A stretch of 64,000 nt of DNA, from assembly GCF_000013445.1 (NCBI RefSeq), contig NC_007796.1:1586936-1650935 (forward strand). The letters run 5' to 3'. Below the pieces are notes generated by a model. That model was not told where the DNA came from, ran no database searches, and worked only from the letters and a program-made list of their open reading frames with translations. The DNA comes from Methanospirillum hungatei JF-1. GTDB taxonomy: Archaea > Halobacteriota > Methanomicrobia > Methanomicrobiales > Methanospirillaceae. A program made the translations under genes and the position numbers. Positions 1 through 64,000 of this stretch are shown here, one piece after another. How positions within the stretch are numbered: position 1 is the first letter of the stretch; the number at the start of each line of letters is the position of its first letter.

Positions 1-856
1 TAGCATCGTCAAACGCTTCAGACGGACTTTTTAGTTCAGCCCGGTTTTTCTTATATTTGAAATAGATCTCATCTGCAATATCGGGGATGACGATATTATC
101 CCGATAGAACCGCATCTTCTTCTCAAGTTCGCGGTACATACCGATTAAACCATAAATCGGACCAAACTCCGGCAGTGCAATACCTGATTCATAGCCTAGA
201 CCTGCATCCACCACGGTCAGATATGATTGGGCACTATCCATTACGCCCATGGCATCTTCGATCTCTTTCCCCACGATGTTTTGCCCGGCTTCATCCACCA
301 GACTTCCCTGCCAGTCAGGAATCTCTCGTGTTAAATTGTCTTTGAATGCAGAGATATCCCACATCATATTATCTTTCAGAGCGTAGGTGATTCCCCTGTC
401 CGGTCCAAGTACACCGGTTTCGTTCGCCACCAGGGCCTTATACAGGACCTCATCAGAATATTTACCAAACTGTGAGGGGAGATAGTATCGAAGTGTCCAG
501 ATAAGTTCTCCATAGTCTCGTGTCTTCTTTGTTGTATCTTCTCCCTTCAATCGGCCGTATATTAATTTCCCTAACCGAATCACTTCAGATTCGGCAAATT
601 TTTCCATATCAGACTGCCTTTCTGCATATGAAGGAGTACAACCCAGTCTATCAAAAATATCCTTCTGGTCATTTAAACCCTTATAAACCGCACCCCAAAC
701 CTCTATATCGACAGTAGTTGATGGATCAATCCATATATACAACTCATATTCATTATTTGTCTGAGTCCCATCAGCAACATCAGAAATTTTTGATGCAATA
801 ACAGAACCAGGTAATCCATCAAAAATAGACATTTCCCGGCCATCCGGCCAGCTCAT
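1..856 (-). CDS. Hypothetical protein, C-terminus cut by window edge
   Basis: An open minus-strand frame runs from an ATG at 856 off the left end without a stop, giving about 285 visible residues. It begins MSWPDGREMS and reads as a soluble, acidic, tryptophan- and tyrosine-containing protein with no signal peptide or membrane segment. I do not recognise the family. Its ATG overlaps the TGA of the upstream gene in an ATGA arrangement, so the two are almost certainly co-transcribed and translationally coupled. The upstream partner carries an N-terminal membrane anchor or signal peptide, so a secreted or membrane-linked pair is possible, but that is inference. Confidence 0.75.
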   Translation of the reverse strand, partial: MSWPDGREMSIFDGLPGSVIASKISDVADGTQTNNEYELYIWIDPSTTVDIEVWGAVYKGLNDQKDIFDRLGCTPSYAERQSDMEKFAESEVIRLGKLIYGRLKGEDTTKKTRDYGELIWTLRYYLPSQFGKYSDEVLYKALVANETGVLGPDRGITYALKDNMMWDISAFKDNLTREIPDWQGSLVDEAGQNIVGKEIEDAMGVMDSAQSYLTVVDAGLGYESGIALPEFGPIYGLIGMYRELEKKMRFYRDNIVIPDIADEIYFKYKKNRAELKSPSEAFDDA

Positions 857-1206
857 AACCCACTCCTGAAATTCTTCAGGCGTTTGAAATTTTTTTGCTG
901 ATCAATACTCACAACGACGCTCACATAATCCCCCTTCTTATTTTTTACCCGGTTATCATTTTGAGGGCATGAAAAAGGAATATACCCTCCCCACCGAACA
1001 GTGTGGACATGATTTCCTGAAGTAGGATATGATTCCCATTCTTCTGATACCTGAAGATTTGAAGAAATATCAGAACTCTGTGGAAGGGCAGAAATGAGAG
1101 ATGATGGAACATCCCCCGATACAGGAAAAACCAAAATAAAAATAAAGATCGCTGATACAAACAAAGGCATTATCAATCCATTTTGTTTCTGATGAATGAA
1201 TGACAT
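853..1206 (-). CDS. Small protein with N-terminal signal peptide or anchor, unknown function
   Basis: A frame open from 1242 contains a better start at ATG 1206, nine bases after a G-run (minus strand GGGGGAAAT), giving 117 residues. From that start, residues 1-12 are polar or basic and about 13-32 are hydrophobic, ending near FPVSGD, which resembles a signal peptide or single membrane anchor. The rest is hydrophilic and contains a single cysteine (SCPQ). There is no recognisable domain. The stop overlaps the ATG of the next minus-strand gene by 4 bp, indicating an operon. The longer version (129 aa from 1242) cannot be excluded. Confidence 0.6.
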   Translation of the reverse strand: MSFIHQKQNGLIMPLFVSAIFIFILVFPVSGDVPSSLISALPQSSDISSNLQVSEEWESYPTSGNHVHTVRWGGYIPFSCPQNDNRVKNKKGDYVSVVVSIDQQKNFKRLKNFRSGL

Positions 1207-1424
1207 GATCAATTTCCCCCAAGATGCCTTCAGGAAAAGCAACCATGAGAGTGAATCTGTTATTATTCAGCAGGATCATACAGAACAATACCTGCTATGT
1301 GGATTTCTGATTGTACCGGTGGCATCAATGCATGAGTATTCGCACCTGAGTTGATAAAGTATGTGGCTCATTCAAATTTTTCCATGAACGGCCATTATGC
1401 CAAAAAAGGGAAAGTATAAGCGAA

Positions 1425-2768
1425 TCAGGCGTTATCAAAATTTTTACTCACCATCTCATATACCTCATCAATAAGCCGACCAGCTTCCCCGGTCATATAG
1501 AGCGGTATGGATAATATGGTATCATGAAAACTCAGCTCTCCTTCCCAGAACCGAATCGCAAACGGAGGCTTTTTCTCTTCCATGTACACACGCAGGGACC
1601 GGAGCGTACCGGTCTTTCCTGATTTCACTTCAACCGGGTATATCCTGCCTTTCCTGGTGATGCAGTAATCAATCTCACTCGAGCTCCCGGTCTTATCCCG
1701 TGCCCAGAAATAAAGTTCTGAACTGATGAACGGATCCTCAAGTGCCAATAATTCCTGACCGATAAACTGCTCTGCCAAACTGCCTCTGTTAATCTGCATA
1801 ACATCCTTCAGACTCATAATTTCAGCATTCAATCCACAAAGATGCTGCATAAGGCCAATATCCAGAAAAATATACTTCTGCTTATTGGACAGGGTTGCAC
1901 CGAGGGGAAGACCAGATGCATCTGTTCCATAGACAGGAGTGATGACACGGGCAAGGCTGAGCAGGTGGAGGGCATTTTTCAGATCGCGGGATTTAGATTC
2001 CCGGTCAATATTCACATATTTTATCTGTTCTGAAACCATCCGGGGAATTGCCGAAAAGACGGTCTGCAGATGTATTACCTCTGATGTCTTGCCATATTTG
2101 TAAAAATCCCGTTTATATGTTTCAATAAGTGCATCCTGGATATGTGAGCAGGTAAGAAAACTATCTGACTCCAGGTATGAGGCGATTACTTCAGGCATTC
2201 CTCCAAGGATAAAATACGTCCGAAGAAGAGAATTGAGTCGTTCATGGACTACTTTAGGGATGGCATCAGAGATATGAACGGAGTTCAGATATGAAATGAG
2301 GTTTTCTTCTCCCACTGCCCTCATGAATTCGGAAAAGGTGAGCGGGAACATATTTAAAAACTGAACTCTCCCCACCGGCATTCTCATTTCCGGAGTAAAT
2401 GCAAATTCAAGAAGTGAACCGGCTCCTATTACAAAGATATCAGGACGTAATTCTTTAAAGTAACGAAGAGACATGATAGCGTCCGGACACTCCTGTATTT
2501 CATCCAGAAATATCAGGGTATCTTTCGTGATTTTCTGGCGAAATAATAGTTCTATCTGTGAAATAATGGAATTTGGATCTTTCGTGTGAAATATTGATTT
2601 GAAACCAGGATCTAAATCAAAATTAAGGGCAACATAATTTTTAAATTCCTTTTTCCCAAATCGCTCGACACTATAACTCTTCCCCACCTGTCGTGCACCC
2701 CTGATGAGAAGCGGAGTCCGGTGAGATTTTTTCCATGAGAGGAGGTGTGACGAGATGGCCCGATCCAT
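1425..2768 (-). CDS. AAA ATPase with DUF4143 / PD-(D/E)XK C-terminus
   Basis: This is a 447-residue P-loop ATPase of the archaeal ATPase/DUF4143 group. Near the N-terminus is a Walker A motif GARQVGKS, followed by a Walker B-like LIFLDEIQ near residue 100. The C-terminal third carries a restriction-endonuclease-like core, with SEIDY followed by IYPVEVKSGKTG (D...E-x-K). The family is widespread in archaea and bacteria; its substrate is unknown and a mobile or defence-related role is only suspected. A longer frame extends to 2822, but ATG 2768 is preferred. A TATA-like box lies about 28 bp upstream of it, which would give an essentially leaderless transcript. Three related ATPases occur elsewhere in the window. 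Confidence 0.85.
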   Translation of the reverse strand: MDRAISSHLLSWKKSHRTPLLIRGARQVGKSYSVERFGKKEFKNYVALNFDLDPGFKSIFHTKDPNSIISQIELLFRQKITKDTLIFLDEIQECPDAIMSLRYFKELRPDIFVIGAGSLLEFAFTPEMRMPVGRVQFLNMFPLTFSEFMRAVGEENLISYLNSVHISDAIPKVVHERLNSLLRTYFILGGMPEVIASYLESDSFLTCSHIQDALIETYKRDFYKYGKTSEVIHLQTVFSAIPRMVSEQIKYVNIDRESKSRDLKNALHLLSLARVITPVYGTDASGLPLGATLSNKQKYIFLDIGLMQHLCGLNAEIMSLKDVMQINRGSLAEQFIGQELLALEDPFISSELYFWARDKTGSSSEIDYCITRKGRIYPVEVKSGKTGTLRSLRVYMEEKKPPFAIRFWEGELSFHDTILSIPLYMTGEAGRLIDEVYEMVSKNFDNA

Positions 2769-2790
2769 AGTTACTATATGCAGTTCGAAG

Positions 2791-2802
2791 AACATATATA
2801 CC
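2791..2802 (-). promoter_or_regulatory. TATA box for the AAA ATPase at 1425-2768
   Basis: On the minus strand this reads GGTATATATGTT. Its centre is about 28 bp from the ATG at 2768, the usual archaeal TATA-to-transcription-start distance, so the mRNA would be leaderless. No Shine-Dalgarno sequence is seen before that ATG, which agrees. Confidence 0.5.
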
Positions 2803-2810
2803 TTGGCTAA

Positions 2811-2855
2811 AATAGGGGGCAATTTTTACCAACTTTTGGACATTTTAGGGGGCAA
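2811..2855. repeat. Two direct repeats TAGGGGGCAA, possible IS end
   Basis: The decamer TAGGGGGCAA occurs at 2813-2822 and again at 2846-2855, each flanked by A/T tracts, with a 33-bp period. G/C-run repeats of this style are reminiscent of the multiple terminal repeats of IS21-family elements. No transposase is adjacent, so at most this is a solo end. The remainder of 2856-3101 contains C-rich sequence and no gene that I can support. Confidence 0.35.
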
Positions 2856-3101
2856 CTTCATCCACCCACCCATACATTTCAGGGGTTCCACCATCACAAT
2901 CACCCCTCTTCCCATCCCTCTTGCCAGGACTCCCATCCAGGAACCAGCCATACCTCCCCACAGCCCCGGAGCAGATTCATGATCTCCGGCTAAACCAAAG
3001 ATGAGAACACTTCAAACCGCTCAATTCCTTAAACCCGCCATTATTCTTCTCCCGATACAAACCTGTTTAAATCACGATACTATCTCCCTTCCAACACTTC
3101 T

Positions 3102-3119
3102 CTGTCACACCCGTGACAG
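3102..3119 (+). promoter_or_regulatory. Hairpin immediately upstream of a ribosome binding site
   Basis: There is a perfect 7-bp inverted repeat, CTGTCAC at 3102-3108 and GTGACAG at 3113-3119, with a 4-base loop. It abuts the Shine-Dalgarno-like GGAG and ATG 3129 of the next gene. In RNA it would fold just 5' of the ribosome binding site. As DNA it could be an operator. Confidence 0.4.
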
Positions 3120-3128
3120 GAGAAACGA

Positions 3129-3632
3129 ATGGCAGACTTTGTCTCAAAATCAGTTGTAAAAAGTGCAGAGCGGGTCCTTGCTACCCCTCTGGCCAGCAAA
3201 GCCACATTAAACACCATCGTCGGGAATATCCTCGCCGACAACCCGTGGGGATGCACCCCGTACCAGTCAGGCGGAGAGACCCTCCCGGCGGTGGCAAAAA
3301 GCAGCGAATACTACTCCGGAACCATCATCTATGAGAACAATGAAGGAAAACAGGTTGGCAGGATATCTGTCCGTGCTCCCTCATCCGGTGCATTTGACAC
3401 CACGATATCCACCCTCCTTGCACAGGCAGGACTTGAGACCGCCATGGGAGGAACTGCATCACATGACAGCTCTGAAGATGGCTTTTCAGTCACCCTCAAA
3501 TGTCATGCAGCGAATGGAGAACTCTATAATGTCGCATTCAAACGTGACAAGGTAAGTATCTCCAGCTTTGAATCGGATGGGATCATGACCACCATCGAGA
3601 CCTGGGCAGATACCGTCAGCGAACTGGCCTGA
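3129..3632 (+). CDS. Conserved-looking hypothetical protein
   Basis: This is a 167-residue soluble protein with no signal peptide. It contains a mixed alpha/beta-looking sequence with one NPWGC motif near residue 38, a central GRISVRAPSSGAFD segment and an acidic C-terminus. I do not recognise a family. The start is supported by AGGAG about six bases upstream of the ATG. It is followed after 23 bp by a small exported protein with an excellent Shine-Dalgarno sequence, so the three genes 3129-4419 are probably one operon. A perfect hairpin lies directly before its ribosome binding site. Confidence 0.7.
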   Translation: MADFVSKSVVKSAERVLATPLASKATLNTIVGNILADNPWGCTPYQSGGETLPAVAKSSEYYSGTIIYENNEGKQVGRISVRAPSSGAFDTTISTLLAQAGLETAMGGTASHDSSEDGFSVTLKCHAANGELYNVAFKRDKVSISSFESDGIMTTIETWADTVSELA

Positions 3633-3655
3633 TCACCCTTCTTTTTGGAGGTGAC

Positions 3656-4207
3656 ATGAATACCCATTATTCTCTCCTCTTTCTCATTATTCTCATCCCC
3701 GCTGTAAGCTTTTCCTGTGCTGATTCCCTTACATCTTCCATCGTCTGTAATGGAGCAGCCTTTGTCTCATCATCACTCATCAGCCAGGGACAGACCTATG
3801 CAGCAGAGTTCTTTGCAAGTGACCTGGCAGTTCTCATCAGAACCCTCAACCTTGACACAGAACCAAAAACACAGACGATCATCAATGCAACCGGCCCACT
3901 CGGAATTGATGAATATTCCAGTCTGACCAGGGAATATGAGAAAGATAGCCCGCTTTGCATCTTTGAGGATACCCGGAACAGAACAGATTCAGGGTCACAA
4001 GTCCGGACTCTGGGCCTATTAGATCAGGGAGAATATTCCTCATCCCGTTCAGTAGCCAAGGAGCTTACTGCATTCACTGCTGTCAATGGATCAGGAATAA
4101 TCCAGATACGAGCCGGAACAGAGGATAAAAACCGGACAACATCAATGAAGGCTGATATCCTCGGAGACATGAACATGACCGAACATCTCACCCTTGGTGG
4201 ATCATGA
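3656..4207 (+). CDS. Exported protein of unknown function
   Basis: This is a 183-residue protein with a clear N-terminal signal peptide (hydrophobic core about residues 5-18, cleavage near SFSCADS). The mature part is Ser/Thr-rich and lacks further membrane segments, so it is likely surface-exposed. The start is certain, because the canonical GGAGGTGAC is directly ahead of the ATG. A cysteine follows the hydrophobic core (FSC), but the surrounding residues do not make a classic lipobox. The stop overlaps the start of the next small membrane protein by 4 bp, so the two products may work together at the membrane. Confidence 0.7.
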   Translation: MNTHYSLLFLIILIPAVSFSCADSLTSSIVCNGAAFVSSSLISQGQTYAAEFFASDLAVLIRTLNLDTEPKTQTIINATGPLGIDEYSSLTREYEKDSPLCIFEDTRNRTDSGSQVRTLGLLDQGEYSSSRSVAKELTAFTAVNGSGIIQIRAGTEDKNRTTSMKADILGDMNMTEHLTLGGS

Positions 4208-4419
4208 TCACATGGGATCATACCTTCCTTCTCACGGTGGTATCGCTCATCTGTGCTGTACCTGGATACATCGGAGGAATTCTCTCTCTCCTCTATTATC
4301 GCCATTATGCAGAGAATATCATTCAATTCGTGAAATCATCCGACAAAGAATTGGAAATAACGTGCATCAGTACCGATAGAGAAGGAAATGTTCACATCAA
4401 AAGCCCCTTTGATGACTGA
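4204..4419 (+). CDS. Small single-pass membrane protein
   Basis: This is a 71-residue protein with one hydrophobic segment (roughly residues 8-32) followed by a charged tail that ends in acidic residues. It overlaps the upstream exported-protein gene by ATGA, a sign of translational coupling. There is no family assignment. The C-terminal tail (about 35 residues) is probably cytoplasmic or a short accessory domain. Confidence 0.6.
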   Translation: MITWDHTFLLTVVSLICAVPGYIGGILSLLYYRHYAENIIQFVKSSDKELEITCISTDREGNVHIKSPFDD

Positions 4420-4526
4420 ATAAGGATCTGAATCCATAATTCCATTGCAGAAATCGATTCGATCATACCAGGATCCTCATCCCTCTTTTTCCATACTTTA
4501 TTGATCAGTACATTGCGAAACAATTC

Positions 4527-4551
4527 GATACATTCTGATACATTCTGATAC
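4527..4551. repeat. Tandem decamer GATACATTCT
   Basis: GATACATTCT occurs twice in direct succession, followed by a third partial unit GATAC. Short direct repeats of this kind upstream of a replication gene resemble iterons. With only two and a half units the evidence is weak. Confidence 0.4.
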
Positions 4552-4810
4552 CTACGCATACAATTTGCGCCACATAGATACCAATAGAACACGGATATTT
4601 ATACCCATGCCCGCTGATTTTTAAGCCGATGGGGATTCTATAGGATCTCGCCACAAATGATTTCGAATATGCAGGAATAGGGGCGCATTAGCGCGGAGTA
4701 GATAGCAGAATGAGTATTTTTTTTAACTTTATCTTCTCAGCGAATAATCGAGCTGGTGATAGACAATAATCCCGTAATGTTTATATTTACAGGCCCTCTA
4801 AATACGAAAG

Positions 4811-4829
4811 GCTCCAATACCTGTGGAGC
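4811..4829. other. Stem-loop GCTCCA / TGGAGC
   Basis: This is a perfect 6-bp stem with a 7-base loop in an otherwise A/T-rich intergenic region. There is no T-tract on either side, so it is not an obvious terminator. It may be a protein-binding or replication-related structure. Confidence 0.35.
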
Positions 4830-5049
4830 AGTGTGAATATCAGAGAATAAGTGATTATTCACATAAATTGTAGAGAATTCAGAGCATTTTTAGGAAGTGA
4901 CCTCTAAATGGCCTTCACATCGATACTGAAAAATATGATGAAAAAATTAACCGGAATGGTGATCTATTGAAGAGATTTACACGAAAGCGAACAAATAACC
5001 CCCACATCGTCAATCACCGACCAAGGAAATCGAACTCTGCAGGGGTAAT

Positions 5050-5062
5050 ATGTTATTATATA
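5050..5062 (+). promoter_or_regulatory. Probable promoter of the primase-helicase operon
   Basis: A TTATTATATACG box lies about 50 bp before ATG 5109. A transcript starting about 25 bp downstream would have a short leader containing GGGGTGAGATC, a strong ribosome binding site directly before the ATG. Confidence 0.5.
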
Positions 5063-5108
5063 CGTCTTGTGTTAAGAGAGTTTGCATGCACCAACGGGGT
5101 GAGATCGT

Positions 5109-5438
5109 ATGTCTGACAGCCTCACTCTTCGTGCTGCAATCTATCATGCACTGGCACGACTCAGCCTCTCCGGATACCAGGCTGAACGGATCTGTGGCAA
5201 AACACGACTCTTTGATATCATCGCCTGGAATAAGGAACGGATAGTATTCCTTGCCATCAGAACCTCACGAACCAGGTCTCTTACCCGGTTTTCTGAAGAA
5301 CTGATCTCCTTGTGCAGAATGGTCAACACTCATCCGGTTCAGGTGCAGATCCAGTTCTGGCTCTATTGTAACGCAGAATGGTCACAATACCAGGTACTCA
5401 GCGGAGGAGCCATGCCAATCCGGGAGGGATCCCTGTGA
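5109..5438 (+). CDS. Hypothetical protein, first gene of mobile-element operon
   Basis: This 109-residue basic protein is the first gene of a five-member overlapping cluster. The centre (about residues 32-55) has the alternating strand pattern FDIIAWN-KERIVFLAIR. It recalls the core of PD-(D/E)XK nucleases or Holliday-junction resolvases, but the usual E-x-K is replaced by A-x-R, so any nuclease activity is doubtful. The start is supported by GGGGTGAGATC just upstream. Its stop overlaps the GTG start of the next gene. Its placement suggests an accessory role in replication or recombination of the element. Confidence 0.6.
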   Translation: MSDSLTLRAAIYHALARLSLSGYQAERICGKTRLFDIIAWNKERIVFLAIRTSRTRSLTRFSEELISLCRMVNTHPVQVQIQFWLYCNAEWSQYQVLSGGAMPIREGSL

Positions 5439-5698
5439 AAGAGGAGTATATCGATGAAGTCCTCCATGCAGTTATGCATTCCCTCAGGGAGAACCAGACA
5501 CTCATCTCCAGAAGAGCGATAGAAGAAATCATCAGGAATGATCCCTACCTCTATCCGGCATTTCGTTCCCTCTCTCCCACCTCACGGCGGACAAAGATCA
5601 GCATCATCATGAACCTGCACTTCCCCCTCTGGATAAAAGGAAAGGGAGTTCATCAAAATACCTATGTCTGGAAGGTAAAAGACGAGAAAGAGGAGTGA
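5435..5698 (+). CDS. Small hypothetical protein (GTG start)
   Basis: This is an 87-residue protein, starting VKEEYIDEVL. A frame extending back to 5378 exists, but GTG 5435 is chosen. It has an excellent Shine-Dalgarno (GGGAGGGATCC) and overlaps the previous stop as GTGA. The sequence is mostly helical and charged, with a SPTSRRTKIS segment that could be a helix-turn-helix or DNA-contacting basic patch. No family is recognised. It lies 9 bp before the primase-helicase gene, so it is co-expressed with it. Confidence 0.6.
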   Translation: MKEEYIDEVLHAVMHSLRENQTLISRRAIEEIIRNDPYLYPAFRSLSPTSRRTKISIIMNLHFPLWIKGKGVHQNTYVWKVKDEKEE

Positions 5699-5707
5699 GG
5701 GGGCATC

Positions 5708-8700
5708 ATGACATCCCAGATACAAAATACCCTACACACCCTCTTTCAGCCAGGATCAGTCCTTGAACTTCGAGCCCTTTGGAAGAATGGCGGTGTTGCA
5801 TCAGGATACTACACCGATTATGAGAAGATGGCCCAGGATGCGGCAATTCTTGACGGGTTATCAGATATAGCAGGAATCTATGTTGTAGCAAATGAGATCA
5901 ATCCGGACCTCTTCGCACGGCGGGCAAACCGTCTGAATATGAAGTTGTCTAGGGACGATAAGACCACTGGTGACGAAGATATCATTCATCGGAACTGGTT
6001 CCTAATTGACGTAGATCCCCGGCGACCTTCCGGGATATCATCAACCGATGCAGAGCACCAGGCTGCCCTTCACAAAGCCAACCGGATCAGGGAATTCCTC
6101 TCTGAACTTGGATGGCCTGAACCAGTCTGTGCCGACTCCGGGAACGGGGCACATCTCATGTACCGGATAGACCTTCCCAATGATGATGCCTCACAACGCC
6201 TCATAAAATCCGCCCTTTTAGTCCTCTCAGCATTCTTCTCCGATGAACAGTCAGATGTAGACACCACCGTCTCCAATGCAGCACGGATATGGAAATTATA
6301 TGGAACACTCTCACGAAAGGGTGATTCAACCGATTACCGGCCACATCGTCGTTCCCTGATTCGATCTCGTCCGGATGTATTAGAAATTACCACGTATGAT
6401 CTGTTCCTCCGCCTGGTATCGCTTCTCCCCATGGGTGAGGATATCAGGACAGGAATAGAAAAACAAGGCATCATCCCCCGGGAAGAGGGATTCTCTCTTG
6501 GAACATGGTTGCAGAAGAATGGATTCTCATGCAGGGAAAAGCCCTATGGAGGAGGCATTCTCTACCTCTTTGATCAGTGTCCGTTCTCATCCGCCCATGC
6601 TGACGGAGCATATGCAATTCAGTTCGCCAATGGCGGCATATTCGCCGGATGTCACCACAATTCCTGTGGCGGCGGAACCCAGCGATGGCAGGAACTTCGT
6701 GAACGAATAGAAGGAAAACGTCCTCACCGTGATTATGACACCTGGCGACGGGAAGGAATCAGAAAACGGGCACGGGATAAAGCAGAACGTGACGGTATAC
6801 CTGAATTACCGGGTGCAGAGGAATGGAAACCAGCCGATGAAGATACCAATATTACCCCGTCCGAATCTGCCATAAGCCCGGATAAACCCAGTCAGACCAG
6901 TCATCCCAGACATGAAGTTTCAATACCCCTGGAGAACCGTCCGGAGATCTGGGAGAAAGCCATGGAGATTCTACATCACGGAAACCCAATTCAATACCTC
7001 CTTGACACCTTCGCAGAACATCATGTCGGTGACGGGATTGTTGCCCGATGCCTGATCATGTCACTTGCATCCCGGCTGGTTGAAAATTCAAAGGGGCTTC
7101 ATGTGCTGGTCACCGGAGAATCAGGAAAGGGAAAGTCCCACAGTTTTGATACGATGCTGGACCTTATCCCAGAAGAAGACACCCTTGCCGGCCGGTTCAG
7201 TGACAAGGCCCTCTTCTATCTTGATGACCTGAAAAAGGGATCAGTCATCTGTCTTGATGATGTATCACTCTCCGAACCAATGCAGGAGACCTTAAAGGGA
7301 GTCACCAGTAGTTTTCACAAACCCTTCATCTACCGGACGGTTGACAAGGAACGGAAAGGTCTGGTCAGGATTATTCCGGAACGGTGTATCTGGTGGGTTG
7401 CAAAGATGGAAGGAACGGGTGACGACCAGGTATGGAATCGTATGCTCACCGTCTGGATAGATGACAGCATCGAGCAGGACACAGAGGTCATGGCACGGGA
7501 ACTTGCAGCAGCTGCACGATCCACGGCCCTGCATCCAGAGATATCAGAGCGGACATTCATCTGCCGGGCACTCTGGAAGGAGCTCAGGGAATACCCGGTC
7601 CTCATACCCTATGCAGAACGAATCAGGTTCGCATCGGTCCGGAACCGGAGAAACCTGACGATGCTTTTGGATCTCATCCGGTCAGTCGCACTCATGTACC
7701 AGTATCAGCGTGTGATTCAGGAGACAAACGGAGTTAAGGAAGTTATTGCATCAGAGGAAGATTTCGCCCTGGCAAAGGAGATATTCCTACTCATATCCGG
7801 CACTCATGGCGGCCAGTATACCAAACTGACCAAGGCAGAGTATGAGATGGTTGAGATCATCAGAAGAGAGCATATCGTCTCATTCACCCTGCAGGAGATG
7901 CAGAAATTACTTGGAAAGTCACGAACCGCCACGTACCGGATTATTCATCCCAAAGATCCGAATAAACGTGAGTATGAAGGGTTGCTTGAGAAATGCCCGC
8001 CCCTCTCCTTTACCAAGCAGTCTCTTCTGCTTGAGAGTGGAAAGCGTCAGATCTGTAATGTCTACACCTGGGATTATGAGATGGATGCCGTATGGTCAGG
8101 ACGTGAGGGGTGTTGGCTGTCATCCGATGACGACGATGATCAGTCTGATGAGATGAACCGATCACCTGTGCAGGTGTGCCCCCCTGTGCCCGTGGTGTTT
8201 TCAGAAAATGACACAGCAATCAAACCCCGTGATGCAGAATTAAATCAAAACACAGAACAATCCGGGTCAGAAAAAGATGGTGTGCGTACCCCGGCAGGAT
8301 CACAGAGCCCGGATGTCAGTGATCATACCGGTTCCTGTGAATTCAAAAATAATGCACACCGTACACAGAGTTTAGGGAATACGAATAATTCTTCACCTGA
8401 TTCTGAAACGGTACCTGATGTACCTGTGCAAAAAAATGAGAACAGAGTGGGATCAGGGTGTGCACAGGATCACAGCGTGCAAGAATCAGATACAGATACG
8501 GATACAGATACAGTCACAAAGACACGTGATCGATTTCTATCAAAATCAGAGATTGATCCAGCCCGGTGTATCAGGATAGAAGGAACAGGAGCACATACCA
8601 GAGTCTGTGATAGTTGTGGAGCGACTGGAGGCATATACGAACTCAGGGCAGGGATTCGAATGCCAGTTACCAATGCTGTTCCGATCATTTGTGAAAAGTG

Positions 8701-8950
8701 CCATAGTGCAGCGGTTGCACGGGAGGTATTATCATTCCGGGCTCTCCCAGGACTCCTGCCAATTGCCAACATGAAACCGTTTGATAAAGAGGGGGTGCCA
8801 TGTTCGCTCTGTCATATCAACCGGATTGCATGGCTGGATGACGAGACAAATATAGGCCTGTGCCAGACGTGTTATGAGCGGGAAAAGGATCTTTCCGCCA
8901 GAGAGCGTGATACACGGGGGACTATTGAGGAGAGATCCGATGCCATTTGA
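5708..8950 (+). CDS. Primase-helicase of an integrated plasmid or virus
   Basis: This 1080-residue fusion would prime and unwind DNA during element replication. Residues about 30-230 are an archaeo-eukaryotic-type primase (PrimPol) domain, with motif I as LIDVDPRRPSG (D101, D103). Motif II is SGNGAHLMY (H149) and motif III is DVDTTVSNAARIW followed by GTLSRKGD. A zinc-binding segment follows (C291, C315, C320). A P-loop helicase domain follows, with Walker A GESGKGKS at 470-477 and Walker B VICLDD at about 513-518. A low-complexity linker (about 840-950) contains an SDTDTDTDT repeat. The C-terminus has two four-cysteine zinc ribbons (C967/970/995/998 and C1032/1035/1052/1055). It sits in an operon with four small genes. 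No integrase is seen nearby, so mobility is inferred from the protein type. Confidence 0.85.
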   Translation: MTSQIQNTLHTLFQPGSVLELRALWKNGGVASGYYTDYEKMAQDAAILDGLSDIAGIYVVANEINPDLFARRANRLNMKLSRDDKTTGDEDIIHRNWFLIDVDPRRPSGISSTDAEHQAALHKANRIREFLSELGWPEPVCADSGNGAHLMYRIDLPNDDASQRLIKSALLVLSAFFSDEQSDVDTTVSNAARIWKLYGTLSRKGDSTDYRPHRRSLIRSRPDVLEITTYDLFLRLVSLLPMGEDIRTGIEKQGIIPREEGFSLGTWLQKNGFSCREKPYGGGILYLFDQCPFSSAHADGAYAIQFANGGIFAGCHHNSCGGGTQRWQELRERIEGKRPHRDYDTWRREGIRKRARDKAERDGIPELPGAEEWKPADEDTNITPSESAISPDKPSQTSHPRHEVSIPLENRPEIWEKAMEILHHGNPIQYLLDTFAEHHVGDGIVARCLIMSLASRLVENSKGLHVLVTGESGKGKSHSFDTMLDLIPEEDTLAGRFSDKALFYLDDLKKGSVICLDDVSLSEPMQETLKGVTSSFHKPFIYRTVDKERKGLVRIIPERCIWWVAKMEGTGDDQVWNRMLTVWIDDSIEQDTEVMARELAAAARSTALHPEISERTFICRALWKELREYPVLIPYAERIRFASVRNRRNLTMLLDLIRSVALMYQYQRVIQETNGVKEVIASEEDFALAKEIFLLISGTHGGQYTKLTKAEYEMVEIIRREHIVSFTLQEMQKLLGKSRTATYRIIHPKDPNKREYEGLLEKCPPLSFTKQSLLLESGKRQICNVYTWDYEMDAVWSGREGCWLSSDDDDDQSDEMNRSPVQVCPPVPVVFSENDTAIKPRDAELNQNTEQSGSEKDGVRTPAGSQSPDVSDHTGSCEFKNNAHRTQSLGNTNNSSPDSETVPDVPVQKNENRVGSGCAQDHSVQESDTDTDTDTVTKTRDRFLSKSEIDPARCIRIEGTGAHTRVCDSCGATGGIYELRAGIRMPVTNAVPIICEKCHSAAVAREVLSFRALPGLLPIANMKPFDKEGVPCSLCHINRIAWLDDETNIGLCQTCYEREKDLSARERDTRGTIEERSDAI
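8487..8513. repeat. Hexanucleotide microsatellite inside the primase-helicase
   Basis: Four units of CAGATA (one variant CGGATA) plus CAG encode an alternating Asp-Thr stretch in the linker before the C-terminal zinc ribbons. The repeat is in frame, so unit gain or loss would only change linker length. Confidence 0.7.
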
Positions 8951-9278
8951 GATTGTAGCGACCAGGCCGGCACCGGATCGAACCTACACAAAAGTGGGAC
9001 GACTCATTGCCGGTGAGGACGGACAGGTCCACCTGTTTCTTGATGGGAAGGGAGAGATACTGACTATTCCCCGAACCGATATCCTGTGTACTCTTCAGGG
9101 GCTTTCAATTCAGGGACTGGTTCTTTCGGATACCGGGAAGCGATTGATCGTGATCGACCGGGATGGTCGTGAATACCAGGTGCTGGTCAGTCAGGTCCGG
9201 GAGATGTTCCGGTCCTGGCCAAAGAAGAAGGCTGCGGTGTTTGTTGATGAAGAGAGGGTAAATACCCCTATCTCATGA
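8940..9278 (+). CDS. Hypothetical protein, last gene of primase operon
   Basis: This is a 112-residue protein starting MPFEIVATRP. ATG 8940 is preferred over upstream in-frame codons because GGAGAGATCC directly precedes it. It overlaps the primase-helicase stop by 11 bp. The sequence predicts several beta strands (GRLIAGEDGQVHLFL, KRLIVIDRDG) with a basic WPKKK patch, which suggests a small OB- or SH3-like nucleic-acid-binding protein. No family is recognised. Its stop overlaps an upstream ATG of the first Rpn gene frame. Confidence 0.65.
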   Translation: MPFEIVATRPAPDRTYTKVGRLIAGEDGQVHLFLDGKGEILTIPRTDILCTLQGLSIQGLVLSDTGKRLIVIDRDGREYQVLVSQVREMFRSWPKKKAAVFVDEERVNTPIS

Positions 9279-9331
9279 GATTTACCTGGAACACACATCA
9301 GATACCGACATACCATGACACAGGAACTCAC

Positions 9332-10201
9332 ATGAAAGACTCAGATCATCAATACAAGCGAATATTCAGTCATCCCCGGATGGTTGCAGATCTTATACGG
9401 GGTTTTTTGGATCCTGCCCTTGCTGATGGCTGTGACTTTTCGACTCTGAAACGGTGTAATGGGAGTTATATCACTGATGATCTCAGGGAGCGTGAAGACG
9501 ATATCATCTGGAAGGTAACATACGGGGAAAGAACCCTCATTCTTTACATCCTCATCGAATTCCAGTCCAAACCAGATTATGCCATGCCAGTTCGGATTAT
9601 GACATATATGGGTCTTCTCTGGCAGGATCTTATACGGACAAAGGTCATAAACCCGATTAAACCGTTACCGGCAATTATGCCAATAGTCCTTTACAATGGA
9701 AAACAACCCTGGAGTGTGCCGGAAGATATCAAAAAGACTATTAACGCTCCTGAACCACTTCACACATTTGTCCCGTCAGTTCCATACCTGCTGATTGATG
9801 AACTCAGACTATCTGTGCATCACCTGGTTGAAGTCAGAAATTTATCAGCATGTTTGTTCAGACTTGAACAGTCGGCAGGGCCGGTGGAACTTATAGAACT
9901 TGGATTCAGATTAAACCAGTGGATGGAAAAAGATCCTGGACTTGCTGAGATGAGAAGGGATTTCTCGTTATTCTTTGAGAATACCTTAATGAGAGATCAG
10001 GATATACCTATACCTAACCCGTTTGTTGGAGGGACCATGTTAGCTGAAAAAGTAGACAAGTGGATTGCAGCATATAAGGCTGAAGGCAGAATTGAAGGAA
10101 TGGCAATTATTCTGGAGCGGATGAAAAAAGCAGGGATGTCAGTTGCCGAGATCGCAAAGATAACAGGGATGCCAGAGGAAGAGATCAGATCTCTGATATG
10201 A
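9332..10201 (+). CDS. Rpn-family PD-(D/E)XK nuclease / putative transposase, copy 1
   Basis: This 289-residue member of the Rpn (recombination-promoting nuclease, YhgA-like) family cuts DNA in characterised relatives. The nuclease core is in the first 90 residues, with REREDDIIW (D56/D57) followed by LIEFQSKPDY (E76-x-Q78). The C-terminus has an AEGRIEG tract followed by a helix-turn-helix-like AEIAKITGMPEEEI. The frame is open from 9275 (ATGA overlap with the previous gene), but ATG 9332 matches the start of the other copies. It lacks the private TATA region that precedes copies 2 and 3 and may be transcribed from the primase operon. Confidence 0.85.
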   Translation: MKDSDHQYKRIFSHPRMVADLIRGFLDPALADGCDFSTLKRCNGSYITDDLREREDDIIWKVTYGERTLILYILIEFQSKPDYAMPVRIMTYMGLLWQDLIRTKVINPIKPLPAIMPIVLYNGKQPWSVPEDIKKTINAPEPLHTFVPSVPYLLIDELRLSVHHLVEVRNLSACLFRLEQSAGPVELIELGFRLNQWMEKDPGLAEMRRDFSLFFENTLMRDQDIPIPNPFVGGTMLAEKVDKWIAAYKAEGRIEGMAIILERMKKAGMSVAEIAKITGMPEEEIRSLI

Positions 10202-10360
10202 GTCCTTTTGCAGCTGACCAATCCTTCCAGAAATAAAGTTACTTTTCCAATCTTCAAAATATGCAATTCAACAGAGTAATATACTATCTATAGTTGATGA
10301 ATAAAACTCCACCCCCATGACTTCGTTAATAATGGAATAAAACCAATTTTTCAGAAATCA

Positions 10361-10371
10361 GATAATATATT
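10361..10371 (+). promoter_or_regulatory. Candidate promoter of Rpn copy 2
   Basis: The TATA-like GATAATATATT lies about 43 bp upstream of ATG 10409. It sits within the duplicated spacer and so recurs in unit 3. Confidence 0.4.
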
Positions 10372-10408
10372 CATAGCAGATACGACATACCATGACACAG
10401 GAACTCAC

Positions 10409-11290
10409 ATGAAAGACTCAGATCATCAATACAAGCGAATATTCAGTCATCCCCGGATGGTTGCAGATCTTATACGGGGTTTTTTGGATCCTGACCTTGC
10501 TGATGGCTGTGACTTTTCGACTCTGAAACGGTGTAATGGGAGTTATATCACTGATGATCTCAGGGAGCGTGAAGACGATATCATCTGGAAGGTAACATAC
10601 GGGGAAAGAACCCTCATTCTTTACATCCTCATCGAATTCCAGTCCAAACCAGATTATGCCATGCCAGTTCGGATTATGACATATATGGGTCTTCTCTGGC
10701 AGGATCTTATACGGACAAAGGTCATAAACCCGATTAAACCGTTACCGGCAATTATGCCAATAGTCCTTTACAATGGAAAACAACCCTGGAGTGTGCCGGA
10801 AGATATCAAAAAGACTATTAACGCGCCTGAACCACTTCACACATTTGTCCCGTCAGTTCCATACCTGCTGATTGATGAACTCAGACTATCTGTGCATCAC
10901 CTGGTTGAGGTCAGAAATTTATCAGCATGTTTGTTCAGACTTGAACAGTCGGCAGGGCCGTTGGAACTTATAGAACTTGGATTCAGATTAAACCAGTGGA
11001 TGGAAAAAGATCCTGGACTTGCTGAGATGAGAAGGGATTTCTCGTTATTCTTTGAGAATACCTTAATGAGAGATCAGGATATACCTATACCTAACCCGTT
11101 TGTTGGAGGGACCATGTTAGCTGAAAAAGTAGACAAGTGGATTGCAGCATATAAGGCGGAAGGGAAAGCTGAAGGCAGAATTGAAGGAATGGCAATTATT
11201 CTGGAGCGGATGAAAAAAGCAGGGATGTCAGTTGCCGAGATCGCAAAGATAACAGGGATGCCAGAGGAAGAGATCAGATCTCTGATATGA
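10409..11290 (+). CDS. Rpn-family nuclease / putative transposase, copy 2
   Basis: This 293-residue near-identical duplicate of copy 1 has one extra KAEG unit in the C-terminal tract (four residues, 12 bp) and an A-to-D change at residue 29 (DPDL instead of DPAL). The predicted catalytic residues REREDD and EFQSK are unchanged, and no stop or frameshift is present, so it should be functional. It has its own spacer with a TATA-like box at about 10361-10371. Confidence 0.85.
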   Translation: MKDSDHQYKRIFSHPRMVADLIRGFLDPDLADGCDFSTLKRCNGSYITDDLREREDDIIWKVTYGERTLILYILIEFQSKPDYAMPVRIMTYMGLLWQDLIRTKVINPIKPLPAIMPIVLYNGKQPWSVPEDIKKTINAPEPLHTFVPSVPYLLIDELRLSVHHLVEVRNLSACLFRLEQSAGPLELIELGFRLNQWMEKDPGLAEMRRDFSLFFENTLMRDQDIPIPNPFVGGTMLAEKVDKWIAAYKAEGKAEGRIEGMAIILERMKKAGMSVAEIAKITGMPEEEIRSLI

Positions 11291-11450
11291 GTCCTTTTGC
11301 AGCTGACCAATCCTTCCAGAAATAAAGTTACTTTTCCAATCTTCAAAATATGCAATTCAACAGAGCAATATACTATCTATAGTTGATGAATAAAACTCCA
11401 CCCCCATGACTTCGTTAATAATGGAATAAAACCAATTTTTCAGAAATCAG

Positions 11451-11461
11451 ATAATATATTC
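11451..11461 (+). promoter_or_regulatory. Candidate promoter of Rpn copy 3
   Basis: This is the same ATAATATATTC box as ahead of copy 2, at the equivalent position in the third repeat unit and about 40 bp before ATG 11499. Confidence 0.4.
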
Positions 11462-11498
11462 ATAGCAGATACCGACATACCATGACACAGGAACTCAC

Positions 11499-12404
11499 AT
11501 GAAAGACTCAGATCATCAATACAAGCGAATATTCAGTCATCCCCGGATGGTTGCAGATCTTATACGGGGTTTTTTGGATCCTGCCCTTGCTGATGGCTGT
11601 GACTTTTCGACTCTGAAACGGTGTAATGGGAGTTATATCACTGATGATCTCAGGGAGCGTGAAGACGATATCATCTGGAAGGTAACATACGGGGAAAGAA
11701 CCCTCATTCTTTACATCCTCATCGAATTCCAGTCCAAACCAGATTATGCCATGCCAGTTCGGATTATGACATATATGGGTCTTCTCTGGCAGGATCTTAT
11801 ACGGACAAAGGTCATAAACCCGATTAAACCGTTACCGGCAATTATGCCAATAGTCCTTTACAATGGAAAACAACCCTGGAGTGTGCCGGAAGATATCAAA
11901 AAGACTATTAACGCGCCTGAACCACTTCACACATTTGTCCCGTCAGTTCCATACCTGCTGATTGATGAACTCAGACTATCTGTGCATCACCTGGTTGAGG
12001 TCAGAAATTTATCAGCATGTTTGTTCAGACTTGAACAGTCGGCAGGGCCGTTGGAACTTATAGAACTTGGATTCAGATTAAACCAGTGGATGGAAAAAGA
12101 TCCTGGACTTGCTGAGATGAGAAGGGATTTCTCGTTATTCTTTGAGAATACCTTAATGAGAGATCAGGATATACCTATACCTAACCCGTTTGTTGGAGGG
12201 ACTATGTTAGCTGAAAAAGTAGACAAGTGGATTGCAGCATATAAGGCTGAAGGGAAAGCTGAAGGGAAAGCTGAAGGGAAAGCTGAGGGCAGAATTGAAG
12301 GAATGGCAATTATTCTGGAGCGGATGAAAAAAGCAGGGATGTCAGTTGCCGAGATCGCAAAGATAACAGGGATGCCAGAGGAAGAGATCAGATCTCTGAT
12401 ATGA
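11499..12404 (+). CDS. Rpn-family nuclease / putative transposase, copy 3
   Basis: This 301-residue third copy is identical in its core to copies 1 and 2, with three extra KAEG units relative to copy 1 in the C-terminal tract. The PD-(D/E)XK residues are intact. The array thus presents alleles with 0, 1 and 3 additional repeats, all in frame. The downstream flank departs from the other units after about 27 bp past the stop, marking the right border of the duplication. Confidence 0.85.
   Translation: MKDSDHQYKRIFSHPRMVADLIRGFLDPALADGCDFSTLKRCNGSYITDDLREREDDIIWKVTYGERTLILYILIEFQSKPDYAMPVRIMTYMGLLWQDLIRTKVINPIKPLPAIMPIVLYNGKQPWSVPEDIKKTINAPEPLHTFVPSVPYLLIDELRLSVHHLVEVRNLSACLFRLEQSAGPLELIELGFRLNQWMEKDPGLAEMRRDFSLFFENTLMRDQDIPIPNPFVGGTMLAEKVDKWIAAYKAEGKAEGKAEGKAEGRIEGMAIILERMKKAGMSVAEIAKITGMPEEEIRSLI
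12246..12281 (+). repeat. 12-bp minisatellite GCTGAAGGGAAA x3 in Rpn copy 3
   Basis: There are three perfect consecutive units followed by a degenerate one, encoding repeated AEGK. The same locus has one unit in copy 2 and none in copy 1, so the tract is expanding or contracting without disrupting the frame. Confidence 0.9.
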
Positions 12405-12668
12405 GTCCTTTTGCAGCTGACCAATCCTTCCATAATACCTTAACATTTCTCATTTTTTCTGTCATATCTTTCGATTTATCCAAAGGACATACGAGCAGAG
12501 TGAAAGTTCCCAATAACCACCCTGAAGCCTTCAGAAAGTGAAAAAATTACCCTGCATTGACTTCGAGTATAGTAGAACAATATTGCAACTTAACTTATAT
12601 CATACTATACATTCATATCAGATGCAATGTAATAGGACATCATACAGGGTCTCTCAAAACTTGGGATC

Positions 12669-13970
12669 ATGGCAATTCTCCATGACTGGAATTACTGGTA
12701 CAGGGATTTCCCACAGTTTATTCCCCGGCCAGAATATCAGGAGAAGATGCAGCGGTTGCGAAGGTCTGATGAGATCATTGTGCTGACCGGCATGAGGAGA
12801 AGTGGAAAATCAACACTGCTCAAACAGGAGATGGAGGATCTTGCCAGAAACCATGACAAGACCCAGCTCCTGTACATCAATTTTGAGGACCCGCGGTTCC
12901 CACCCGCTATGGATACTTCAATACTTGACCAAATTCTTGCAACATACCGGGAGAATATAAATCCGGATAAAGAGGTTTATCTGTTCCTTGATGAAGTGCA
13001 GAATGTCCAATCCTGGGAAAAGTGGGTTGTAACGGCCTATGAATTGCAAAAGGCCAGAATATATCTGACCGGATCATCATCCGCACTCCTTTCCGGTGAG
13101 ATTGCCTCATCCATCAGCGGGCGATATCTCAAAATTGACGTGTATCCATTAACGTTTCAGGAGTACCTGCTCTTTCACGACATATCATGCACCAGTATCA
13201 CTGAGTATACCACAAACCGGACGATGATTAACCGTTTATTTACCGGATACCTGACCTGAGGTGGTTTTCCTAAGGGAGCAATGCTTGAAGAAGACCTGAA
13301 AAAGGAAGAGTTATTGTCATATTTTCATACGATATTGCTCAGGGATATCATGGGGAGATATAAACTGCGTAATTATGATATCCTGCTCATATTGGTTGAA
13401 TATCTTCTCAAAAATGATACAAATCAGAATAATATCCACAGCATCAGCAAGGCCCTTTCAATACGTTATGAAACAACCCATGACTACATTGATTATCTGA
13501 AACAGGTGTATTTCTTCTTTGAAGTCAGAAATTTTCATTATTCTCTGAAGAAACAATTGGTGTCGGATATAAAATTTTATGCCCTTGATACCGGATTTGT
13601 AAATTCAGTTGCTTTTTCTTTTTCGGAGAATATTGGAAGACTGTATGAGAATGTCGTATGTAATGCACTCATCAGAAAAGGGAGACAGATATTTTTCTTT
13701 CGTGATGCTACTCATGAATGTGATTTTATTGTGAAGGAGGGAAACAAAATCACGAAGGCAGTTCAGGTCTGCTAGCACCTGACCGAACAGAACTTGAAAC
13801 GAGAGATAGGTGGCCTGGTTTCTGCATGTAAAGCTTTTGACCTGAATACCGGGTATATTATTACAGAACAGGCTGACAGGATCATGGAGGAAGATGGAGT
13901 GGAGATTCGTATAGTGCCGATTGTTGAGTATTTACTTGGGTTATCTCATACAAGTATTCAATTTTCATAA
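12669..13970 (+). pseudogene. AAA ATPase (DUF4143) broken by two in-frame stops
   Basis: This is one continuous 433-codon frame interrupted by TGA at 13257-13259 and TAG at 13773-13775. Both interruptions fall in conserved places. YLT-stop-GGFPKG is expected to read YLT-aromatic-GGFP, so TGG to TGA fits. VQVC-stop-HLTE corresponds to IQVCYEVT in the intact relative at 19337-20548, so a tyrosine codon became TAG. Walker A TGMRRSGKST, Walker B LFLDEVQ and the nuclease-like HECDFIVKEG are all preserved. No frameshifts are present, so decay is recent. Upstream A/T-rich sequence with TTATATC near 12597 could be the promoter. Read-through of the stops is an unlikely alternative. Confidence 0.85.
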
Positions 13971-13993
13971 TTATTTTTCCGGCAAATTCCCCA

Positions 13994-14443
13994 TCATGAG
14001 TGATTAGTGCTGATTATTCGATTTAAATGTTCACTAATTGCAGAGATATCATTTAATTGAGTCTTTAAAACATCAAAGACAAGCACATCATTAATCTTCC
14101 CATATTGATGAACAAGAATATTTCTGAGACCTTTCATATCCTTGAGTAATTCACCCATTTCCGGATCGAGATATCCGGATTTTACAAGATTCCCAATAAT
14201 ATCATCATCATTCATCGGGACACCAAGTTTAAGATCCCGATTGAGTATTGCACAAATATCAAAGATGCTTTGAAGTATATATTCCAGCCTTTTGTATAAT
14301 CCATCCTTCAAAAGTCCAAGATTGATAAACTCATCATAATCATCCGTTACAGGAAGATTATCTTGGATTATTGAAAGAGAAAGATCAATTTCCGATAATA
14401 AAAAACGTATCTTTTCGGATCTGATTGGATGAGTATGGATCAT
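13994..14443 (-). CDS. hepT: HEPN toxin of a HepT/MntA system
   Basis: This is a 149-residue all-helical HEPN protein (HepT/DUF86 type). Its catalytic ribonuclease motif RX4HXY is visible as RNILVHQY near residue 120. In characterised systems the toxin cleaves RNA and is silenced when the partner nucleotidyltransferase AMPylates the tyrosine of this motif. It overlaps the upstream antitoxin gene by 4 bp (ATGA), the standard antitoxin-first order. The key residues are intact, so the pair is probably functional. Confidence 0.85.
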   Translation of the reverse strand: MIHTHPIRSEKIRFLLSEIDLSLSIIQDNLPVTDDYDEFINLGLLKDGLYKRLEYILQSIFDICAILNRDLKLGVPMNDDDIIGNLVKSGYLDPEMGELLKDMKGLRNILVHQYGKINDVLVFDVLKTQLNDISAISEHLNRIISTNHS

Positions 14444-14838
14444 AATATTTCTCTCTCCCCGATGTAATCCAGATAATGCGGTTTAAAAAACTCATACTCC
14501 CGGGAAATTTTCAGAGCCCTATCATAAAGTTCATCTTCGTCGGCCACATAGAGAACCTCTCCCTTAAAAACTTCTACCTGAACAAATAATGGGAGATGCT
14601 CAAAGATTTGAATGTCAAATGTATCCGATACTCTTCCGAGGATATGCATTCTCATTCGTTCAGCCTGAAGGTCTGGAAGATCTGTTGAAATGGCAATATC
14701 AATATCTGAATGAATGTCGTCCCTTCCTTCCGCTACAGACCCATAGAGGATAATAAACCGGATGTTCCCAAATACGGGAGTTGCTCGTATGATCTCCATG
14801 CAGGAGTGAATGTCATCTGTGAGCGGTTTGACAGGCAT
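14440..14838 (-). CDS. mntA: MntA nucleotidyltransferase antitoxin
   Basis: This 132-residue minimal nucleotidyltransferase has the family signature GSX10DXD as YGSVAEGRDD...SDIDIAI around residues 31-46. It would transfer AMP to the HEPN toxin encoded directly downstream and neutralise it. ATG 14838 is preferred; a TTG at 14850 would add four residues. A TATATAA box at about 14870-14878 on the minus strand lies about 35 bp before the ATG, giving a very short leader. Confidence 0.85.
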   Translation of the reverse strand: MPVKPLTDDIHSCMEIIRATPVFGNIRFIILYGSVAEGRDDIHSDIDIAISTDLPDLQAERMRMHILGRVSDTFDIQIFEHLPLFVQVEVFKGEVLYVADEDELYDRALKISREYEFFKPHYLDYIGEREIL

Positions 14839-14867
14839 ACATATTTCCAATAGAAAGCAGGAGGTCT

Positions 14868-14880
14868 CATTTATATAGTG
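14868..14880 (-). promoter_or_regulatory. TATA box of the mntA-hepT operon
   Basis: The minus strand reads CACTATATAAATG, roughly 35 bp before the ATG of the antitoxin gene. It is the only good TATA element in the region upstream. Confidence 0.5.
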
Positions 14881-15436
14881 TTTTTTACCCTTTTATGTTT
14901 TGTGTGGCAGGTAATGGGTATTTAAGGGCATCATCCTCATTTGGGGGTGCTGACAGCATATACAGGCAAAACGGATGCATCAAAACCCTGGTTGGTAAAT
15001 CGATGAAGATCAAAAAACTTTTTCAGATTATATAAATCAGATATCCAGAGATATATCGAAAATAAACCTGTGATTCTGAAAAATATACCTTGAAAAAGAT
15101 AATAACGTGTGAATGATATACAATAGCACCGTGTTATTGCAAATAAATGAATCAGGAGAGATAACGATCACTTTGGATATAATCATACAATCGGGTATGA
15201 ATCCCGGCGAGTATATCGAAACAACGCTTCAATAAGATGGTAATAATTAAAAGATTTCACAAAGAGATTTCTCCAAGGGAACAGGGATTTAATAATAAAA
15301 AAGATGATTGCCGAACATCTGATCCCTCGGCTTATTATGGGTCACTCAGTCATATATATCAGGGGAGAAAAAAAGATATTCTCGCAAAAGAACTTCGAGA
15401 GGATGGAATAATATTTGACCAGATCGCTCACAATTT
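14881..15436. other. Intergenic region with toxin-antitoxin debris
   Basis: About 550 bp lie between the mntA promoter and the orphan nucleotidyltransferase. The only recognisable item is an AbrB-like antitoxin remnant at 15131-15235. Short plus-strand frames at about 15237-15461 have no recognisable similarity and I do not call them genes. Confidence 0.4.
15131..15235 (+). pseudogene. AbrB/MazE-like antitoxin remnant
   Basis: This is a 34-codon frame from GTG 15131 to TAA 15233. Its middle reads SGEITITLDIIIQSGMNPGE, matching the swapped-hairpin pattern of AbrB-type antitoxins (G-x-ITIP-x3-R-x3-G-x-x-PG-[DE]-Y-[VI]-E). The conserved proline and arginine of that pattern are missing (TLDIIIQ), and the protein is short, so it is either a minimal or a degraded copy. 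No toxin can be identified after it. Confidence 0.4.
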
Positions 15437-15790
15437 TCAGGCAATACGCACTCCATCATGAATGACATTCTGAAGAAAGGAAAAAGAACAATATTCATCA
15501 AATTGTTTTCTTGATCGATATTTCGGAGAGATATCTATTCCAGTCTCCATGAATACATCAAAGCTCAGTCCAATAATATCAAACTCTACTTCACAACTAT
15601 CATCAGTTCCAATGGTCAGCAGGTTAACATCTGATTTTTCATTATTTTCGGAACGTGCAACTGATCCATACAAAATAAATTCCTCTATACGGTCTTCATA
15701 TTTTTTCCGTATCAGAGTGAGATACCGTTCAATAGCATCTTTTATCCGGCTATTATTGAGAGGGATCTCCTGAATATTCTTCACATACAC
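15437..15790 (-). CDS. Orphan minimal nucleotidyltransferase, degenerate active site
   Basis: This 117-residue MNT-fold protein has YGSVARSE followed by the metal-binding motif. The pattern GSX10DXD here reads GS-x10-DVN, so the second metal-binding aspartate is asparagine and catalysis is doubtful. The third acidic position, VEFDII, is retained. No HEPN partner lies on either side, unlike the intact mntA 0.6 kb away. It may be a decaying half of a second HepT/MntA pair. Confidence 0.7.
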   Translation of the reverse strand: MYVKNIQEIPLNNSRIKDAIERYLTLIRKKYEDRIEEFILYGSVARSENNEKSDVNLLTIGTDDSCEVEFDIIGLSFDVFMETGIDISPKYRSRKQFDEYCSFSFLQNVIHDGVRIA

Positions 15791-15844
15791 TCATTATTAT
15801 TGAAAGGAGAAATAGGTATTGTCAGTCCTGAAATAGACCTAAAT

Positions 15845-18800
15845 TTAAATTTTAAATTTCGTCATCTCCCTTGAGATACTCTCGGCTATCCCACTCACAT
15901 TTGCAACAACCCTGCCAATCTGTTCAATCGAAGCCGATGCCTCTTCGGTTGCAGCAGCCGCATCCTGAGCCTCCCTGGCAGTACCCTGAATCAGAACGGA
16001 TACCTCATTCACACTTGCCGTGATCTCTTCAACCGATGCAGCCTGTTCTTCGGATGATGACGCCATATCCATCGCATTCCGGGTGATATCCTCAATTGAT
16101 TCAGCGATCTTCGTAAAGGCACTGACTGTTTCTTCGAGTGCATGGTTCCCGTCTTCAACCGCAGTTCCTGCAGCGATTATCGCATCATTTGCCTTCTTTG
16201 CCTTTGCCTGCAGATTTGCGATCATGTCCGCTATATTCTCAGCTGATGCACGGGAATCCTGGGCAAGGGACTTTACTTCCGCAGCAACAACAGCAAATCC
16301 CCGACCAGCTTCTCCGGCCCGTGCAGCCTCAATTGCAGCGTTGAGGGCAAGGAGATTGGTCTGGTTGGATATATCTGTAATGAGACGGACAATCTTTCCA
16401 ATCTCCTCCATCTGCTGATTAATCTCACGAACAATCTGATCCACCTCACTTGTTGAACCAGTAATTCCCTTCATAGCAGACTCAGACTTTTTCGCAAGAT
16501 CTATACCCTCCTTAGAGAATTGGTTTGCCTCCGTTGCAGAATGGGAGACCTTTTCAGCCCGTTGTGAAACCTCACCGACGGTTATTGTCAGATCCTCCAT
16601 GGCTTTGAGAACCTGGGTTATTCCGTCATCTCCCTGCTCTGCATTGGCACTGACACTCCCGGTATTTCTGGCAATCTGTTGTGCACCGGCAGATACTTCC
16701 TCAACACTTGCGGTGGCCTCTTCTGCATTCGAAGCAAGTTCAAGGATCTGCTTATTAATCGCTCCGATGGCATCGCAGATCTGAATGCCGATGTTGTCAA
16801 GAGCGGTCTTAAATCCGACCCAGTCTCCGGCCACCTTCAGGGATGAATCAACCCGTGCACTGAAATTTGCATTGGCATACTCATTTGCGACACGAATCGC
16901 TTCCTGGACCGGGGTGACGACAGATTCCAGTGTATCATTAATCCCGCTCAGAACCTCTGCAAAATCTCCGGTGACCTGGGTGATATCTGCACGGTTTTTC
17001 AGGTCTCCCTGAATGGCTCCTTTCGCAAGACTTTTTGCCTGAACGACCAGGTTTTTCACGGAATCCCGTGCACGATGAAGATTGACGGTCAGATCAACGA
17101 TCTTCTTTCGGACATCATCAGTATACTGATCTGATTCAGGGATTCGGACTTCAAAATCGGTCTTTCCATTTGCAAACATACCAAGGCAGTATGAGATATT
17201 CCGAACCGATTCATCAAGATATTTCTCAACCTTCTTAATTGCGGTTATATCCTGAATAACTTCAACATGTCCGATATCCTTTCCTGAAGCATCCTTAACA
17301 TACCCCACATCAACTTTGAAAAATCCTCCTTCCTGTTCAAAGAAGGTTTCTCTCTTCCCTGCCCTGAGACACTCAATACCGCAATCTTTTGTCCGGCAGA
17401 TATTTGCATTCCACCGGTTACACTGAGTCCCTATAGCCTGTTTTTTGTCTACGTTTGCCATCTTAGCCGTGGCAGGATTCAGGAATGTCCAGTTCATGTT
17501 CAGGTCGGTAACAGAAACCGGGAATGGGATTGCATCAAGAATAGACTCAAACCAGGCTACCTTATCTGCAATCGTATCGACTGTCGCATTGATTCCTTCA
17601 ATAATCCGACGGTATTCACCCTCATGCCTGCTCACATCAGCCCGGACATTAAAGTTACCCTGCGATGCTGCATCGACAAGCATGGTTGTATCCCGGGTTA
17701 ATGCCTGAAGGTTTTCAAATGCCTTAATAAAACCAGGAACGATACGATCCTGTTCTGAACGTCTTCCAATCTGCCGGTACTCTGCAAGTTCTGAAAGATC
17801 TCCGTGACTGATCTTCTCAATTGAACCTGCGATGTGATTTACCCGGTCACGGACAGCATTAATATTCGATGCAAGAGAGACAAAATCACCCAGGTATGCA
17901 GATTCATCCATGGCCTTCGTATGGTCATTTACCGCCATCCGTTCAAGAACAGCCCCGGCATCCCGAAGCGGTGTGATAACGGCATCCAGAGAATTATTTA
18001 TCCCTTCAACAATCTTCCGGTAATCTCCCAGGTGTTTTGTTACATCGGCCCGTGTTTCAAGGCGACCTTCGACTGCCGCTACTGAGAGCATACCGGCATC
18101 ACTGATCAGCTGGTGTATCGCATCGATACAATTATTCAGATTATTTTTAATCTCATTGAAATCCCCGTTATACTCTTCAGTAATCCGGGGTGGGAGATCG
18201 CCTTTTGATATCCGATCTACATATTCTGCTGCAACATTCAATGGACTAATGATGCTGTCCAAAGTCCCATTGATTCCTTCCATGAGAAGTTTGAGTTCCC
18301 CTGAATACGGTGCCGGATCCACCCGGGCATCAAGACTTCCAGCCTGAGACTGTTCAGTGAGGGCAATAATATCACGGACTGCATTCTTCTCTTCTGTCTT
18401 ATCGATATAATATGCAAAAATCGAGAGGAGGTTACCATCTTCAGCAAAAAATGGCGTGTAATAATACTGAAGATGTTTAGTCCCACTGGCAACCACCGCG
18501 TCCAGATCCCCATGCACCTGGCTTTTCGTCTCGATCCCTTCAGCAAGGGATCCGCCTGCCCGGTTCCGGACATCAAAATCGGTAACTTTCATCTTCTGAA
18601 TTTCTTCGATGGATTTATCAGTCAGAACGGCAAACGCATGGTTTGCGTACGTTATTGAGAGATCCGGTTTGAGATCGATGATCGGAGTCGGGGCATTGGC
18701 GATAATAAACTCTGATTTTTTCCTGAGCGCGACAACATCGGTTATATCAACAATCGTAGCCATAAGACAGGTCTTTCCTTCATATTCAATGAGTTGGAGA

Positions 18801-19120
18801 GTTACCTGACAGGGAAATATGGACCCGTCTAACCGTTTATGTTCCCATTCAAAACTGACAACTTCACCGGAAAATGCCATCTGGATGAATTGTGCAGCCC
18901 CCTCATTTGAATCGGTCCCATTCCTTTGTTTTTCAGGCGAGAGGATCGATGGAGGTTTGCCGATGATGTCCTCGACAGTATTGGCACGAAACATTGCATA
19001 CGTAGCCGCATTACAATCAATGTAGACCCCTTCAGGTCCGATTATCTGGATTGAGGAAGAAGTCGCATCCAGGATATTCTGAAGTGAGGCGATGTCTGAG
19101 GTTCGAGTTTTTCCATTCAT
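15845..19120 (-). CDS. Cytoplasmic methyl-accepting chemotaxis protein with PAS and poly-HAMP
   Basis: This 1091-residue chemoreceptor has no membrane segment, so it senses intracellular signals. There are two PAS domains at about 10-130 and 135-250. A series of HAMP-like repeats follows at about 255-500, each with a pattern like [18 protein letters not shown] third PAS at about 515-635 carries a four-cysteine cluster CX8CX4CX3C. More HAMP-like units follow. The signalling domain (about 760-1091) has the hairpin tip [20 protein letters not shown]. Several EE/Q pairs resemble methylation sites. It would control a CheA kinase, which is not in this window, through CheW. Upstream is a TATA box framed by a perfect inverted repeat. 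Confidence 0.9.
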
Positions 19121-19136
19121 GATATTCCCATCCTGA

Positions 19137-19179
19137 CCGATATCTGAAGATATAAATTTATAAGGGATATAGATATCGG
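19137..19179 (-). promoter_or_regulatory. TATA box framed by 9-bp inverted repeats
   Basis: Perfect arms CCGATATCT (19137-19145) and AGATATCGG (19171-19179) enclose the palindromic TATAAATTTATA (19151-19162). The arrangement sits upstream of the chemoreceptor at 15845-19120, with the TATA about 35 bp from its ATG. It has the look of an operator in which a dimeric regulator would block or recruit TBP/TFB. A similar TATAAATTTAT stands upstream of the chemoreceptor at 23492. Confidence 0.6.
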
Positions 19180-19336
19180 TTCAGAACCACATGGGTTCGC
19201 ATATAGAGTCCCGATAGAGTGCATGGACAGGCACGTACTATATTTCATTGAGGCGCAGGTTATTGATCATTTGAAATGGACAAATTTATCCAATGGGAAT
19301 GGATAATTTAATCAATATTCAATACGAGTACTACTT

Positions 19337-20548
19337 ATGATACTCAGGGATGACATTACAAAGATAGTCAAATCCCAGAGAAATTCAATAATTAATAGGA
19401 ATCAAGGAGTTATCCGACACGACATTATAAAAATACATCCTCATCAGAATTTTGCGATCATCCTTTCAGGTATAAGGCGATGTGGGAAGAGTACACTTCT
19501 TGTGCAGATGATGAAAAAGGAGGAAAACTTCTATTATCTGAATTTTGAAGATCCACGACTAATCGATTTTACTATTCAGGATTATGAAGTGTTAGAGGAG
19601 GTATTTCATCAGGAGTATGGATTCCATGATCTGTATTTCTTTGACGAAATCCAAAACCTGTCCGGGTGGGAATATTATATCCGGCATCTCCTGGATTCTG
19701 AAAAGAAAGTCATTATCACCGGATCACATGCATCTTTACTGAGTCGTGAACTTGGGACCAAACTCACCGGCAGGAACCTGCGACTGGAATTATTCCCCTT
19801 CTCATATCAGGAATATCTCGAATATACTCATAAAGAGGATTCTGATACCTCATTCAATGACTACCTCTTCACAGGAGGCTTCCCGGAGTATATCCGAGTG
19901 GGCCTGGAAGAAGTATTACAAAACCTGCTTCTGGATATTATTGCAAGAGACATTATCTACCGTAACAATATTAAAAATCCTGCACTCATCACTGAAATTG
20001 CCGTGTACCTGCTTGGAAATATCGCCAGGGAGATGACACTATCACAATTACAAAAGATCTTTTCAGCGATAGGATCGGTCACAACCATTGCCTCCTATAT
20101 CTCCCATCTGGAAGATGCCTACATCCTCTTTACTCTGCCACGTTTTAGTTATTCTCATAAGAGCAGACAGATCAATCCTAAAAAGGTATACGCTGTCGAT
20201 AACGGACTTATATATGCCAACACCACAGGTTTTACTGAAGATTATGGAAGGCTTTTAGAGAACCTTGTATTTATCATGTTACGGAAAAAATACAGGGAGT
20301 TATTCTATTTCAGGGAAAAACATGAATGTGATTTTATTGTAAAGGAAAAGACCAAAGTCACCAGAGCAATTCAGGTCTGTTATGAAGTAACCAGCAGGAA
20401 TAAAGACCGGGAAATAAGGGGTCTTCTTGAAGCGATGGAGATGTTTGATCTGAAAGAGGGGTATATCCTTACCGGGAAACAAGAGGATCTGCTCACCGTC
20501 GACGGGAGAACAATTATCTTAATGCCTGCTCGTTCCTTTGCAGGGTAA
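19337..20548 (+). CDS. AAA ATPase with DUF4143 / PD-(D/E)XK C-terminus
   Basis: This is a 403-residue intact relative of the broken gene at 12669-13970. Walker A is SGIRRCGKST and Walker B is LYFFDEIQ, followed by a sensor-like ITGSHASLL. The conserved YLFTGGFPEY region is present. The C-terminal nuclease-like motif is HECDFIVKE and then RAIQVCY. The cellular role of the family is unknown. A T-rich stretch (TTTTTTATTTT) just after the stop could terminate transcription. Confidence 0.85.
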   Translation: MILRDDITKIVKSQRNSIINRNQGVIRHDIIKIHPHQNFAIILSGIRRCGKSTLLVQMMKKEENFYYLNFEDPRLIDFTIQDYEVLEEVFHQEYGFHDLYFFDEIQNLSGWEYYIRHLLDSEKKVIITGSHASLLSRELGTKLTGRNLRLELFPFSYQEYLEYTHKEDSDTSFNDYLFTGGFPEYIRVGLEEVLQNLLLDIIARDIIYRNNIKNPALITEIAVYLLGNIAREMTLSQLQKIFSAIGSVTTIASYISHLEDAYILFTLPRFSYSHKSRQINPKKVYAVDNGLIYANTTGFTEDYGRLLENLVFIMLRKKYRELFYFREKHECDFIVKEKTKVTRAIQVCYEVTSRNKDREIRGLLEAMEMFDLKEGYILTGKQEDLLTVDGRTIILMPARSFAG

Positions 20549-20562
20549 CCTTTTTTATTTTA
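20549..20562 (+). terminator. T-tract terminator after the AAA ATPase
   Basis: CCTTTTTTATTTTAA follows directly after the stop codon. Archaeal RNA polymerase terminates at oligo-T runs without needing a hairpin. Confidence 0.35.
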
Positions 20563-20563
20563 A

Positions 20564-20940
20564 TGTATTGAGAGTGATACCATTCTGACAACCGGTGTGA
20601 GTCCTGGTGAGTTCAAACTCTATAAATGTAAAAATAACCTCTGGGATAGTGCAACACCAGTCATAGTTGGGGGCCATCATCTGGCTAATCTCTTTGTTGG
20701 TCAGTTTCTCTTTGATGATCAGCCTTTCGATAGAGAATTATTCCGAAAACAGGCAGAGAAATACGGTTTTGACATGGAAGCATATCTTGCTGCATTAGAC
20801 GAGGTTCCCCGATGGAACCATGATCAGGTCACAAAGTCATGAAATTTTTCACCCGTCTTGCCGGATTAATTGCAGAACTGATTATGAATAATATCAGACT
20901 GGCACGAACCCTGGCAGAACACAAGAGGGACATTCCATAA
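20564..20940 (+). pseudogene. Remnant of a PocR-domain sensor kinase
   Basis: The translation CIESDTILTTGV continuing through YKCKNNLWD, GGHHLANLFVGQFLFDD and YLAALDEVPRW matches residues of the PocR sensory domain in the 2062-residue kinase at 31734-37922. The matching segments there are CIESDLYLT, YKCKNNMWD and YLAALDRVPRW. Just after VTKS the frame changes by one base near 20840 and continues as MKFFTRLAGL...NIRLARTLAEH, again matching the kinase (MDFYTRFSSL, NITLARSLLDQ). The fragment lacks both ends of the parent gene. It is a truncated, frameshifted gene relic. Confidence 0.8.
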
Positions 20941-20994
20941 CGGCATCATTCTGATTACATGAGAAGATTTTATTGAAAAAATAGAAATTTGCCA

Positions 20995-21843
20995 TCATTT
21001 TCTTTTTTGATAGACTAATGCCCCTTTTACCGGGCATACCTGTGTGCATCGCCCGCATAGGAAGCATTCCGACTTATTACTATCGGCATATGCTTCACCA
21101 ACAGGACAAACCTTCTCACATTGTTTACAGGAGATGCAGGCATCGGTCCTGGTAAGCCTCATGAGTGAGAAATACGAAGCCAGAGTAAGAAATAACCCAT
21201 ATGGACAGATAAATCTGCAAAATGGACGATAGATAAAGAGCCCAAGGAGCATGATACCTGCAAACAGGTAAAATTTCACGGAGGTATATTCAAGGAAAAA
21301 GAAATATTTCATGCCAATACATTTGAACTGGAAATTCGGAAAAAACAGGGCAAACCAGACAAATAACACAAAAACAACAATATGGATGATAAGAACAGAC
21401 CGTTTCCAGGGAATCGCTATCTTTGGAGTCGGGACTTTCGAAAGTAACTCCTGTATGGCCCCTATAGGACAGACTGCACTACAATATGCCCTCCCTCCAA
21501 TTACAGTCAGCAGAATGAAGAGGAACAGGAAAAACAAGATGGCTTCTAAGGGCATTCCTAATTTCCGAATTTCACCAAAAAGAACCTGTTGAAACTGGTA
21601 TGGTAAAACCGGAGCAAATATAAGAAACCCAAGCAAGGTTGACAGAACCAGCAGAACAATCTGAACCGCAGGTCTGAAAAGTCCTTTTTTATAGAGATAA
21701 AAGATGAGAGGGACTGCAATAAGAGCATATATAAGACCGAAAAATTGTGGGACAGATGAAAGAACCATAACAAGTATCATTCCCTGCAGGAATCTTAAGA
21801 CTTTGGGAACCAAGTAATACCTGGAAATGGTTGGTTCATACAA
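20995..21843 (-). CDS. Membrane-bound 4Fe-4S ferredoxin, NapH/YccM-like
   Basis: This 282-residue integral membrane protein has about five hydrophobic segments. Cysteine motifs of the NapH/NosR/YccM type, CSAVCPIG and CRFICPYG, lie at the membrane face. A C-terminal soluble part carries two ferredoxin-type clusters (CISCKQCEKVCP and CFLCGRCTQVCP). It would pass electrons across or along the membrane to an unidentified partner. The only in-frame start near the N-terminus is TTG 21843, with a stop shortly upstream. An internal ATG at about residue 22 is the alternative. It stands alone, with no obvious redox partner. Confidence 0.8.
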   Translation of the reverse strand: MYEPTISRYYLVPKVLRFLQGMILVMVLSSVPQFFGLIYALIAVPLIFYLYKKGLFRPAVQIVLLVLSTLLGFLIFAPVLPYQFQQVLFGEIRKLGMPLEAILFFLFLFILLTVIGGRAYCSAVCPIGAIQELLSKVPTPKIAIPWKRSVLIIHIVVFVLFVWFALFFPNFQFKCIGMKYFFFLEYTSVKFYLFAGIMLLGLFIYRPFCRFICPYGLFLTLASYFSLMRLTRTDACISCKQCEKVCPVGEAYADSNKSECFLCGRCTQVCPVKGALVYQKRK

Positions 21844-22357
21844 AGCGTCAGAGAAAATTCAGAACATGTACGTTCGATTATGAAGTTCTATAAACGCTCT
21901 TCCTGCTCCAGCTTTGTGGCAAATTTATAAGCCATGACACGGAGCGATGCAGTTCCGGCCATCAGGGTGTTCGTATACAATCCCTAACCTTTGGAAAGAG
22001 GCCTGAAGGTTCCTTTCAGAACCGATACCCCGATAAGAATGACCGACTGCAGAGTATCAAAAACATCGGCAGAGTTATTCCCACGGGTTTCAGACTCATA
22101 AAATATTTTTGGATCAGCTACTCCGAGAGATCTGCCCGGATTCTTCAGTCATCCTCCGCATTGTGTGAGGGAGATCATCCATATCGTTCATAGTACCCGT
22201 CTGATCATGCATCTTTATAAAACCCGGATTTGACCCGCATCAGAAATCACCTGCCAGTATTACCTCACATATTTTTCCTGATTCATGGCCTGCACTTCAG
22301 GAGAATAATATATAATTATTTATATATTTGGATCTATTGGTAAGGAGGCGAATTCGG
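21844..22357. other. Intergenic region with a possible decayed minus-strand gene
   Basis: From about 22209 down to 21895 the minus strand reads MHDQTGTMNDMDDLPHTMRR, then shifts frame. It continues as ADPKIFYESETRGNNSAD, reaches a stop (TAG), and goes on as LYTNTLMAGTASLRVMAYK. A TATA-like TTTTATAAAG precedes the ATG. The continuity across one frameshift and one stop suggests a degraded small gene of unknown family. The right end (22300-22330) holds the promoter of the next gene. Confidence 0.35.
22303..22328 (+). promoter_or_regulatory. A/T-rich promoter of the fourth Rpn gene
   Basis: Two overlapping TATA-like boxes, AATATATAATT and TTTATATATTT, lie 30-55 bp before ATG 22358. The ribosome binding site AAGGAGGCG follows immediately. 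Confidence 0.5.
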
Positions 22358-23296
22358 ATGAATGATTCTGACCATCCTTACAAACGATTGTTCAGCCATC
22401 CTGAGATGATAGCAGACCTCATCAGGGGATTTCTAGATCCTAAACTGGTATCCGGCTGCGATCTTTCAACCCTGGAGCGATGTAATGGGAGTTATGTCAC
22501 TGATGACCTCCGGGAACGGGAAGATGATATCATCTGGAGACTAGCCTATGGAGACCGGACACTCATTCTTTATCTCCTGATTGAGTTCCAGTCAAAACCT
22601 GATTACTCCATGCCAATCAGGATTATGTCATATATGGCCCTTTTATGGCAGGATCTGATACGATCAGGAGTGATCGTTCCATCGAGGATACCAGGTATTA
22701 TTCCAATTGTCCTCTATAATGGAGAAATCCCATGGAAAGTACCCCATGATATCAGAGAGACGATTCAGATGCCAAAACCGGTGAGCAGATTCATCCCGTC
22801 GGTTCCTTATCTCCTGATTGATGAACTGAGACTTTCAGTGCATCATCTTATGGAGGTCAGAAACCTTGCTGCATGTTTATTCGGGCTGGAACAGTCATCA
22901 GGACCGTTGGAACTTTTTGAACTGGGAGCGAGACTGAACAGATGGATGCAGACAGATCCTAATTTGGATTCAATGAGAAGAGATTTTTCATTATTTTTCG
23001 AAAATACATTAAAGAGGGATGACGATATATCTATATCAAATCCATTTCAGGGAGGAACCATGTTAGCTGAAAGAGTCAATAAATGGATTGCCCAATACAA
23101 GGCGGAAGGGAGAAAAGAGGGCAAAGAAGAAGGAAAAAAAGAAGGATTACTGGAGGGAAGGGTAGAAGGAAAATTGGAAGGCAAACTGGAAGGAATGGCA
23201 ACCATCCTTAAACGGATGAAAGAGAAGGGAATGTCAGTTACAGAAATCGCAACAATTACCGGGCTTCCAGAAGATGAAATCCAGCACCTGATCTGA
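22358..23296 (+). CDS. Rpn-family nuclease / putative transposase, diverged copy 4
   Basis: This 312-residue protein is collinear with the tandem copies at 9332-12404 but clearly diverged. MNDSDHPYKRLFSHPEM replaces MKDSDHQYKRIFSHPRM. The nuclease residues REREDDIIW and LIEFQSKPDY are conserved. The C-terminal xEGx tract is much longer, about eight units of KEEG/KLEG type before the EIATITGLPEDEI helix. The start at 22358 is chosen for AAGGAGG nine bases upstream; the frame extends to 22328. An eight-T run at 23321 follows. Confidence 0.85.
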   Translation: MNDSDHPYKRLFSHPEMIADLIRGFLDPKLVSGCDLSTLERCNGSYVTDDLREREDDIIWRLAYGDRTLILYLLIEFQSKPDYSMPIRIMSYMALLWQDLIRSGVIVPSRIPGIIPIVLYNGEIPWKVPHDIRETIQMPKPVSRFIPSVPYLLIDELRLSVHHLMEVRNLAACLFGLEQSSGPLELFELGARLNRWMQTDPNLDSMRRDFSLFFENTLKRDDDISISNPFQGGTMLAERVNKWIAQYKAEGRKEGKEEGKKEGLLEGRVEGKLEGKLEGMATILKRMKEKGMSVTEIATITGLPEDEIQHLI

Positions 23297-23320
23297 CCAG
23301 TTCCCCATTCATCTTTCAGC

Positions 23321-23329
23321 TTTTTTTTC
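23321..23329 (+). terminator. Oligo-T terminator after Rpn copy 4
   Basis: A run of eight or more T residues lies about 25 bp past the stop codon, typical of archaeal intrinsic termination. Confidence 0.4.
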
Positions 23330-23491
23330 TACGCTTCAATTCATATAAGGGACCATCCATCAGATCCAATCGATCTTACCCAGGAAACAAGCTATAGATC
23401 TCAACCGATATATAAATTTATCTATATCGATCCCCATTTTCCATCTTTTCTTTTTCACTCATATCCAAAATTTAAGTTGTGTGATTTTGGT

Positions 23492-25918
23492 ATGAATATA
23501 CGATTAAAAATTACTGACTGGCTGAATAATGCCACAATCGGAAAGAAAATTACCCTGATTTGCCTGATTCTTGTCATTATTCCCACATTGGCACTGGGAT
23601 TTATCGCGTATAACTGTGCTGAAACAGCAATACAGGAGAGTCTTCATCTTAATCTGGATACCCAGAACGAGGATATCAGAGAGGCAACAAATACCGTGTA
23701 TGGTCTTACTCAGGGAAAAGTAAACTCAGACCTGAATGTCCTCAAGGAACTCTTCTTTGCCAAAGGACAGCCGACCATTATCAATGGAAACATGATCCTT
23801 GGTTCATCATACAAAGTGAATGATAATTTTGAGATAGTTGATGAGGTTCAAGGACTTCTTGGTGGAGCTGCCACGATATTTCAGAAAAAAGGCGACCAGG
23901 CCATCCGAATATCTACCAATGTCATCGGTGAGGATGGAAAACGTGCCATAGGAACCCCTGTTGCTCAAAATGTATATGATGCAGTCATAAACAAAGGACA
24001 GACATATTATGGAACTGCAGTCGTGGTAGGGAAAAAATATATCACCGCATATGAACCCATCAGGGACCAGTCAAATGATATTATCGGTATCCTCTTTGTT
24101 GGAGTTGAAGAAAAATCCACCATAGGTCTGCTTGAAGACCAGATAAGGAACAAGAAGATCGGTCAAAACGGATACGTATTTGTGGTGGATAGTAAAGGAG
24201 ACGCGATTATCCATCCGACTGAAGCTGGCAAGAGTATGAATAGTCTGCCATTTATTCAGGACATAATAGCACAAAAGGAAGGATATATCAGATATACATA
24301 CCAGGGCAAAGAAAAAGTGGCTTCCTTCTCATACTTTGAACCCTTTGACTGGTATATTGTTGCGAGTGCTGAAATTGAAGACTTCTTAGGGCCGGTAGAA
24401 GCGATCAGAAACACCATCATCCTGGTTGTGCTGGCTGGAATTTTGGGCGGCTATGTCGTCTCGTACCTGTTCAGCCGTTCTATCTCATCACGGATGGAAA
24501 AGCTGGTCAGCCTTGCAAACCGGGTCAGAGATGGTGACCTGTCCGGGGATGATGGATCCAGCCATGCCAAAGATGAAATCGGGATCTTAAGTCGGGCATT
24601 TTCTGATTTGATTACTACCTTTCTTGAGTTTCGAAACGAGATCCACACAATCAGCACCGCTGCCTCATCCGGAGATCTGAACGTCAGGGGGGATGAGAGG
24701 AAATTCAAGGGAGATTATGCCGTCATAATCAATGGTGTGAACAAGACCGTCGATGCCATGGCAGTTCCCCTCAAAGAAGCAATGAGCCTCTCCAAGAAGT
24801 ATGCATCCGGTGATTTCAGGGCACGCATGCGCAAGGATTTAGAGTTACAGGGTGAATTTGTCACCTTCAGCAATGCCCTGAATACTATTGGTATTGATGT
24901 GTCACAGGCACTCTCTGCGGTCATAAATCAGATGGCCCACCTGACCGGTCAGATGAAAGAGGTCAGTAACAGAGTGGATGAAGTAACCGGAGAGACCGAG
25001 GAGGCATATAAGAGCATTGAGGATGTTTCAGAAGGCACCGGACAGGTTGCCAAGATTGCTGCGGCAGTCAATGATCTTGCTGATAAGAGCGGGACTACAA
25101 CACAACAGATTCTTGTTGCAATGCAGGATCTTGCGACAACAGTGTCATCTGTGGCTGCGAAGATGGAGCACGTATCCGAACTGACCAGTACTGCTGCAGA
25201 ACTCTCTGAAAAAGGAAAGGCTGCAGCCGGTAAGGCAGATTCTGGTATGCAGGGGATCATGCAGGCTTCGTCGGTTATTGATCAGATGAACCAGGACATC
25301 AGTGTTCAGATGCAGGAGATAGGACGTATCGTAGACATTATCAGTTCCATTGCTGAAGAAACGAACCTCCTTGCATTAAACGCAGCAATCGAGGCTGCCC
25401 GGGCTGGAGAGGCAGGACTCGGATTTGCTGTCGTTGCAGCGGAAGTAAAGGAACTTGCAAATGAGTCCCAGCAATCAGCGGAGAATATTGCAGGGATTAT
25501 TGCCGGTCTGCAGAAGAAATCAGTTGCCATGGCAGATGCTGTTCAAAAGTCAATCCATGAGGTTGAACAAGGAAACCAGGCAGTGGTGCAGACTCTTGAA
25601 GTCTTTAATAATATTGTTTCATCCATTTCAGTCATAAACAACAGCATGAGTGAAGTGGCTGCGGCAAGTGAGGAACAGGCGGCATCGGTTGAAGAAGTGA
25701 CCGCAAGCGTCAATGAATTCAGCGAGATGATACAACAGACCGCGAAGGAATCTGTCGGTCTTGCTGCTGCCAGCCAGGAGTCCTCTGCTGCAGTGGATCA
25801 GATCTCCAACATGGTCGGCCAGGTGAATGAATCGATAAATCACATCAGAACCTCAACAAGTGAGGCTATGGATGCAGTACATACCATTGAGGAGATGATG
25901 GAGCAGTTTAAATATTGA
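23492..25918 (+). CDS. Membrane chemoreceptor with Cache sensor domain
   Basis: This is an 808-residue methyl-accepting chemotaxis protein. TM1 is at about residues 20-45, and the extracellular Cache-type domain at about 46-305 includes [14 protein letters not shown] and [11 protein letters not shown]2 at about 310-332 is followed by HAMP and a second HAMP-like unit. The signalling domain ends in the tip [20 protein letters not shown]. It should detect a small extracellular ligand and regulate motility through CheW/CheA. ATG 23492 is chosen; five more codons would be possible upstream. A TATATAAATTTA box lies about 80 bp upstream, resembling that of the soluble chemoreceptor. Confidence 0.9.
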
Positions 25919-25972
25919 TGATGAAGTCATCTTCAGATAATTTAATAAAATAATTAAATGATCAATATTTAA

Positions 25973-25987
25973 TTTTTATATATAAGG
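25973..25987 (+). promoter_or_regulatory. TATA box of the wHTH-PAS-GAF gene
   Basis: TTTTTATATATAAGG lies about 65 bp before ATG 26049, consistent with a leader of about 40 nt. Confidence 0.5.
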
Positions 25988-26048
25988 ATTTCTAAGAAGA
26001 GGATCAAAAGATCGTTCTTCATATGTACAAACCCCCCAGTACATAGTC

Positions 26049-29000
26049 ATGCCAGGCTCACGTGTTGAATCAGATATCCTTGACCTGTTCAGTAAGGAGA
26101 AGAGGTCTTTTACCATATCACAAATCGCACAGTTGACTGGTCATGACAGGAGAACCGTTGCTCATCACCTGGCCCTCCTTCATCAGTCCAGAAATCTGGG
26201 GATGATTCAGCATGGAGTCAGAAAGAAGTATTTTGTACCGGATAATGTCCTTTTGATCTCCCGCAGTCTGTGTGCCCATATCATTCTGGTTATCAATCAG
26301 GATTATTCAATTCGGTGGATAAATGATCCCTTTCTGGAAGTTCTGGGATGCACACGGAATGATATTCCTCATATTACCCTGACCCATCTGGAAGAAATTT
26401 TTCCTGCTATCAACTTTAAATCGATTTTAAGCCATCTTGTCCATGGTCAGACCCGCTTCATCAAAGAATCGTGTGAATATAACGGAGAGCAATTTACCTA
26501 CAGATTCTCCTTTTCAGCGATATACATTCAGGATGAACCTCAGTCATTTATCATCACCGGACAGGACATAACTGAAAATGAGCGGATAAAGAGTGAATAT
26601 CAGAAGAAAGAACAATCGTATGAGATTTTAATCAGAAATATCCCCGGCATTGTATTCAGACGGAATATCCTGTCTAATACCATTGAACTCTTTTCAGATA
26701 AGGTGTATTTCATCAATAAATCGATCCCACTGGATTCACATCCCTCCTGTATCAGTTTTTTTGATTCATTTATTCATCCTGATGACCGGGACCGGCTTAT
26801 CGGAGTGTTACAATATGCCGTGTTTCATCAGGAAGAGTACGAAGTTGAATTCAGGGTGATTAATTCCCACGGATATGAGTTTCATTTCCTTGAACGGGGC
26901 AGACCGATTCTTGATCCATCAAATAACACCCAGTATATTGATGCTATCATCATGGACATTACATCTCTTCGAAAAACTACAGAACTCCTTGCAGAAAGTG
27001 AGGAGAGGTTTCGAAAACTGGCCGATGTTGCACCAGTCGGGATTTACATCACTGATAGCAGCGGAAATCTCCAATTTGTAAACCATGAATGGTGTCGGCA
27101 GCATAATATTACCCAGAATCATGCAATTGGAATGCCCTGGACTCAGGGGATCCATCCGGATGATAGAAAACTGTTCTCTGCCGATAATTCAGAGTCCTCA
27201 CAGGCATACAAGCGGATTATTTACCGGACAAACCCGGGGAATGCAGGATGTACATGGATACATGGTATATCTGTACCAATAGAGGATCGTGAAGGGACGA
27301 TAACAGGATATATCGGGTGTGATACCGACATCAGCGAATGGAAACGGATTTCCTGTGAAGAAAGACCTTTTGAAGCCAATGACGCTCTATTTGATAACCA
27401 GGCCGATATAAAGCGGGTGATGTATGATCTGCAGTTTCACAAAATTCAGCTCGAACTCATCAATAATGAACTCGCCCGAACCAGAGATGAATTAGAAGAG
27501 AGCCTTGCTCATTATATTGAACTCTATGATAATGCACCGATTGGATATTTAAGCCTGAATCAGAATGGGTTTATTAAAAAGATTAATCTTGCAGGTGCCG
27601 CCATTCTGGGCAAAGAGAGATTGGCAGTTCTGGACACACCCCTGTACTCGTATATTTCTGAAATCTCTTCCCAGGTTTTCTGGGACTTCTTTTCACATCT
27701 GTCACCCGGAGAGAGCGATAACTCCTGTTTTCTCCATCTGCACCGACCATTTCATGATTCGGTAGTTGTGCATGTTACAGCATCCATCAATGCATCCGGG
27801 AATGAGATTCATCTGGTTCTCATTGACATCACTGAAAAACACAGAGCTGAATTAAGACTACGAGAAAGTGAGAAAGCGCTTGCCAGATCGCAGATGATAG
27901 CCCAGGTCGGAAGCTGGTACCTTGACCTCTATTCAGGCCAGATGACCTGGTCTGATGAAGTGTACAGGCTGTTTGGCATACCTCCCGGAGATCCTGTACG
28001 GTATGACACCGTATTTGAGATGATTCATCCTGAAGATCAGGCGAAAGTTCAGGCAGCATATTCAGCGATCCAGGAAGGTACGGATTTAAAACAACTGGAT
28101 CACCGGATAATCAGGCAGGATACAGGGGAGGTCAGGTTTGTTCATGAATGGTGTGTCCATGAGCGAAGTCCTGATAATACAATAATCAGGACATTCGGGG
28201 TGATTCAGGACATCACCAAACAAAAAGTGGCAGAAGAGAAGATAAAGGAACAGGAGGCATTTCAGCAATTATTGATTCAGCTGGCAACAAAGGTTATTAA
28301 TGTCTCAATAGACAGAATCGACCCGACGTTGCAGGAGATGATGGCAGCCATCGGAAATTTCACCCATGTTGACCGGGTATATATCTTTCATAATGACAAT
28401 GAACGGAAGATATCACGGAATACCCATGAGTGGTGTGCTCCAGGGATAAAACCAGAAATTGAAAATCTACAGGCGGTCCCATTTGATTTCTTTCCCGATA
28501 TAATGGATATGCTTCAGCAGGGAGGGCCGGCATATATTCCTGACGTGTCAAAGATGGATCCGTCAGAACCGGCACGGGCAATTCTGGAAAGTCAGGGAAT
28601 TAAATCACTTATCCTTCTTCCGTTTATACAGGATGGAGATTGCACTGGTTTTGTCGGGTTTGATGCAGTAAAGGAGAGGAGAAGGTATTCTGATACGGAA
28701 ATTTCACTTCTGAAGGTTTTTGCAGAGATTATTTCGAATGTTCTGTCAAGAGAAGAGACAGAAAAAGCACTTCATGAGCATGAAAAAGTACTTGCAATTA
28801 CCCAGGATATTGCTCAGATTGGGAGCTGGAGTCATGATGCACGGTCCGGTAAGCTTACCTGGTCAGATAAGACCTGTGAAATCTTTCAGGTTGATCCTAA
28901 AAATTGTGCTTTTACCTTTGATGCATATCTTGAGATGGTGCATCCGGATGACCGGGACCTTGTCGCCCGGATATATACCGAGTCCCGTGAAAAGGGGTTG

Positions 29001-29804
29001 GAACGGCATGAACTTGAATACCGGATTATTCAAAGAGAAAGCCGTGACATCAGGTACATCTATGACCAGGGGATCCATGAACGTGACAGAGACGGGACGA
29101 TAGTCCGGTCATATGGGATGATTCAGGATATTACCAGAAGAAAACTCGCTGAAACTGCTCTGGAAGAGTCAAACAGGAAATTGCGCATCCTCACCAGATT
29201 GACCAGAGATGATGTCAGTTCCATGCTCAGAGAAATAAGACAGTACCTGGACCTGGCAAAAGAGGAGCATGATACACAAAAGATTTCCAGGTATCTGCAA
29301 ATGGCACGGGATATGAGCTCCATTATAGAAAAGACTTTAGATTTTACCAGGGACTATGAATTATCAGGGGTATCATACTCCGGATGGTTGAACCTGTTTC
29401 AGACCATATCGACCTTAATACATGCTCTTGCTTCGCATCAGGTTGTGATTGAAAACACTGTTTCGCCGGTGCTGGAGATTTATGCTGACCCGATGATGAG
29501 AAATGTATTCATGATTATTCTGGAGTATGCTCTCAAAAAGGACCGGGGAGTCTCCAGGCTGCGGATCTCTGTCACCATGTCAGGAAGAACACTGATCCTT
29601 ATCTGTGAAGATAACGGGGCCGGTATCCCGGCGGATGAGAAAGAAATCATATTTATGCATGGGAATTCGAAATATTCAGACACCAGACTCTTCCTGGTGA
29701 GGGAGATTCTGGGTATCACCGGTCTTCCGATCAGAGAATGTGGAGACCCGGAAAAAGGTGTACGGGTTGAGATCTCTTTTCCTGAAGGCAGGTACCGCAC
29801 ATGA
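26049..29804 (+). CDS. wHTH-PAS-GAF multisensor protein with degenerate kinase domain
   Basis: This 1251-residue protein starts with a winged-helix DNA-binding-like domain (about 1-75, FTISQIAQLTGHDRRTVAHH). It has about six PAS domains, a GAF domain at about 730-905, and a C-terminal histidine-kinase-like module. The kinase signatures are eroded. The phosphoacceptor motif is LTRDD instead of LTRHD, the N-box is LEYALKKD instead of LxNxxRHG, and the G2 glycines are replaced (SDTRLFL instead of TGLGLYL). Only G1 (CEDNGAGIP) survives. It therefore probably cannot autophosphorylate and may act as a DNA-binding or protein-binding sensor. The protein at 49188-50954 shares the wHTH-PAS start. Confidence 0.85.
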   Translation: MPGSRVESDILDLFSKEKRSFTISQIAQLTGHDRRTVAHHLALLHQSRNLGMIQHGVRKKYFVPDNVLLISRSLCAHIILVINQDYSIRWINDPFLEVLGCTRNDIPHITLTHLEEIFPAINFKSILSHLVHGQTRFIKESCEYNGEQFTYRFSFSAIYIQDEPQSFIITGQDITENERIKSEYQKKEQSYEILIRNIPGIVFRRNILSNTIELFSDKVYFINKSIPLDSHPSCISFFDSFIHPDDRDRLIGVLQYAVFHQEEYEVEFRVINSHGYEFHFLERGRPILDPSNNTQYIDAIIMDITSLRKTTELLAESEERFRKLADVAPVGIYITDSSGNLQFVNHEWCRQHNITQNHAIGMPWTQGIHPDDRKLFSADNSESSQAYKRIIYRTNPGNAGCTWIHGISVPIEDREGTITGYIGCDTDISEWKRISCEERPFEANDALFDNQADIKRVMYDLQFHKIQLELINNELARTRDELEESLAHYIELYDNAPIGYLSLNQNGFIKKINLAGAAILGKERLAVLDTPLYSYISEISSQVFWDFFSHLSPGESDNSCFLHLHRPFHDSVVVHVTASINASGNEIHLVLIDITEKHRAELRLRESEKALARSQMIAQVGSWYLDLYSGQMTWSDEVYRLFGIPPGDPVRYDTVFEMIHPEDQAKVQAAYSAIQEGTDLKQLDHRIIRQDTGEVRFVHEWCVHERSPDNTIIRTFGVIQDITKQKVAEEKIKEQEAFQQLLIQLATKVINVSIDRIDPTLQEMMAAIGNFTHVDRVYIFHNDNERKISRNTHEWCAPGIKPEIENLQAVPFDFFPDIMDMLQQGGPAYIPDVSKMDPSEPARAILESQGIKSLILLPFIQDGDCTGFVGFDAVKERRRYSDTEISLLKVFAEIISNVLSREETEKALHEHEKVLAITQDIAQIGSWSHDARSGKLTWSDKTCEIFQVDPKNCAFTFDAYLEMVHPDDRDLVARIYTESREKGLERHELEYRIIQRESRDIRYIYDQGIHERDRDGTIVRSYGMIQDITRRKLAETALEESNRKLRILTRLTRDDVSSMLREIRQYLDLAKEEHDTQKISRYLQMARDMSSIIEKTLDFTRDYELSGVSYSGWLNLFQTISTLIHALASHQVVIENTVSPVLEIYADPMMRNVFMIILEYALKKDRGVSRLRISVTMSGRTLILICEDNGAGIPADEKEIIFMHGNSKYSDTRLFLVREILGITGLPIRECGDPEKGVRVEISFPEGRYRT

Positions 29805-30005
29805 TCGAATCAGAAAAGATAATAGGAATCATACCCTAAATATATTTGATATGCACAATTTTACTCTCTTTCGGGAAAGAGGAGAAAATATCCTATCAGG
29901 CATTCGGCCTTTTCACAATATGCATTTCAGAATTGCTAAAAAGGGCCGATACACAATACATCGCATCGTCTCGTGATCACAGGCCCGGTATCCTCTCCGA
30001 AATCC

Positions 30006-31739
30006 ATGGATATTAGAAACGGCATCAATACAAAACTCTCTCTTATTGTCGTAATACTTCTGTTCTTCCTTATTATCCAGGTCGTGGGAATTTTCGCAAT
30101 GTACGACGAATCAAAACGGAGTGCATTGCAATCCTCATGGCATGAGATGGAGAATCTTGCAACCCTTATTGCAAGCCAGATGGACCCTGATGCATTAGCA
30201 GAGATCAAGGAGGGTGATGAGAATACTACCAGGTACAAGAAGATGATTGCCGATCTCTGGGAGATGCAGAATAAACATAGCGATATCAGGTTTGTCTACA
30301 CTCTTACCAGAAAGGGGGATAAACTGGCGTTTCTTACCGATAGCGAATATGGCCATAATGATTTTACCGAACCACTTATTGGATATATCTATGAAGATGC
30401 TCCCCCGGAAGCATTTGCCGGGTTTGAAAAGGTCAGTTTGAGAAAGACCTACTATTCAGATGAATGGGGCACGTATATGTCTGCCTTTGCCCCGATTAAA
30501 AATGCTACCGGCCATACGGTTGCCATCGTCGGGGTTGATATCTCTCGGGAAGTCATTGAGAACCGGATGAGATCCGTCGTGAATACCGGGTATTTGATCC
30601 TTATTGCCACAACTATCATATCACTTCTTCTGATCATGCTCATCATCTATGGAATCCGGATTATCAGTTCTTATCAGAAGAAACTGGAGAAGAGTGAGCA
30701 TGATATTCAGATGGCTCTTGATATTGCTGAGGAAGGTATCTGGGAGTATGATATGAGGGAAGATTCACTTCATATCGGCGGAGGATTTTGGAAGAGCCTT
30801 GGACGGGACAATCCGGGATGGGATCATTCAATCCCCATAGATAAGGTATTCTCTTATATCCATCCTGATGACCTGGAGAAGTTTAAAGCCATGATTCAGG
30901 ACATACGGAACGAATCAGGTCCGGATAGAATCATGAGTCCGATACGGTTTAGGGCGAAAGACGGAACATACCGATGGCTCAGGGTCACCGGAAAGGTGGT
31001 GTCATGGGAAGGTAATGTTCCTCTGAAGGGTATGGGAACGACCGTGGATATCACCGATATCAGGCAATACCAGGAAGATATTGAGAGAATGTATGAGAAA
31101 CTCGTCATCTTCGATTCTATCACCAGGCATGATATTGCCAATAAAAATTCGATAATATCTCTTGCATCCGAAGAATTGGCTTTATCAGAACCAGGTAGTG
31201 ATGAGCAGAAGAAATGGCTTTCTGAAATAATGAAGGCAAGTGACGGGATTTCTGCACAGATACGATTTGCCAGTTCCTACCAGAGCCTGGGGAGTGGAAA
31301 GCCACGGTGGAATGATATCGATGAGATAATTACATCGCTCATCGAAGATGAACACCACTCTGCCATTTCAGTAATGAATGAGTGTCAGGGTCTCTTTTTG
31401 TATGCAGATCCGTTAATCAACCGGGCACTTTATAATCTGTTTGAGAATACTCTGCGTCACGCTGGTCTGGATATCACATATATCAGATTCTGGTACCGTA
31501 TAGAGGATGGAACCTGCATTCTGAGTATCGAAGATGACGGGAGAGGAGTTCCGGAGAGTAGGAAAGAGGACATTTTTACACGTGGTGTCGGAGAGAATAC
31601 GGGGCTTGGGTTATACCTGATTCGGGAGATACTTCGGATTACCGGACTTACCATACGGGAGACAGGAGAGTTCGGACAGGGTGCACGGTTTGAAATAACC
31701 GCCAAGTCAGGGTTATTCAGAGTGGAGCAGCAATCATAA
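30006..31739 (+). CDS. Membrane sensor histidine kinase with extracellular sensor and PAS
   Basis: This 577-residue kinase has TM1 at about 8-30, an extracellular Cache-like domain (about 31-200, ending VAIVGVDISREV) and TM2 at about 205-230. One PAS domain follows (about 240-360). The kinase core has H-box SITRHDIANKN, N-box LFENTLRHAG, G1 EDDGRGVP and G2 NTGLGLYLIRE. All catalytic signatures are intact. ATG 30006 is preferred because it places TM1 near the N-terminus; the frame extends to 29973. The 3' end overlaps the convergent giant kinase gene by 6 bp. No receiver partner is adjacent. Confidence 0.85.
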   Translation: MDIRNGINTKLSLIVVILLFFLIIQVVGIFAMYDESKRSALQSSWHEMENLATLIASQMDPDALAEIKEGDENTTRYKKMIADLWEMQNKHSDIRFVYTLTRKGDKLAFLTDSEYGHNDFTEPLIGYIYEDAPPEAFAGFEKVSLRKTYYSDEWGTYMSAFAPIKNATGHTVAIVGVDISREVIENRMRSVVNTGYLILIATTIISLLLIMLIIYGIRIISSYQKKLEKSEHDIQMALDIAEEGIWEYDMREDSLHIGGGFWKSLGRDNPGWDHSIPIDKVFSYIHPDDLEKFKAMIQDIRNESGPDRIMSPIRFRAKDGTYRWLRVTGKVVSWEGNVPLKGMGTTVDITDIRQYQEDIERMYEKLVIFDSITRHDIANKNSIISLASEELALSEPGSDEQKKWLSEIMKASDGISAQIRFASSYQSLGSGKPRWNDIDEIITSLIEDEHHSAISVMNECQGLFLYADPLINRALYNLFENTLRHAGLDITYIRFWYRIEDGTCILSIEDDGRGVPESRKEDIFTRGVGENTGLGLYLIREILRITGLTIRETGEFGQGARFEITAKSGLFRVEQQS

Positions 31740-34700
31740 TCCAGTCTTCCCATTTATTCTGAATTTCCCTGCCGGCACCGTTATCTCAAATCTTGCTCCT
31801 TTTCCTTCTTCTCCGCATTCACAGATAGAAAGATCGGTGATCGATAATATCTCACGGGAGAGGAAGAGGCCGATTCCGGTATGTTTGCCAAACCCATGAT
31901 CAAAAATATGTTCCTTATCAGAACCAGATATGCCAATCCCGTCATCCTCACAGATGATGATACAGGCCCCTTCCCTGATCTCTTCTGCAAACCGGATATA
32001 TGAGAGGGTCTTTCCATGACGGATTGCATTTTCAATCAGGGTGGAGAATACTTTCCGAATGATAGGATCTGCAAATATCTCAAGAGTGGGAGATATCAGG
32101 GATTCAATACTGACATCTGTAAGAGGGATCTCAGACCGGGCAGATCTGACAAGCGACGATACATTCACCCAGCCGGATGAGACGATACCAAAGTTTTCAT
32201 ACTCTCTGGTAAACCCGATAGTATCCTCCATCCGTTCTCCAGCTTCCTTGCACAGGGAAAGATAATATCGTGCCTTTTCTGGATCATCTTCAGAGTTTGC
32301 AAGATCTAAAAACTCATTTACAGAACTGATAAGGTTTAAAATATCATGCCTGGTCAGACTTGTCAGGAGGCGGAGCTTCTTGTTTGACTGCACCAAAGCA
32401 TCCTGCATCTTTTTTCTCTCGGTAATATCACGTGAAATGCCAAGAATTCCAGTGGGTCTGCCTTGTTCGTCCCTGAGAAGAGTAGCCGAATTTTCAACTA
32501 TGATGACTGATCCATCCTTGCAGTACTCCTCAGTATCAAAAGATATGGTCCGGTTGGGATCTGCAGTTCCTGCCAGTTCTGCCTCCATCTCATCATGAAA
32601 AAGTTTGAGTACCTTTTCTACTGAAGCGGGTGTCATCATATCAGTTATGGATTGTGCCAGGGTCTCTTCTACCGTAAACCCTTTCATTTTCCAAACCGAG
32701 GGGCTTGAATACTGCATCTTCAGGTCCATGTCAATTATCCAGATATTATCGGCCGTATTCTCTGCGATCAGACGATATTTCTCCTGACTCTCATGAAGGG
32801 CTGCCTCAGCCAGTTTCTGATCCGTTATATCCATGATATTACCAATGACCCTGATCACCTTCCCGTCAGCCAGTACCGGCTCAGCAGTTGTCCGTATCCA
32901 GATTCTTCTTCCTTTCATCGTTGTGAATGGAAAAACCAGGTCATAGGGCACTCCTTCTGTGACACACCGTTCAAAGGCAGCCTGGATAACCGGGCGGTCT
33001 TCAGGATCATAGCAGCTGATACTTTTTGTTATATGCTCCGGCGATCCGGGCGTAATGCTGCCCGGGTCTATATCATGTATCTGGTAGGTCTCGGTGGTCC
33101 AGGTCATTGTCTGTCTTTGGACATGCCATTCCCATCCACCTATCCGGGTCAGTTTCTGGGTTGCATCAAGGAGATCCCGGCTCTCCTGTAATGTTTCTTC
33201 TGCCTCTTTCCGCTTCGTGATATCTTCAAATATTACACAAAACCGGCGGGTATCATTCCATGGCCGGTATACATGACAGTGGTAGGCCTTATTCGTGGGT
33301 GCATGGAAGAGATCAAACTCACTGGGTATACCTGTTACGGCGACCTCACCATATCGCTGAATCCATTCATCCTCGGTGTCAGGCCAGACTTCATGAACCG
33401 TCTTCCCATACACATCATGGAACCTGACGCCAGTGATGTTTTCATATGCTCGATTGATATACAGGAACCGGTAACTTATAAATCTCCCGTCATCGTCAAA
33501 AACCGATTCGAACATAACAAATGCATTGATCATACTTTCAAGAAGCCACCAGTATTCCTGTTCGCTTCTCTTGAGATCATCCTCGATCATCTTCCGGTTT
33601 GTTATGTCAATGAGAAACCCTTCAATCCCGGTAATCTCACCATTTTCCATAACCGGAATGGCAGAAAAGGAATGAATCCCTGTAGTACCATCCCTGCACC
33701 GCCGGGTAAACTCACCTGAAGGAATCGGCTCACCTGAGAGTAACCTCTCAAAATTCTTCTGGGCTGCCTCCTGACTGGTATCTACCTGGGTTATAGAGAA
33801 ATGATGTCCAATAACCTCTGATCTATCATGGTACCGATGCATCATCAGCCAGGCATCGTTTACTTCCTGATAATTTCCATTCCGGTCGATACGGAAATAT
33901 CCTGCGGGAGAATTCTGAATAATCGCTGAAAGACGTCTCTCCCGGTCCTCCAGATCAGCATGTAACCGTTTCTGATCAAGCAGAGACCGGGCAAGGGTAA
34001 TATTGCTGTAACTTAACCGGGAGATCAGAGAGGAGAACCGGGTATAAAAGTCCATGATGGTTGTAACTGTGCTTTTGCTCCACCGGGGAACCCGGTCCAG
34101 TGCTGCCAGGTATTCATCTTTATCAAATCCGAATCTTTCAGCCTGTGCAGAAAATACGTCCCGATCCGGCACCTCGTCATCAAAGAAGAACTGTCCCAGG
34201 AAGAGATTTCCCATGTGCCGGTTCCCGATAATAATGGGAGTGACCATATCCCACATATTGTTTTTGCACTTGTACACAAGGTATTCTCCCGCTTTCACAT
34301 TCCGGGTGAGATAAAGATCACTTTCAATACAGTTTTTACAACTCTCCTCATGCACCCGGTGAAATTTTGTACAGATGTCCTGCCAGCCTGTAGCGACCAG
34401 GATATTGCCTTTCAAATCAAGGATGGCGATCCCTATATGAGTCAGGGCGTAAAAATCGTCCATGAGTATCTGGAGCTCATGACTGTCGATAATATTGGCA
34501 AATTCCTCTTCGCTGATGTCATGCTCCGGAGTGAGAATTGTCTCCAGTTTTAACCGGAGCTCTTTCTCCCGTTCAAGAATTTTCTGACGACTTATCTCCA
34601 GTTCCTCATAGTTATGGCGAAGTTCTTCTTCAGATGAGCGGATCTCCTCATATGCCGATGAGAGTGCTTCATTCTGCCTTGAAATTTCTTCTTCTGCACG

Positions 34701-37700
34701 CTTTCTCCGTATTATCTCCCAGGTCATCGTGCCCAGAGTCTGCAGGGCATCAATATCATCATCACGGTAATCTGATTCTTTATTGGCAACCGCTAATATT
34801 GCGACGATCCGGTCACCATCAAAGACCGGCATCCCTAGGAACCGGGTAATGTCAATATGACCCTCGGGATATCCATGCTTTGCATGATGAGGAAGAGAGT
34901 AATCATTTATCAGACATGACGTCCGGTTCCGGATACATTCTCCCCATATTCCTGCTTTATCGATGGGAAAATGAAGGGGTTTATCCCTGACCTGACACAT
35001 ATCCATGGCTCCCTCCGACCAGGAATGGATGATCATCTCCGATTCATCAGCAGAGAGGGTCCCGATGAATGCATACAGGCTTTTCGTGATGTAAAGGCTC
35101 TGTTTGAGTGAATAATTGAGGATATCCATCTCGGAGGCATCAACCATCCTGAGCAGGGTCAGGAATGTCTGGAGACGAAGCATGTGCAGTTTATTCTCCT
35201 CATCAGACCTGATACGATCACTACAGTCGTGAAATACCCCAAGGAGGGTTTTCTGGCCGTCAAGTTCCAGGAGTGAACTGTTGATATCTGCAAAAAATAT
35301 ACTCCCGTCCTTTCTTTGAACCGGGATGTTCGAAACAAAATGGAGAACCCCTGATCGCATCTTTTCAAACTCTGACATGACAGAGGGGAGAGCATAGACA
35401 GGATGAATCTCTGCGGTTGTATGTCCGATAAGGTCTTCACGGGTCGTGCCAAGCATCCGGCTCATTGCTTCATTTACGAATACGAACCTCTTCGTCTTGA
35501 CATCAGCAACGATTATCCCGTCAGGGATGTTATCAAAAACCATCCTGATTCGTTCTTCTGCTTTTTTATAAGCTTCCTCACTCTTTTTCAGGTCGGTGAT
35601 GTCTGTTGCAATCTCAAGTCTGACCAGTCGGCCATCAGACCACCTGATAGCCCGATCTCTACAGTCATACCATCGCCCGGTCTTTGGATCATGAAATTCC
35701 CACCGGCAGACTCCGGTTGGTTTCTGGTTGGAGAGGAGGAGGTGATTGGTGCAATACGGGCATGGGCCTTCAGAATGGGCACGGATATGGGAATAGCATT
35801 TTTGTCCGTGTACATTACCAAAAAGAGCCCGTCCCCGTTCATTCATGTAGAGAATGTCATAGGTCTCCATATCCGCGACATAGACGAATGCATCAATGCT
35901 GTCAAGGATAGCATAGAGTTGAGCCTGGATCTCCTCAATGAAGAGATTTTGAGACGACACGACCGGCAGAATATGCTCCTGACCTGAGGGTGTAGAGAGA
36001 CGGGTATCGAAGTCGGGTTGGGCCTCTGATAGTACCGGTTTGAAATCAGGCGTTATTTTATCCTGTTTTCGAAGATAGTTCAGAATCTTCTCAGAGGAGA
36101 CCCATTCCTTATCCAGGGTATTTACCATCGCATCTATCCGCATCACTTCAGCATGGATGTTTTTGGCGATGTCATCATCATCTGCCATATCTGCATAGGT
36201 TGAGATGATGGTCAGGGGGTTTCTGATCCCATCGTTCAGAATGGCAAGTTTTGCAATGTTCTCCTGGATCTTATTCATCGCCTGTTGTTTCTCTTTCTCC
36301 AGGAGTTTTTCCCCGGTGATATCCCTGCCTTGTGCTATGGTTGCAATGGGACTCTTCCCGTCAGCGGCATAAATGGTTGCAGAATTCCATATAACCACCC
36401 GAATTGTTCCGTCGGCATGAAGAATTGGTATCTCAACTGTCTCCCACCTGACTCCGTCACGGGTTGTCTGGATGAGCCGCATGGCATATTCTGCATCTCT
36501 TTCAGGAAAGAGAATGTCAAGCGGTTTTCCTATGACCTCATCACGTGGTCTTCCGATGAGAATTTCAAACGAATGATTGATTCGGCTTATAATACCTTCA
36601 GGATCCCATACGATAATCGGAACATTTGAATATACAAACAGGTTTTCAAGATATGCATTAAGCTCATTCAGACTGTTCTCACGTCTCCTCCGTTCCGTGA
36701 TGTCCTGAAAGAGGGTGACGAATTGGCCGATCTGTGGAGCATATGCAAAGACTTCAAAGTATTTTTGAAGCTCGCGGCTGAACTGCTCAAAATGGGCAGG
36801 TTTACCGGTCAGTGCGACCCTCCCGTATATATCTATCCAGTACGGCTCAGTGTCAGGGAGGACCTCAAGAACCGTCTTATTACGGATCTCATCCCCAACA
36901 AGTCCGGTTATCTGTTCAAAAGCCGGGTTTACATCAAGAAACCGGTAATCAACCGGAGCACCGGACTCATTGCAGATGATCTCATGTACCGCGGTCCCAA
37001 CGATATTTTCTTCAAAGAGTTTGCGATACTTCTCCTCGCTTTCCGATATCTTCTCATGAGCGGCCCGAATCTCTTCGAGCTGGTGGGTCAGTTTCTCCTC
37101 TGCATTTGTTAACCGGTCAAGTGCTGCAGTCAGATCGGCATTCTTTTTGGTAAGACGCCATTCTGAATTCTTCTTCTCGGTGATATCCTGGGTTATACCG
37201 ACGATCCGTCTGCCAGTGCCTGGATCATCCTCCTCAACACTTGCTATCGAAAGAAGGATTCTGGGGGCTGTATTATTGACTGGAATGATGGAGTATTCTA
37301 TATGAAAATCCGCCCTGGTTTCGATAAGATTGCGAAATGCCTTTTCAACCTTATCCTGCTCACGGATACAGGCAAAAATATCAGATATCAAAACATTTCG
37401 GGAAGGCCCGTCCATCCCGTATAACCGGAGTGCTTCTTCAGACATCCACAAGACATCTGAACCGACAGCATGTTCCCAGCATCCTATCTTTCCAATCTCC
37501 TGGGCTTTCCTGAGTCGCTTCTCATTTATCCGCAATAACCGTTCTGATTCACGACGTTGTATTGCAATATTGATTTTATGGGTGAGATCGGCAAACAACG
37601 GGCCTGGGGTGCCACCTTTTTGCACATAATAATCAACCCCGTGTTCAATCGCCTCAATAACGACCTCTTCTCTTCCCTTCCCGGTGAAGAGAATGAATGG

Positions 37701-37922
37701 TATATCTCCAATATCTGACCGGATTATTTTTAATAACTCAATACCTGTCATTCCAGGCATGTGATAATCAGATATGACAGCATCATATCTTCCTGCCCGT
37801 AACTTTTCCAGGGCTTCTCTGCCTGATAAGGCTTTATCTACTTCAAATCCGGAATGTGTTAAAAAGCGGACGGATGCATCGGCAACCAGGGGTTCATCAT
37901 CGATATAGAGTATGGTGGTCAT
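31734..37922 (-). CDS. Giant REC-PAS-GAF-PocR hybrid histidine kinase
   Basis: This is a 2062-residue cytoplasmic kinase. Approximate order: receiver domain (1-125, phosphoacceptor D52 in ISDYHMPGM), PAS (140-250), coiled coil, two PAS (300-545). Then a vestigial dimerisation domain with LNDGIRNPLT (550-630) and a PAS with a cysteine cluster GPCPYCTN (670-790). PAS, GAF (920-1080) and a PocR domain (1150-1310, with DICTKFHR and SCKNC) follow. Three or four PAS domains precede a canonical kinase core with LTRHDILN, IENAIRHG, CEDDGIGI and TGIGLFL. ATG 37922 begins MTTILYIDDE; ten more codons are possible. The many sensors suggest integration of several cytosolic signals. Confidence 0.88.
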   Translation of the reverse strand: MTTILYIDDEPLVADASVRFLTHSGFEVDKALSGREALEKLRAGRYDAVISDYHMPGMTGIELLKIIRSDIGDIPFILFTGKGREEVVIEAIEHGVDYYVQKGGTPGPLFADLTHKINIAIQRRESERLLRINEKRLRKAQEIGKIGCWEHAVGSDVLWMSEEALRLYGMDGPSRNVLISDIFACIREQDKVEKAFRNLIETRADFHIEYSIIPVNNTAPRILLSIASVEEDDPGTGRRIVGITQDITEKKNSEWRLTKKNADLTAALDRLTNAEEKLTHQLEEIRAAHEKISESEEKYRKLFEENIVGTAVHEIICNESGAPVDYRFLDVNPAFEQITGLVGDEIRNKTVLEVLPDTEPYWIDIYGRVALTGKPAHFEQFSRELQKYFEVFAYAPQIGQFVTLFQDITERRRRENSLNELNAYLENLFVYSNVPIIVWDPEGIISRINHSFEILIGRPRDEVIGKPLDILFPERDAEYAMRLIQTTRDGVRWETVEIPILHADGTIRVVIWNSATIYAADGKSPIATIAQGRDITGEKLLEKEKQQAMNKIQENIAKLAILNDGIRNPLTIISTYADMADDDDIAKNIHAEVMRIDAMVNTLDKEWVSSEKILNYLRKQDKITPDFKPVLSEAQPDFDTRLSTPSGQEHILPVVSSQNLFIEEIQAQLYAILDSIDAFVYVADMETYDILYMNERGRALFGNVHGQKCYSHIRAHSEGPCPYCTNHLLLSNQKPTGVCRWEFHDPKTGRWYDCRDRAIRWSDGRLVRLEIATDITDLKKSEEAYKKAEERIRMVFDNIPDGIIVADVKTKRFVFVNEAMSRMLGTTREDLIGHTTAEIHPVYALPSVMSEFEKMRSGVLHFVSNIPVQRKDGSIFFADINSSLLELDGQKTLLGVFHDCSDRIRSDEENKLHMLRLQTFLTLLRMVDASEMDILNYSLKQSLYITKSLYAFIGTLSADESEMIIHSWSEGAMDMCQVRDKPLHFPIDKAGIWGECIRNRTSCLINDYSLPHHAKHGYPEGHIDITRFLGMPVFDGDRIVAILAVANKESDYRDDDIDALQTLGTMTWEIIRRKRAEEEISRQNEALSSAYEEIRSSEEELRHNYEELEISRQKILEREKELRLKLETILTPEHDISEEEFANIIDSHELQILMDDFYALTHIGIAILDLKGNILVATGWQDICTKFHRVHEESCKNCIESDLYLTRNVKAGEYLVYKCKNNMWDMVTPIIIGNRHMGNLFLGQFFFDDEVPDRDVFSAQAERFGFDKDEYLAALDRVPRWSKSTVTTIMDFYTRFSSLISRLSYSNITLARSLLDQKRLHADLEDRERRLSAIIQNSPAGYFRIDRNGNYQEVNDAWLMMHRYHDRSEVIGHHFSITQVDTSQEAAQKNFERLLSGEPIPSGEFTRRCRDGTTGIHSFSAIPVMENGEITGIEGFLIDITNRKMIEDDLKRSEQEYWWLLESMINAFVMFESVFDDDGRFISYRFLYINRAYENITGVRFHDVYGKTVHEVWPDTEDEWIQRYGEVAVTGIPSEFDLFHAPTNKAYHCHVYRPWNDTRRFCVIFEDITKRKEAEETLQESRDLLDATQKLTRIGGWEWHVQRQTMTWTTETYQIHDIDPGSITPGSPEHITKSISCYDPEDRPVIQAAFERCVTEGVPYDLVFPFTTMKGRRIWIRTTAEPVLADGKVIRVIGNIMDITDQKLAEAALHESQEKYRLIAENTADNIWIIDMDLKMQYSSPSVWKMKGFTVEETLAQSITDMMTPASVEKVLKLFHDEMEAELAGTADPNRTISFDTEEYCKDGSVIIVENSATLLRDEQGRPTGILGISRDITERKKMQDALVQSNKKLRLLTSLTRHDILNLISSVNEFLDLANSEDDPEKARYYLSLCKEAGERMEDTIGFTREYENFGIVSSGWVNVSSLVRSARSEIPLTDVSIESLISPTLEIFADPIIRKVFSTLIENAIRHGKTLSYIRFAEEIREGACIIICEDDGIGISGSDKEHIFDHGFGKHTGIGLFLSREILSITDLSICECGEEGKGARFEITVPAGKFRINGKTGL

Positions 37923-38232
37923 ATGTATGGGGGAACGATGCGACTTTGGCATACATGAATCTGTCAGAATTTAATACTGATTCTCTCATTCGGACCTCAG
38001 TCATAGAGCAGGATCGCGTAATATGCAAACCAGTCTGCACCACACAGAAAGGATTGCCGATGATTCATTCAGTTTTCCTGCAGGCACTCTGGTAATTCAG
38101 GCATTTTTTCGACGCTTTCTATGCTCACTCCATAGCCCTATAGTATAACATAGGATGGTTGGCATATAAAAGAACCTGATTTCGTGGTAGTGATACATGA
38201 GTCCGGGAACGATACCATCAGTATCTTTGCCT

Positions 38233-39408
38233 TTATGTATCACCATGAAAACCGATCTTGTCGGCTATGAGAAAAATGAGATTCAGGACTACTCCTACAA
38301 GAGTCGCAAGGGACATTCCTTCCAGGTTTGCAGGACCCAGGTCGATCATGGTGCCTGATACACCGATTATCAAAATTACCGATACCAATACCATATTTCT
38401 CCCATGTGAGAGATCTATCCCTGCGTTCAGAAGCATCTGAATCCCCTGTGCTGCAATTACTCCAAATAGGATGAGTGATACTCCTCCGATAACCGGTTCA
38501 GGAATGCATCTGATTGCCACTGAAACCTTCCCACAGAAAGAAAACAAAATTGCCAGGACGGCAGCACCGCCAAATATCGCAGTACTAAATACACGGGTAA
38601 TTGCCAGTACTCCGATATTTTCTGAATAGGTAGTATTAGGGGTCGCACCGAAAAATCCAGATAAAATAGAAGATACCCCTTTTCCAATAAGCATTCTGGG
38701 CAGACCCGGCTCTTTGAACAGATCCTTGCCAATGATAGTCCCCGTCACCTGCACATGACCAAATAATTCCACCAGGGTGACAAAGGATGCAGGAATGATG
38801 ATAATAATTGCATGAGCAGACCATACCGGAAAATAAAGTGTTGGAATAGAAAACCAGGGTGCATTCAGAATTGGTTCCAGGGAGAACGAACCGGTAAGAG
38901 CAGCAAGGGTAGTCCCTGCGACAATACCAGACAGGATAGGAAGGATCTTGAGAACACCTCTGAATAATGTCATACAAATTATGGTAAACAGCAGGGTGAA
39001 CAAGGAGATAGCAACATAATGCAGGTCAGGATTGTCACCGGCCAGGCCTGCATACCGTGCTGCTGTAGGGGCAAGACCAAGTCCTATGATAGTTACCACA
39101 GAACCCATAACCACATCAGGAAAGATGAGTCGTACCCATCCGGAACCTGCACGGTAGATAATGAGAGCGACGATAAGGAAAAATACTCCGGATGCAATAT
39201 ATCCGGTTAGTGCTGCACCATATCCATATGACCCGATTATCATAAGGGATGGTGCAATATATACGAAACTGGACCCAAGATAGGCAGGAACCTTCCACTG
39301 GCAGATAACCAGAAAAATGAGAGTCCCAATTCCATTAAAGAGGAGAGTCGTTGCCGGATCAATGCCCAGAAGGATCGGGACGAGGATCGTCGCTCCAAAC
39401 AGGCACAC
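38233..39408 (-). CDS. NCS2 uracil/xanthine permease, 5' end frameshifted
   Basis: The frame encodes 391 residues of a nucleobase:cation symporter-2 (UraA/PurP type) with about a dozen hydrophobic segments. Family motifs include FGATILVPILLG, VPAYLGSSFVYIAP, FGATPNTTYSENIG and LFGVIAAQGIQML. As annotated it begins at GTG 39408, inside the first family motif. The missing first about 27 residues (ending LPLSLQHLCA) are encoded just upstream in another frame from ATG 39482. Restoring one base would give LQHLCA-M-FGATILVP, as in relatives. It may be inactivated, or the base may be a sequencing error. Function if intact: import of uracil or xanthine. Confidence 0.8.
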   Translation of the reverse strand: MCLFGATILVPILLGIDPATTLLFNGIGTLIFLVICQWKVPAYLGSSFVYIAPSLMIIGSYGYGAALTGYIASGVFFLIVALIIYRAGSGWVRLIFPDVVMGSVVTIIGLGLAPTAARYAGLAGDNPDLHYVAISLFTLLFTIICMTLFRGVLKILPILSGIVAGTTLAALTGSFSLEPILNAPWFSIPTLYFPVWSAHAIIIIIPASFVTLVELFGHVQVTGTIIGKDLFKEPGLPRMLIGKGVSSILSGFFGATPNTTYSENIGVLAITRVFSTAIFGGAAVLAILFSFCGKVSVAIRCIPEPVIGGVSLILFGVIAAQGIQMLLNAGIDLSHGRNMVLVSVILIIGVSGTMIDLGPANLEGMSLATLVGVVLNLIFLIADKIGFHGDT

Positions 39409-39482
39409 AAATGCTGCAGACTTAAAGGGAGGAAGGTGGAGAGTGGCGGTATAACATCAACAGGGATGGGATCTGAATTCAT
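39409..39482 (-). pseudogene. Detached N-terminus of the NCS2 permease
   Basis: From ATG 39482 the minus strand reads MNSDPIPVDVIPPL followed by LPLSLQHLCA, the standard amino end of UraA-like permeases. The frame is then lost exactly where the body of the permease starts in a different frame. A single-base deletion near 39402 explains it. Confidence 0.75.
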
Positions 39483-39561
39483 TATATTTCAATTTCGGAA
39501 TATCGGATGTTTTTACCCTTTCTCCCGAGTGGGAGTGTGGATTGTTTCAGGCGATCAGCCA

Positions 39562-42500
39562 TTACTCTCCGGTGGGGTGCATGGTCCGGTATACCCCTTT
39601 TGGCACAATAATCTCAAACACCGCTCCGGACCCGAAATTCCCGGTTTCACGAATGCTCATCCCGGTAATCTGAAGTACTTCACGGACAAGGAAAAGCCCA
39701 AAGCCATTGTTTTTTCCAAACCCACGCTCAAAAATCTGTTCTTTTTGATCAAATGGAATGCCAGCCCCGTTATCCTCCCACCTGATAATGAGGGAGTCTT
39801 CCTCCAGATGGGTTGTGAGCATGATCCTGGTTACCCGCTCCCCATGTCGGAGAGAATTATCAAGAAGGTTACTGAATACCTGGCTGAACATGGGATCTGC
39901 ATAGACTTCATAGTCGCCGGTCATTGATGTATACTCAACGTTAATCGGGATTGATAACCGGAGGGTTTCCAGCCGGGACCACTGAGGTTCGTGAGTGCCC
40001 AGATTCGGATATACCCGGGTAAACTCAATCTGGCTTTTTATTGCCTGTGTTGCTGATCTGATAACATCGATCTGATGGAGTACGGAAGGGTCCGAAATAT
40101 CCATCTCGGCAGCTCCCAGCGAGTTAAAGATGACCGTGGTTTTATTGATGATATCATGCCGGGTAATGCTGGACAGAAGATTAATCTGACGGTTTGCATG
40201 CCGAAGGGCTTCCTCTGCCTTCTTCCGCTCAGAGATATCAAGCATGGCACCAATCATCCGGATGGCAACGCCCCCTGGATTTCGAAGGATGCAGCCCCGG
40301 TCCATCACATATGCATATACACCGTCAGATCTCCTAAATCTATACTCATCATGCCAGTTTGTGCAAGTGGGGTCTTCCAGTGCTGTATCAAATCCTTCTG
40401 CAACCCGCTCCCGATCTTCCGGATGAACCCGGTCAGTCCACCATGCCGCGGTTTGATCAGAAAATACAATATCCGACCACCCGAATACCTCTATCCCGAC
40501 CTCATTCCAGCGTTGTGCATCGTTTATGACGTCAAAATCCCAGATGACATCATTGGTTGCCTGTAATGCCAGACGATATCGTTCTTCCTGCTGGTACAGT
40601 TTCTTCTCTACCTTCTTTCGCTCAGTGATATCCCGTGCTGTAGTAAATACTCCGGCAATCTCACCCATTTCATTCAGGTAGACAGAGGCATTGTAGAGCA
40701 CATCAATAATTGCCCCATCTTTTTTCCGGATTGCAAGAGGATAATCACGGACCTCACCTTTTTCAAACACCATCAGATACCCGGCCCTGGCTTCTTCAGG
40801 TTCGGTAAAGTATTCTGAAAAATCAGTACCCACGAGTTCACTTCTGGTATATCCGGATACCGTTTCGGTTGCCGTGTTGACATCCGTGATCTTCCCGTCC
40901 CTTCCGATCGTTATCAGAGGGTCAGGACTGGTTTCAATCAAAGTCCGGTGGTATCTGCTTGCCTGTATCAGTTCATCTCTTGCCCGGCCACGACAATCGT
41001 ACCATCTGCCGGTTTTTGGATGGATAAATTCCCCTTTCATGAGCCCAGTTGGATCCGTCTTCTCCAGTATGAACTTATTTGTGCAAAAGGAACAGGGGCT
41101 ATCAGCATTATCATACATACAGGTGTGACATTTCTGGCCAATGACATTCCCAAAGATATTTCTCCCTTCTTCATTGATGTACAAAATATCATAGGAGTCT
41201 AAATCTGAAACAAAGATATACGCATCAACACTATCGAGGATAGAGTAGAGTCTGGCCTGAATCTCCTCAATATAGCGTTCATACCCGCTGACCTGGGGGG
41301 ATGAAATAACCTGCTCCGGTCGGTCAGGGGGTGGTGCTTCCGATGGGACTGGTGAACCGGGAGAATAACTGGGAACAAAATCAAAGGCCACCATATCATG
41401 GTTTCTCAGATAATCCAGAATCTTCCCTGAATGAACCCACTCACGGTCAAGATTTGTGACCATCTCATCGATTCTTTTTACTTCGTTCTGGATTTGAGCA
41501 GTTATCCGAACATCTTCGCTCATATCCGCATAGATGGAGATGAGGGTAAGAGGGTTTCTGATACCGTCATTCAGGATGGCAAGCTGGGCAATGTTTTCCT
41601 GGATCTGTACTGCTGCACGCTCTTTTTCCCGCTCAAGGAATCGTTCGGCAGTTACATCACGTCCCTGGGCAATCGTCGCAACCGGGTTTTTCCCGTCAGA
41701 ATCATAGATAGTAGCAGAATTCCAGAGTACCGTGCGAAGCGTACCATCCTGGTGGATAATTGGTATCTCAACCGTCTCCCACCGAACCCCCTCACCAGTC
41801 TTCTGGATAAACTGCATTGACCTTTCTGCCTCATCTTGGGGAAAAAGAGAGGATAGGTGCCTCCCTACCAGATGTCCGGCGGGTATTCCGGTGAGGATCT
41901 CAAAGGCATGATTAACCCTGGTGATGGAAAACCCGGTATCCCAGATGATGATCGGGACATTTGCATGGGTGATGAGGTTTTCCAGATAGGCGTTTGTCTC
42001 TAAAAGCTGGTACTCCTGCTGTTTTCTTTCAGTGACATCCCGTATAATGCGGACAAGACGTTCAGGTTCTGGCGAATATGCAGTCCCTTCATAGTATCTG
42101 CCAAGCTTACGGTTGAAATATTCAAAATGGATCTTCTTTTCCATTGCTGTTACATCACTACAGGTCTCAATCCAGTCATCTTCATTACCGGGAAATACCT
42201 CACGGACCGTTTTTCCGATAATATCAGATGCCTTCAGACCGGTCATCTGTTCATATGCAGGATTTACATTAATGAACCGGTAATCAATCGCTTTTCCGGT
42301 ACTGTCACAGATGACTTCATGAAGAGCAATCCCTGCATCATTGGCATCAAATAATCGTCTGAACTTTTTTTCACTCACCATGAGATCTGAAGTCTGTTCA
42401 GAATATCGGGATGAAAGCCAGGTCACCACTCCGGCGACTAGTATAAATATGGCAATACGGGCCAAAGCAGAATAGACCTCTGACTGGTGGGGCCCATATA

Positions 42501-42729
42501 CGGCGATGAGAAGGCCGTATACCCCGATGAGAACCAGTGAGAAGATGAACCCTCGCCGGAGGTAAAATGCACAGGCGATAATTATCGGGAAGTAATAGAG
42601 GTTTTGAAAGACGATGGTTATCCCATAGGTAAGCGACACAATGCTCAGCATGATCACAAAAAGAGACGTGAAAAAAAGTGAATAGAGAGGTATTTTGGGG
42701 TGAAGATTAAGTGATTCATGAAGAAGCAT
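39562..42729 (-). CDS. Membrane multi-PAS histidine kinase
   Basis: This 1055-residue kinase has an N-terminal four-helix membrane module (about residues 14-108, with the QNLYYFPIIIACAFYLRRG pattern of integral membrane sensors). Two PAS domains follow. Next is a vestigial dimerisation segment with LNDGIRNPLTL (about 380), then a PAS with the cysteine cluster SPCSFCTN, and two more PAS. The complete kinase core has LSSITRHDIINK, LLDNSLRHG, EDNGAGIP and FGLFLVRE. The middle block PAS-DHp-CysPAS is shared with the giant kinase at 31734. The start codon region (stop-11 nt-ATG) is duplicated at 43417-43430, see the vestige there. Confidence 0.87.
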   Translation of the reverse strand: MLLHESLNLHPKIPLYSLFFTSLFVIMLSIVSLTYGITIVFQNLYYFPIIIACAFYLRRGFIFSLVLIGVYGLLIAVYGPHQSEVYSALARIAIFILVAGVVTWLSSRYSEQTSDLMVSEKKFRRLFDANDAGIALHEVICDSTGKAIDYRFINVNPAYEQMTGLKASDIIGKTVREVFPGNEDDWIETCSDVTAMEKKIHFEYFNRKLGRYYEGTAYSPEPERLVRIIRDVTERKQQEYQLLETNAYLENLITHANVPIIIWDTGFSITRVNHAFEILTGIPAGHLVGRHLSSLFPQDEAERSMQFIQKTGEGVRWETVEIPIIHQDGTLRTVLWNSATIYDSDGKNPVATIAQGRDVTAERFLEREKERAAVQIQENIAQLAILNDGIRNPLTLISIYADMSEDVRITAQIQNEVKRIDEMVTNLDREWVHSGKILDYLRNHDMVAFDFVPSYSPGSPVPSEAPPPDRPEQVISSPQVSGYERYIEEIQARLYSILDSVDAYIFVSDLDSYDILYINEEGRNIFGNVIGQKCHTCMYDNADSPCSFCTNKFILEKTDPTGLMKGEFIHPKTGRWYDCRGRARDELIQASRYHRTLIETSPDPLITIGRDGKITDVNTATETVSGYTRSELVGTDFSEYFTEPEEARAGYLMVFEKGEVRDYPLAIRKKDGAIIDVLYNASVYLNEMGEIAGVFTTARDITERKKVEKKLYQQEERYRLALQATNDVIWDFDVINDAQRWNEVGIEVFGWSDIVFSDQTAAWWTDRVHPEDRERVAEGFDTALEDPTCTNWHDEYRFRRSDGVYAYVMDRGCILRNPGGVAIRMIGAMLDISERKKAEEALRHANRQINLLSSITRHDIINKTTVIFNSLGAAEMDISDPSVLHQIDVIRSATQAIKSQIEFTRVYPNLGTHEPQWSRLETLRLSIPINVEYTSMTGDYEVYADPMFSQVFSNLLDNSLRHGERVTRIMLTTHLEEDSLIIRWEDNGAGIPFDQKEQIFERGFGKNNGFGLFLVREVLQITGMSIRETGNFGSGAVFEIIVPKGVYRTMHPTGE

Positions 42730-43056
42730 TCTATCGGGCCCTATGTATCAGATAGTACTGATATAGAATCCTTATATAGCCCGTGTGGGATAACTATTTC
42801 GGATTGTGCCCCTGCTCTATCATCCCAATATCAAAGAACCAGATCGCCCTTCACTTCTCCAAAGAAGAACATGACAGTGGTTGCCGTCTTTTGACTCTTC
42901 CTGTCTGCGAGGTTCCCGCTTTCATCAGGATGGATATTCCGGAGAATGGAGGAGTGTATGGGGGAGGCAAGGTTAAAGATGTGGGCGCTGTAAGTCCATT
43001 GATGGGGGGGGAAAATTAGTATCCTCTCCAAACCTACTATTACATGGGAGGGACAT

Positions 43057-43239
43057 ATGACAGCCACAATAACCGGAAGATTGACAAGTTCAAAAACAAT
43101 CCAATTAGATTCTCCTCTGATTACTGATGAGACAGAAATTTTGATAAAATTAAAAAAGACATATCCCAGAAAAAAAATCATTGTTCCCGAATCTTATGTC
43201 CTGGAAATAGCAGATACTGATATCGAAGAGTTATATTGA
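43057..43239 (+). CDS. Small antitoxin-like protein ahead of a PIN fragment
   Basis: This is a 60-residue protein with a strong ribosome binding site (GGGAGGGACAT before the ATG). The TGRLTSSKTIQLDSPL start and the acidic C-terminus resemble the short antitoxins encoded ahead of PIN-domain toxins. Its stop overlaps the ATG of the truncated PIN gene (TGATG), the classical antitoxin-toxin arrangement. It is probably a non-essential leftover, since the toxin is incomplete. Confidence 0.6.
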   Translation: MTATITGRLTSSKTIQLDSPLITDETEILIKLKKTYPRKKIIVPESYVLEIADTDIEELY

Positions 43240-43355
43240 TGCTTTTCTCCGATATTGTGGATTGTTCCGTATTTATTGATACAAATATCCTGATTTATGC
43301 ACATACGAATACCCGGTTTACACCTGCTTGTGAATATATAAATGACAAAAACTGA
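43239..43355 (+). pseudogene. Truncated PIN-domain toxin (VapC-like)
   Basis: This is a 38-codon frame from ATG 43239. It contains VFIDTNILIYAH, the first strand and catalytic aspartate of PIN ribonucleases, and reads on as far as ACEYINDKN before a TGA. Full PIN proteins have 120-140 residues with three or four acidic active-site residues, so this one is inactive. The sequence after the stop is kinase-vestige DNA, meaning the 3' end was lost. Confidence 0.75.
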
Positions 43356-43427
43356 TGTGAATATAAGAGAATAGAGGAGTATTTTGAGAGGATATTGAAT
43401 GATTTATGAAGGAGCATGGTATCGGCT

Positions 43428-45737
43428 CTAGGTATCGGGAAGTACGGATATTGAATCCTTATATAACCCGTGTGGGATAACTATTTCGAATTGTACCCCG
43501 GCCCCGGGAGTGCCGGTTTCCCGAATGGTAAAGCCGCCTGCAGATACGATCTCCCGTGCCAGGTACAGGCCAAGACCGGTATGCTCCCCGTACCCGTGAT
43601 CAAAAATCATTTCTTTTTTTGCAGGATCTATTCCGATCCCATCATCCCTATAGAAAAGAACCAGATCACCGTTTACTTCTCGGGAGTGGAACGTCCCCTT
43701 TGTTACCGTCTTTCCATGTCTGATAGAATTATCAATAAACGTTGAAAAGACCTTTTGCAGGATAGGATCTGCAAATACTTTCAGAGATGGAAGAATGGTA
43801 TTTTCAATTTTAATAATATCTGTGGGTACCTCTGCCTGAGCAGATTCAATAAGCGAATACACAGATATCCATGCAGAATTGGCCATCCCAAGCCCTTCAT
43901 ACTCACGGGTAAATCCGATGATCGATTCTATCCGATTTGAAATTTCATGGGCCTTTGAAATATAATCGTACACGGCAGACAGCTCCTGTGTTTCAAGGGC
44001 TATCTCCTGGTATCCTTTCAGCATCAGCAGGTTATTGACGATATCATGCCGGGTCAAGCTGGTCAGGAGACGGATTTTATTATTTGACTGACGTAAGGCA
44101 TCTTTGACCCGTCTCCGGTCGGTCACGTCGGTAATGAATCCCTCGAGGAATAAAAGCCGGTCATCTTCGGAAAATATACCCCGTCCCCGCTCCCAGACCC
44201 ATCGGATTTCACCGGACTTTGTAATGATAGGGTATTCAACCTCGAACATCCCCCCGTTATACAGAAATTTCTGGACAGTCTCCCACAACGTCTGCTGGTA
44301 ATCAGGGTGGACCAGGTCATTATATGAGATAAGGTTGTTGTGAATCAGGTCAGCAGGAGCATACCCGGTAACGGCAATACATCCGTCACTGATAAATTCC
44401 ATAGTATAGTCAGCATCATTGGCACACCTATATACAAATCCCGGTAGATTGCTTATCATCGTGGCATGGGCACGTTCACTCTCCACAAGAGCTTGCTCAA
44501 CGACCTTTTTATCGGTGATATCACGGATTATACCTTCTACACCAGCAATCGCTCCTGACTCATCATGATAATAATGACTGGAGGTTGACACATAAACAGG
44601 AGATCCGTCCTTTTTCCGAAGACGGGTTTCATAATTCCGGACAAACCCATTCGTGCATAATGAATGAAGAAATTCATCTCTATCATCCGGGTTGAAATAG
44701 AGGGTTTCAGCGATGGGTTTTCCAAGGATCTCATCTATGGAATCATATCCAAGTAGGGTCGCACCACTCGGACTTACCATAATGAGCGCTCCTTCAGGGT
44801 TTGACCGGTAATAGACATCCTGGATATTCTCTATCACACTCCGGTAGAGTGCCTCACTCTTTTCTAGTGACCGGATAGCACACTTCTTCTGGGTGATGTC
44901 AAGCAGAGAGGCGATGCTTCTTTTTTTGTTTGGAATTACCCCGATAGTAAGGTATATTTCTCGGATTTCTCCGGAACGGGTGATAAATCTGAACTCATAA
45001 TGGGGAAGGGCACGTGATTCATCTTCCATCCTTTTTCGGTTTTCAATCCTCATCCAGGAGAGATCATCTGGATGGACAAAATCAACCCATCTCATCTTCC
45101 CTTCGATCTCCTCCCTGGTATACCCGCTCATGGAGGCAAAAGTATTATTAGCAAGGCTGATGATCCCGTCCTCTTCAAGAACTACAGTCGCTGTGCCAGT
45201 ATTTTGAAAAACCGTCCGATATGATTCCTCACTTTCATGAAGGGCCTCTTCACTTCTCCGGAGGTCATCAAGATTCTGCCGGAGTTCTTCTTCGGTCGCA
45301 ACGATCTCTTCATACGCAGCATGGAGTTCTTCAGCTTTAGTTCGGAGTTCCTCCTCTACCTGCCTCTGCTGAACCGCCTGACGGATTTTATGATAAAGCT
45401 CAGTAAACTGTGGTTTTGGATCCCCGCCTTTCTGCAGGTAAAAATCTGCCCCTTCATTTAAGGCCTGGATAACCACTTCTTCACGACCCCTGCCGGTAAA
45501 GAGGATAAAAGGGAGCTGGTTTCCAGATGTCCGGACAGTTTTTAAAAACTCAATCCCGTTCATCTCCGGCATTTCGTAGTCTGATATGATCGCATCATAG
45601 GGGTTGGAATTCAATTTTTTCAGGGCCTGCGGGGCTGAGCTTACGGTGTCAACAGAACACTGACCTGTGCGTTCAAGAAACATTTTTCCTAACTCAAGGA
45701 GTGTTGGCTCATCATCCACATAGAGTATCTTTGTCAC
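43428..45737 (-). CDS. Hybrid receiver-PAS histidine kinase
   Basis: This 769-residue cytoplasmic protein has a receiver domain at 1-125 (D53 in IISDYEMPEM, then FTGRGREEVV). A coiled coil follows, then three PAS domains (about 170-540). The kinase core has LTSLTRHDIVNN, FIDNSIRHG, RDDGIGID and TGLGLYLARE. All catalytic motifs are present. It starts at GTG 45737, which overlaps the TGA of the upstream kinase gene as GTGA. The two are therefore co-translated and probably act as a pair, each with its own amino-terminal receiver. Confidence 0.87.
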   Translation of the reverse strand: MTKILYVDDEPTLLELGKMFLERTGQCSVDTVSSAPQALKKLNSNPYDAIISDYEMPEMNGIEFLKTVRTSGNQLPFILFTGRGREEVVIQALNEGADFYLQKGGDPKPQFTELYHKIRQAVQQRQVEEELRTKAEELHAAYEEIVATEEELRQNLDDLRRSEEALHESEESYRTVFQNTGTATVVLEEDGIISLANNTFASMSGYTREEIEGKMRWVDFVHPDDLSWMRIENRKRMEDESRALPHYEFRFITRSGEIREIYLTIGVIPNKKRSIASLLDITQKKCAIRSLEKSEALYRSVIENIQDVYYRSNPEGALIMVSPSGATLLGYDSIDEILGKPIAETLYFNPDDRDEFLHSLCTNGFVRNYETRLRKKDGSPVYVSTSSHYYHDESGAIAGVEGIIRDITDKKVVEQALVESERAHATMISNLPGFVYRCANDADYTMEFISDGCIAVTGYAPADLIHNNLISYNDLVHPDYQQTLWETVQKFLYNGGMFEVEYPIITKSGEIRWVWERGRGIFSEDDRLLFLEGFITDVTDRRRVKDALRQSNNKIRLLTSLTRHDIVNNLLMLKGYQEIALETQELSAVYDYISKAHEISNRIESIIGFTREYEGLGMANSAWISVYSLIESAQAEVPTDIIKIENTILPSLKVFADPILQKVFSTFIDNSIRHGKTVTKGTFHSREVNGDLVLFYRDDGIGIDPAKKEMIFDHGYGEHTGLGLYLAREIVSAGGFTIRETGTPGAGVQFEIVIPHGLYKDSISVLPDT

Positions 45738-48700
45738 TGCTTTCCCCCTTCCTTATAATGCATCCTCCATATTCCAAACGGAATGGTAATTTCAAACCTG
45801 GCACCAGTCCCCGGCTGGCCGGTCTCCCGGATGGAGATACCGGTAACAGAAAGGATCTCACGAATGAAAAACAACCCAAGACCGGTATTTTTCCCATACC
45901 CTCTCTCAAAGATCTGTTCTTTCTCCTCATATGAAATACCGGCCCCGTCATCTTCAAACAGGATCACAGCTTCATCTTCATGTATCTGGCTTGAAATCTG
46001 AATCCGGGTGACGCCTTGGCCATGCCGTATTGAATTATCAACCAGATTTTCAAAGACCTTGACAACCAGGGGATCTGCGTAAAGCTCAATATCATCAGCA
46101 GTATTGACGATATGAACAGAGAACCTCGAGAAGACAGCCTGAATAAGAGATGAGAGACGATGCCAAACCGGTTCATGAGATCCCAGATCCTGATATACCC
46201 TTGTAAATTCTATGTGAGACTGAATAAGCGAGATCGCGTGGTCAATATGCTTGAAATCTTGATCTGCCGGAGTAGTATCCACCTTTGATTTTGCGATCTC
46301 CAAAAAGAGCTGCACCGCATTGACCGTATTGAGTATATCATGCCGGGTAATCCCAGAGAGCATGTTCAATTGACGGTTTGCCTGACGAAGAGCATATTCA
46401 ACTGTTTTCTGTTCGGTGATATCCGTTGCTATCTCAAGACGGACAATTCTGCCATCTATCCACCTGATGGCACTATCCCGGCATTGATACCACCGTTTGG
46501 TGATCATATTTTTAAATTCCCACGTTATTGTCCTGGTGGGATTGCCCGCTTCATCCAGAAGCAGGTGATTTGTGCAGAAACTACATGGCTGGTCAAAACC
46601 TTTCTGAAGTGACTGATAACAGATCTTGCCAATCACATCTCCCCATATCCGCTTTCCGTACTGATTTATGAACAATATCTCATGGGTTTGCATATCAGCA
46701 ACATACACCAGGGCATCAACACTGTCCATCACGGTTTTTAAGGTATCATGAGCCTTCCGGAGGGCATCTTCGGTTTGTTTTCGGTAGGTTATGTCACGGA
46801 TGGACTCAATCGCCCCGGCTAACCAGCCTGATTTATCAAAGAGCGGGGATGCAATACTCCAGAGAATGACATCATTTCCTTGAAAATTAGTGATAATCGA
46901 TTCTGATATGACCTTGCCTTCATCGTTTTTAAAATCTGCATATAATGGGGATATGGTATCATCATACCGCATCGCGAGGTCAATAAGGATGGGCCTTCGT
47001 TCCAGATAGAACGGGAGAGAGTATTCATAATTCCCCTTTCCGATAATATCAGATGCCTGAACGCCTGTCATCTTCTCAATTGCTTTATTCCATGCGATGA
47101 CTGTTCCTTCCTTATCAATCACAAAGGTTGCATCGGGGAGAAATTCGATGATGTCATGGAGCCGTTGTTCTGACCGTGCAAGGGCATCTTCTGTACGTTT
47201 CCGCTCTGTGATATCTATCGCGATATGGATTGCCCCGGTTACTATTCCGTTTTCGATAACCGGATTGCTTCTGACCAGAAAATAGTGCCCGTCAGGAGTT
47301 GTCACTTCCCCTTCCTGAAATGTTCCGGTCTTTATTGCCTGCAATGCCGTACAGCCAGGACAGGGGCTGTCTCTTCCCTGAACAAACCGGTAACAGGCAC
47401 CGGGAAAATTCTGGCCAGGTAACCCGTACCGGTCACATGTCGCCTGATTCACCCAAACGACATTTAAATCACGGTCAACATATTCAACTAATATATCCCT
47501 CAGCCCGGATAGTATTGCTTCCCTGATCTTCTCGTTATGTTTCCTCTCTGAAATATCACGGGAGATTGCCAGGGCAACTTCCTGGTTGTGTAATGTGAAA
47601 AGATGGACTGATACCTCAACCGGAAGTACTGAACCGTCTTTTCGTTGATGCGTACACTCAAAAGTAAGATGTCTCTTTGCAAACAGGGCAGGGGTGAGCC
47701 TTGGAATGAGTTCGTTACTCTCATTAGTATTGATATCGATAACCTGCAGAGAAAGAAATTCTTCCCGTGTATACCCGAGCGTGCTACAGGCGGCATCATT
47801 CACTTCAAGTATCTTCCCAGGTTTCCCGTTCGGACCTATTTCATGGAGAATTATCATATCTGATGCATTGTTGAAGAGCTGGCGAAACCGCTCCTCGCTC
47901 TCCATAAGTGCTTTCTCTGCTTTTTTTCTCTCGGTAATATCCTGCATTGTCCCATGCAGTCCGGTGAGCATTCCTGTTGCATCATAGACCGGCCCTCCGG
48001 TTGCCCGTACCCATACCCGGGTTTTATCAGGACGGATGAGTTCGAGTTCAAGGTCATATGGTTTCCCGGTCTCAATGGCAAAGGTCACAGCTGCCTGCAG
48101 TCTACCCCAGCTCTCCGGTACATACAAATCTGACAGACGGGAATAATCGGGGGGAGGGAGGTCAGGATTCCAGCCAATTATCTGACAGAGCTCATCTGAC
48201 CAGAAGATCCGATCTTTATGCATATCCCAGTCCCAGATACCAATACATGCCTGTCGGTGAATCTCACGGAGTTGTTTCTGTGCCTTTTGCAGGTCATGTT
48301 CAGCCTGCTTCTTCTCAGTGATATCGTGTAAAATTGAGTTGCACAGGACAATTTGACCGGAATCATCCCGAATGGCATCCATAGTAAGATGTACCCACCG
48401 GTGCGTTTTATCAGCCCTGCAGATAATCAGTTCCCGCTCGGTATGCACCCCCTCTTTCAGAAATCTATCAAATATCTCAATAAACCGGCTTTTGCCTTCA
48501 GGAAGGTCGGCATAGATATCCAGAGAGGAAGTCCCGATGAGGGTATCAGGAGAGCATCCGAGAAGTTCTCCTGCCTTTGTATTACATCTGACAATAGTAC
48601 TAGACCGGTCAATAGAAAGAAATGCCAAAGGAGATTCATTATATAACTGGCGGTACTCTGCTTCACTCTGAAGAAGTGCTTTTTCAGCTCGTTTTTTCTT

Positions 48701-49099
48701 CACGACGGTGGTAATCTTATGACTAAGTTCTGTAAACTGTGACCGAATCTCTCCCCCTTTCTGCACGTACCCGTCTGCTCCGTTATCTATGGACGCAATG
48801 ACAACCTCTTCTCTCCCTTTTCCGGTAAACATGATGAATGGGATATCATTTCCGGAGGAACGTATTTCTTGTAACAGATCAAGACCACTCATCCCATCCA
48901 TCTCATAATCGGCAATTATTGCATCATACTTGCGTTCTGCCATACACGCAAGGGCTTTTTGGCCGGAAAGGGCAGTATCGACATGAAACGAAAAGAAAGC
49001 AGACAGATACTGGCGGGTGGCCTGAAGGACCACCTCGTCATCGTCAATAATGAGGAGACGAAGAGGATCAGAAGAAAATTCAGAAGGATCATCGGTCAT
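45734..49099 (-). CDS. Hybrid receiver-multi-PAS histidine kinase
   Basis: This 1121-residue cytoplasmic kinase has a receiver at about 10-135 (D64 in IIADYEMDGM) followed by about six PAS domains. Two of the PAS domains carry cysteine clusters: SPCPGCTA near residue 590 and QPCSFCTN near 830. The C-terminal kinase core has LSGITRHDILNT, LVDNSIRHGQ, EDDGAGIS and TGLGLFFIRE. It is followed by the 43428 kinase with a 4-bp overlap and preceded by the wHTH-PAS gene 89 bp upstream, so the three genes may form an operon. A receiver at the N-terminus suggests input from another kinase. Confidence 0.87.
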   Translation of the reverse strand: MTDDPSEFSSDPLRLLIIDDDEVVLQATRQYLSAFFSFHVDTALSGQKALACMAERKYDAIIADYEMDGMSGLDLLQEIRSSGNDIPFIMFTGKGREEVVIASIDNGADGYVQKGGEIRSQFTELSHKITTVVKKKRAEKALLQSEAEYRQLYNESPLAFLSIDRSSTIVRCNTKAGELLGCSPDTLIGTSSLDIYADLPEGKSRFIEIFDRFLKEGVHTERELIICRADKTHRWVHLTMDAIRDDSGQIVLCNSILHDITEKKQAEHDLQKAQKQLREIHRQACIGIWDWDMHKDRIFWSDELCQIIGWNPDLPPPDYSRLSDLYVPESWGRLQAAVTFAIETGKPYDLELELIRPDKTRVWVRATGGPVYDATGMLTGLHGTMQDITERKKAEKALMESEERFRQLFNNASDMIILHEIGPNGKPGKILEVNDAACSTLGYTREEFLSLQVIDINTNESNELIPRLTPALFAKRHLTFECTHQRKDGSVLPVEVSVHLFTLHNQEVALAISRDISERKHNEKIREAILSGLRDILVEYVDRDLNVVWVNQATCDRYGLPGQNFPGACYRFVQGRDSPCPGCTALQAIKTGTFQEGEVTTPDGHYFLVRSNPVIENGIVTGAIHIAIDITERKRTEDALARSEQRLHDIIEFLPDATFVIDKEGTVIAWNKAIEKMTGVQASDIIGKGNYEYSLPFYLERRPILIDLAMRYDDTISPLYADFKNDEGKVISESIITNFQGNDVILWSIASPLFDKSGWLAGAIESIRDITYRKQTEDALRKAHDTLKTVMDSVDALVYVADMQTHEILFINQYGKRIWGDVIGKICYQSLQKGFDQPCSFCTNHLLLDEAGNPTRTITWEFKNMITKRWYQCRDSAIRWIDGRIVRLEIATDITEQKTVEYALRQANRQLNMLSGITRHDILNTVNAVQLFLEIAKSKVDTTPADQDFKHIDHAISLIQSHIEFTRVYQDLGSHEPVWHRLSSLIQAVFSRFSVHIVNTADDIELYADPLVVKVFENLVDNSIRHGQGVTRIQISSQIHEDEAVILFEDDGAGISYEEKEQIFERGYGKNTGLGLFFIREILSVTGISIRETGQPGTGARFEITIPFGIWRMHYKEGGKQ

Positions 49100-49187
49100 A
49101 GAGATACACAGTCAGGGTATTACAATATACGATCTGATAGGATATGAACCAGTCAATACGCCCGGCATAAGGTACCTGGAAAGGGAC

Positions 49188-50954
49188 TCAAACATGCTCA
49201 AATACTCCGGTTTCAAGTGACAGAGAGAGAACTGCATCAATGTTATTCTCTCCGAATTGTATCGGTACAGAACGATTGAAAAAGCAATATTCCTGCCCCC
49301 GTAGAGTAACTTTCATCCGTTTCGAGTCAGGTTTTTTAGAATCAATAATTCTTTGATAGTATGAAAGGAGCGAAATAACCTCTTCTTCAGGGAAAAGATC
49401 AAACAACGTCATATTCTCCCTCTCCAGTGATTCTGAACCGGTCATATATGTACATGCACAGGAATTTGCATACAGAATGGTGCCATTCCGGTCAACTACG
49501 CAAACAGCATCGATAAGTCCGTCAAGTATTTTTTTCAACTGGTTTTCCTGAAGAATCACCTTCTTTTTCTCCCGCGAACTCTCAGTTACATCACGAAACA
49601 GCACAATAATTCCGGTGATGGTCCCATGCTCTTTCATATCACTGATGGAGACGTCTATGATTCGTTCCTCACCGTCACCCCTGATGATCGGAATTTCACC
49701 TCGATAATGTCCGGTCATAGTTATTTCTCGGTAAATTTTTTCCCCAATCTTTTCAAACTCTTCATCTGAACGGTAGATCATTCTGATACTCTGACCGGTG
49801 AGGATACTCTTTTCATACCCCAGAATCCTGCATCCTGCAGCATTACAACTTACAAACCGTCTGTCATTATCGAGGGTAAGAATTCCGTCGTTTGCATCTT
49901 CAAGGATTGTCGTAAGATATACATTTAAATCATGAATGATCTGCTCAGCAGTAACACGATCAGTAATATCGACAACAGTTCCCAGGTATCCGGTTACCTC
50001 ACCATCATCATTCCTTAATGGAACTGCCATTCCCAGAACATGAACCTCTTCTCCACTCTTTTTCTGGTACCGGTATGCATGATTCCAGGGTATTCCCTCG
50101 GCGACATGTTCATACCAGAGTCCTTTGATCCAGTCCCGTTCAGTATGGTGAATCACTTTCACCCATTTCGATCCTTTTACTTCGTCTGGCTCATACCCGG
50201 TTATCTCACACCATTTTTGATTTACATAGATGACTTTGCCTTTTGCATCTGCCTCAAAAATTCCAACAGGAGCGACTTCTGCAAGAGTTTCATACCGGTG
50301 AAGACTTGAAGAAAGCTCACGGGTTTGTATATTCAGACGCTCTTCCAGCTCTTCCTCGTATTTTTTATGTAATGTCAGGTCATGCAGAACCAGGGCTACT
50401 TTTGTTGAGAAATCATTCTCCTGAATGGGGATACAGGAAACACGGAAGAAGCACTCTTTTCCTTCCATACCCACATAATCTTCAAAGATTCGTTTATTTC
50501 CCGCTACTGCATCTTCCAGTGCCCTGATTATATCATATGAAAACAATTCAGGGATCCCGGTATACCGGATATTCGACCCCCTCACCTCATCTGGCTGAAC
50601 GTTGAAGAATGAAGCACATGGATCATTTACATCTTCAACAAATAGGTCTTCATCGACAATCAGAAACAGATCAGAGGACAGGCTTAAGAGTCGCGCAACA
50701 GGAATTCGCGAAGAAAGAGTGTACACTTTTGCCCTTCCAAAGGATCTCATGGAGATCTCTCCTCTGCCGGTCATGAGATTGAGGATATTCAGGATTAATG
50801 TCCGGTTAATCCCGAGAGATCTGGAAATATCAGATATTGTCATGCCCTGGCGATTTTTAGCCAGTATTTGCTGAATTTCACGTATGATCGCCTCCTCGGT
50901 TTTATTTTGATTATCATCGTGAGTTTTCATCAATGCAGCATTCATTGTTTTCAT
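49188..50954 (-). CDS. wHTH-PAS protein lacking a kinase domain
   Basis: This 588-residue protein starts with a winged-helix-like domain (about 18-80, MTISDISRSLGINRTLILNIL). Four PAS domains fill the remainder to the very C-terminus (EYCFFNRSVPIQFGE). There is no histidine-kinase, GGDEF or receiver domain. It is therefore likely a ligand- or redox-responsive transcription factor or a scaffold. The wHTH-PAS start resembles that of the pseudokinase at 26049. It is the first gene of the minus-strand kinase group and divergently oriented from the chemoreceptor at 51124, so it could regulate either. Confidence 0.8.
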   Translation of the reverse strand: MKTMNAALMKTHDDNQNKTEEAIIREIQQILAKNRQGMTISDISRSLGINRTLILNILNLMTGRGEISMRSFGRAKVYTLSSRIPVARLLSLSSDLFLIVDEDLFVEDVNDPCASFFNVQPDEVRGSNIRYTGIPELFSYDIIRALEDAVAGNKRIFEDYVGMEGKECFFRVSCIPIQENDFSTKVALVLHDLTLHKKYEEELEERLNIQTRELSSSLHRYETLAEVAPVGIFEADAKGKVIYVNQKWCEITGYEPDEVKGSKWVKVIHHTERDWIKGLWYEHVAEGIPWNHAYRYQKKSGEEVHVLGMAVPLRNDDGEVTGYLGTVVDITDRVTAEQIIHDLNVYLTTILEDANDGILTLDNDRRFVSCNAAGCRILGYEKSILTGQSIRMIYRSDEEFEKIGEKIYREITMTGHYRGEIPIIRGDGEERIIDVSISDMKEHGTITGIIVLFRDVTESSREKKKVILQENQLKKILDGLIDAVCVVDRNGTILYANSCACTYMTGSESLERENMTLFDLFPEEEVISLLSYYQRIIDSKKPDSKRMKVTLRGQEYCFFNRSVPIQFGENNIDAVLSLSLETGVFEHV

Positions 50955-51010
50955 AGTATGAATAATTAATGCTTAGATATATTTTGATATTAATTATAGC
51001 AATACAGCAT

Positions 51011-51025
51011 ACCTATATATATAAT
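51011..51025 (+). promoter_or_regulatory. TATA box between divergent wHTH-PAS and chemoreceptor genes
   Basis: ACCTATATATATAAT lies about 105 bp before ATG 51124. On the other strand, A/T-rich sequence at about 50965-50995 could serve the wHTH-PAS gene. The divergent spacer is about 170 bp. Confidence 0.45.
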
Positions 51026-51123
51026 AAGATCATTTTACCATTATCGAGGGTTTCATACACGTATGGGGAGACCTTCGTTATCGGTGATACAATCCATTTC
51101 AACTGTTCCATATGGGGTGAATC

Positions 51124-53238
51124 ATGGAATTTTTGGATAATTTAAAAATGAGCAGGAAACTGATGGGCAGTTTTCTTGTCTTAATAGCCATTCTCATTAT
51201 CATTGCCCTTGCTGGCCTTCTGAATATGATGACAATAAATGACGGGATGACAGCAATGTACTATGACCGTCTCATTCCTTTGTCACAAATTGCTTCAGTA
51301 AGTGATGAAGTACTCGCTATGAGGGGAGATACCATCAAATATGCACTGATACCCGAAGAAAGAGCAAATATCAAAAATGCTCTTGAAACGAATCAGAAAG
51401 AAGCAGAGGCCCTGATTTCGGAGTATAAAAAGAGTACATTACTTGAGAGTGAGAGGGCAGAACTTACGAAATTTGACCAGTATTGGAACTCATATATTGC
51501 AGAAATTCAGAAGGTGATTGAACTTGCCGACAAGGGATCTGACCTTGAGGTAAAAAAATCCATCCAGACAGGAGGGGCTCTCGCAGAATCCAGAAAACCA
51601 GTGGAAGAAGCGATTGCCAATCTGTACCAGATTAATCTGAAAGAATCTGAGAAGATAAATACCAATGCCGATGCAACCTTTGCACAGTCGGTTTTGCTTA
51701 TTGCAATAATATCCATCGTTGGTATCATCATCTCAATCATTCTCGGGATTCTGATCACCCGGAGTATTACTATTCCCTGTGTAAAAGTCAAATACCTGCT
51801 CAATGAGATGAGTATGGGTCACCTTTCAGACCGGCTGAATCTTACGAGAAAGGATGAACTGGGAGATATGGCCAGGACGATGGACAGTTTTTCTGATGAT
51901 CTCCAGCACAAGGCAATTGATGTTATTCACCGGATTGCTGAGGGAGAACGGGTCGAGCTGGCGACGGTGAAGGATGAAAGGGACGAGATCGGTTCAGCAT
52001 TACAGACTCTTGTGTTCGCACTCCGGGGGCTGACAGATGAGACGACGAAACTCATCAACGCTGCAAAAAGTGGAGATCTCTCTGCCCGTGGCGATGATAC
52101 GAAGTTTAAAGGGCGTTTCAGGGAGATTATTGCAGGCATTAATGAAACACTCGAATCGGTTGTTATTCCGGTAAAAGAAGCCATGCGACTCTCAAAAGAA
52201 TTTTCTGAAGGGAATTTTGTCGACCGCATGGACCCGAATATCGCAGTTGCCGGTGATTTCATCGACTTTAAGGATGCTTTAAACCACCTGGGTGAAGAGA
52301 CGTCATCCGCAGTGGGGAGTGTAAAAAGTGCAGTTGAGACCATCACCGCAGGCATGGAAGAGACCGCATCGAGCGTTGAGGAAGTTGCAAATAGTGTAAC
52401 TTTACTGACTGAAAACTCCACTCATGTCAGTTCACTGGCAGAAAAGAGCGGAGAAGGAATCCAGCAGACCTTAACTGCCATGGAGGATCTTTCACGGACC
52501 GTCGGATCAGTTGCCAATAAAGCAGAGACTGCATCAGCCCTGGCCCAGAAGACCGTGAATCTCTCCAATGAGGGTATGGAACTTGCCGGAAATGCTGAGA
52601 AAGGCATGGCAAGCATCATGCAGTCCTTTGAAGGAACTGAAAATATCGTGAATGATATCACAAACCAGATGGATGAAATCGGGCGGATTGTTGATGTCAT
52701 TACCGGAATAGCAGAACAGACCGGCCTTCTTGCCCTGAATGCTGCAATTGAAGCTGCCCGTGCAGGCGATGCAGGGATGGGATTTGCCGTCGTTGCTGAT
52801 GAAGTAAAATCACTGGCACTGGAATCCCAGAAATCTGCTGAAAATATAGCAACCATCATTGGAAACTTGCAGAAAAAATCCCTTATGGTCTCAGATTCGA
52901 TGAAATCATCCTCCCATGAAGTAAAAACAGGAAATGAGGCGGTAGGGAAAACCCTTCAGGTGTTTGATCAGATTGTCCAGGCAATCAATGAGGTCCACCA
53001 GAATATGACCGAAGTTGCCGGAGCAGCAGAAGAGCAGGCAGCAGCAGTCCAGGAGATCACTGCAAGTATTACCGAGGTTGAAGATATGGTCAGGCAGACG
53101 GCAAAAGAAGCGGTAAACTCAGCAGCAGCTACCGAGGAGGTATCAGCCTCTGTTGAACAGATCAACCGGGTTGTGTCTGACGCATCCATTGCCCTTCAAC
53201 GAATATCATCAGATATGGGTAAATTTAAGGTTGCATAA
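51124..53238 (+). CDS. Membrane chemoreceptor with 4-helix-bundle sensor
   Basis: This is a 704-residue methyl-accepting chemotaxis protein. TM1 is at about 13-35, the extracellular four-helix-bundle domain at about 36-188, and TM2 at about 190-213. A HAMP domain and a second HAMP-like unit follow ([17 protein letters not shown]). The signalling domain has the tip [20 protein letters not shown]. It likely senses small molecules and sets the activity of a CheA kinase. The cheW gene starts 6 bp after its stop, so receptor and adaptor are co-transcribed. Confidence 0.9.
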
Positions 53239-53244
53239 ACCACC

Positions 53245-53829
53245 ATGGGAGCCGGACATATGGGAACATATAGTGTTGAAATATCAGCCGATGCAGTGCA
53301 GGAGGAGCAGATATCCTCCGTTCCTGCTCATTCATCCAATTGGAACAGAGTAAAACGGGCTGGAACAATCCAGGTCGTGGAATTTATTCTGGGAAAAGAG
53401 ATGTTTGCAATCGATCTCTTTGATACACGGGAGGTCATTACCCAGACCGAAGTAACTCCCCTTCCCAGTACCCCTGATTATCTGAAGGGAATAATAGATC
53501 TCAGGGGATCGATCACAACCATTGTGGATCTCAAAGGGCTGATGCATATCACCACCGAATCAGCGGGTAAGAAAAATTCGCGGATTATCGTCCTTGATCG
53601 GTCCATTACCAGCAAACCAATCGGGATCCTGGTAGATGATGTCTTCTCCGTCACCACGTATGGACAAGAAGACATCGACCGCGAGAACACCTCATCCAGC
53701 GACACGCACCGGGACATCATCGGAGTCATCAGGAAGAGAACAAAAAATGCCGGTGAGAAAGATAAGGGCGGGCTTGTTGTCTGGCTTGATATCAGGAAGA
53801 TGATCGGAAAGATAGAAGAAGAGTTGTAA
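53245..53829 (+). CDS. cheW: Chemotaxis adaptor CheW
   Basis: This 194-residue CheW-domain protein has QVVEFILGKEMFAID, a conserved IDLRGSITTIVDLK and a terminal GLVVWLDIRKMIGK. It couples chemoreceptors to the kinase CheA. An N-terminal extension of about 45 residues precedes the CheW fold. It is encoded immediately after the 4HB chemoreceptor. CheA, CheB, CheR and CheY are not in the window. Confidence 0.9.
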   Translation: MGAGHMGTYSVEISADAVQEEQISSVPAHSSNWNRVKRAGTIQVVEFILGKEMFAIDLFDTREVITQTEVTPLPSTPDYLKGIIDLRGSITTIVDLKGLMHITTESAGKKNSRIIVLDRSITSKPIGILVDDVFSVTTYGQEDIDRENTSSSDTHRDIIGVIRKRTKNAGEKDKGGLVVWLDIRKMIGKIEEEL

Positions 53830-53943
53830 AGAGCGTATAGGATAGAGAGTTATATTCTTTTTTTCATACTACCCCCCTGACATCATCAAGAAAAAATCAG
53901 GATTTAATAGACCGGCCCTCTCCCTCAATGCTACAATTGGAAC

Positions 53944-54037
53944 GTTGCTCTTCAATGAATATCATCAGATATTGGTAAATTAAGGTGCTGTATAGACCAG
54001 CTCGGAAGCCGGACCTATGGGAACGAATCGTGTTGAA
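53944..54037 (+). pseudogene. Vestige of a second chemoreceptor-cheW junction
   Basis: About 94 bp resemble 53188-53281. CTTCAATGAATATCATCAGA here matches CTTCAACGAATATCATCAGA there, followed by GGTAAATTAAGGT versus GGTAAATTTAAGGT. GGAAGCCGGACCTATGGGAA matches GGGAGCCGGACATATGGGAA. The segment therefore covers the last codons of the receptor, the spacer and the first codons of cheW, now out of frame. It indicates a former tandem duplication of the receptor-cheW unit that was deleted except for this scar. Confidence 0.75.
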
Positions 54038-54099
54038 TTTTGATACCAACGTACTATCATCAAAAACAGGAAAAAGGGATTATTAAATTGGGAAAAAAG

Positions 54100-54693
54100 T
54101 TATTTTGCTTCGTATTTCTTGATGACCGTAGTCAGTCGGGCTATTATATCCTTATTGAGATCACGGACTTTCCTGGATGCGATCTCGTGTATTTTCTTCT
54201 GTGAAAGGTCGGTCTCTTTTCCAAGCTGAGTCTGTGTCACCTTCTTCGCTTGGGTCAGTGCATTAATCCGGTCTGCAATCTCTTTTGGGATTTCAATAAT
54301 GTCTTCGAGAGCAGATTTTGATCCTGCTTTTGATGCTGGCTTTTTCGCGGCAGTGGCCGTTTTTTTCGCCGGAGCAGAAGTCTTTTTATCTGAACCTGCT
54401 GATACTGCTTTTGATGACATTACTGCAGTTTTTACTGGTGCCTTTGCTTTTGATGCCACCGATGCGAGTGCTGGTTTCCCCTCTGACATCACCAGTTTTT
54501 TGATCTCTTTCAATTCAGCATCCAGGGACTGAATCATCTTTTCCATCTTCAGGATCTGTTTTGCCTGAAGATCAACAACCTTCTGAAGGTTATTTTCCGT
54601 TGCTGCCGGTTTTGCAACCGGTGCCTTTGATGTAGTCTTGGAGCTGACTGGTTTTTTGGAAGTTGTCTTTTTGGTAGCTGGTTTTGTGACCAT
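54100..54693 (-). CDS. Lys/Ala-rich nucleoid-like protein with C-terminal helix-turn-helix
   Basis: This is a 197-residue protein. Residues 1-35 and about 75-130 are Lys/Ala/Ser/Thr-rich, like histone H1 tails (KKTTSKKPVSSKTTSK, KKTATAAKKPASKAG). Between them is a short coiled coil (about 36-70). The last 60 residues form an XRE-like helix-turn-helix (ALTQAKKVTQTQLGKETDLSQ). It probably binds DNA with little sequence preference through the tails and more specifically through the C-terminal domain. GGGGGGATC precedes the ATG. A palindrome near its TATA box may be its own binding site. Confidence 0.7.
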   Translation of the reverse strand: MVTKPATKKTTSKKPVSSKTTSKAPVAKPAATENNLQKVVDLQAKQILKMEKMIQSLDAELKEIKKLVMSEGKPALASVASKAKAPVKTAVMSSKAVSAGSDKKTSAPAKKTATAAKKPASKAGSKSALEDIIEIPKEIADRINALTQAKKVTQTQLGKETDLSQKKIHEIASRKVRDLNKDIIARLTTVIKKYEAK

Positions 54694-54718
54694 TATGATC
54701 CCCCCATGAGTCTAATGA

Positions 54719-54750
54719 CGTATAATAGTGTAGTTTAAATTTTCTTAAAC
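54719..54750 (-). promoter_or_regulatory. Promoter with palindrome GTTTAA-N6-TTAAAC
   Basis: Perfect 6-bp arms at 54733-54738 and 54745-54750 adjoin a TATA-like CTATTATACG at 54720-54729 on the minus strand, about 30 bp before the ATG at 54693. The site overlaps the position expected for the BRE, so a bound protein would interfere with initiation. Confidence 0.45.
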
Positions 54751-55144
54751 ATTCCGGCCCCTGAATGCCGGATATCACCAATACATCAATAGAGACTTAC
54801 CAGATAATAGAACGTGCTATTTTATATTTTTTTAGTATCAGGATAGGAATATTCCTTCAATTCTCAAACTCAGCATGAACGAAAAGAGTCAGGGCAATTC
54901 ATCACGAAATTAATAGTTTTGATCAAATGCTATAAATTTCGGATATTATCAAATAATATTCATAATTATCCTTGTTTTTTTCACAAAAATCCAAGAGAGA
55001 GCAGAATGCGTGTTTCACATACTGGATAAACATTTTCAGGTTTTGCAAATTCCAATCTCCTGAAATCGAGAAATATATGGACTGTCTGAATGAGAAACAC
55101 GAATAGGTTTTTTTATCCAAATTTTTATGTAGATAGATACCAAT
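54751..55144. other. A/T-rich intergenic region
   Basis: There is no gene that I can support in about 390 bp. The right end has the A/T-rich element CAAATTTTTATG (about 55119-55130), about 20 bp before ATG 55145, which would give a leaderless transcript for the exported protein gene. Confidence 0.4.
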
Positions 55145-56389
55145 ATGAGATATATGCCCCTGATACAGAATAATTTCGCTTTCTTTTTCAAAATATTGGC
55201 CCTCATGCTGATACTTGTACCTGCTTCCTGTGTGGGCTCCACGGATCCTACGGTTATCATAACCGGATACAAGATATCACCTGATGTCATTCTTCCCCAT
55301 GACATCGGAACTATAGAGGTGACCCTTGCAAATACGGCCATGCAGGCATCAAAGACGAATACTAAGCCCGGCGGCCAGGAAGAAATGGTTGCACAGTCAA
55401 AGACAGTCCCGGTCAATGCCTTTGTTGAATCTGCAATACTCAAGACCACCGACTTTACCGTATTATCCGGATGGTACCAGGACATCGGGGAGATTGGCCC
55501 AGGTCAGTCAACAACTTTGACTTTCCTTGTAGAGGCACCTGACCGTGAGGGACTCTACTTCCCTGAAGTCTGGATTCGGGTCAGAGGAGCGGAGAGTGTA
55601 AAATATCCGATCCCGGTTAATGTAAATACCAGACATACCCTCATCAAGCAACCATCCATTCGCCTCTCACGGTCTGTACCCGTGAACATCACTCCGGGAA
55701 GTGCCTTTGATATAACACTTGATCTGCAGAATGAGGGACTTGCAACGGCCCATGATATAACGGTGGAGATAATTACTCCAAATACCTCGCTTTCATCGCA
55801 AAGTCCTGAACGACAGTTTATCCGTGAGCTGAAACCAGGTGACAGCACAACCGTGGCCCTTTCATTTCAGTCAGATAATGATATTCCCATCGGTATCAGG
55901 CAGATTCCGGTCCGCATCTCCTACCTGAATGCAGATGGTACCAGGCTTGTGCAGAATGAACAGATCGGGGTACTTGTTCAGGGAACCGGTGAACTGGGGA
56001 TTGCAAAACAGATCCTTGATCCAGAACAGATATTTGTTGGTGATATGTTCAGCCTGGTCTGCAGAATAGAAAACACCGGAACTGACAAGGCGAAATCAGT
56101 CAGAGCAACGCTGGATATTCCGTTTGATGGTACCAAAGAGGCATTTGTCGGAACCATCGGGCCGGATAACGATGCACCAGCGGTATTCACCCTGAAAGCA
56201 ACACAGGCCGGAGACATCCCCTTTCATCTGACAATTCAATACAAGGATGATTTCGGAATTCATGAAGAGGTAATACCACTTCATGTCTTTGTTGGTGAAA
56301 AGAACGGTTCAGGGATGATAATCATTCTGGTACTGGTGGTCCTGGCTGGAGCAGGATTTCTCTACTGGAGACGGCAGCGTCAGCCCTGA
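55145..56389 (+). CDS. Exported COG1361-like protein of an ABC system
   Basis: This 414-residue protein has a signal peptide (about 1-32) and two or three immunoglobulin-like beta domains of the CARDB/COG1361 kind. Repeated patterns such as ITLDLQNEGLATAHDITVEI and CRIENTGTDKAKSV support this. One C-terminal membrane anchor at about 390-408 is followed by RRQRQP. It is thus held on the outer face of the membrane. It lies 2 bp before the permease gene, so it is likely the extracellular accessory of the exporter encoded next. Confidence 0.8.
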   Translation: MRYMPLIQNNFAFFFKILALMLILVPASCVGSTDPTVIITGYKISPDVILPHDIGTIEVTLANTAMQASKTNTKPGGQEEMVAQSKTVPVNAFVESAILKTTDFTVLSGWYQDIGEIGPGQSTTLTFLVEAPDREGLYFPEVWIRVRGAESVKYPIPVNVNTRHTLIKQPSIRLSRSVPVNITPGSAFDITLDLQNEGLATAHDITVEIITPNTSLSSQSPERQFIRELKPGDSTTVALSFQSDNDIPIGIRQIPVRISYLNADGTRLVQNEQIGVLVQGTGELGIAKQILDPEQIFVGDMFSLVCRIENTGTDKAKSVRATLDIPFDGTKEAFVGTIGPDNDAPAVFTLKATQAGDIPFHLTIQYKDDFGIHEEVIPLHVFVGEKNGSGMIIILVLVVLAGAGFLYWRRQRQP

Positions 56390-56391
56390 TC

Positions 56392-57600
56392 ATGACAGGA
56401 AATCACCTTTCAGTCGCATTTTTCCTTGCTATACGCTCAATTCAGCGAGGGAACCGATTCACCTTTCTTCTCACCGTTGCGATCATGGGATTGGTTTTTG
56501 TAAACCTGGTATTCCTGCCATCTATCATTTCAGGGGTTGTTGTCAACTTTAACACCCAGTCCATCAACTATAATTACGGGAACCTGGTCATCGAGCCTCG
56601 AGAGAATACGCTGTATATCACCGGTGTGGATGAGGTCAAACAGAAGATTTCCCAGATATCAGAAGTGATCGGAACATCACCCAGGTTCTCTGCCGGAGCC
56701 ACGTATAATTATCATGGAACCCAGATATCCGGGCAGATAGTAGGGTTTAATCCCAGATATGAGCAGGAAGTGACGCTCCTGCATACCAAGCTGAAAGAAG
56801 GAGAATTCCTTGCAGAGGGAGATGGCGATAGTATCCTTCTTGGTGCCCAGCTTGCCGGCAATATTGATGAACGGAAAGATAAGACCGATTCACTCGGAGG
56901 AGTCACAGCCGGAGATTCTATTCTCGTGACCTTTAATAACGGGGTGAAAAGAACCCTGAAGGTAAAGGGGATTTTAGATACCGGTTCATTCGGGGTTGAT
57001 CGGAACGGTTTTGTGACGCTCAAGGAAGTAAACCAGGTATATGGTATATCTGATACTGCTACGTCAGTGCTGGTAAAACTCAGCCAGAACGGGGAAGAAG
57101 AGCGGTATAAAAAAATCCTCATGGAGTCTGGTATTGCTCAAAAGATCCGGACATTCCAGGAGAAGGGACAGGGATTTGTAAATGATGCTATCCGGAGCTT
57201 TGAGATAATTAATGCCATCTCAACCATGGTCAGCCTGGTTATCGCAATCGTGGTCATCTTCATTGTGATATTTATAAATACCATCAACAAACGCCGTCAG
57301 ATAGGGATTCTGAAAGCTATCGGGATTAATAAAAAGATCATCATCTATTCCTACATCATTCAGGTTCTGATAATCGCAACCTGCGGTATTCTTCTGGGTC
57401 TGGCATTAAGCTCAGGCCTTGTTGCTTACCTTACGATCAATCCGCTTGTATTTCCCGGAGGAGCGGTGTATCCGGTGGTAGAACCAGGTCCCGTCATCCG
57501 AAGTGTCATCAGCCTGGCACTGGTATCGCTGATATCCGGATTTATCCCGTCATGGAAGACCGCAAATGAACCCATTCTTGATGCCATCAGGGGGCAGTAA
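56392..57600 (+). CDS. ABC transporter permease, MacB/FtsX type
   Basis: This 402-residue permease has TM1 at about 20-45, a large extracellular MacB-like core domain (about 50-250), and three C-terminal membrane helices (about 275-300, 320-345, 365-390). The coupling region reads NKRRQIGILKAIGINKKII. The stop TAA shares its last base with the ATG of the ATPase gene (TAATG). These transporters are mechanotransmitters or export lipoproteins, peptides or drugs; the substrate here is unknown. Confidence 0.85.
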   Translation: MTGNHLSVAFFLAIRSIQRGNRFTFLLTVAIMGLVFVNLVFLPSIISGVVVNFNTQSINYNYGNLVIEPRENTLYITGVDEVKQKISQISEVIGTSPRFSAGATYNYHGTQISGQIVGFNPRYEQEVTLLHTKLKEGEFLAEGDGDSILLGAQLAGNIDERKDKTDSLGGVTAGDSILVTFNNGVKRTLKVKGILDTGSFGVDRNGFVTLKEVNQVYGISDTATSVLVKLSQNGEEERYKKILMESGIAQKIRTFQEKGQGFVNDAIRSFEIINAISTMVSLVIAIVVIFIVIFINTINKRRQIGILKAIGINKKIIIYSYIIQVLIIATCGILLGLALSSGLVAYLTINPLVFPGGAVYPVVEPGPVIRSVISLALVSLISGFIPSWKTANEPILDAIRGQ

Positions 57601-58325
57601 TGATAGAGGTAAGTGATGTCACCCGGATATATCAGATGGGGCTGGTGGAAGTCAGGGCTCTTCAGGGAGTAAATTGTAGAATAGAGAGTGGAGAGTTCGT
57701 CGGGATCATGGGGCCCTCAGGGAGTGGAAAATCAACTTTGCTGCATATCCTGGGCCTGCTTGATGAACCAACCGCAGGCACGGTCACTATTGACGGAATA
57801 CCGGTGGGAACGCTGAGTGAAGAGGAGAAGAGTGATTTCCGGCTGAACCGACTTGGATATGTATTTCAGGATTATGCCCTGGTCCCTGAACTCTCGGTGC
57901 AGGAGAATGTTGTTCTTCCTGCCATGGCACGGGGGATTTCGCCAAATGAATACCTGAGAGAGAGTGAAAAGATCCTGCACGAAGTGGGGCTTGGTCACCG
58001 GATTCATCACAGGCAGTATGAACTCTCCGGCGGGGAGCAGCAACGGGTCGCCATCGCCCGGGCCCTGATAAACCGCCCAAGTATTCTCTTTGCTGATGAA
58101 CCCTGTGCCAACCTTGACTCGAATACATCACGGACTATTCTTAATCTGTTCCGTGATCTGAATGAAAAATTCGGACAGACCATCATCATGGTTACCCACG
58201 AAGACTGGCATGAAGAGTACATGTGCCGGGTACTCTATATGAAGGATGGACTTATCGAGGATGAGAAAGCGTGTAAAATGAGAAGAAGGGATGGTGTTTC
58301 TGAGAGTATATCAGATTATCTCTGA
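57600..58325 (+). CDS. ABC transporter ATP-binding protein, LolD/MacB type
   Basis: This is a 241-residue ATPase. Walker A is GPSGSGKST, Q-loop region is GYVFQDYALVP, signature is LSGGEQQRVAIARAL, Walker B is ILFADEPCANLD and the H-loop is MVTHED. All motifs are intact, so it should power the permease encoded directly upstream. The 3' end overlaps the convergent AAA-ATPase-like gene by 15 bp. Confidence 0.9.
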   Translation: MIEVSDVTRIYQMGLVEVRALQGVNCRIESGEFVGIMGPSGSGKSTLLHILGLLDEPTAGTVTIDGIPVGTLSEEEKSDFRLNRLGYVFQDYALVPELSVQENVVLPAMARGISPNEYLRESEKILHEVGLGHRIHHRQYELSGGEQQRVAIARALINRPSILFADEPCANLDSNTSRTILNLFRDLNEKFGQTIIMVTHEDWHEEYMCRVLYMKDGLIEDEKACKMRRRDGVSESISDYL

Positions 58326-59876
58326 TTCAAAGTGAATAATATTGCGGGACTGTGGATCAAATGTGATGCCTATCAGAAATTTCTTCCGGGGATCGGCGAA
58401 ATATTTCTGAACATACTCCCTGTTATGAATTTGCTCAAGGGCTGATGTATTTTCAGGAGGTATATCGGACACTTTAAATTCAAAGATCCAGATACCGGTT
58501 CGTGTTTTTACTGTCAGATCAATTCGTCCTTTATTTGTCATATCTTCAGCAATTATCTCATACCCGAGACTTGCGAACCAGGAGTACAATATACTTGCAT
58601 AAAAACCTTCAAATCCGGACATCTGATTTTTTCGGTACCATTCATAGGGAATCGAAGCGAAAAGTGACTCGATGAGAACTTTTAACTGATCAGCGTGTCC
58701 CCCTTCAAGAATCTCATACAGTCGGACCCGGGATTCTGATACAGAATATCCCAGAAGAGTATCAGAAAATAAGAGATTCAAGGAAGTTCTGACTTCAAGG
58801 TTCGGGTACCCCAGAACACAGGTAAATCCTCTCACCGGATCCGACGACCAGGTTTTGATCGTCAGGTACCCTGCCTGAAAGAGGAGGGTTTCAAGCCTGA
58901 TATGCTCAGGATCAAATGAACCAAGAAGATCATCTCCTGCAATCAGCCCCTCATATTCAGCAGGAAACCGGGGATGTACGGACCATAGTTTTATGAGAAA
59001 AGAAGGTGTTCCAGTTTCAAACCAATAGGGTCTGAATACTTTTTTTGAAAAGAGAAGCAGGATATCAAACGGGTTATACACGTGTTCCCCAGTCCACGAA
59101 TATCCGTCATACCACTCACGAACCTGTTCTATTGAATATTTGGAAAGCCAGGAATGAAAGATAGTGGAGATATCTCTTTCGGTGTATCCACAAATCCCGG
59201 AGTATGCACTGTCAAGGGTGATATCATTCAGATTATTCAGGCCTGAGAAGATACCGGTCTTTACAAATTTGGAGACACCGGTTAACATGACAAACTTCAA
59301 ATAAGGATCGAGAGATTTTAATACCCCATAAAAATCTTTGAGAATGTCCCGCATCCCGATTGCAGTCTGGACATCCTCTACGGTATCGAGTATTGGCTTG
59401 TCATATTCATCGATGAGGATGACAACCTTTTCTCCGGCTGATTCATGTATTGATCTGACAATATGCGAGAAATTTCCAGACAATGACCCTTCAGAAGCGG
59501 TACAGTCCCACTTTTTTCCCCATTCATCTATGATCTCCTGAATCCCTGCTCTGAGTTCATCAGGGGTTCTGACAGGAAATGCAGACCAGTCTATTCGAAG
59601 GACAGGATATATACGGGTCCAATCCCACCCGGAATTCGGATCATCAAGGAACAACCCATTAAAGAGTTTCTTTCGTCCGGAAAAGGCACAATCAAGGGTG
59701 TCAATGAAGAGACTCTTTCCAAACCGCCGGGGCCGTGATAAGAAATAATATGACCCGTTCTTTACAAGGGAGGCAATGAAAGGAGTCTTATCCACATATG
59801 CAAACCCTTCGGTCCTCATCTTCTCAAATGACTGGATACCGATAGGGAGTTTTTGGACCTGTGCAGATGAATTCAC
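58311..59876 (-). CDS. AAA-ATPase-like protein with PD-(D/E)XK C-terminus
   Basis: This 521-residue member of the AAA-ATPase-like/PDDEXK_9 family has an N-terminal LPIGIQSFEKMRTEGFAYVDKT signature. The P-loop is SRPRRFGKSLF and Walker B is VVILIDEYDKPI. A C-terminal nuclease-like motif reads GRIDLTVKTRTGIWIFEFK (D...E-x-K). The function of the family is unknown; it expands strongly in some genomes. It starts at GTG 59876 with GGGAGGTCACC upstream and overlaps the preceding paralogue as GTGA. Confidence 0.85.
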   Translation of the reverse strand: MNSSAQVQKLPIGIQSFEKMRTEGFAYVDKTPFIASLVKNGSYYFLSRPRRFGKSLFIDTLDCAFSGRKKLFNGLFLDDPNSGWDWTRIYPVLRIDWSAFPVRTPDELRAGIQEIIDEWGKKWDCTASEGSLSGNFSHIVRSIHESAGEKVVILIDEYDKPILDTVEDVQTAIGMRDILKDFYGVLKSLDPYLKFVMLTGVSKFVKTGIFSGLNNLNDITLDSAYSGICGYTERDISTIFHSWLSKYSIEQVREWYDGYSWTGEHVYNPFDILLLFSKKVFRPYWFETGTPSFLIKLWSVHPRFPAEYEGLIAGDDLLGSFDPEHIRLETLLFQAGYLTIKTWSSDPVRGFTCVLGYPNLEVRTSLNLLFSDTLLGYSVSESRVRLYEILEGGHADQLKVLIESLFASIPYEWYRKNQMSGFEGFYASILYSWFASLGYEIIAEDMTNKGRIDLTVKTRTGIWIFEFKVSDIPPENTSALEQIHNREYVQKYFADPRKKFLIGITFDPQSRNIIHFESEII

Positions 59877-61570
59877 GGGGTGACCTCCCGGTTATGCACA
59901 CACCGATCACCTGCGAAGACAAGGACCCATCGTTTCACCTTTTTCTGATATGCCCATTCTGGTGACGATCCATACCGTGTCATCTGCTCTATTCCATCTT
60001 TCAATGCCTTGTTTATTGCCTCTGGTGAACTCTGACCTGATTTTATATATTTTAACTCAAAAAGAGCATAGTAATCCGGATGCCAGGGCTCCCGTGGTAG
60101 GAACGCAATATCGATATATCCACCTGAAATTTCATATTCTGATTTTACCAGGTACAGAGTACTCATATGGGCATAGGCGAATATGAGAATTTTCAGGTAT
60201 TTTTCATCAAAGCCGATATAGTCACGATTGGAAAAAGCATGGAGAACCTCTTCAACAAGGGAAACCAGTTTATCACACTTCCCGGAGTAAGCTATCTGAT
60301 AAATGGCATCTGCAATTACGCTGCTTTGTACATCCAATCCAGCTTCTCGTGAGATCATCTGCATCATGAAATCATGATACAGGCCATGTATGACATAATT
60401 TGGAGTCTTTACCTGCACTCTGCCGGGTAGTGACTCCTGGATTGTCAATAGCCCGAGGTAAAAGAGAAGCGAGATGAAATCATCTTCAGAAAAAGAGATA
60501 TCAAGAGTAAAGGTCTCGGTGAGGTTTGCTGAAACAAAGCCGTCACTGGTTATCCTGGACAGGACTGAAAAATTCTGATCAGGAGTTTTTATCCGCATCA
60601 GTTTTTCAAACTTGCTATAGTCACTAATAATATTCGAATCAAGAAGTTTTTCCGGGGGCTTTTGCCGGTCAAGACAACTTGTAAGATAATAGAGGACCAT
60701 ATCACTATTGAACAGACGGGCAGTACAATCTTCACTGAAACAATACCCATCATAATACTCCCGGAGGGTCTCGATCATCCCGGGAAAGATGATCTCTTCA
60801 GGAAGTGCCTCATGAATGAGCATGTCAACTTCTGACTCAGTAAATCCCATCATCTCATGGAGTCTCGGGCTTCGGGTCAGGTCCCGTGCGGTACTAAATC
60901 CACTGGTAAGACTGTCAAGCGTTATCGGAGATACACCGGTTGCGAAAATCCTGCCAACTATTGTCTTAGTCGCCTCTTTCAATACCTCAAACCATTTCCT
61001 GATAAAACCATTCCCGCCAAGGCTCTGGTGAAAGAGCTGTATGTCAAATCCAAGGAGTTCATTCGCAAAATGATCATACTCATCAATGATGACATATATC
61101 TGTCCATCAATTCTGGTAAATACCAGGGAGAAAAATTCTGCCAAAACGTCAGCAGGAGATGAATGGCTATGAAGAGTTATGGGAATATTATATTTTGCAA
61201 GAAACAGATTCAGATAGTTTTGGATTTTACGACTGAAACTCTCCACAAGTTCTTCTTCTGTGGTAGTTGATATTCCGGAGAAATCAAAATTCAATACGTA
61301 GTATGATCCTTTTTTCGGAGTTGGTTCCTTCCAGATATCAGTGCCGGTAAAGAATTCATTAAATTGATCTTTTTGCAATCGATCATAGTAATTACTCAGA
61401 AGAGAGACAAACAGACTCTTTCCAAACCGCCGGGGCCGGAGAAAAAAAACAAACGGTTCCTGATTCTCTTCAAGAACCCGGATGAACCTTGTTTTATCAA
61501 CGTACAGATATCCCTCTCTGGCAATGGTCTGGTAATTACTTATACCATAGGGGATTCTCTTTCCGGCCAT
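59873..61570 (-). CDS. AAA-ATPase-like protein with PD-(D/E)XK C-terminus, paralogue
   Basis: This is a 565-residue protein of the same family as its downstream neighbour but quite diverged. The N-terminus is IPYGISNYQTIAREGYLYVDKT, the P-loop FLRPRRFGKSLF and Walker B VIIDEYDHFAN. The C-terminal nuclease-like core is GGYIDIAFLPREP and then YALFELKYIKSG. The 4-bp GTGA overlap with the downstream gene suggests co-translation; whether they form a heteromer is unknown. Confidence 0.85.
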   Translation of the reverse strand: MAGKRIPYGISNYQTIAREGYLYVDKTRFIRVLEENQEPFVFFLRPRRFGKSLFVSLLSNYYDRLQKDQFNEFFTGTDIWKEPTPKKGSYYVLNFDFSGISTTTEEELVESFSRKIQNYLNLFLAKYNIPITLHSHSSPADVLAEFFSLVFTRIDGQIYVIIDEYDHFANELLGFDIQLFHQSLGGNGFIRKWFEVLKEATKTIVGRIFATGVSPITLDSLTSGFSTARDLTRSPRLHEMMGFTESEVDMLIHEALPEEIIFPGMIETLREYYDGYCFSEDCTARLFNSDMVLYYLTSCLDRQKPPEKLLDSNIISDYSKFEKLMRIKTPDQNFSVLSRITSDGFVSANLTETFTLDISFSEDDFISLLFYLGLLTIQESLPGRVQVKTPNYVIHGLYHDFMMQMISREAGLDVQSSVIADAIYQIAYSGKCDKLVSLVEEVLHAFSNRDYIGFDEKYLKILIFAYAHMSTLYLVKSEYEISGGYIDIAFLPREPWHPDYYALFELKYIKSGQSSPEAINKALKDGIEQMTRYGSSPEWAYQKKVKRWVLVFAGDRCVHNREVTP

Positions 61571-61623
61571 TCTATATCACTATGGTTATCATGCTATTTC
61601 TATTATCAGGACTCACGTGGAAA

Positions 61624-62412
61624 TCAGCCGGCAACAAAGACCCGGTACACCTGATCATACACCTGAACTGCTGACCATACCCCGGTCCTTACAATTCCCT
61701 TGCTGTTCCATACATCATACACCGTTCTCCCGGTCCAGGTATACCTGACAAGGTCTTTCACATCACGAAATGTTGGAAATTCTGTCAGCACATTATCAGG
61801 CGGGACTGAATTCAATTCATCATAATCAGAACACCAGAGGACATTTCCATCACTATCCATGAGAACTGCAAATACATCCGGATTTAAACCAGCTCTTTTC
61901 GCTGCAACCTCACCAAAATTCTCATCATTCAGATGAATCATGAGATGTTCAATACCCTGACCTGTCCGGACAAGCCATATAACATCCCTTCCTGAAGATG
62001 TTATGTGACCGGTCCCAAAAGGAATCTCGTAGACTGATTGGTTGAAGATAAAGGGTCTTCGCTGATCATGAGGGAAATCATAGGGAATGTGAGTTCCAAT
62101 AAGAGACGTATACGAATCATCAGAGATATGAGATATGATTCCATCAGAGGAAATCAGGGCTGCAAACATAATTGCAGGATTGTCAGATGTTATTGATGAC
62201 AAAAGAGGTGTAATGTCATCACTACGGATACCCGGGTTCGCAAGCTTCAGCAATATGGTTGCCGCCTGCTCATCAATATCTATGAGAGAACCAAGAATAG
62301 CTTGCCGAAATGAGAGGCAGTGAGTAACATAATGTTCTGAATCTGACATATCAGCAATAGATACCTGAACCATCAAAGCCGTCATGAAGAAGAGGAGGAC
62401 CGGGTAGTTCAT
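61624..62412 (-). CDS. Exported or membrane-anchored sensor-like protein
   Basis: This 262-residue protein begins with a hydrophobic segment (NYPVLLFFMTALMVQVSIA) that acts as a signal peptide or anchor. The remainder looks like two Cache/PAS-type folds (MFAALISSDGIISHISDD and VFAVLMDSDGNVLWCSDYDE). No signalling domain follows. The frame is open up to 62682, but ATG 62412 is preferred. It puts the signal peptide at the very start, and a TATA-like CAATTTTTATC lies 20-30 bp upstream on the minus strand, consistent with a leaderless mRNA. It is divergent from the polyphosphate kinase gene. Confidence 0.6.
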   Translation of the reverse strand: MNYPVLLFFMTALMVQVSIADMSDSEHYVTHCLSFRQAILGSLIDIDEQAATILLKLANPGIRSDDITPLLSSITSDNPAIMFAALISSDGIISHISDDSYTSLIGTHIPYDFPHDQRRPFIFNQSVYEIPFGTGHITSSGRDVIWLVRTGQGIEHLMIHLNDENFGEVAAKRAGLNPDVFAVLMDSDGNVLWCSDYDELNSVPPDNVLTEFPTFRDVKDLVRYTWTGRTVYDVWNSKGIVRTGVWSAVQVYDQVYRVFVAG

Positions 62413-62704
62413 ACTGGTTGTTTCAGCATCGGGATAAAAATTGTTTCCTGTTCTGATGCTTCTCACCGGTATTTCTGCTAACACTGATGTATCTTCTTTA
62501 CCTTCTCCCAGGTCGGAATAATGAGAAACCTCTCGTCCATGCCCCGGACCATCCAGGTAAAATTCTTTTAAGGACTGCAAATGTTGTGGTATCCAGCTGG
62601 CGTATAGCCGGGCTGAAGGATCCATCATACCAACAATCGCTTTTGGATCAGCAGACTGTCCTTCAATATCAACCTTTATCATATCCTGATAGAATTCATG
62701 TATA

Positions 62705-64000
62705 ATGGATCAGTCACAAGAGCCTGAGGACTATTACCCGGATCGGGCATGTTCATTATTATCTGATCCGGCACTTTATATCAATCGTGAACTCTCCTGG
62801 ATACGATTTAATCAGCATGTCCTGGACGAGGCAAAGGATCCGACACATCCCCTTCTGGAACGGATAAAATTCCTGGCCATCTTCGCCAATAATCTTGATG
62901 AATTCTTCATGGTCAGGGTATCCGGGCTGCATCATCAACTGGCAGAGGGTGTCCTAAAGCTACCTCCCGATGGCCTGACTACGATGGAGCAACTGGAGCG
63001 GATAAATAATGACCTTGTTCCCCTCCTGAAAGAGCAGACACGGGTATGGTCAGAGGAGATAATCCCCGCACTGCAGAAAGCGGGAATCATTATTCATTCC
63101 AGATTAACCCTTGATGGAACAAAGCGGAAACAACTTCGGAGATTCTTCTTCCGCGAGATATTTCCGGTATTGACACCACTCGCCTTTGACAAATCGCATC
63201 CATTCCCGTTTATATCCAACCTTGCACTCAATCTTGCAATTATCCTCAAACGTCCGGGATCACAGGAAGAACTATTTGCCAGGATAAAAATCCCGAATAC
63301 CTTATTCCCCCGCCTGATTGAACTTCCCGCCGATCCAGACGGAAAAGATATCTCAGGAAGACAGGAGTTTATTTTCCTTGAAGATCTCATTGCAGATAAT
63401 CTTGACCTCCTCTTTCCCGGGATGGAGATTGTGGCTGCGTACCCGTTCAGGGTGACCCGTGATGCGGATATTGAGATTGAAGAGGATGAAGCTGATGATC
63501 TTTTGAGTGCAGTCGAACAGTCGATCAGCAAACGGTGGATCGGAACCCCGGTCAGGATAGAGATAGCGGAGGATATGATGCCTGCTATCGTGGATATGAT
63601 GGGGGCAAAACTTGCGAAATACCCACATATGTTCTACCGGGTCAGGGGACCGGTTGGTCTTGCAGATCTCTTCTGTATGATGAATATAGACCGGCCTGAT
63701 TTGAAGGATACTCCATATGCCCCGTCTGTGCCTGACCGACTGGAGCGGGATCCTGATATCTTTCATGCTATAAAACAGCGGGATATTATTCTGTTCCATC
63801 CCTATGAGAGTTTTCAACCGGTGATTAAGTTTTTAGAGGCTGCTGCACATGATCCTGACGTTCTGGCTATTAAGATGACCCTGTACCGGACCGGGACAAA
63901 CTCTCCAATCGTGCAGGCCCTGCTGGATGCCCGTGAACATGGAAAAGCAGTTTCTGTCCTGGTTGAACTGAAAGCCAGGTTTGATGAAGAGAATAATATC
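62705..64000 (+). CDS. ppk1: Polyphosphate kinase 1, C-terminus beyond window
   Basis: This is a 432-residue visible part of PPK1, which reversibly makes inorganic polyphosphate from ATP. The N domain has YINRELSWIRFNQHVLDEA and FLAIFANNLDEFFMVRVSG. The middle (H) domain follows, and the C1 domain begins with VLAIKMTLYRTGTNSPIVQA and VELKARFDEENNI, where the conserved arginines of the active site lie. The phosphorylated histidine is beyond the window. The ATG at 62705 is followed by a short acidic leader before the family start. Polyphosphate storage is known from Methanospirillum. Confidence 0.92.
   Translation, partial: MDQSQEPEDYYPDRACSLLSDPALYINRELSWIRFNQHVLDEAKDPTHPLLERIKFLAIFANNLDEFFMVRVSGLHHQLAEGVLKLPPDGLTTMEQLERINNDLVPLLKEQTRVWSEEIIPALQKAGIIIHSRLTLDGTKRKQLRRFFFREIFPVLTPLAFDKSHPFPFISNLALNLAIILKRPGSQEELFARIKIPNTLFPRLIELPADPDGKDISGRQEFIFLEDLIADNLDLLFPGMEIVAAYPFRVTRDADIEIEEDEADDLLSAVEQSISKRWIGTPVRIEIAEDMMPAIVDMMGAKLAKYPHMFYRVRGPVGLADLFCMMNIDRPDLKDTPYAPSVPDRLERDPDIFHAIKQRDIILFHPYESFQPVIKFLEAAAHDPDVLAIKMTLYRTGTNSPIVQALLDAREHGKAVSVLVELKARFDEENNI

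Follow-up and report, generated by a model that had tools for sequence, protein, structure and literature searches.

A probable integrase-less, plasmid-like integrative replicon resident in the chromosome of Methanospirillum hungatei JF-1

We analyzed a stretch of 64,000 nucleotides of the Methanospirillum hungatei JF-1 genome (NC_007796.1, positions 1,586,936 to 1,650,935; hereafter the window, to which the coordinates of features refer). The genes at 3129–9278 probably belong to a plasmid-like integrative replicon that is common in Methanomicrobiales and of which the window has a resident copy; this copy lacks an integrase, is inherited at a fixed place, and is still under purifying selection. 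This kind of element has already been published and hence is not new: Makarova 2014 (PMC4158269) interpreted an arCOG07809 fusion protein with an HJR-like partner, arCOG09441, as marking putative small integrated elements or satellite viruses, some of which, but not all, had an integrase and integration sites. The window copy is an integrase-less resident variant of these elements. The F7 module, the link to Orc1/Cdc6, and the leader hairpin described below are absent from the consulted part of the 2014 text and are new in comparison with it, and an open literature search found no further paper naming arCOG07809/arCOG09441 elements. The features of the window copy are as follows.

3102–3119, + strand: hairpin CTGTCAC-ACCC-GTGACAG, directly 5' of the GGAG ribosome-binding site of the gene at 3129
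3129–3632, + strand: F7, a 167-aa soluble protein
3656–4207, + strand: F8, a protein of 183 aa whose N terminus has a signal-like segment (by eye), located after F7 in Methanospirillum copies
4204–4419, + strand: a 71-aa small membrane-like protein, the third gene of the F7 module, with an ORF at the same place in the nearest-species locus L097
4420–5108, no strand: non-coding region of 689 nt, candidate promoter and origin region
4523–4551, no strand: three tandem decamers, ATTCTGATAC
5109–5438, + strand: F3, a 109-aa PD-(D/E)XK/HJR-like protein
5435–5698, + strand: F11, an 87-aa basic protein, with a GTG start within the preceding stop (GTGA)
5708–8950, + strand: F0, a 1080-aa fusion protein with predicted domains PrimPol (1–240), Zn (264–335), MCM-like AAA+ (412–700), wHTH (703–800), a disordered stretch (809–941), and C-terminal Zn (945–1070)
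8940–9278, + strand: F9, a protein of 112 aa whose C-terminal motif is QVR(G/E)M-WPKKKAA

The fusion protein, its small partners, and the non-coding region

An earlier note, made from the letters of this DNA alone, had described a PrimPol-zinc-helicase-zinc fusion, and this protein is real. In an alignment of 26 F0 homologues, the PrimPol catalytic residues D101, D103, H149, and D185 and the cysteines of the C-terminal zinc domain (C1032, C1035, C1052, and C1055) were invariant, as were the Walker A and B residues, and both zinc sites were kept. F0 fell below the cut-off of every Pfam and NCBIfam family and had no match in PHROGs. The AlphaFold model (pLDDT 74) arranged the chain in the order PrimPol, Zn, AAA+, wHTH, disordered stretch, and C-terminal Zn. 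All 50 of the PDB matches listed by Foldseek were MCM proteins or complexes, which speaks against the pRN1 arrangement, a PrimPol domain followed by a helicase of superfamily 3, with the whole-chain pTM of only 0.42 as a caution. Under the same caution, the helicase of F0 models as an MCM-like AAA+ domain, and this would correct the published reading of the helicase/HTH part as superfamily I/DnaA-like (PMC4158269). In the mechanism that we propose, the MCM-like AAA+ ring and the wHTH of F0 would open the origin, the PrimPol domain would prime or copy the opened origin, and F3, F11, and F9 would act as accessory factors.

Among these small proteins, F3 fits the description of arCOG09441. The pattern FDIIAW...(I/V)(K/R) is present in F3 (by eye), and its best PHROG was a Holliday resolvase, at an E value of only 0.31. 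The alignment showed that the active-site acid has been lost, so F3 is probably not a nuclease. F11 was present in 10 of the 43 compared loci, and the F9 family comprised 18 ORFs in the compared loci, adjoining F0. The genes at 5109 and 5435 overlap by 4 nt (GTGA), those at 5435 and 5708 are separated by a gap of 9 nt, and those at 5708 and 8940 overlap by 11 nt. Small overlapping genes are thus present on both sides of F0, but because of the 9-nt gap the operon is not strictly overlapping, contrary to the earlier description. Four small partners had been counted within 4420–9278, where we found three conserved ones (5109, 5435, and 8940), and calling them undescribed was only partly right, since the fusion and its HJR-like partner have been in print since 2014 (PMC4158269).

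The non-coding region, with its tandem decamers and a stem-loop, was confirmed. It showed 83.6% identity overall to L097, with blocks of 97–100% at 4650–4739 and 5010–5099, and sequence comparison indicated that it is not common to the other copies of the element. None of 300 dinucleotide shuffles reached the score of the decamers, which were kept only in the nearest species and absent from all other copies; they were thus ruled out as iterons of the family. A fold was detected at 4795–4890 (z = -3.1). We regard 4420–5108 as a candidate origin.

The F7 module and the hairpin in its leader

The module at 3129–4419 is part of the element, because F7 and F0 lie close together more often than expected by chance and their distances are correlated. 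In 49 fusion loci from twelve single-contig or near-complete genomes, F7 was found within 3 kb of F0 in 19, compared with 0.95 by chance. The paired F0 and F7 distances gave a Mantel r of 0.75 overall and 0.66 in Methanospirillum, values reached in 0 of 2000 permutations. The interval 4420–9278 is therefore too short, and the term "minimal" that had been applied to it does not suit an element that also takes in 3129–4419. Relative to F0, homologues of the F7 module were located on the downstream side in several loci (L010 and L013 among them), on the upstream side in L079 and L081, and divergently in six copies of genome G207. This varying gene order was considered as proof of a circle by circular permutation and rejected, given that module shuffling accounts for it equally well.

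F7 was detected in 192 of the 232 genomes of the order, some of them without F0. The protein belongs to no Pfam family and gave a confident structure model (pLDDT 93), for which a search against the PDB and viral models returned no significant match (best PDB TM-score, about 0.3). F7 is probably a core protein of the element, and its translation is probably controlled by the hairpin on its ribosome-binding site. A strong stem was present in 51% of 80 F7 leaders, as against 10% after the halves had been swapped between genes. The stem sequences vary while the pairing is kept (TGTCAC/GTGACA, GCCG/CGGC, TGTCGC/GCGACA, and GCCCT/AGGGC), and all seven stem pairs had changed on both sides in 22 sequences, which were hand-picked for the hairpin, so that the swapped-halves test is the fairer one. 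No Rfam family matched the hairpin. It might act either as a control element in the RNA or as an operator in the DNA, and we favor the former because the hairpin contacts the ribosome-binding site.

A JF-1 CRISPR spacer matched the F7 leader of M. stamsii at 23 of 24 bases, but at only 25 of 38 over the compared length, and no spacer of that array matched over its full length with ≤ 8 mismatches; the match was thus not taken as evidence of spacers against the element.

Integrases, attachment sites, and Orc1/Cdc6 genes

No tyrosine integrase (PF00589) was found within 200 kb of the window copy, which bears out the earlier description of a module without an integrase, and the window contains no tRNA. 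Almost no integrase was found near the copies in Methanospirillum; one is located close upstream in L101, a locus of a Methanospirillum MAG. Elsewhere, a tyrosine integrase was found 1.2–5 kb from F0 in four of the twelve complete genomes (G159, G088, G089, and G140), mostly beside a tRNA. In G140, the final 19 bases of a tRNA-Thr form direct repeats spaced 30.1 kb apart, and the interval bounded by these contains the integrase, F0, F7, methylases, and restriction and SIR2-like genes. These repeats and the integrase agree with the 2014 report of integrases and integration sites in some members (PMC4158269). No convincing attachment repeat of ≥ 16 bp was found within about 60 kb in G088, G089, or G159. 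In six paralogous cassettes of G207, homology stopped at the gene ends, and there was no inverted or direct terminal repeat.

Two chromosomal Orc1/Cdc6 genes were present in each of the twelve genomes, those of JF-1 at 517 kb and 2.74 Mb. Six of the twelve contained a total of 14 extra Orc1/Cdc6 genes, all outside the host's family. All 14 were ≤ 12 kb from F7, 11 were ≤ 3 kb from it (0.15 by chance), and seven were ≤ 5 kb from F0; several loci were ordered F0, Orc1/Cdc6 (on the opposite strand), and F7. This link is most simply explained by a replicon. The window copy has no element-borne Orc1/Cdc6, since JF-1 has only its two genes. Copies of the element in other families of Methanomicrobiales thus carry an Orc1/Cdc6 initiator as an addition, and some of them also a tyrosine integrase with a tRNA attachment site. 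The claim that the window holds the replication module of an integrated element was thus supported by relatives with an integrase and a tRNA, one of them bounded by tRNA-Thr direct repeats, and by relatives with Orc1/Cdc6.

Residence, distribution, and alternative readings

The window locus was collinear with the nearest genome, G199, over 561–8365 at 89%; the right flank lies on another contig. The dN/dS values of six genes were determined, the gene at 8940 being beyond the end of the G199 contig. They were 0.11–0.21 in five of the six (F7, 0.11; F8, 0.21; F3, 0.11; F11, 0.16; F0, 0.17), and the 71-aa gene showed the weakest constraint (0.62). A second copy, L010, was common to three species, with F0, F3, F7, and F8 similarly constrained. 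Because of this collinearity, the low dN/dS values, and the similar state of L010, we infer that, at least within part of the genus, the window copy is passed on at the same place and is under selection; it may have lost the ability to excise. The suggestion that it is possibly domesticated is supported to this extent, by collinearity in the nearest species and low dN/dS in all measured genes but one. The flank-equivalent places in two more distant species contained no copy. The comparison of relatives and the search for episomal homologues proposed in the earlier note thus pointed only halfway to a plain chromosomal locus: the same place was occupied only in the nearest species, and no free form was found.

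The JF-1 genome contains, in addition to the window copy, three more full-length copies of F0 and several broken ones (L011, L012, and L014 among them). At least one copy of F0 was found in 147 of the 232 genomes of Methanomicrobiales and none in 85, and the copy number varied widely, with about twelve in one Methanospirillum genome. Outside Methanomicrobiales, the matches to F0 were partial and weaker. Our results therefore extend the one-paragraph prediction of 2014 to a defined element family in most of a methanogen order, to which belong two candidate initiators, the very widespread protein F7, and a regulatory hairpin. They provide concrete parts for Methanomicrobiales (MCM-PrimPol, Orc1/Cdc6, and a candidate origin), and open to testing the question of how an archaeal chromosome can retain several replication modules that are neither lost nor mobilized. 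More speculatively, and on balance doubtfully, the copies might be secondary replicons, a class resident in the chromosome of Methanomicrobiales, rather than decaying passengers. Each copy would have its own diverged PrimPol-MCM initiator, thereby avoiding incompatibility, and would share a slowly evolving F7, self-controlled via the leader hairpin and maybe coordinating all copies; mobility would be supplied in trans or only by occasional integrase-bearing members.

Purifying selection, the fixed place in the nearest species, the occurrence of L010 in three species, and the near absence of integrases around Methanospirillum copies would also suit a domesticated host system, in which the copies serve the chromosome in repair, restart, or as additional origins and have long since lost their mobility. 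We consider this unlikely, given the wide variation in copy number, the frequency of broken copies, the 85 genomes without any copy, and the relatives that retain an integrase and repeats.

Public plasmid and phage records contained only distant and partial matches to F0, best over PrimPol and the first Zn, and F7 had no match in plasmid or viral records. No described plasmid replicon of this PrimPol-MCM type in Methanomicrobiales was present in the collections searched. None of 22 short contigs had terminal overlaps, as circular contigs would, which is weak negative evidence. An integrated satellite virus, that is, a self-replicating element with capsids borrowed from a helper virus, was proposed for arCOG07809 elements from their small size and the genes they share with fuselloviruses (PMC4158269). 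For the window copy, we judge it quite improbable: no viral contig carried F7, the viral-contig matches to F0 were essentially its PrimPol and Zn part, PHROGs gave no structural-protein match for any element gene, and no capsid gene was present among the neighbors checked with Pfam. Stable inheritance and many constrained copies are also a poor fit to an infectious satellite.

The neighborhood contains a PADLOC candidate (1425–2822), CRISPR-cas-like genes upstream, and a HepT/nucleotidyltransferase pair, as might be expected of a primase-helicase system serving defense or conflict; this is very unlikely, since PADLOC models matched none of the seven element genes and the association with Orc1/Cdc6, an integrase, and tRNA repeats is indicative of a replicon. 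That the window copy is what remains of an old plasmid and is now inert, as the broken L011, L012, and L014 might suggest, can practically be dismissed, because it is intact and constrained in every measured gene except the 71-aa one.

The preferred reading, a resident integrative replicon, can be compared with known systems. The window copy resembles the arCOG07809 elements of the Mpal_2033 type in having a single protein that combines PrimPol with a helicase, an HTH, and a Zn finger, an adjoining protein that is putatively HJR-like (PD-(D/E)XK), a small size, no capsid genes, and a methanogen host (PMC4158269). It differs from the published description in having no integrase or attachment site, a helicase that models as MCM-like, and an HJR-like protein without the catalytic acid. 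In the pRN1-type plasmids of Sulfolobus and in pSSVx, the replication protein ORF904 is likewise a PrimPol fused to a helicase and a wHTH, but its helicase is of superfamily 3 (PMC4158269) and it belongs to another arCOG, whereas F0 has a predicted MCM-like AAA+ domain followed by a C-terminal Zn. The plasmid pMETHO01 of Methanomethylovorans hollandica shows 44% identity over F0 residues 5–335 (PrimPol and first Zn), whereas its protein is fused to a HEAT-repeat annotated protein and leaves the MCM-like part unmatched. This match is on a free plasmid, with a ParA gene not far away. SCCmec differs in that its enzymes are bacterial and unrelated and its recombinases are of the large serine type. 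Its replication operon, a primase-helicase pair (PMC7581432), is similar in being a small replication gene set inside an integrated element.

F7 family and its leader hairpin

The 167-aa protein F7 of the element was found in 192 of the 232 Methanomicrobiales genomes, with many copies per genome and an almost constant family length (167 aa). It matched no Pfam family and no fold. A hairpin lies in its leader, directly before the ribosome-binding site, and showed covariation across the leaders of 80 F7 genes, with no counterpart in Rfam. The two features in the window are as follows:

3102-3119, hairpin abutting the F7 ribosome-binding site
3129-3632, plus strand, F7 gene

Six genomes (G109, G106, G112, G088, G046, and G089) carried a third class of Orc1/Cdc6 gene, and F7 was nearby in every case.

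Non-coding blocks within the element

Two non-coding blocks (window 4650-4739 and 5010-5099) were 97-100% identical to the nearest species, compared with 83.6% for the whole stretch 4420-5108. They may belong to a promoter, a small RNA, or an origin.

Neighboring genes and CRISPR loci

Three tandem Transposase_31 (YhgA/Rpn) genes (9332-12404; mutual identity, 96-98%) vary in KAEG repeat number close to the C-terminus, and a fourth lies at 22328 (identity, 68-71%); PMC4158269 describes M. hungatei as rich in this family. A DUF4143/AAA_14 ATPase gene (1425-2822) strongly matched the PADLOC candidate family PDC-S01, and three ORFs at 12669-13970 represent one split, apparently broken, DUF4143 ATPase gene. 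The HepT-like and nucleotidyltransferase gene pair at 13994-14850 (minus strand) is a probable toxin-antitoxin system, and a further small nucleotidyltransferase gene occurs at 15437.

Elsewhere in the JF-1 genome, CRISPR arrays of 82 repeats (locus L323, 9454-16275) and 39 repeats (L330, 15173-18966) were detected, and cas-like genes were recognized by eye in L015 (1-5124). One JF-1 spacer partially resembles an F7 leader of M. stamsii.
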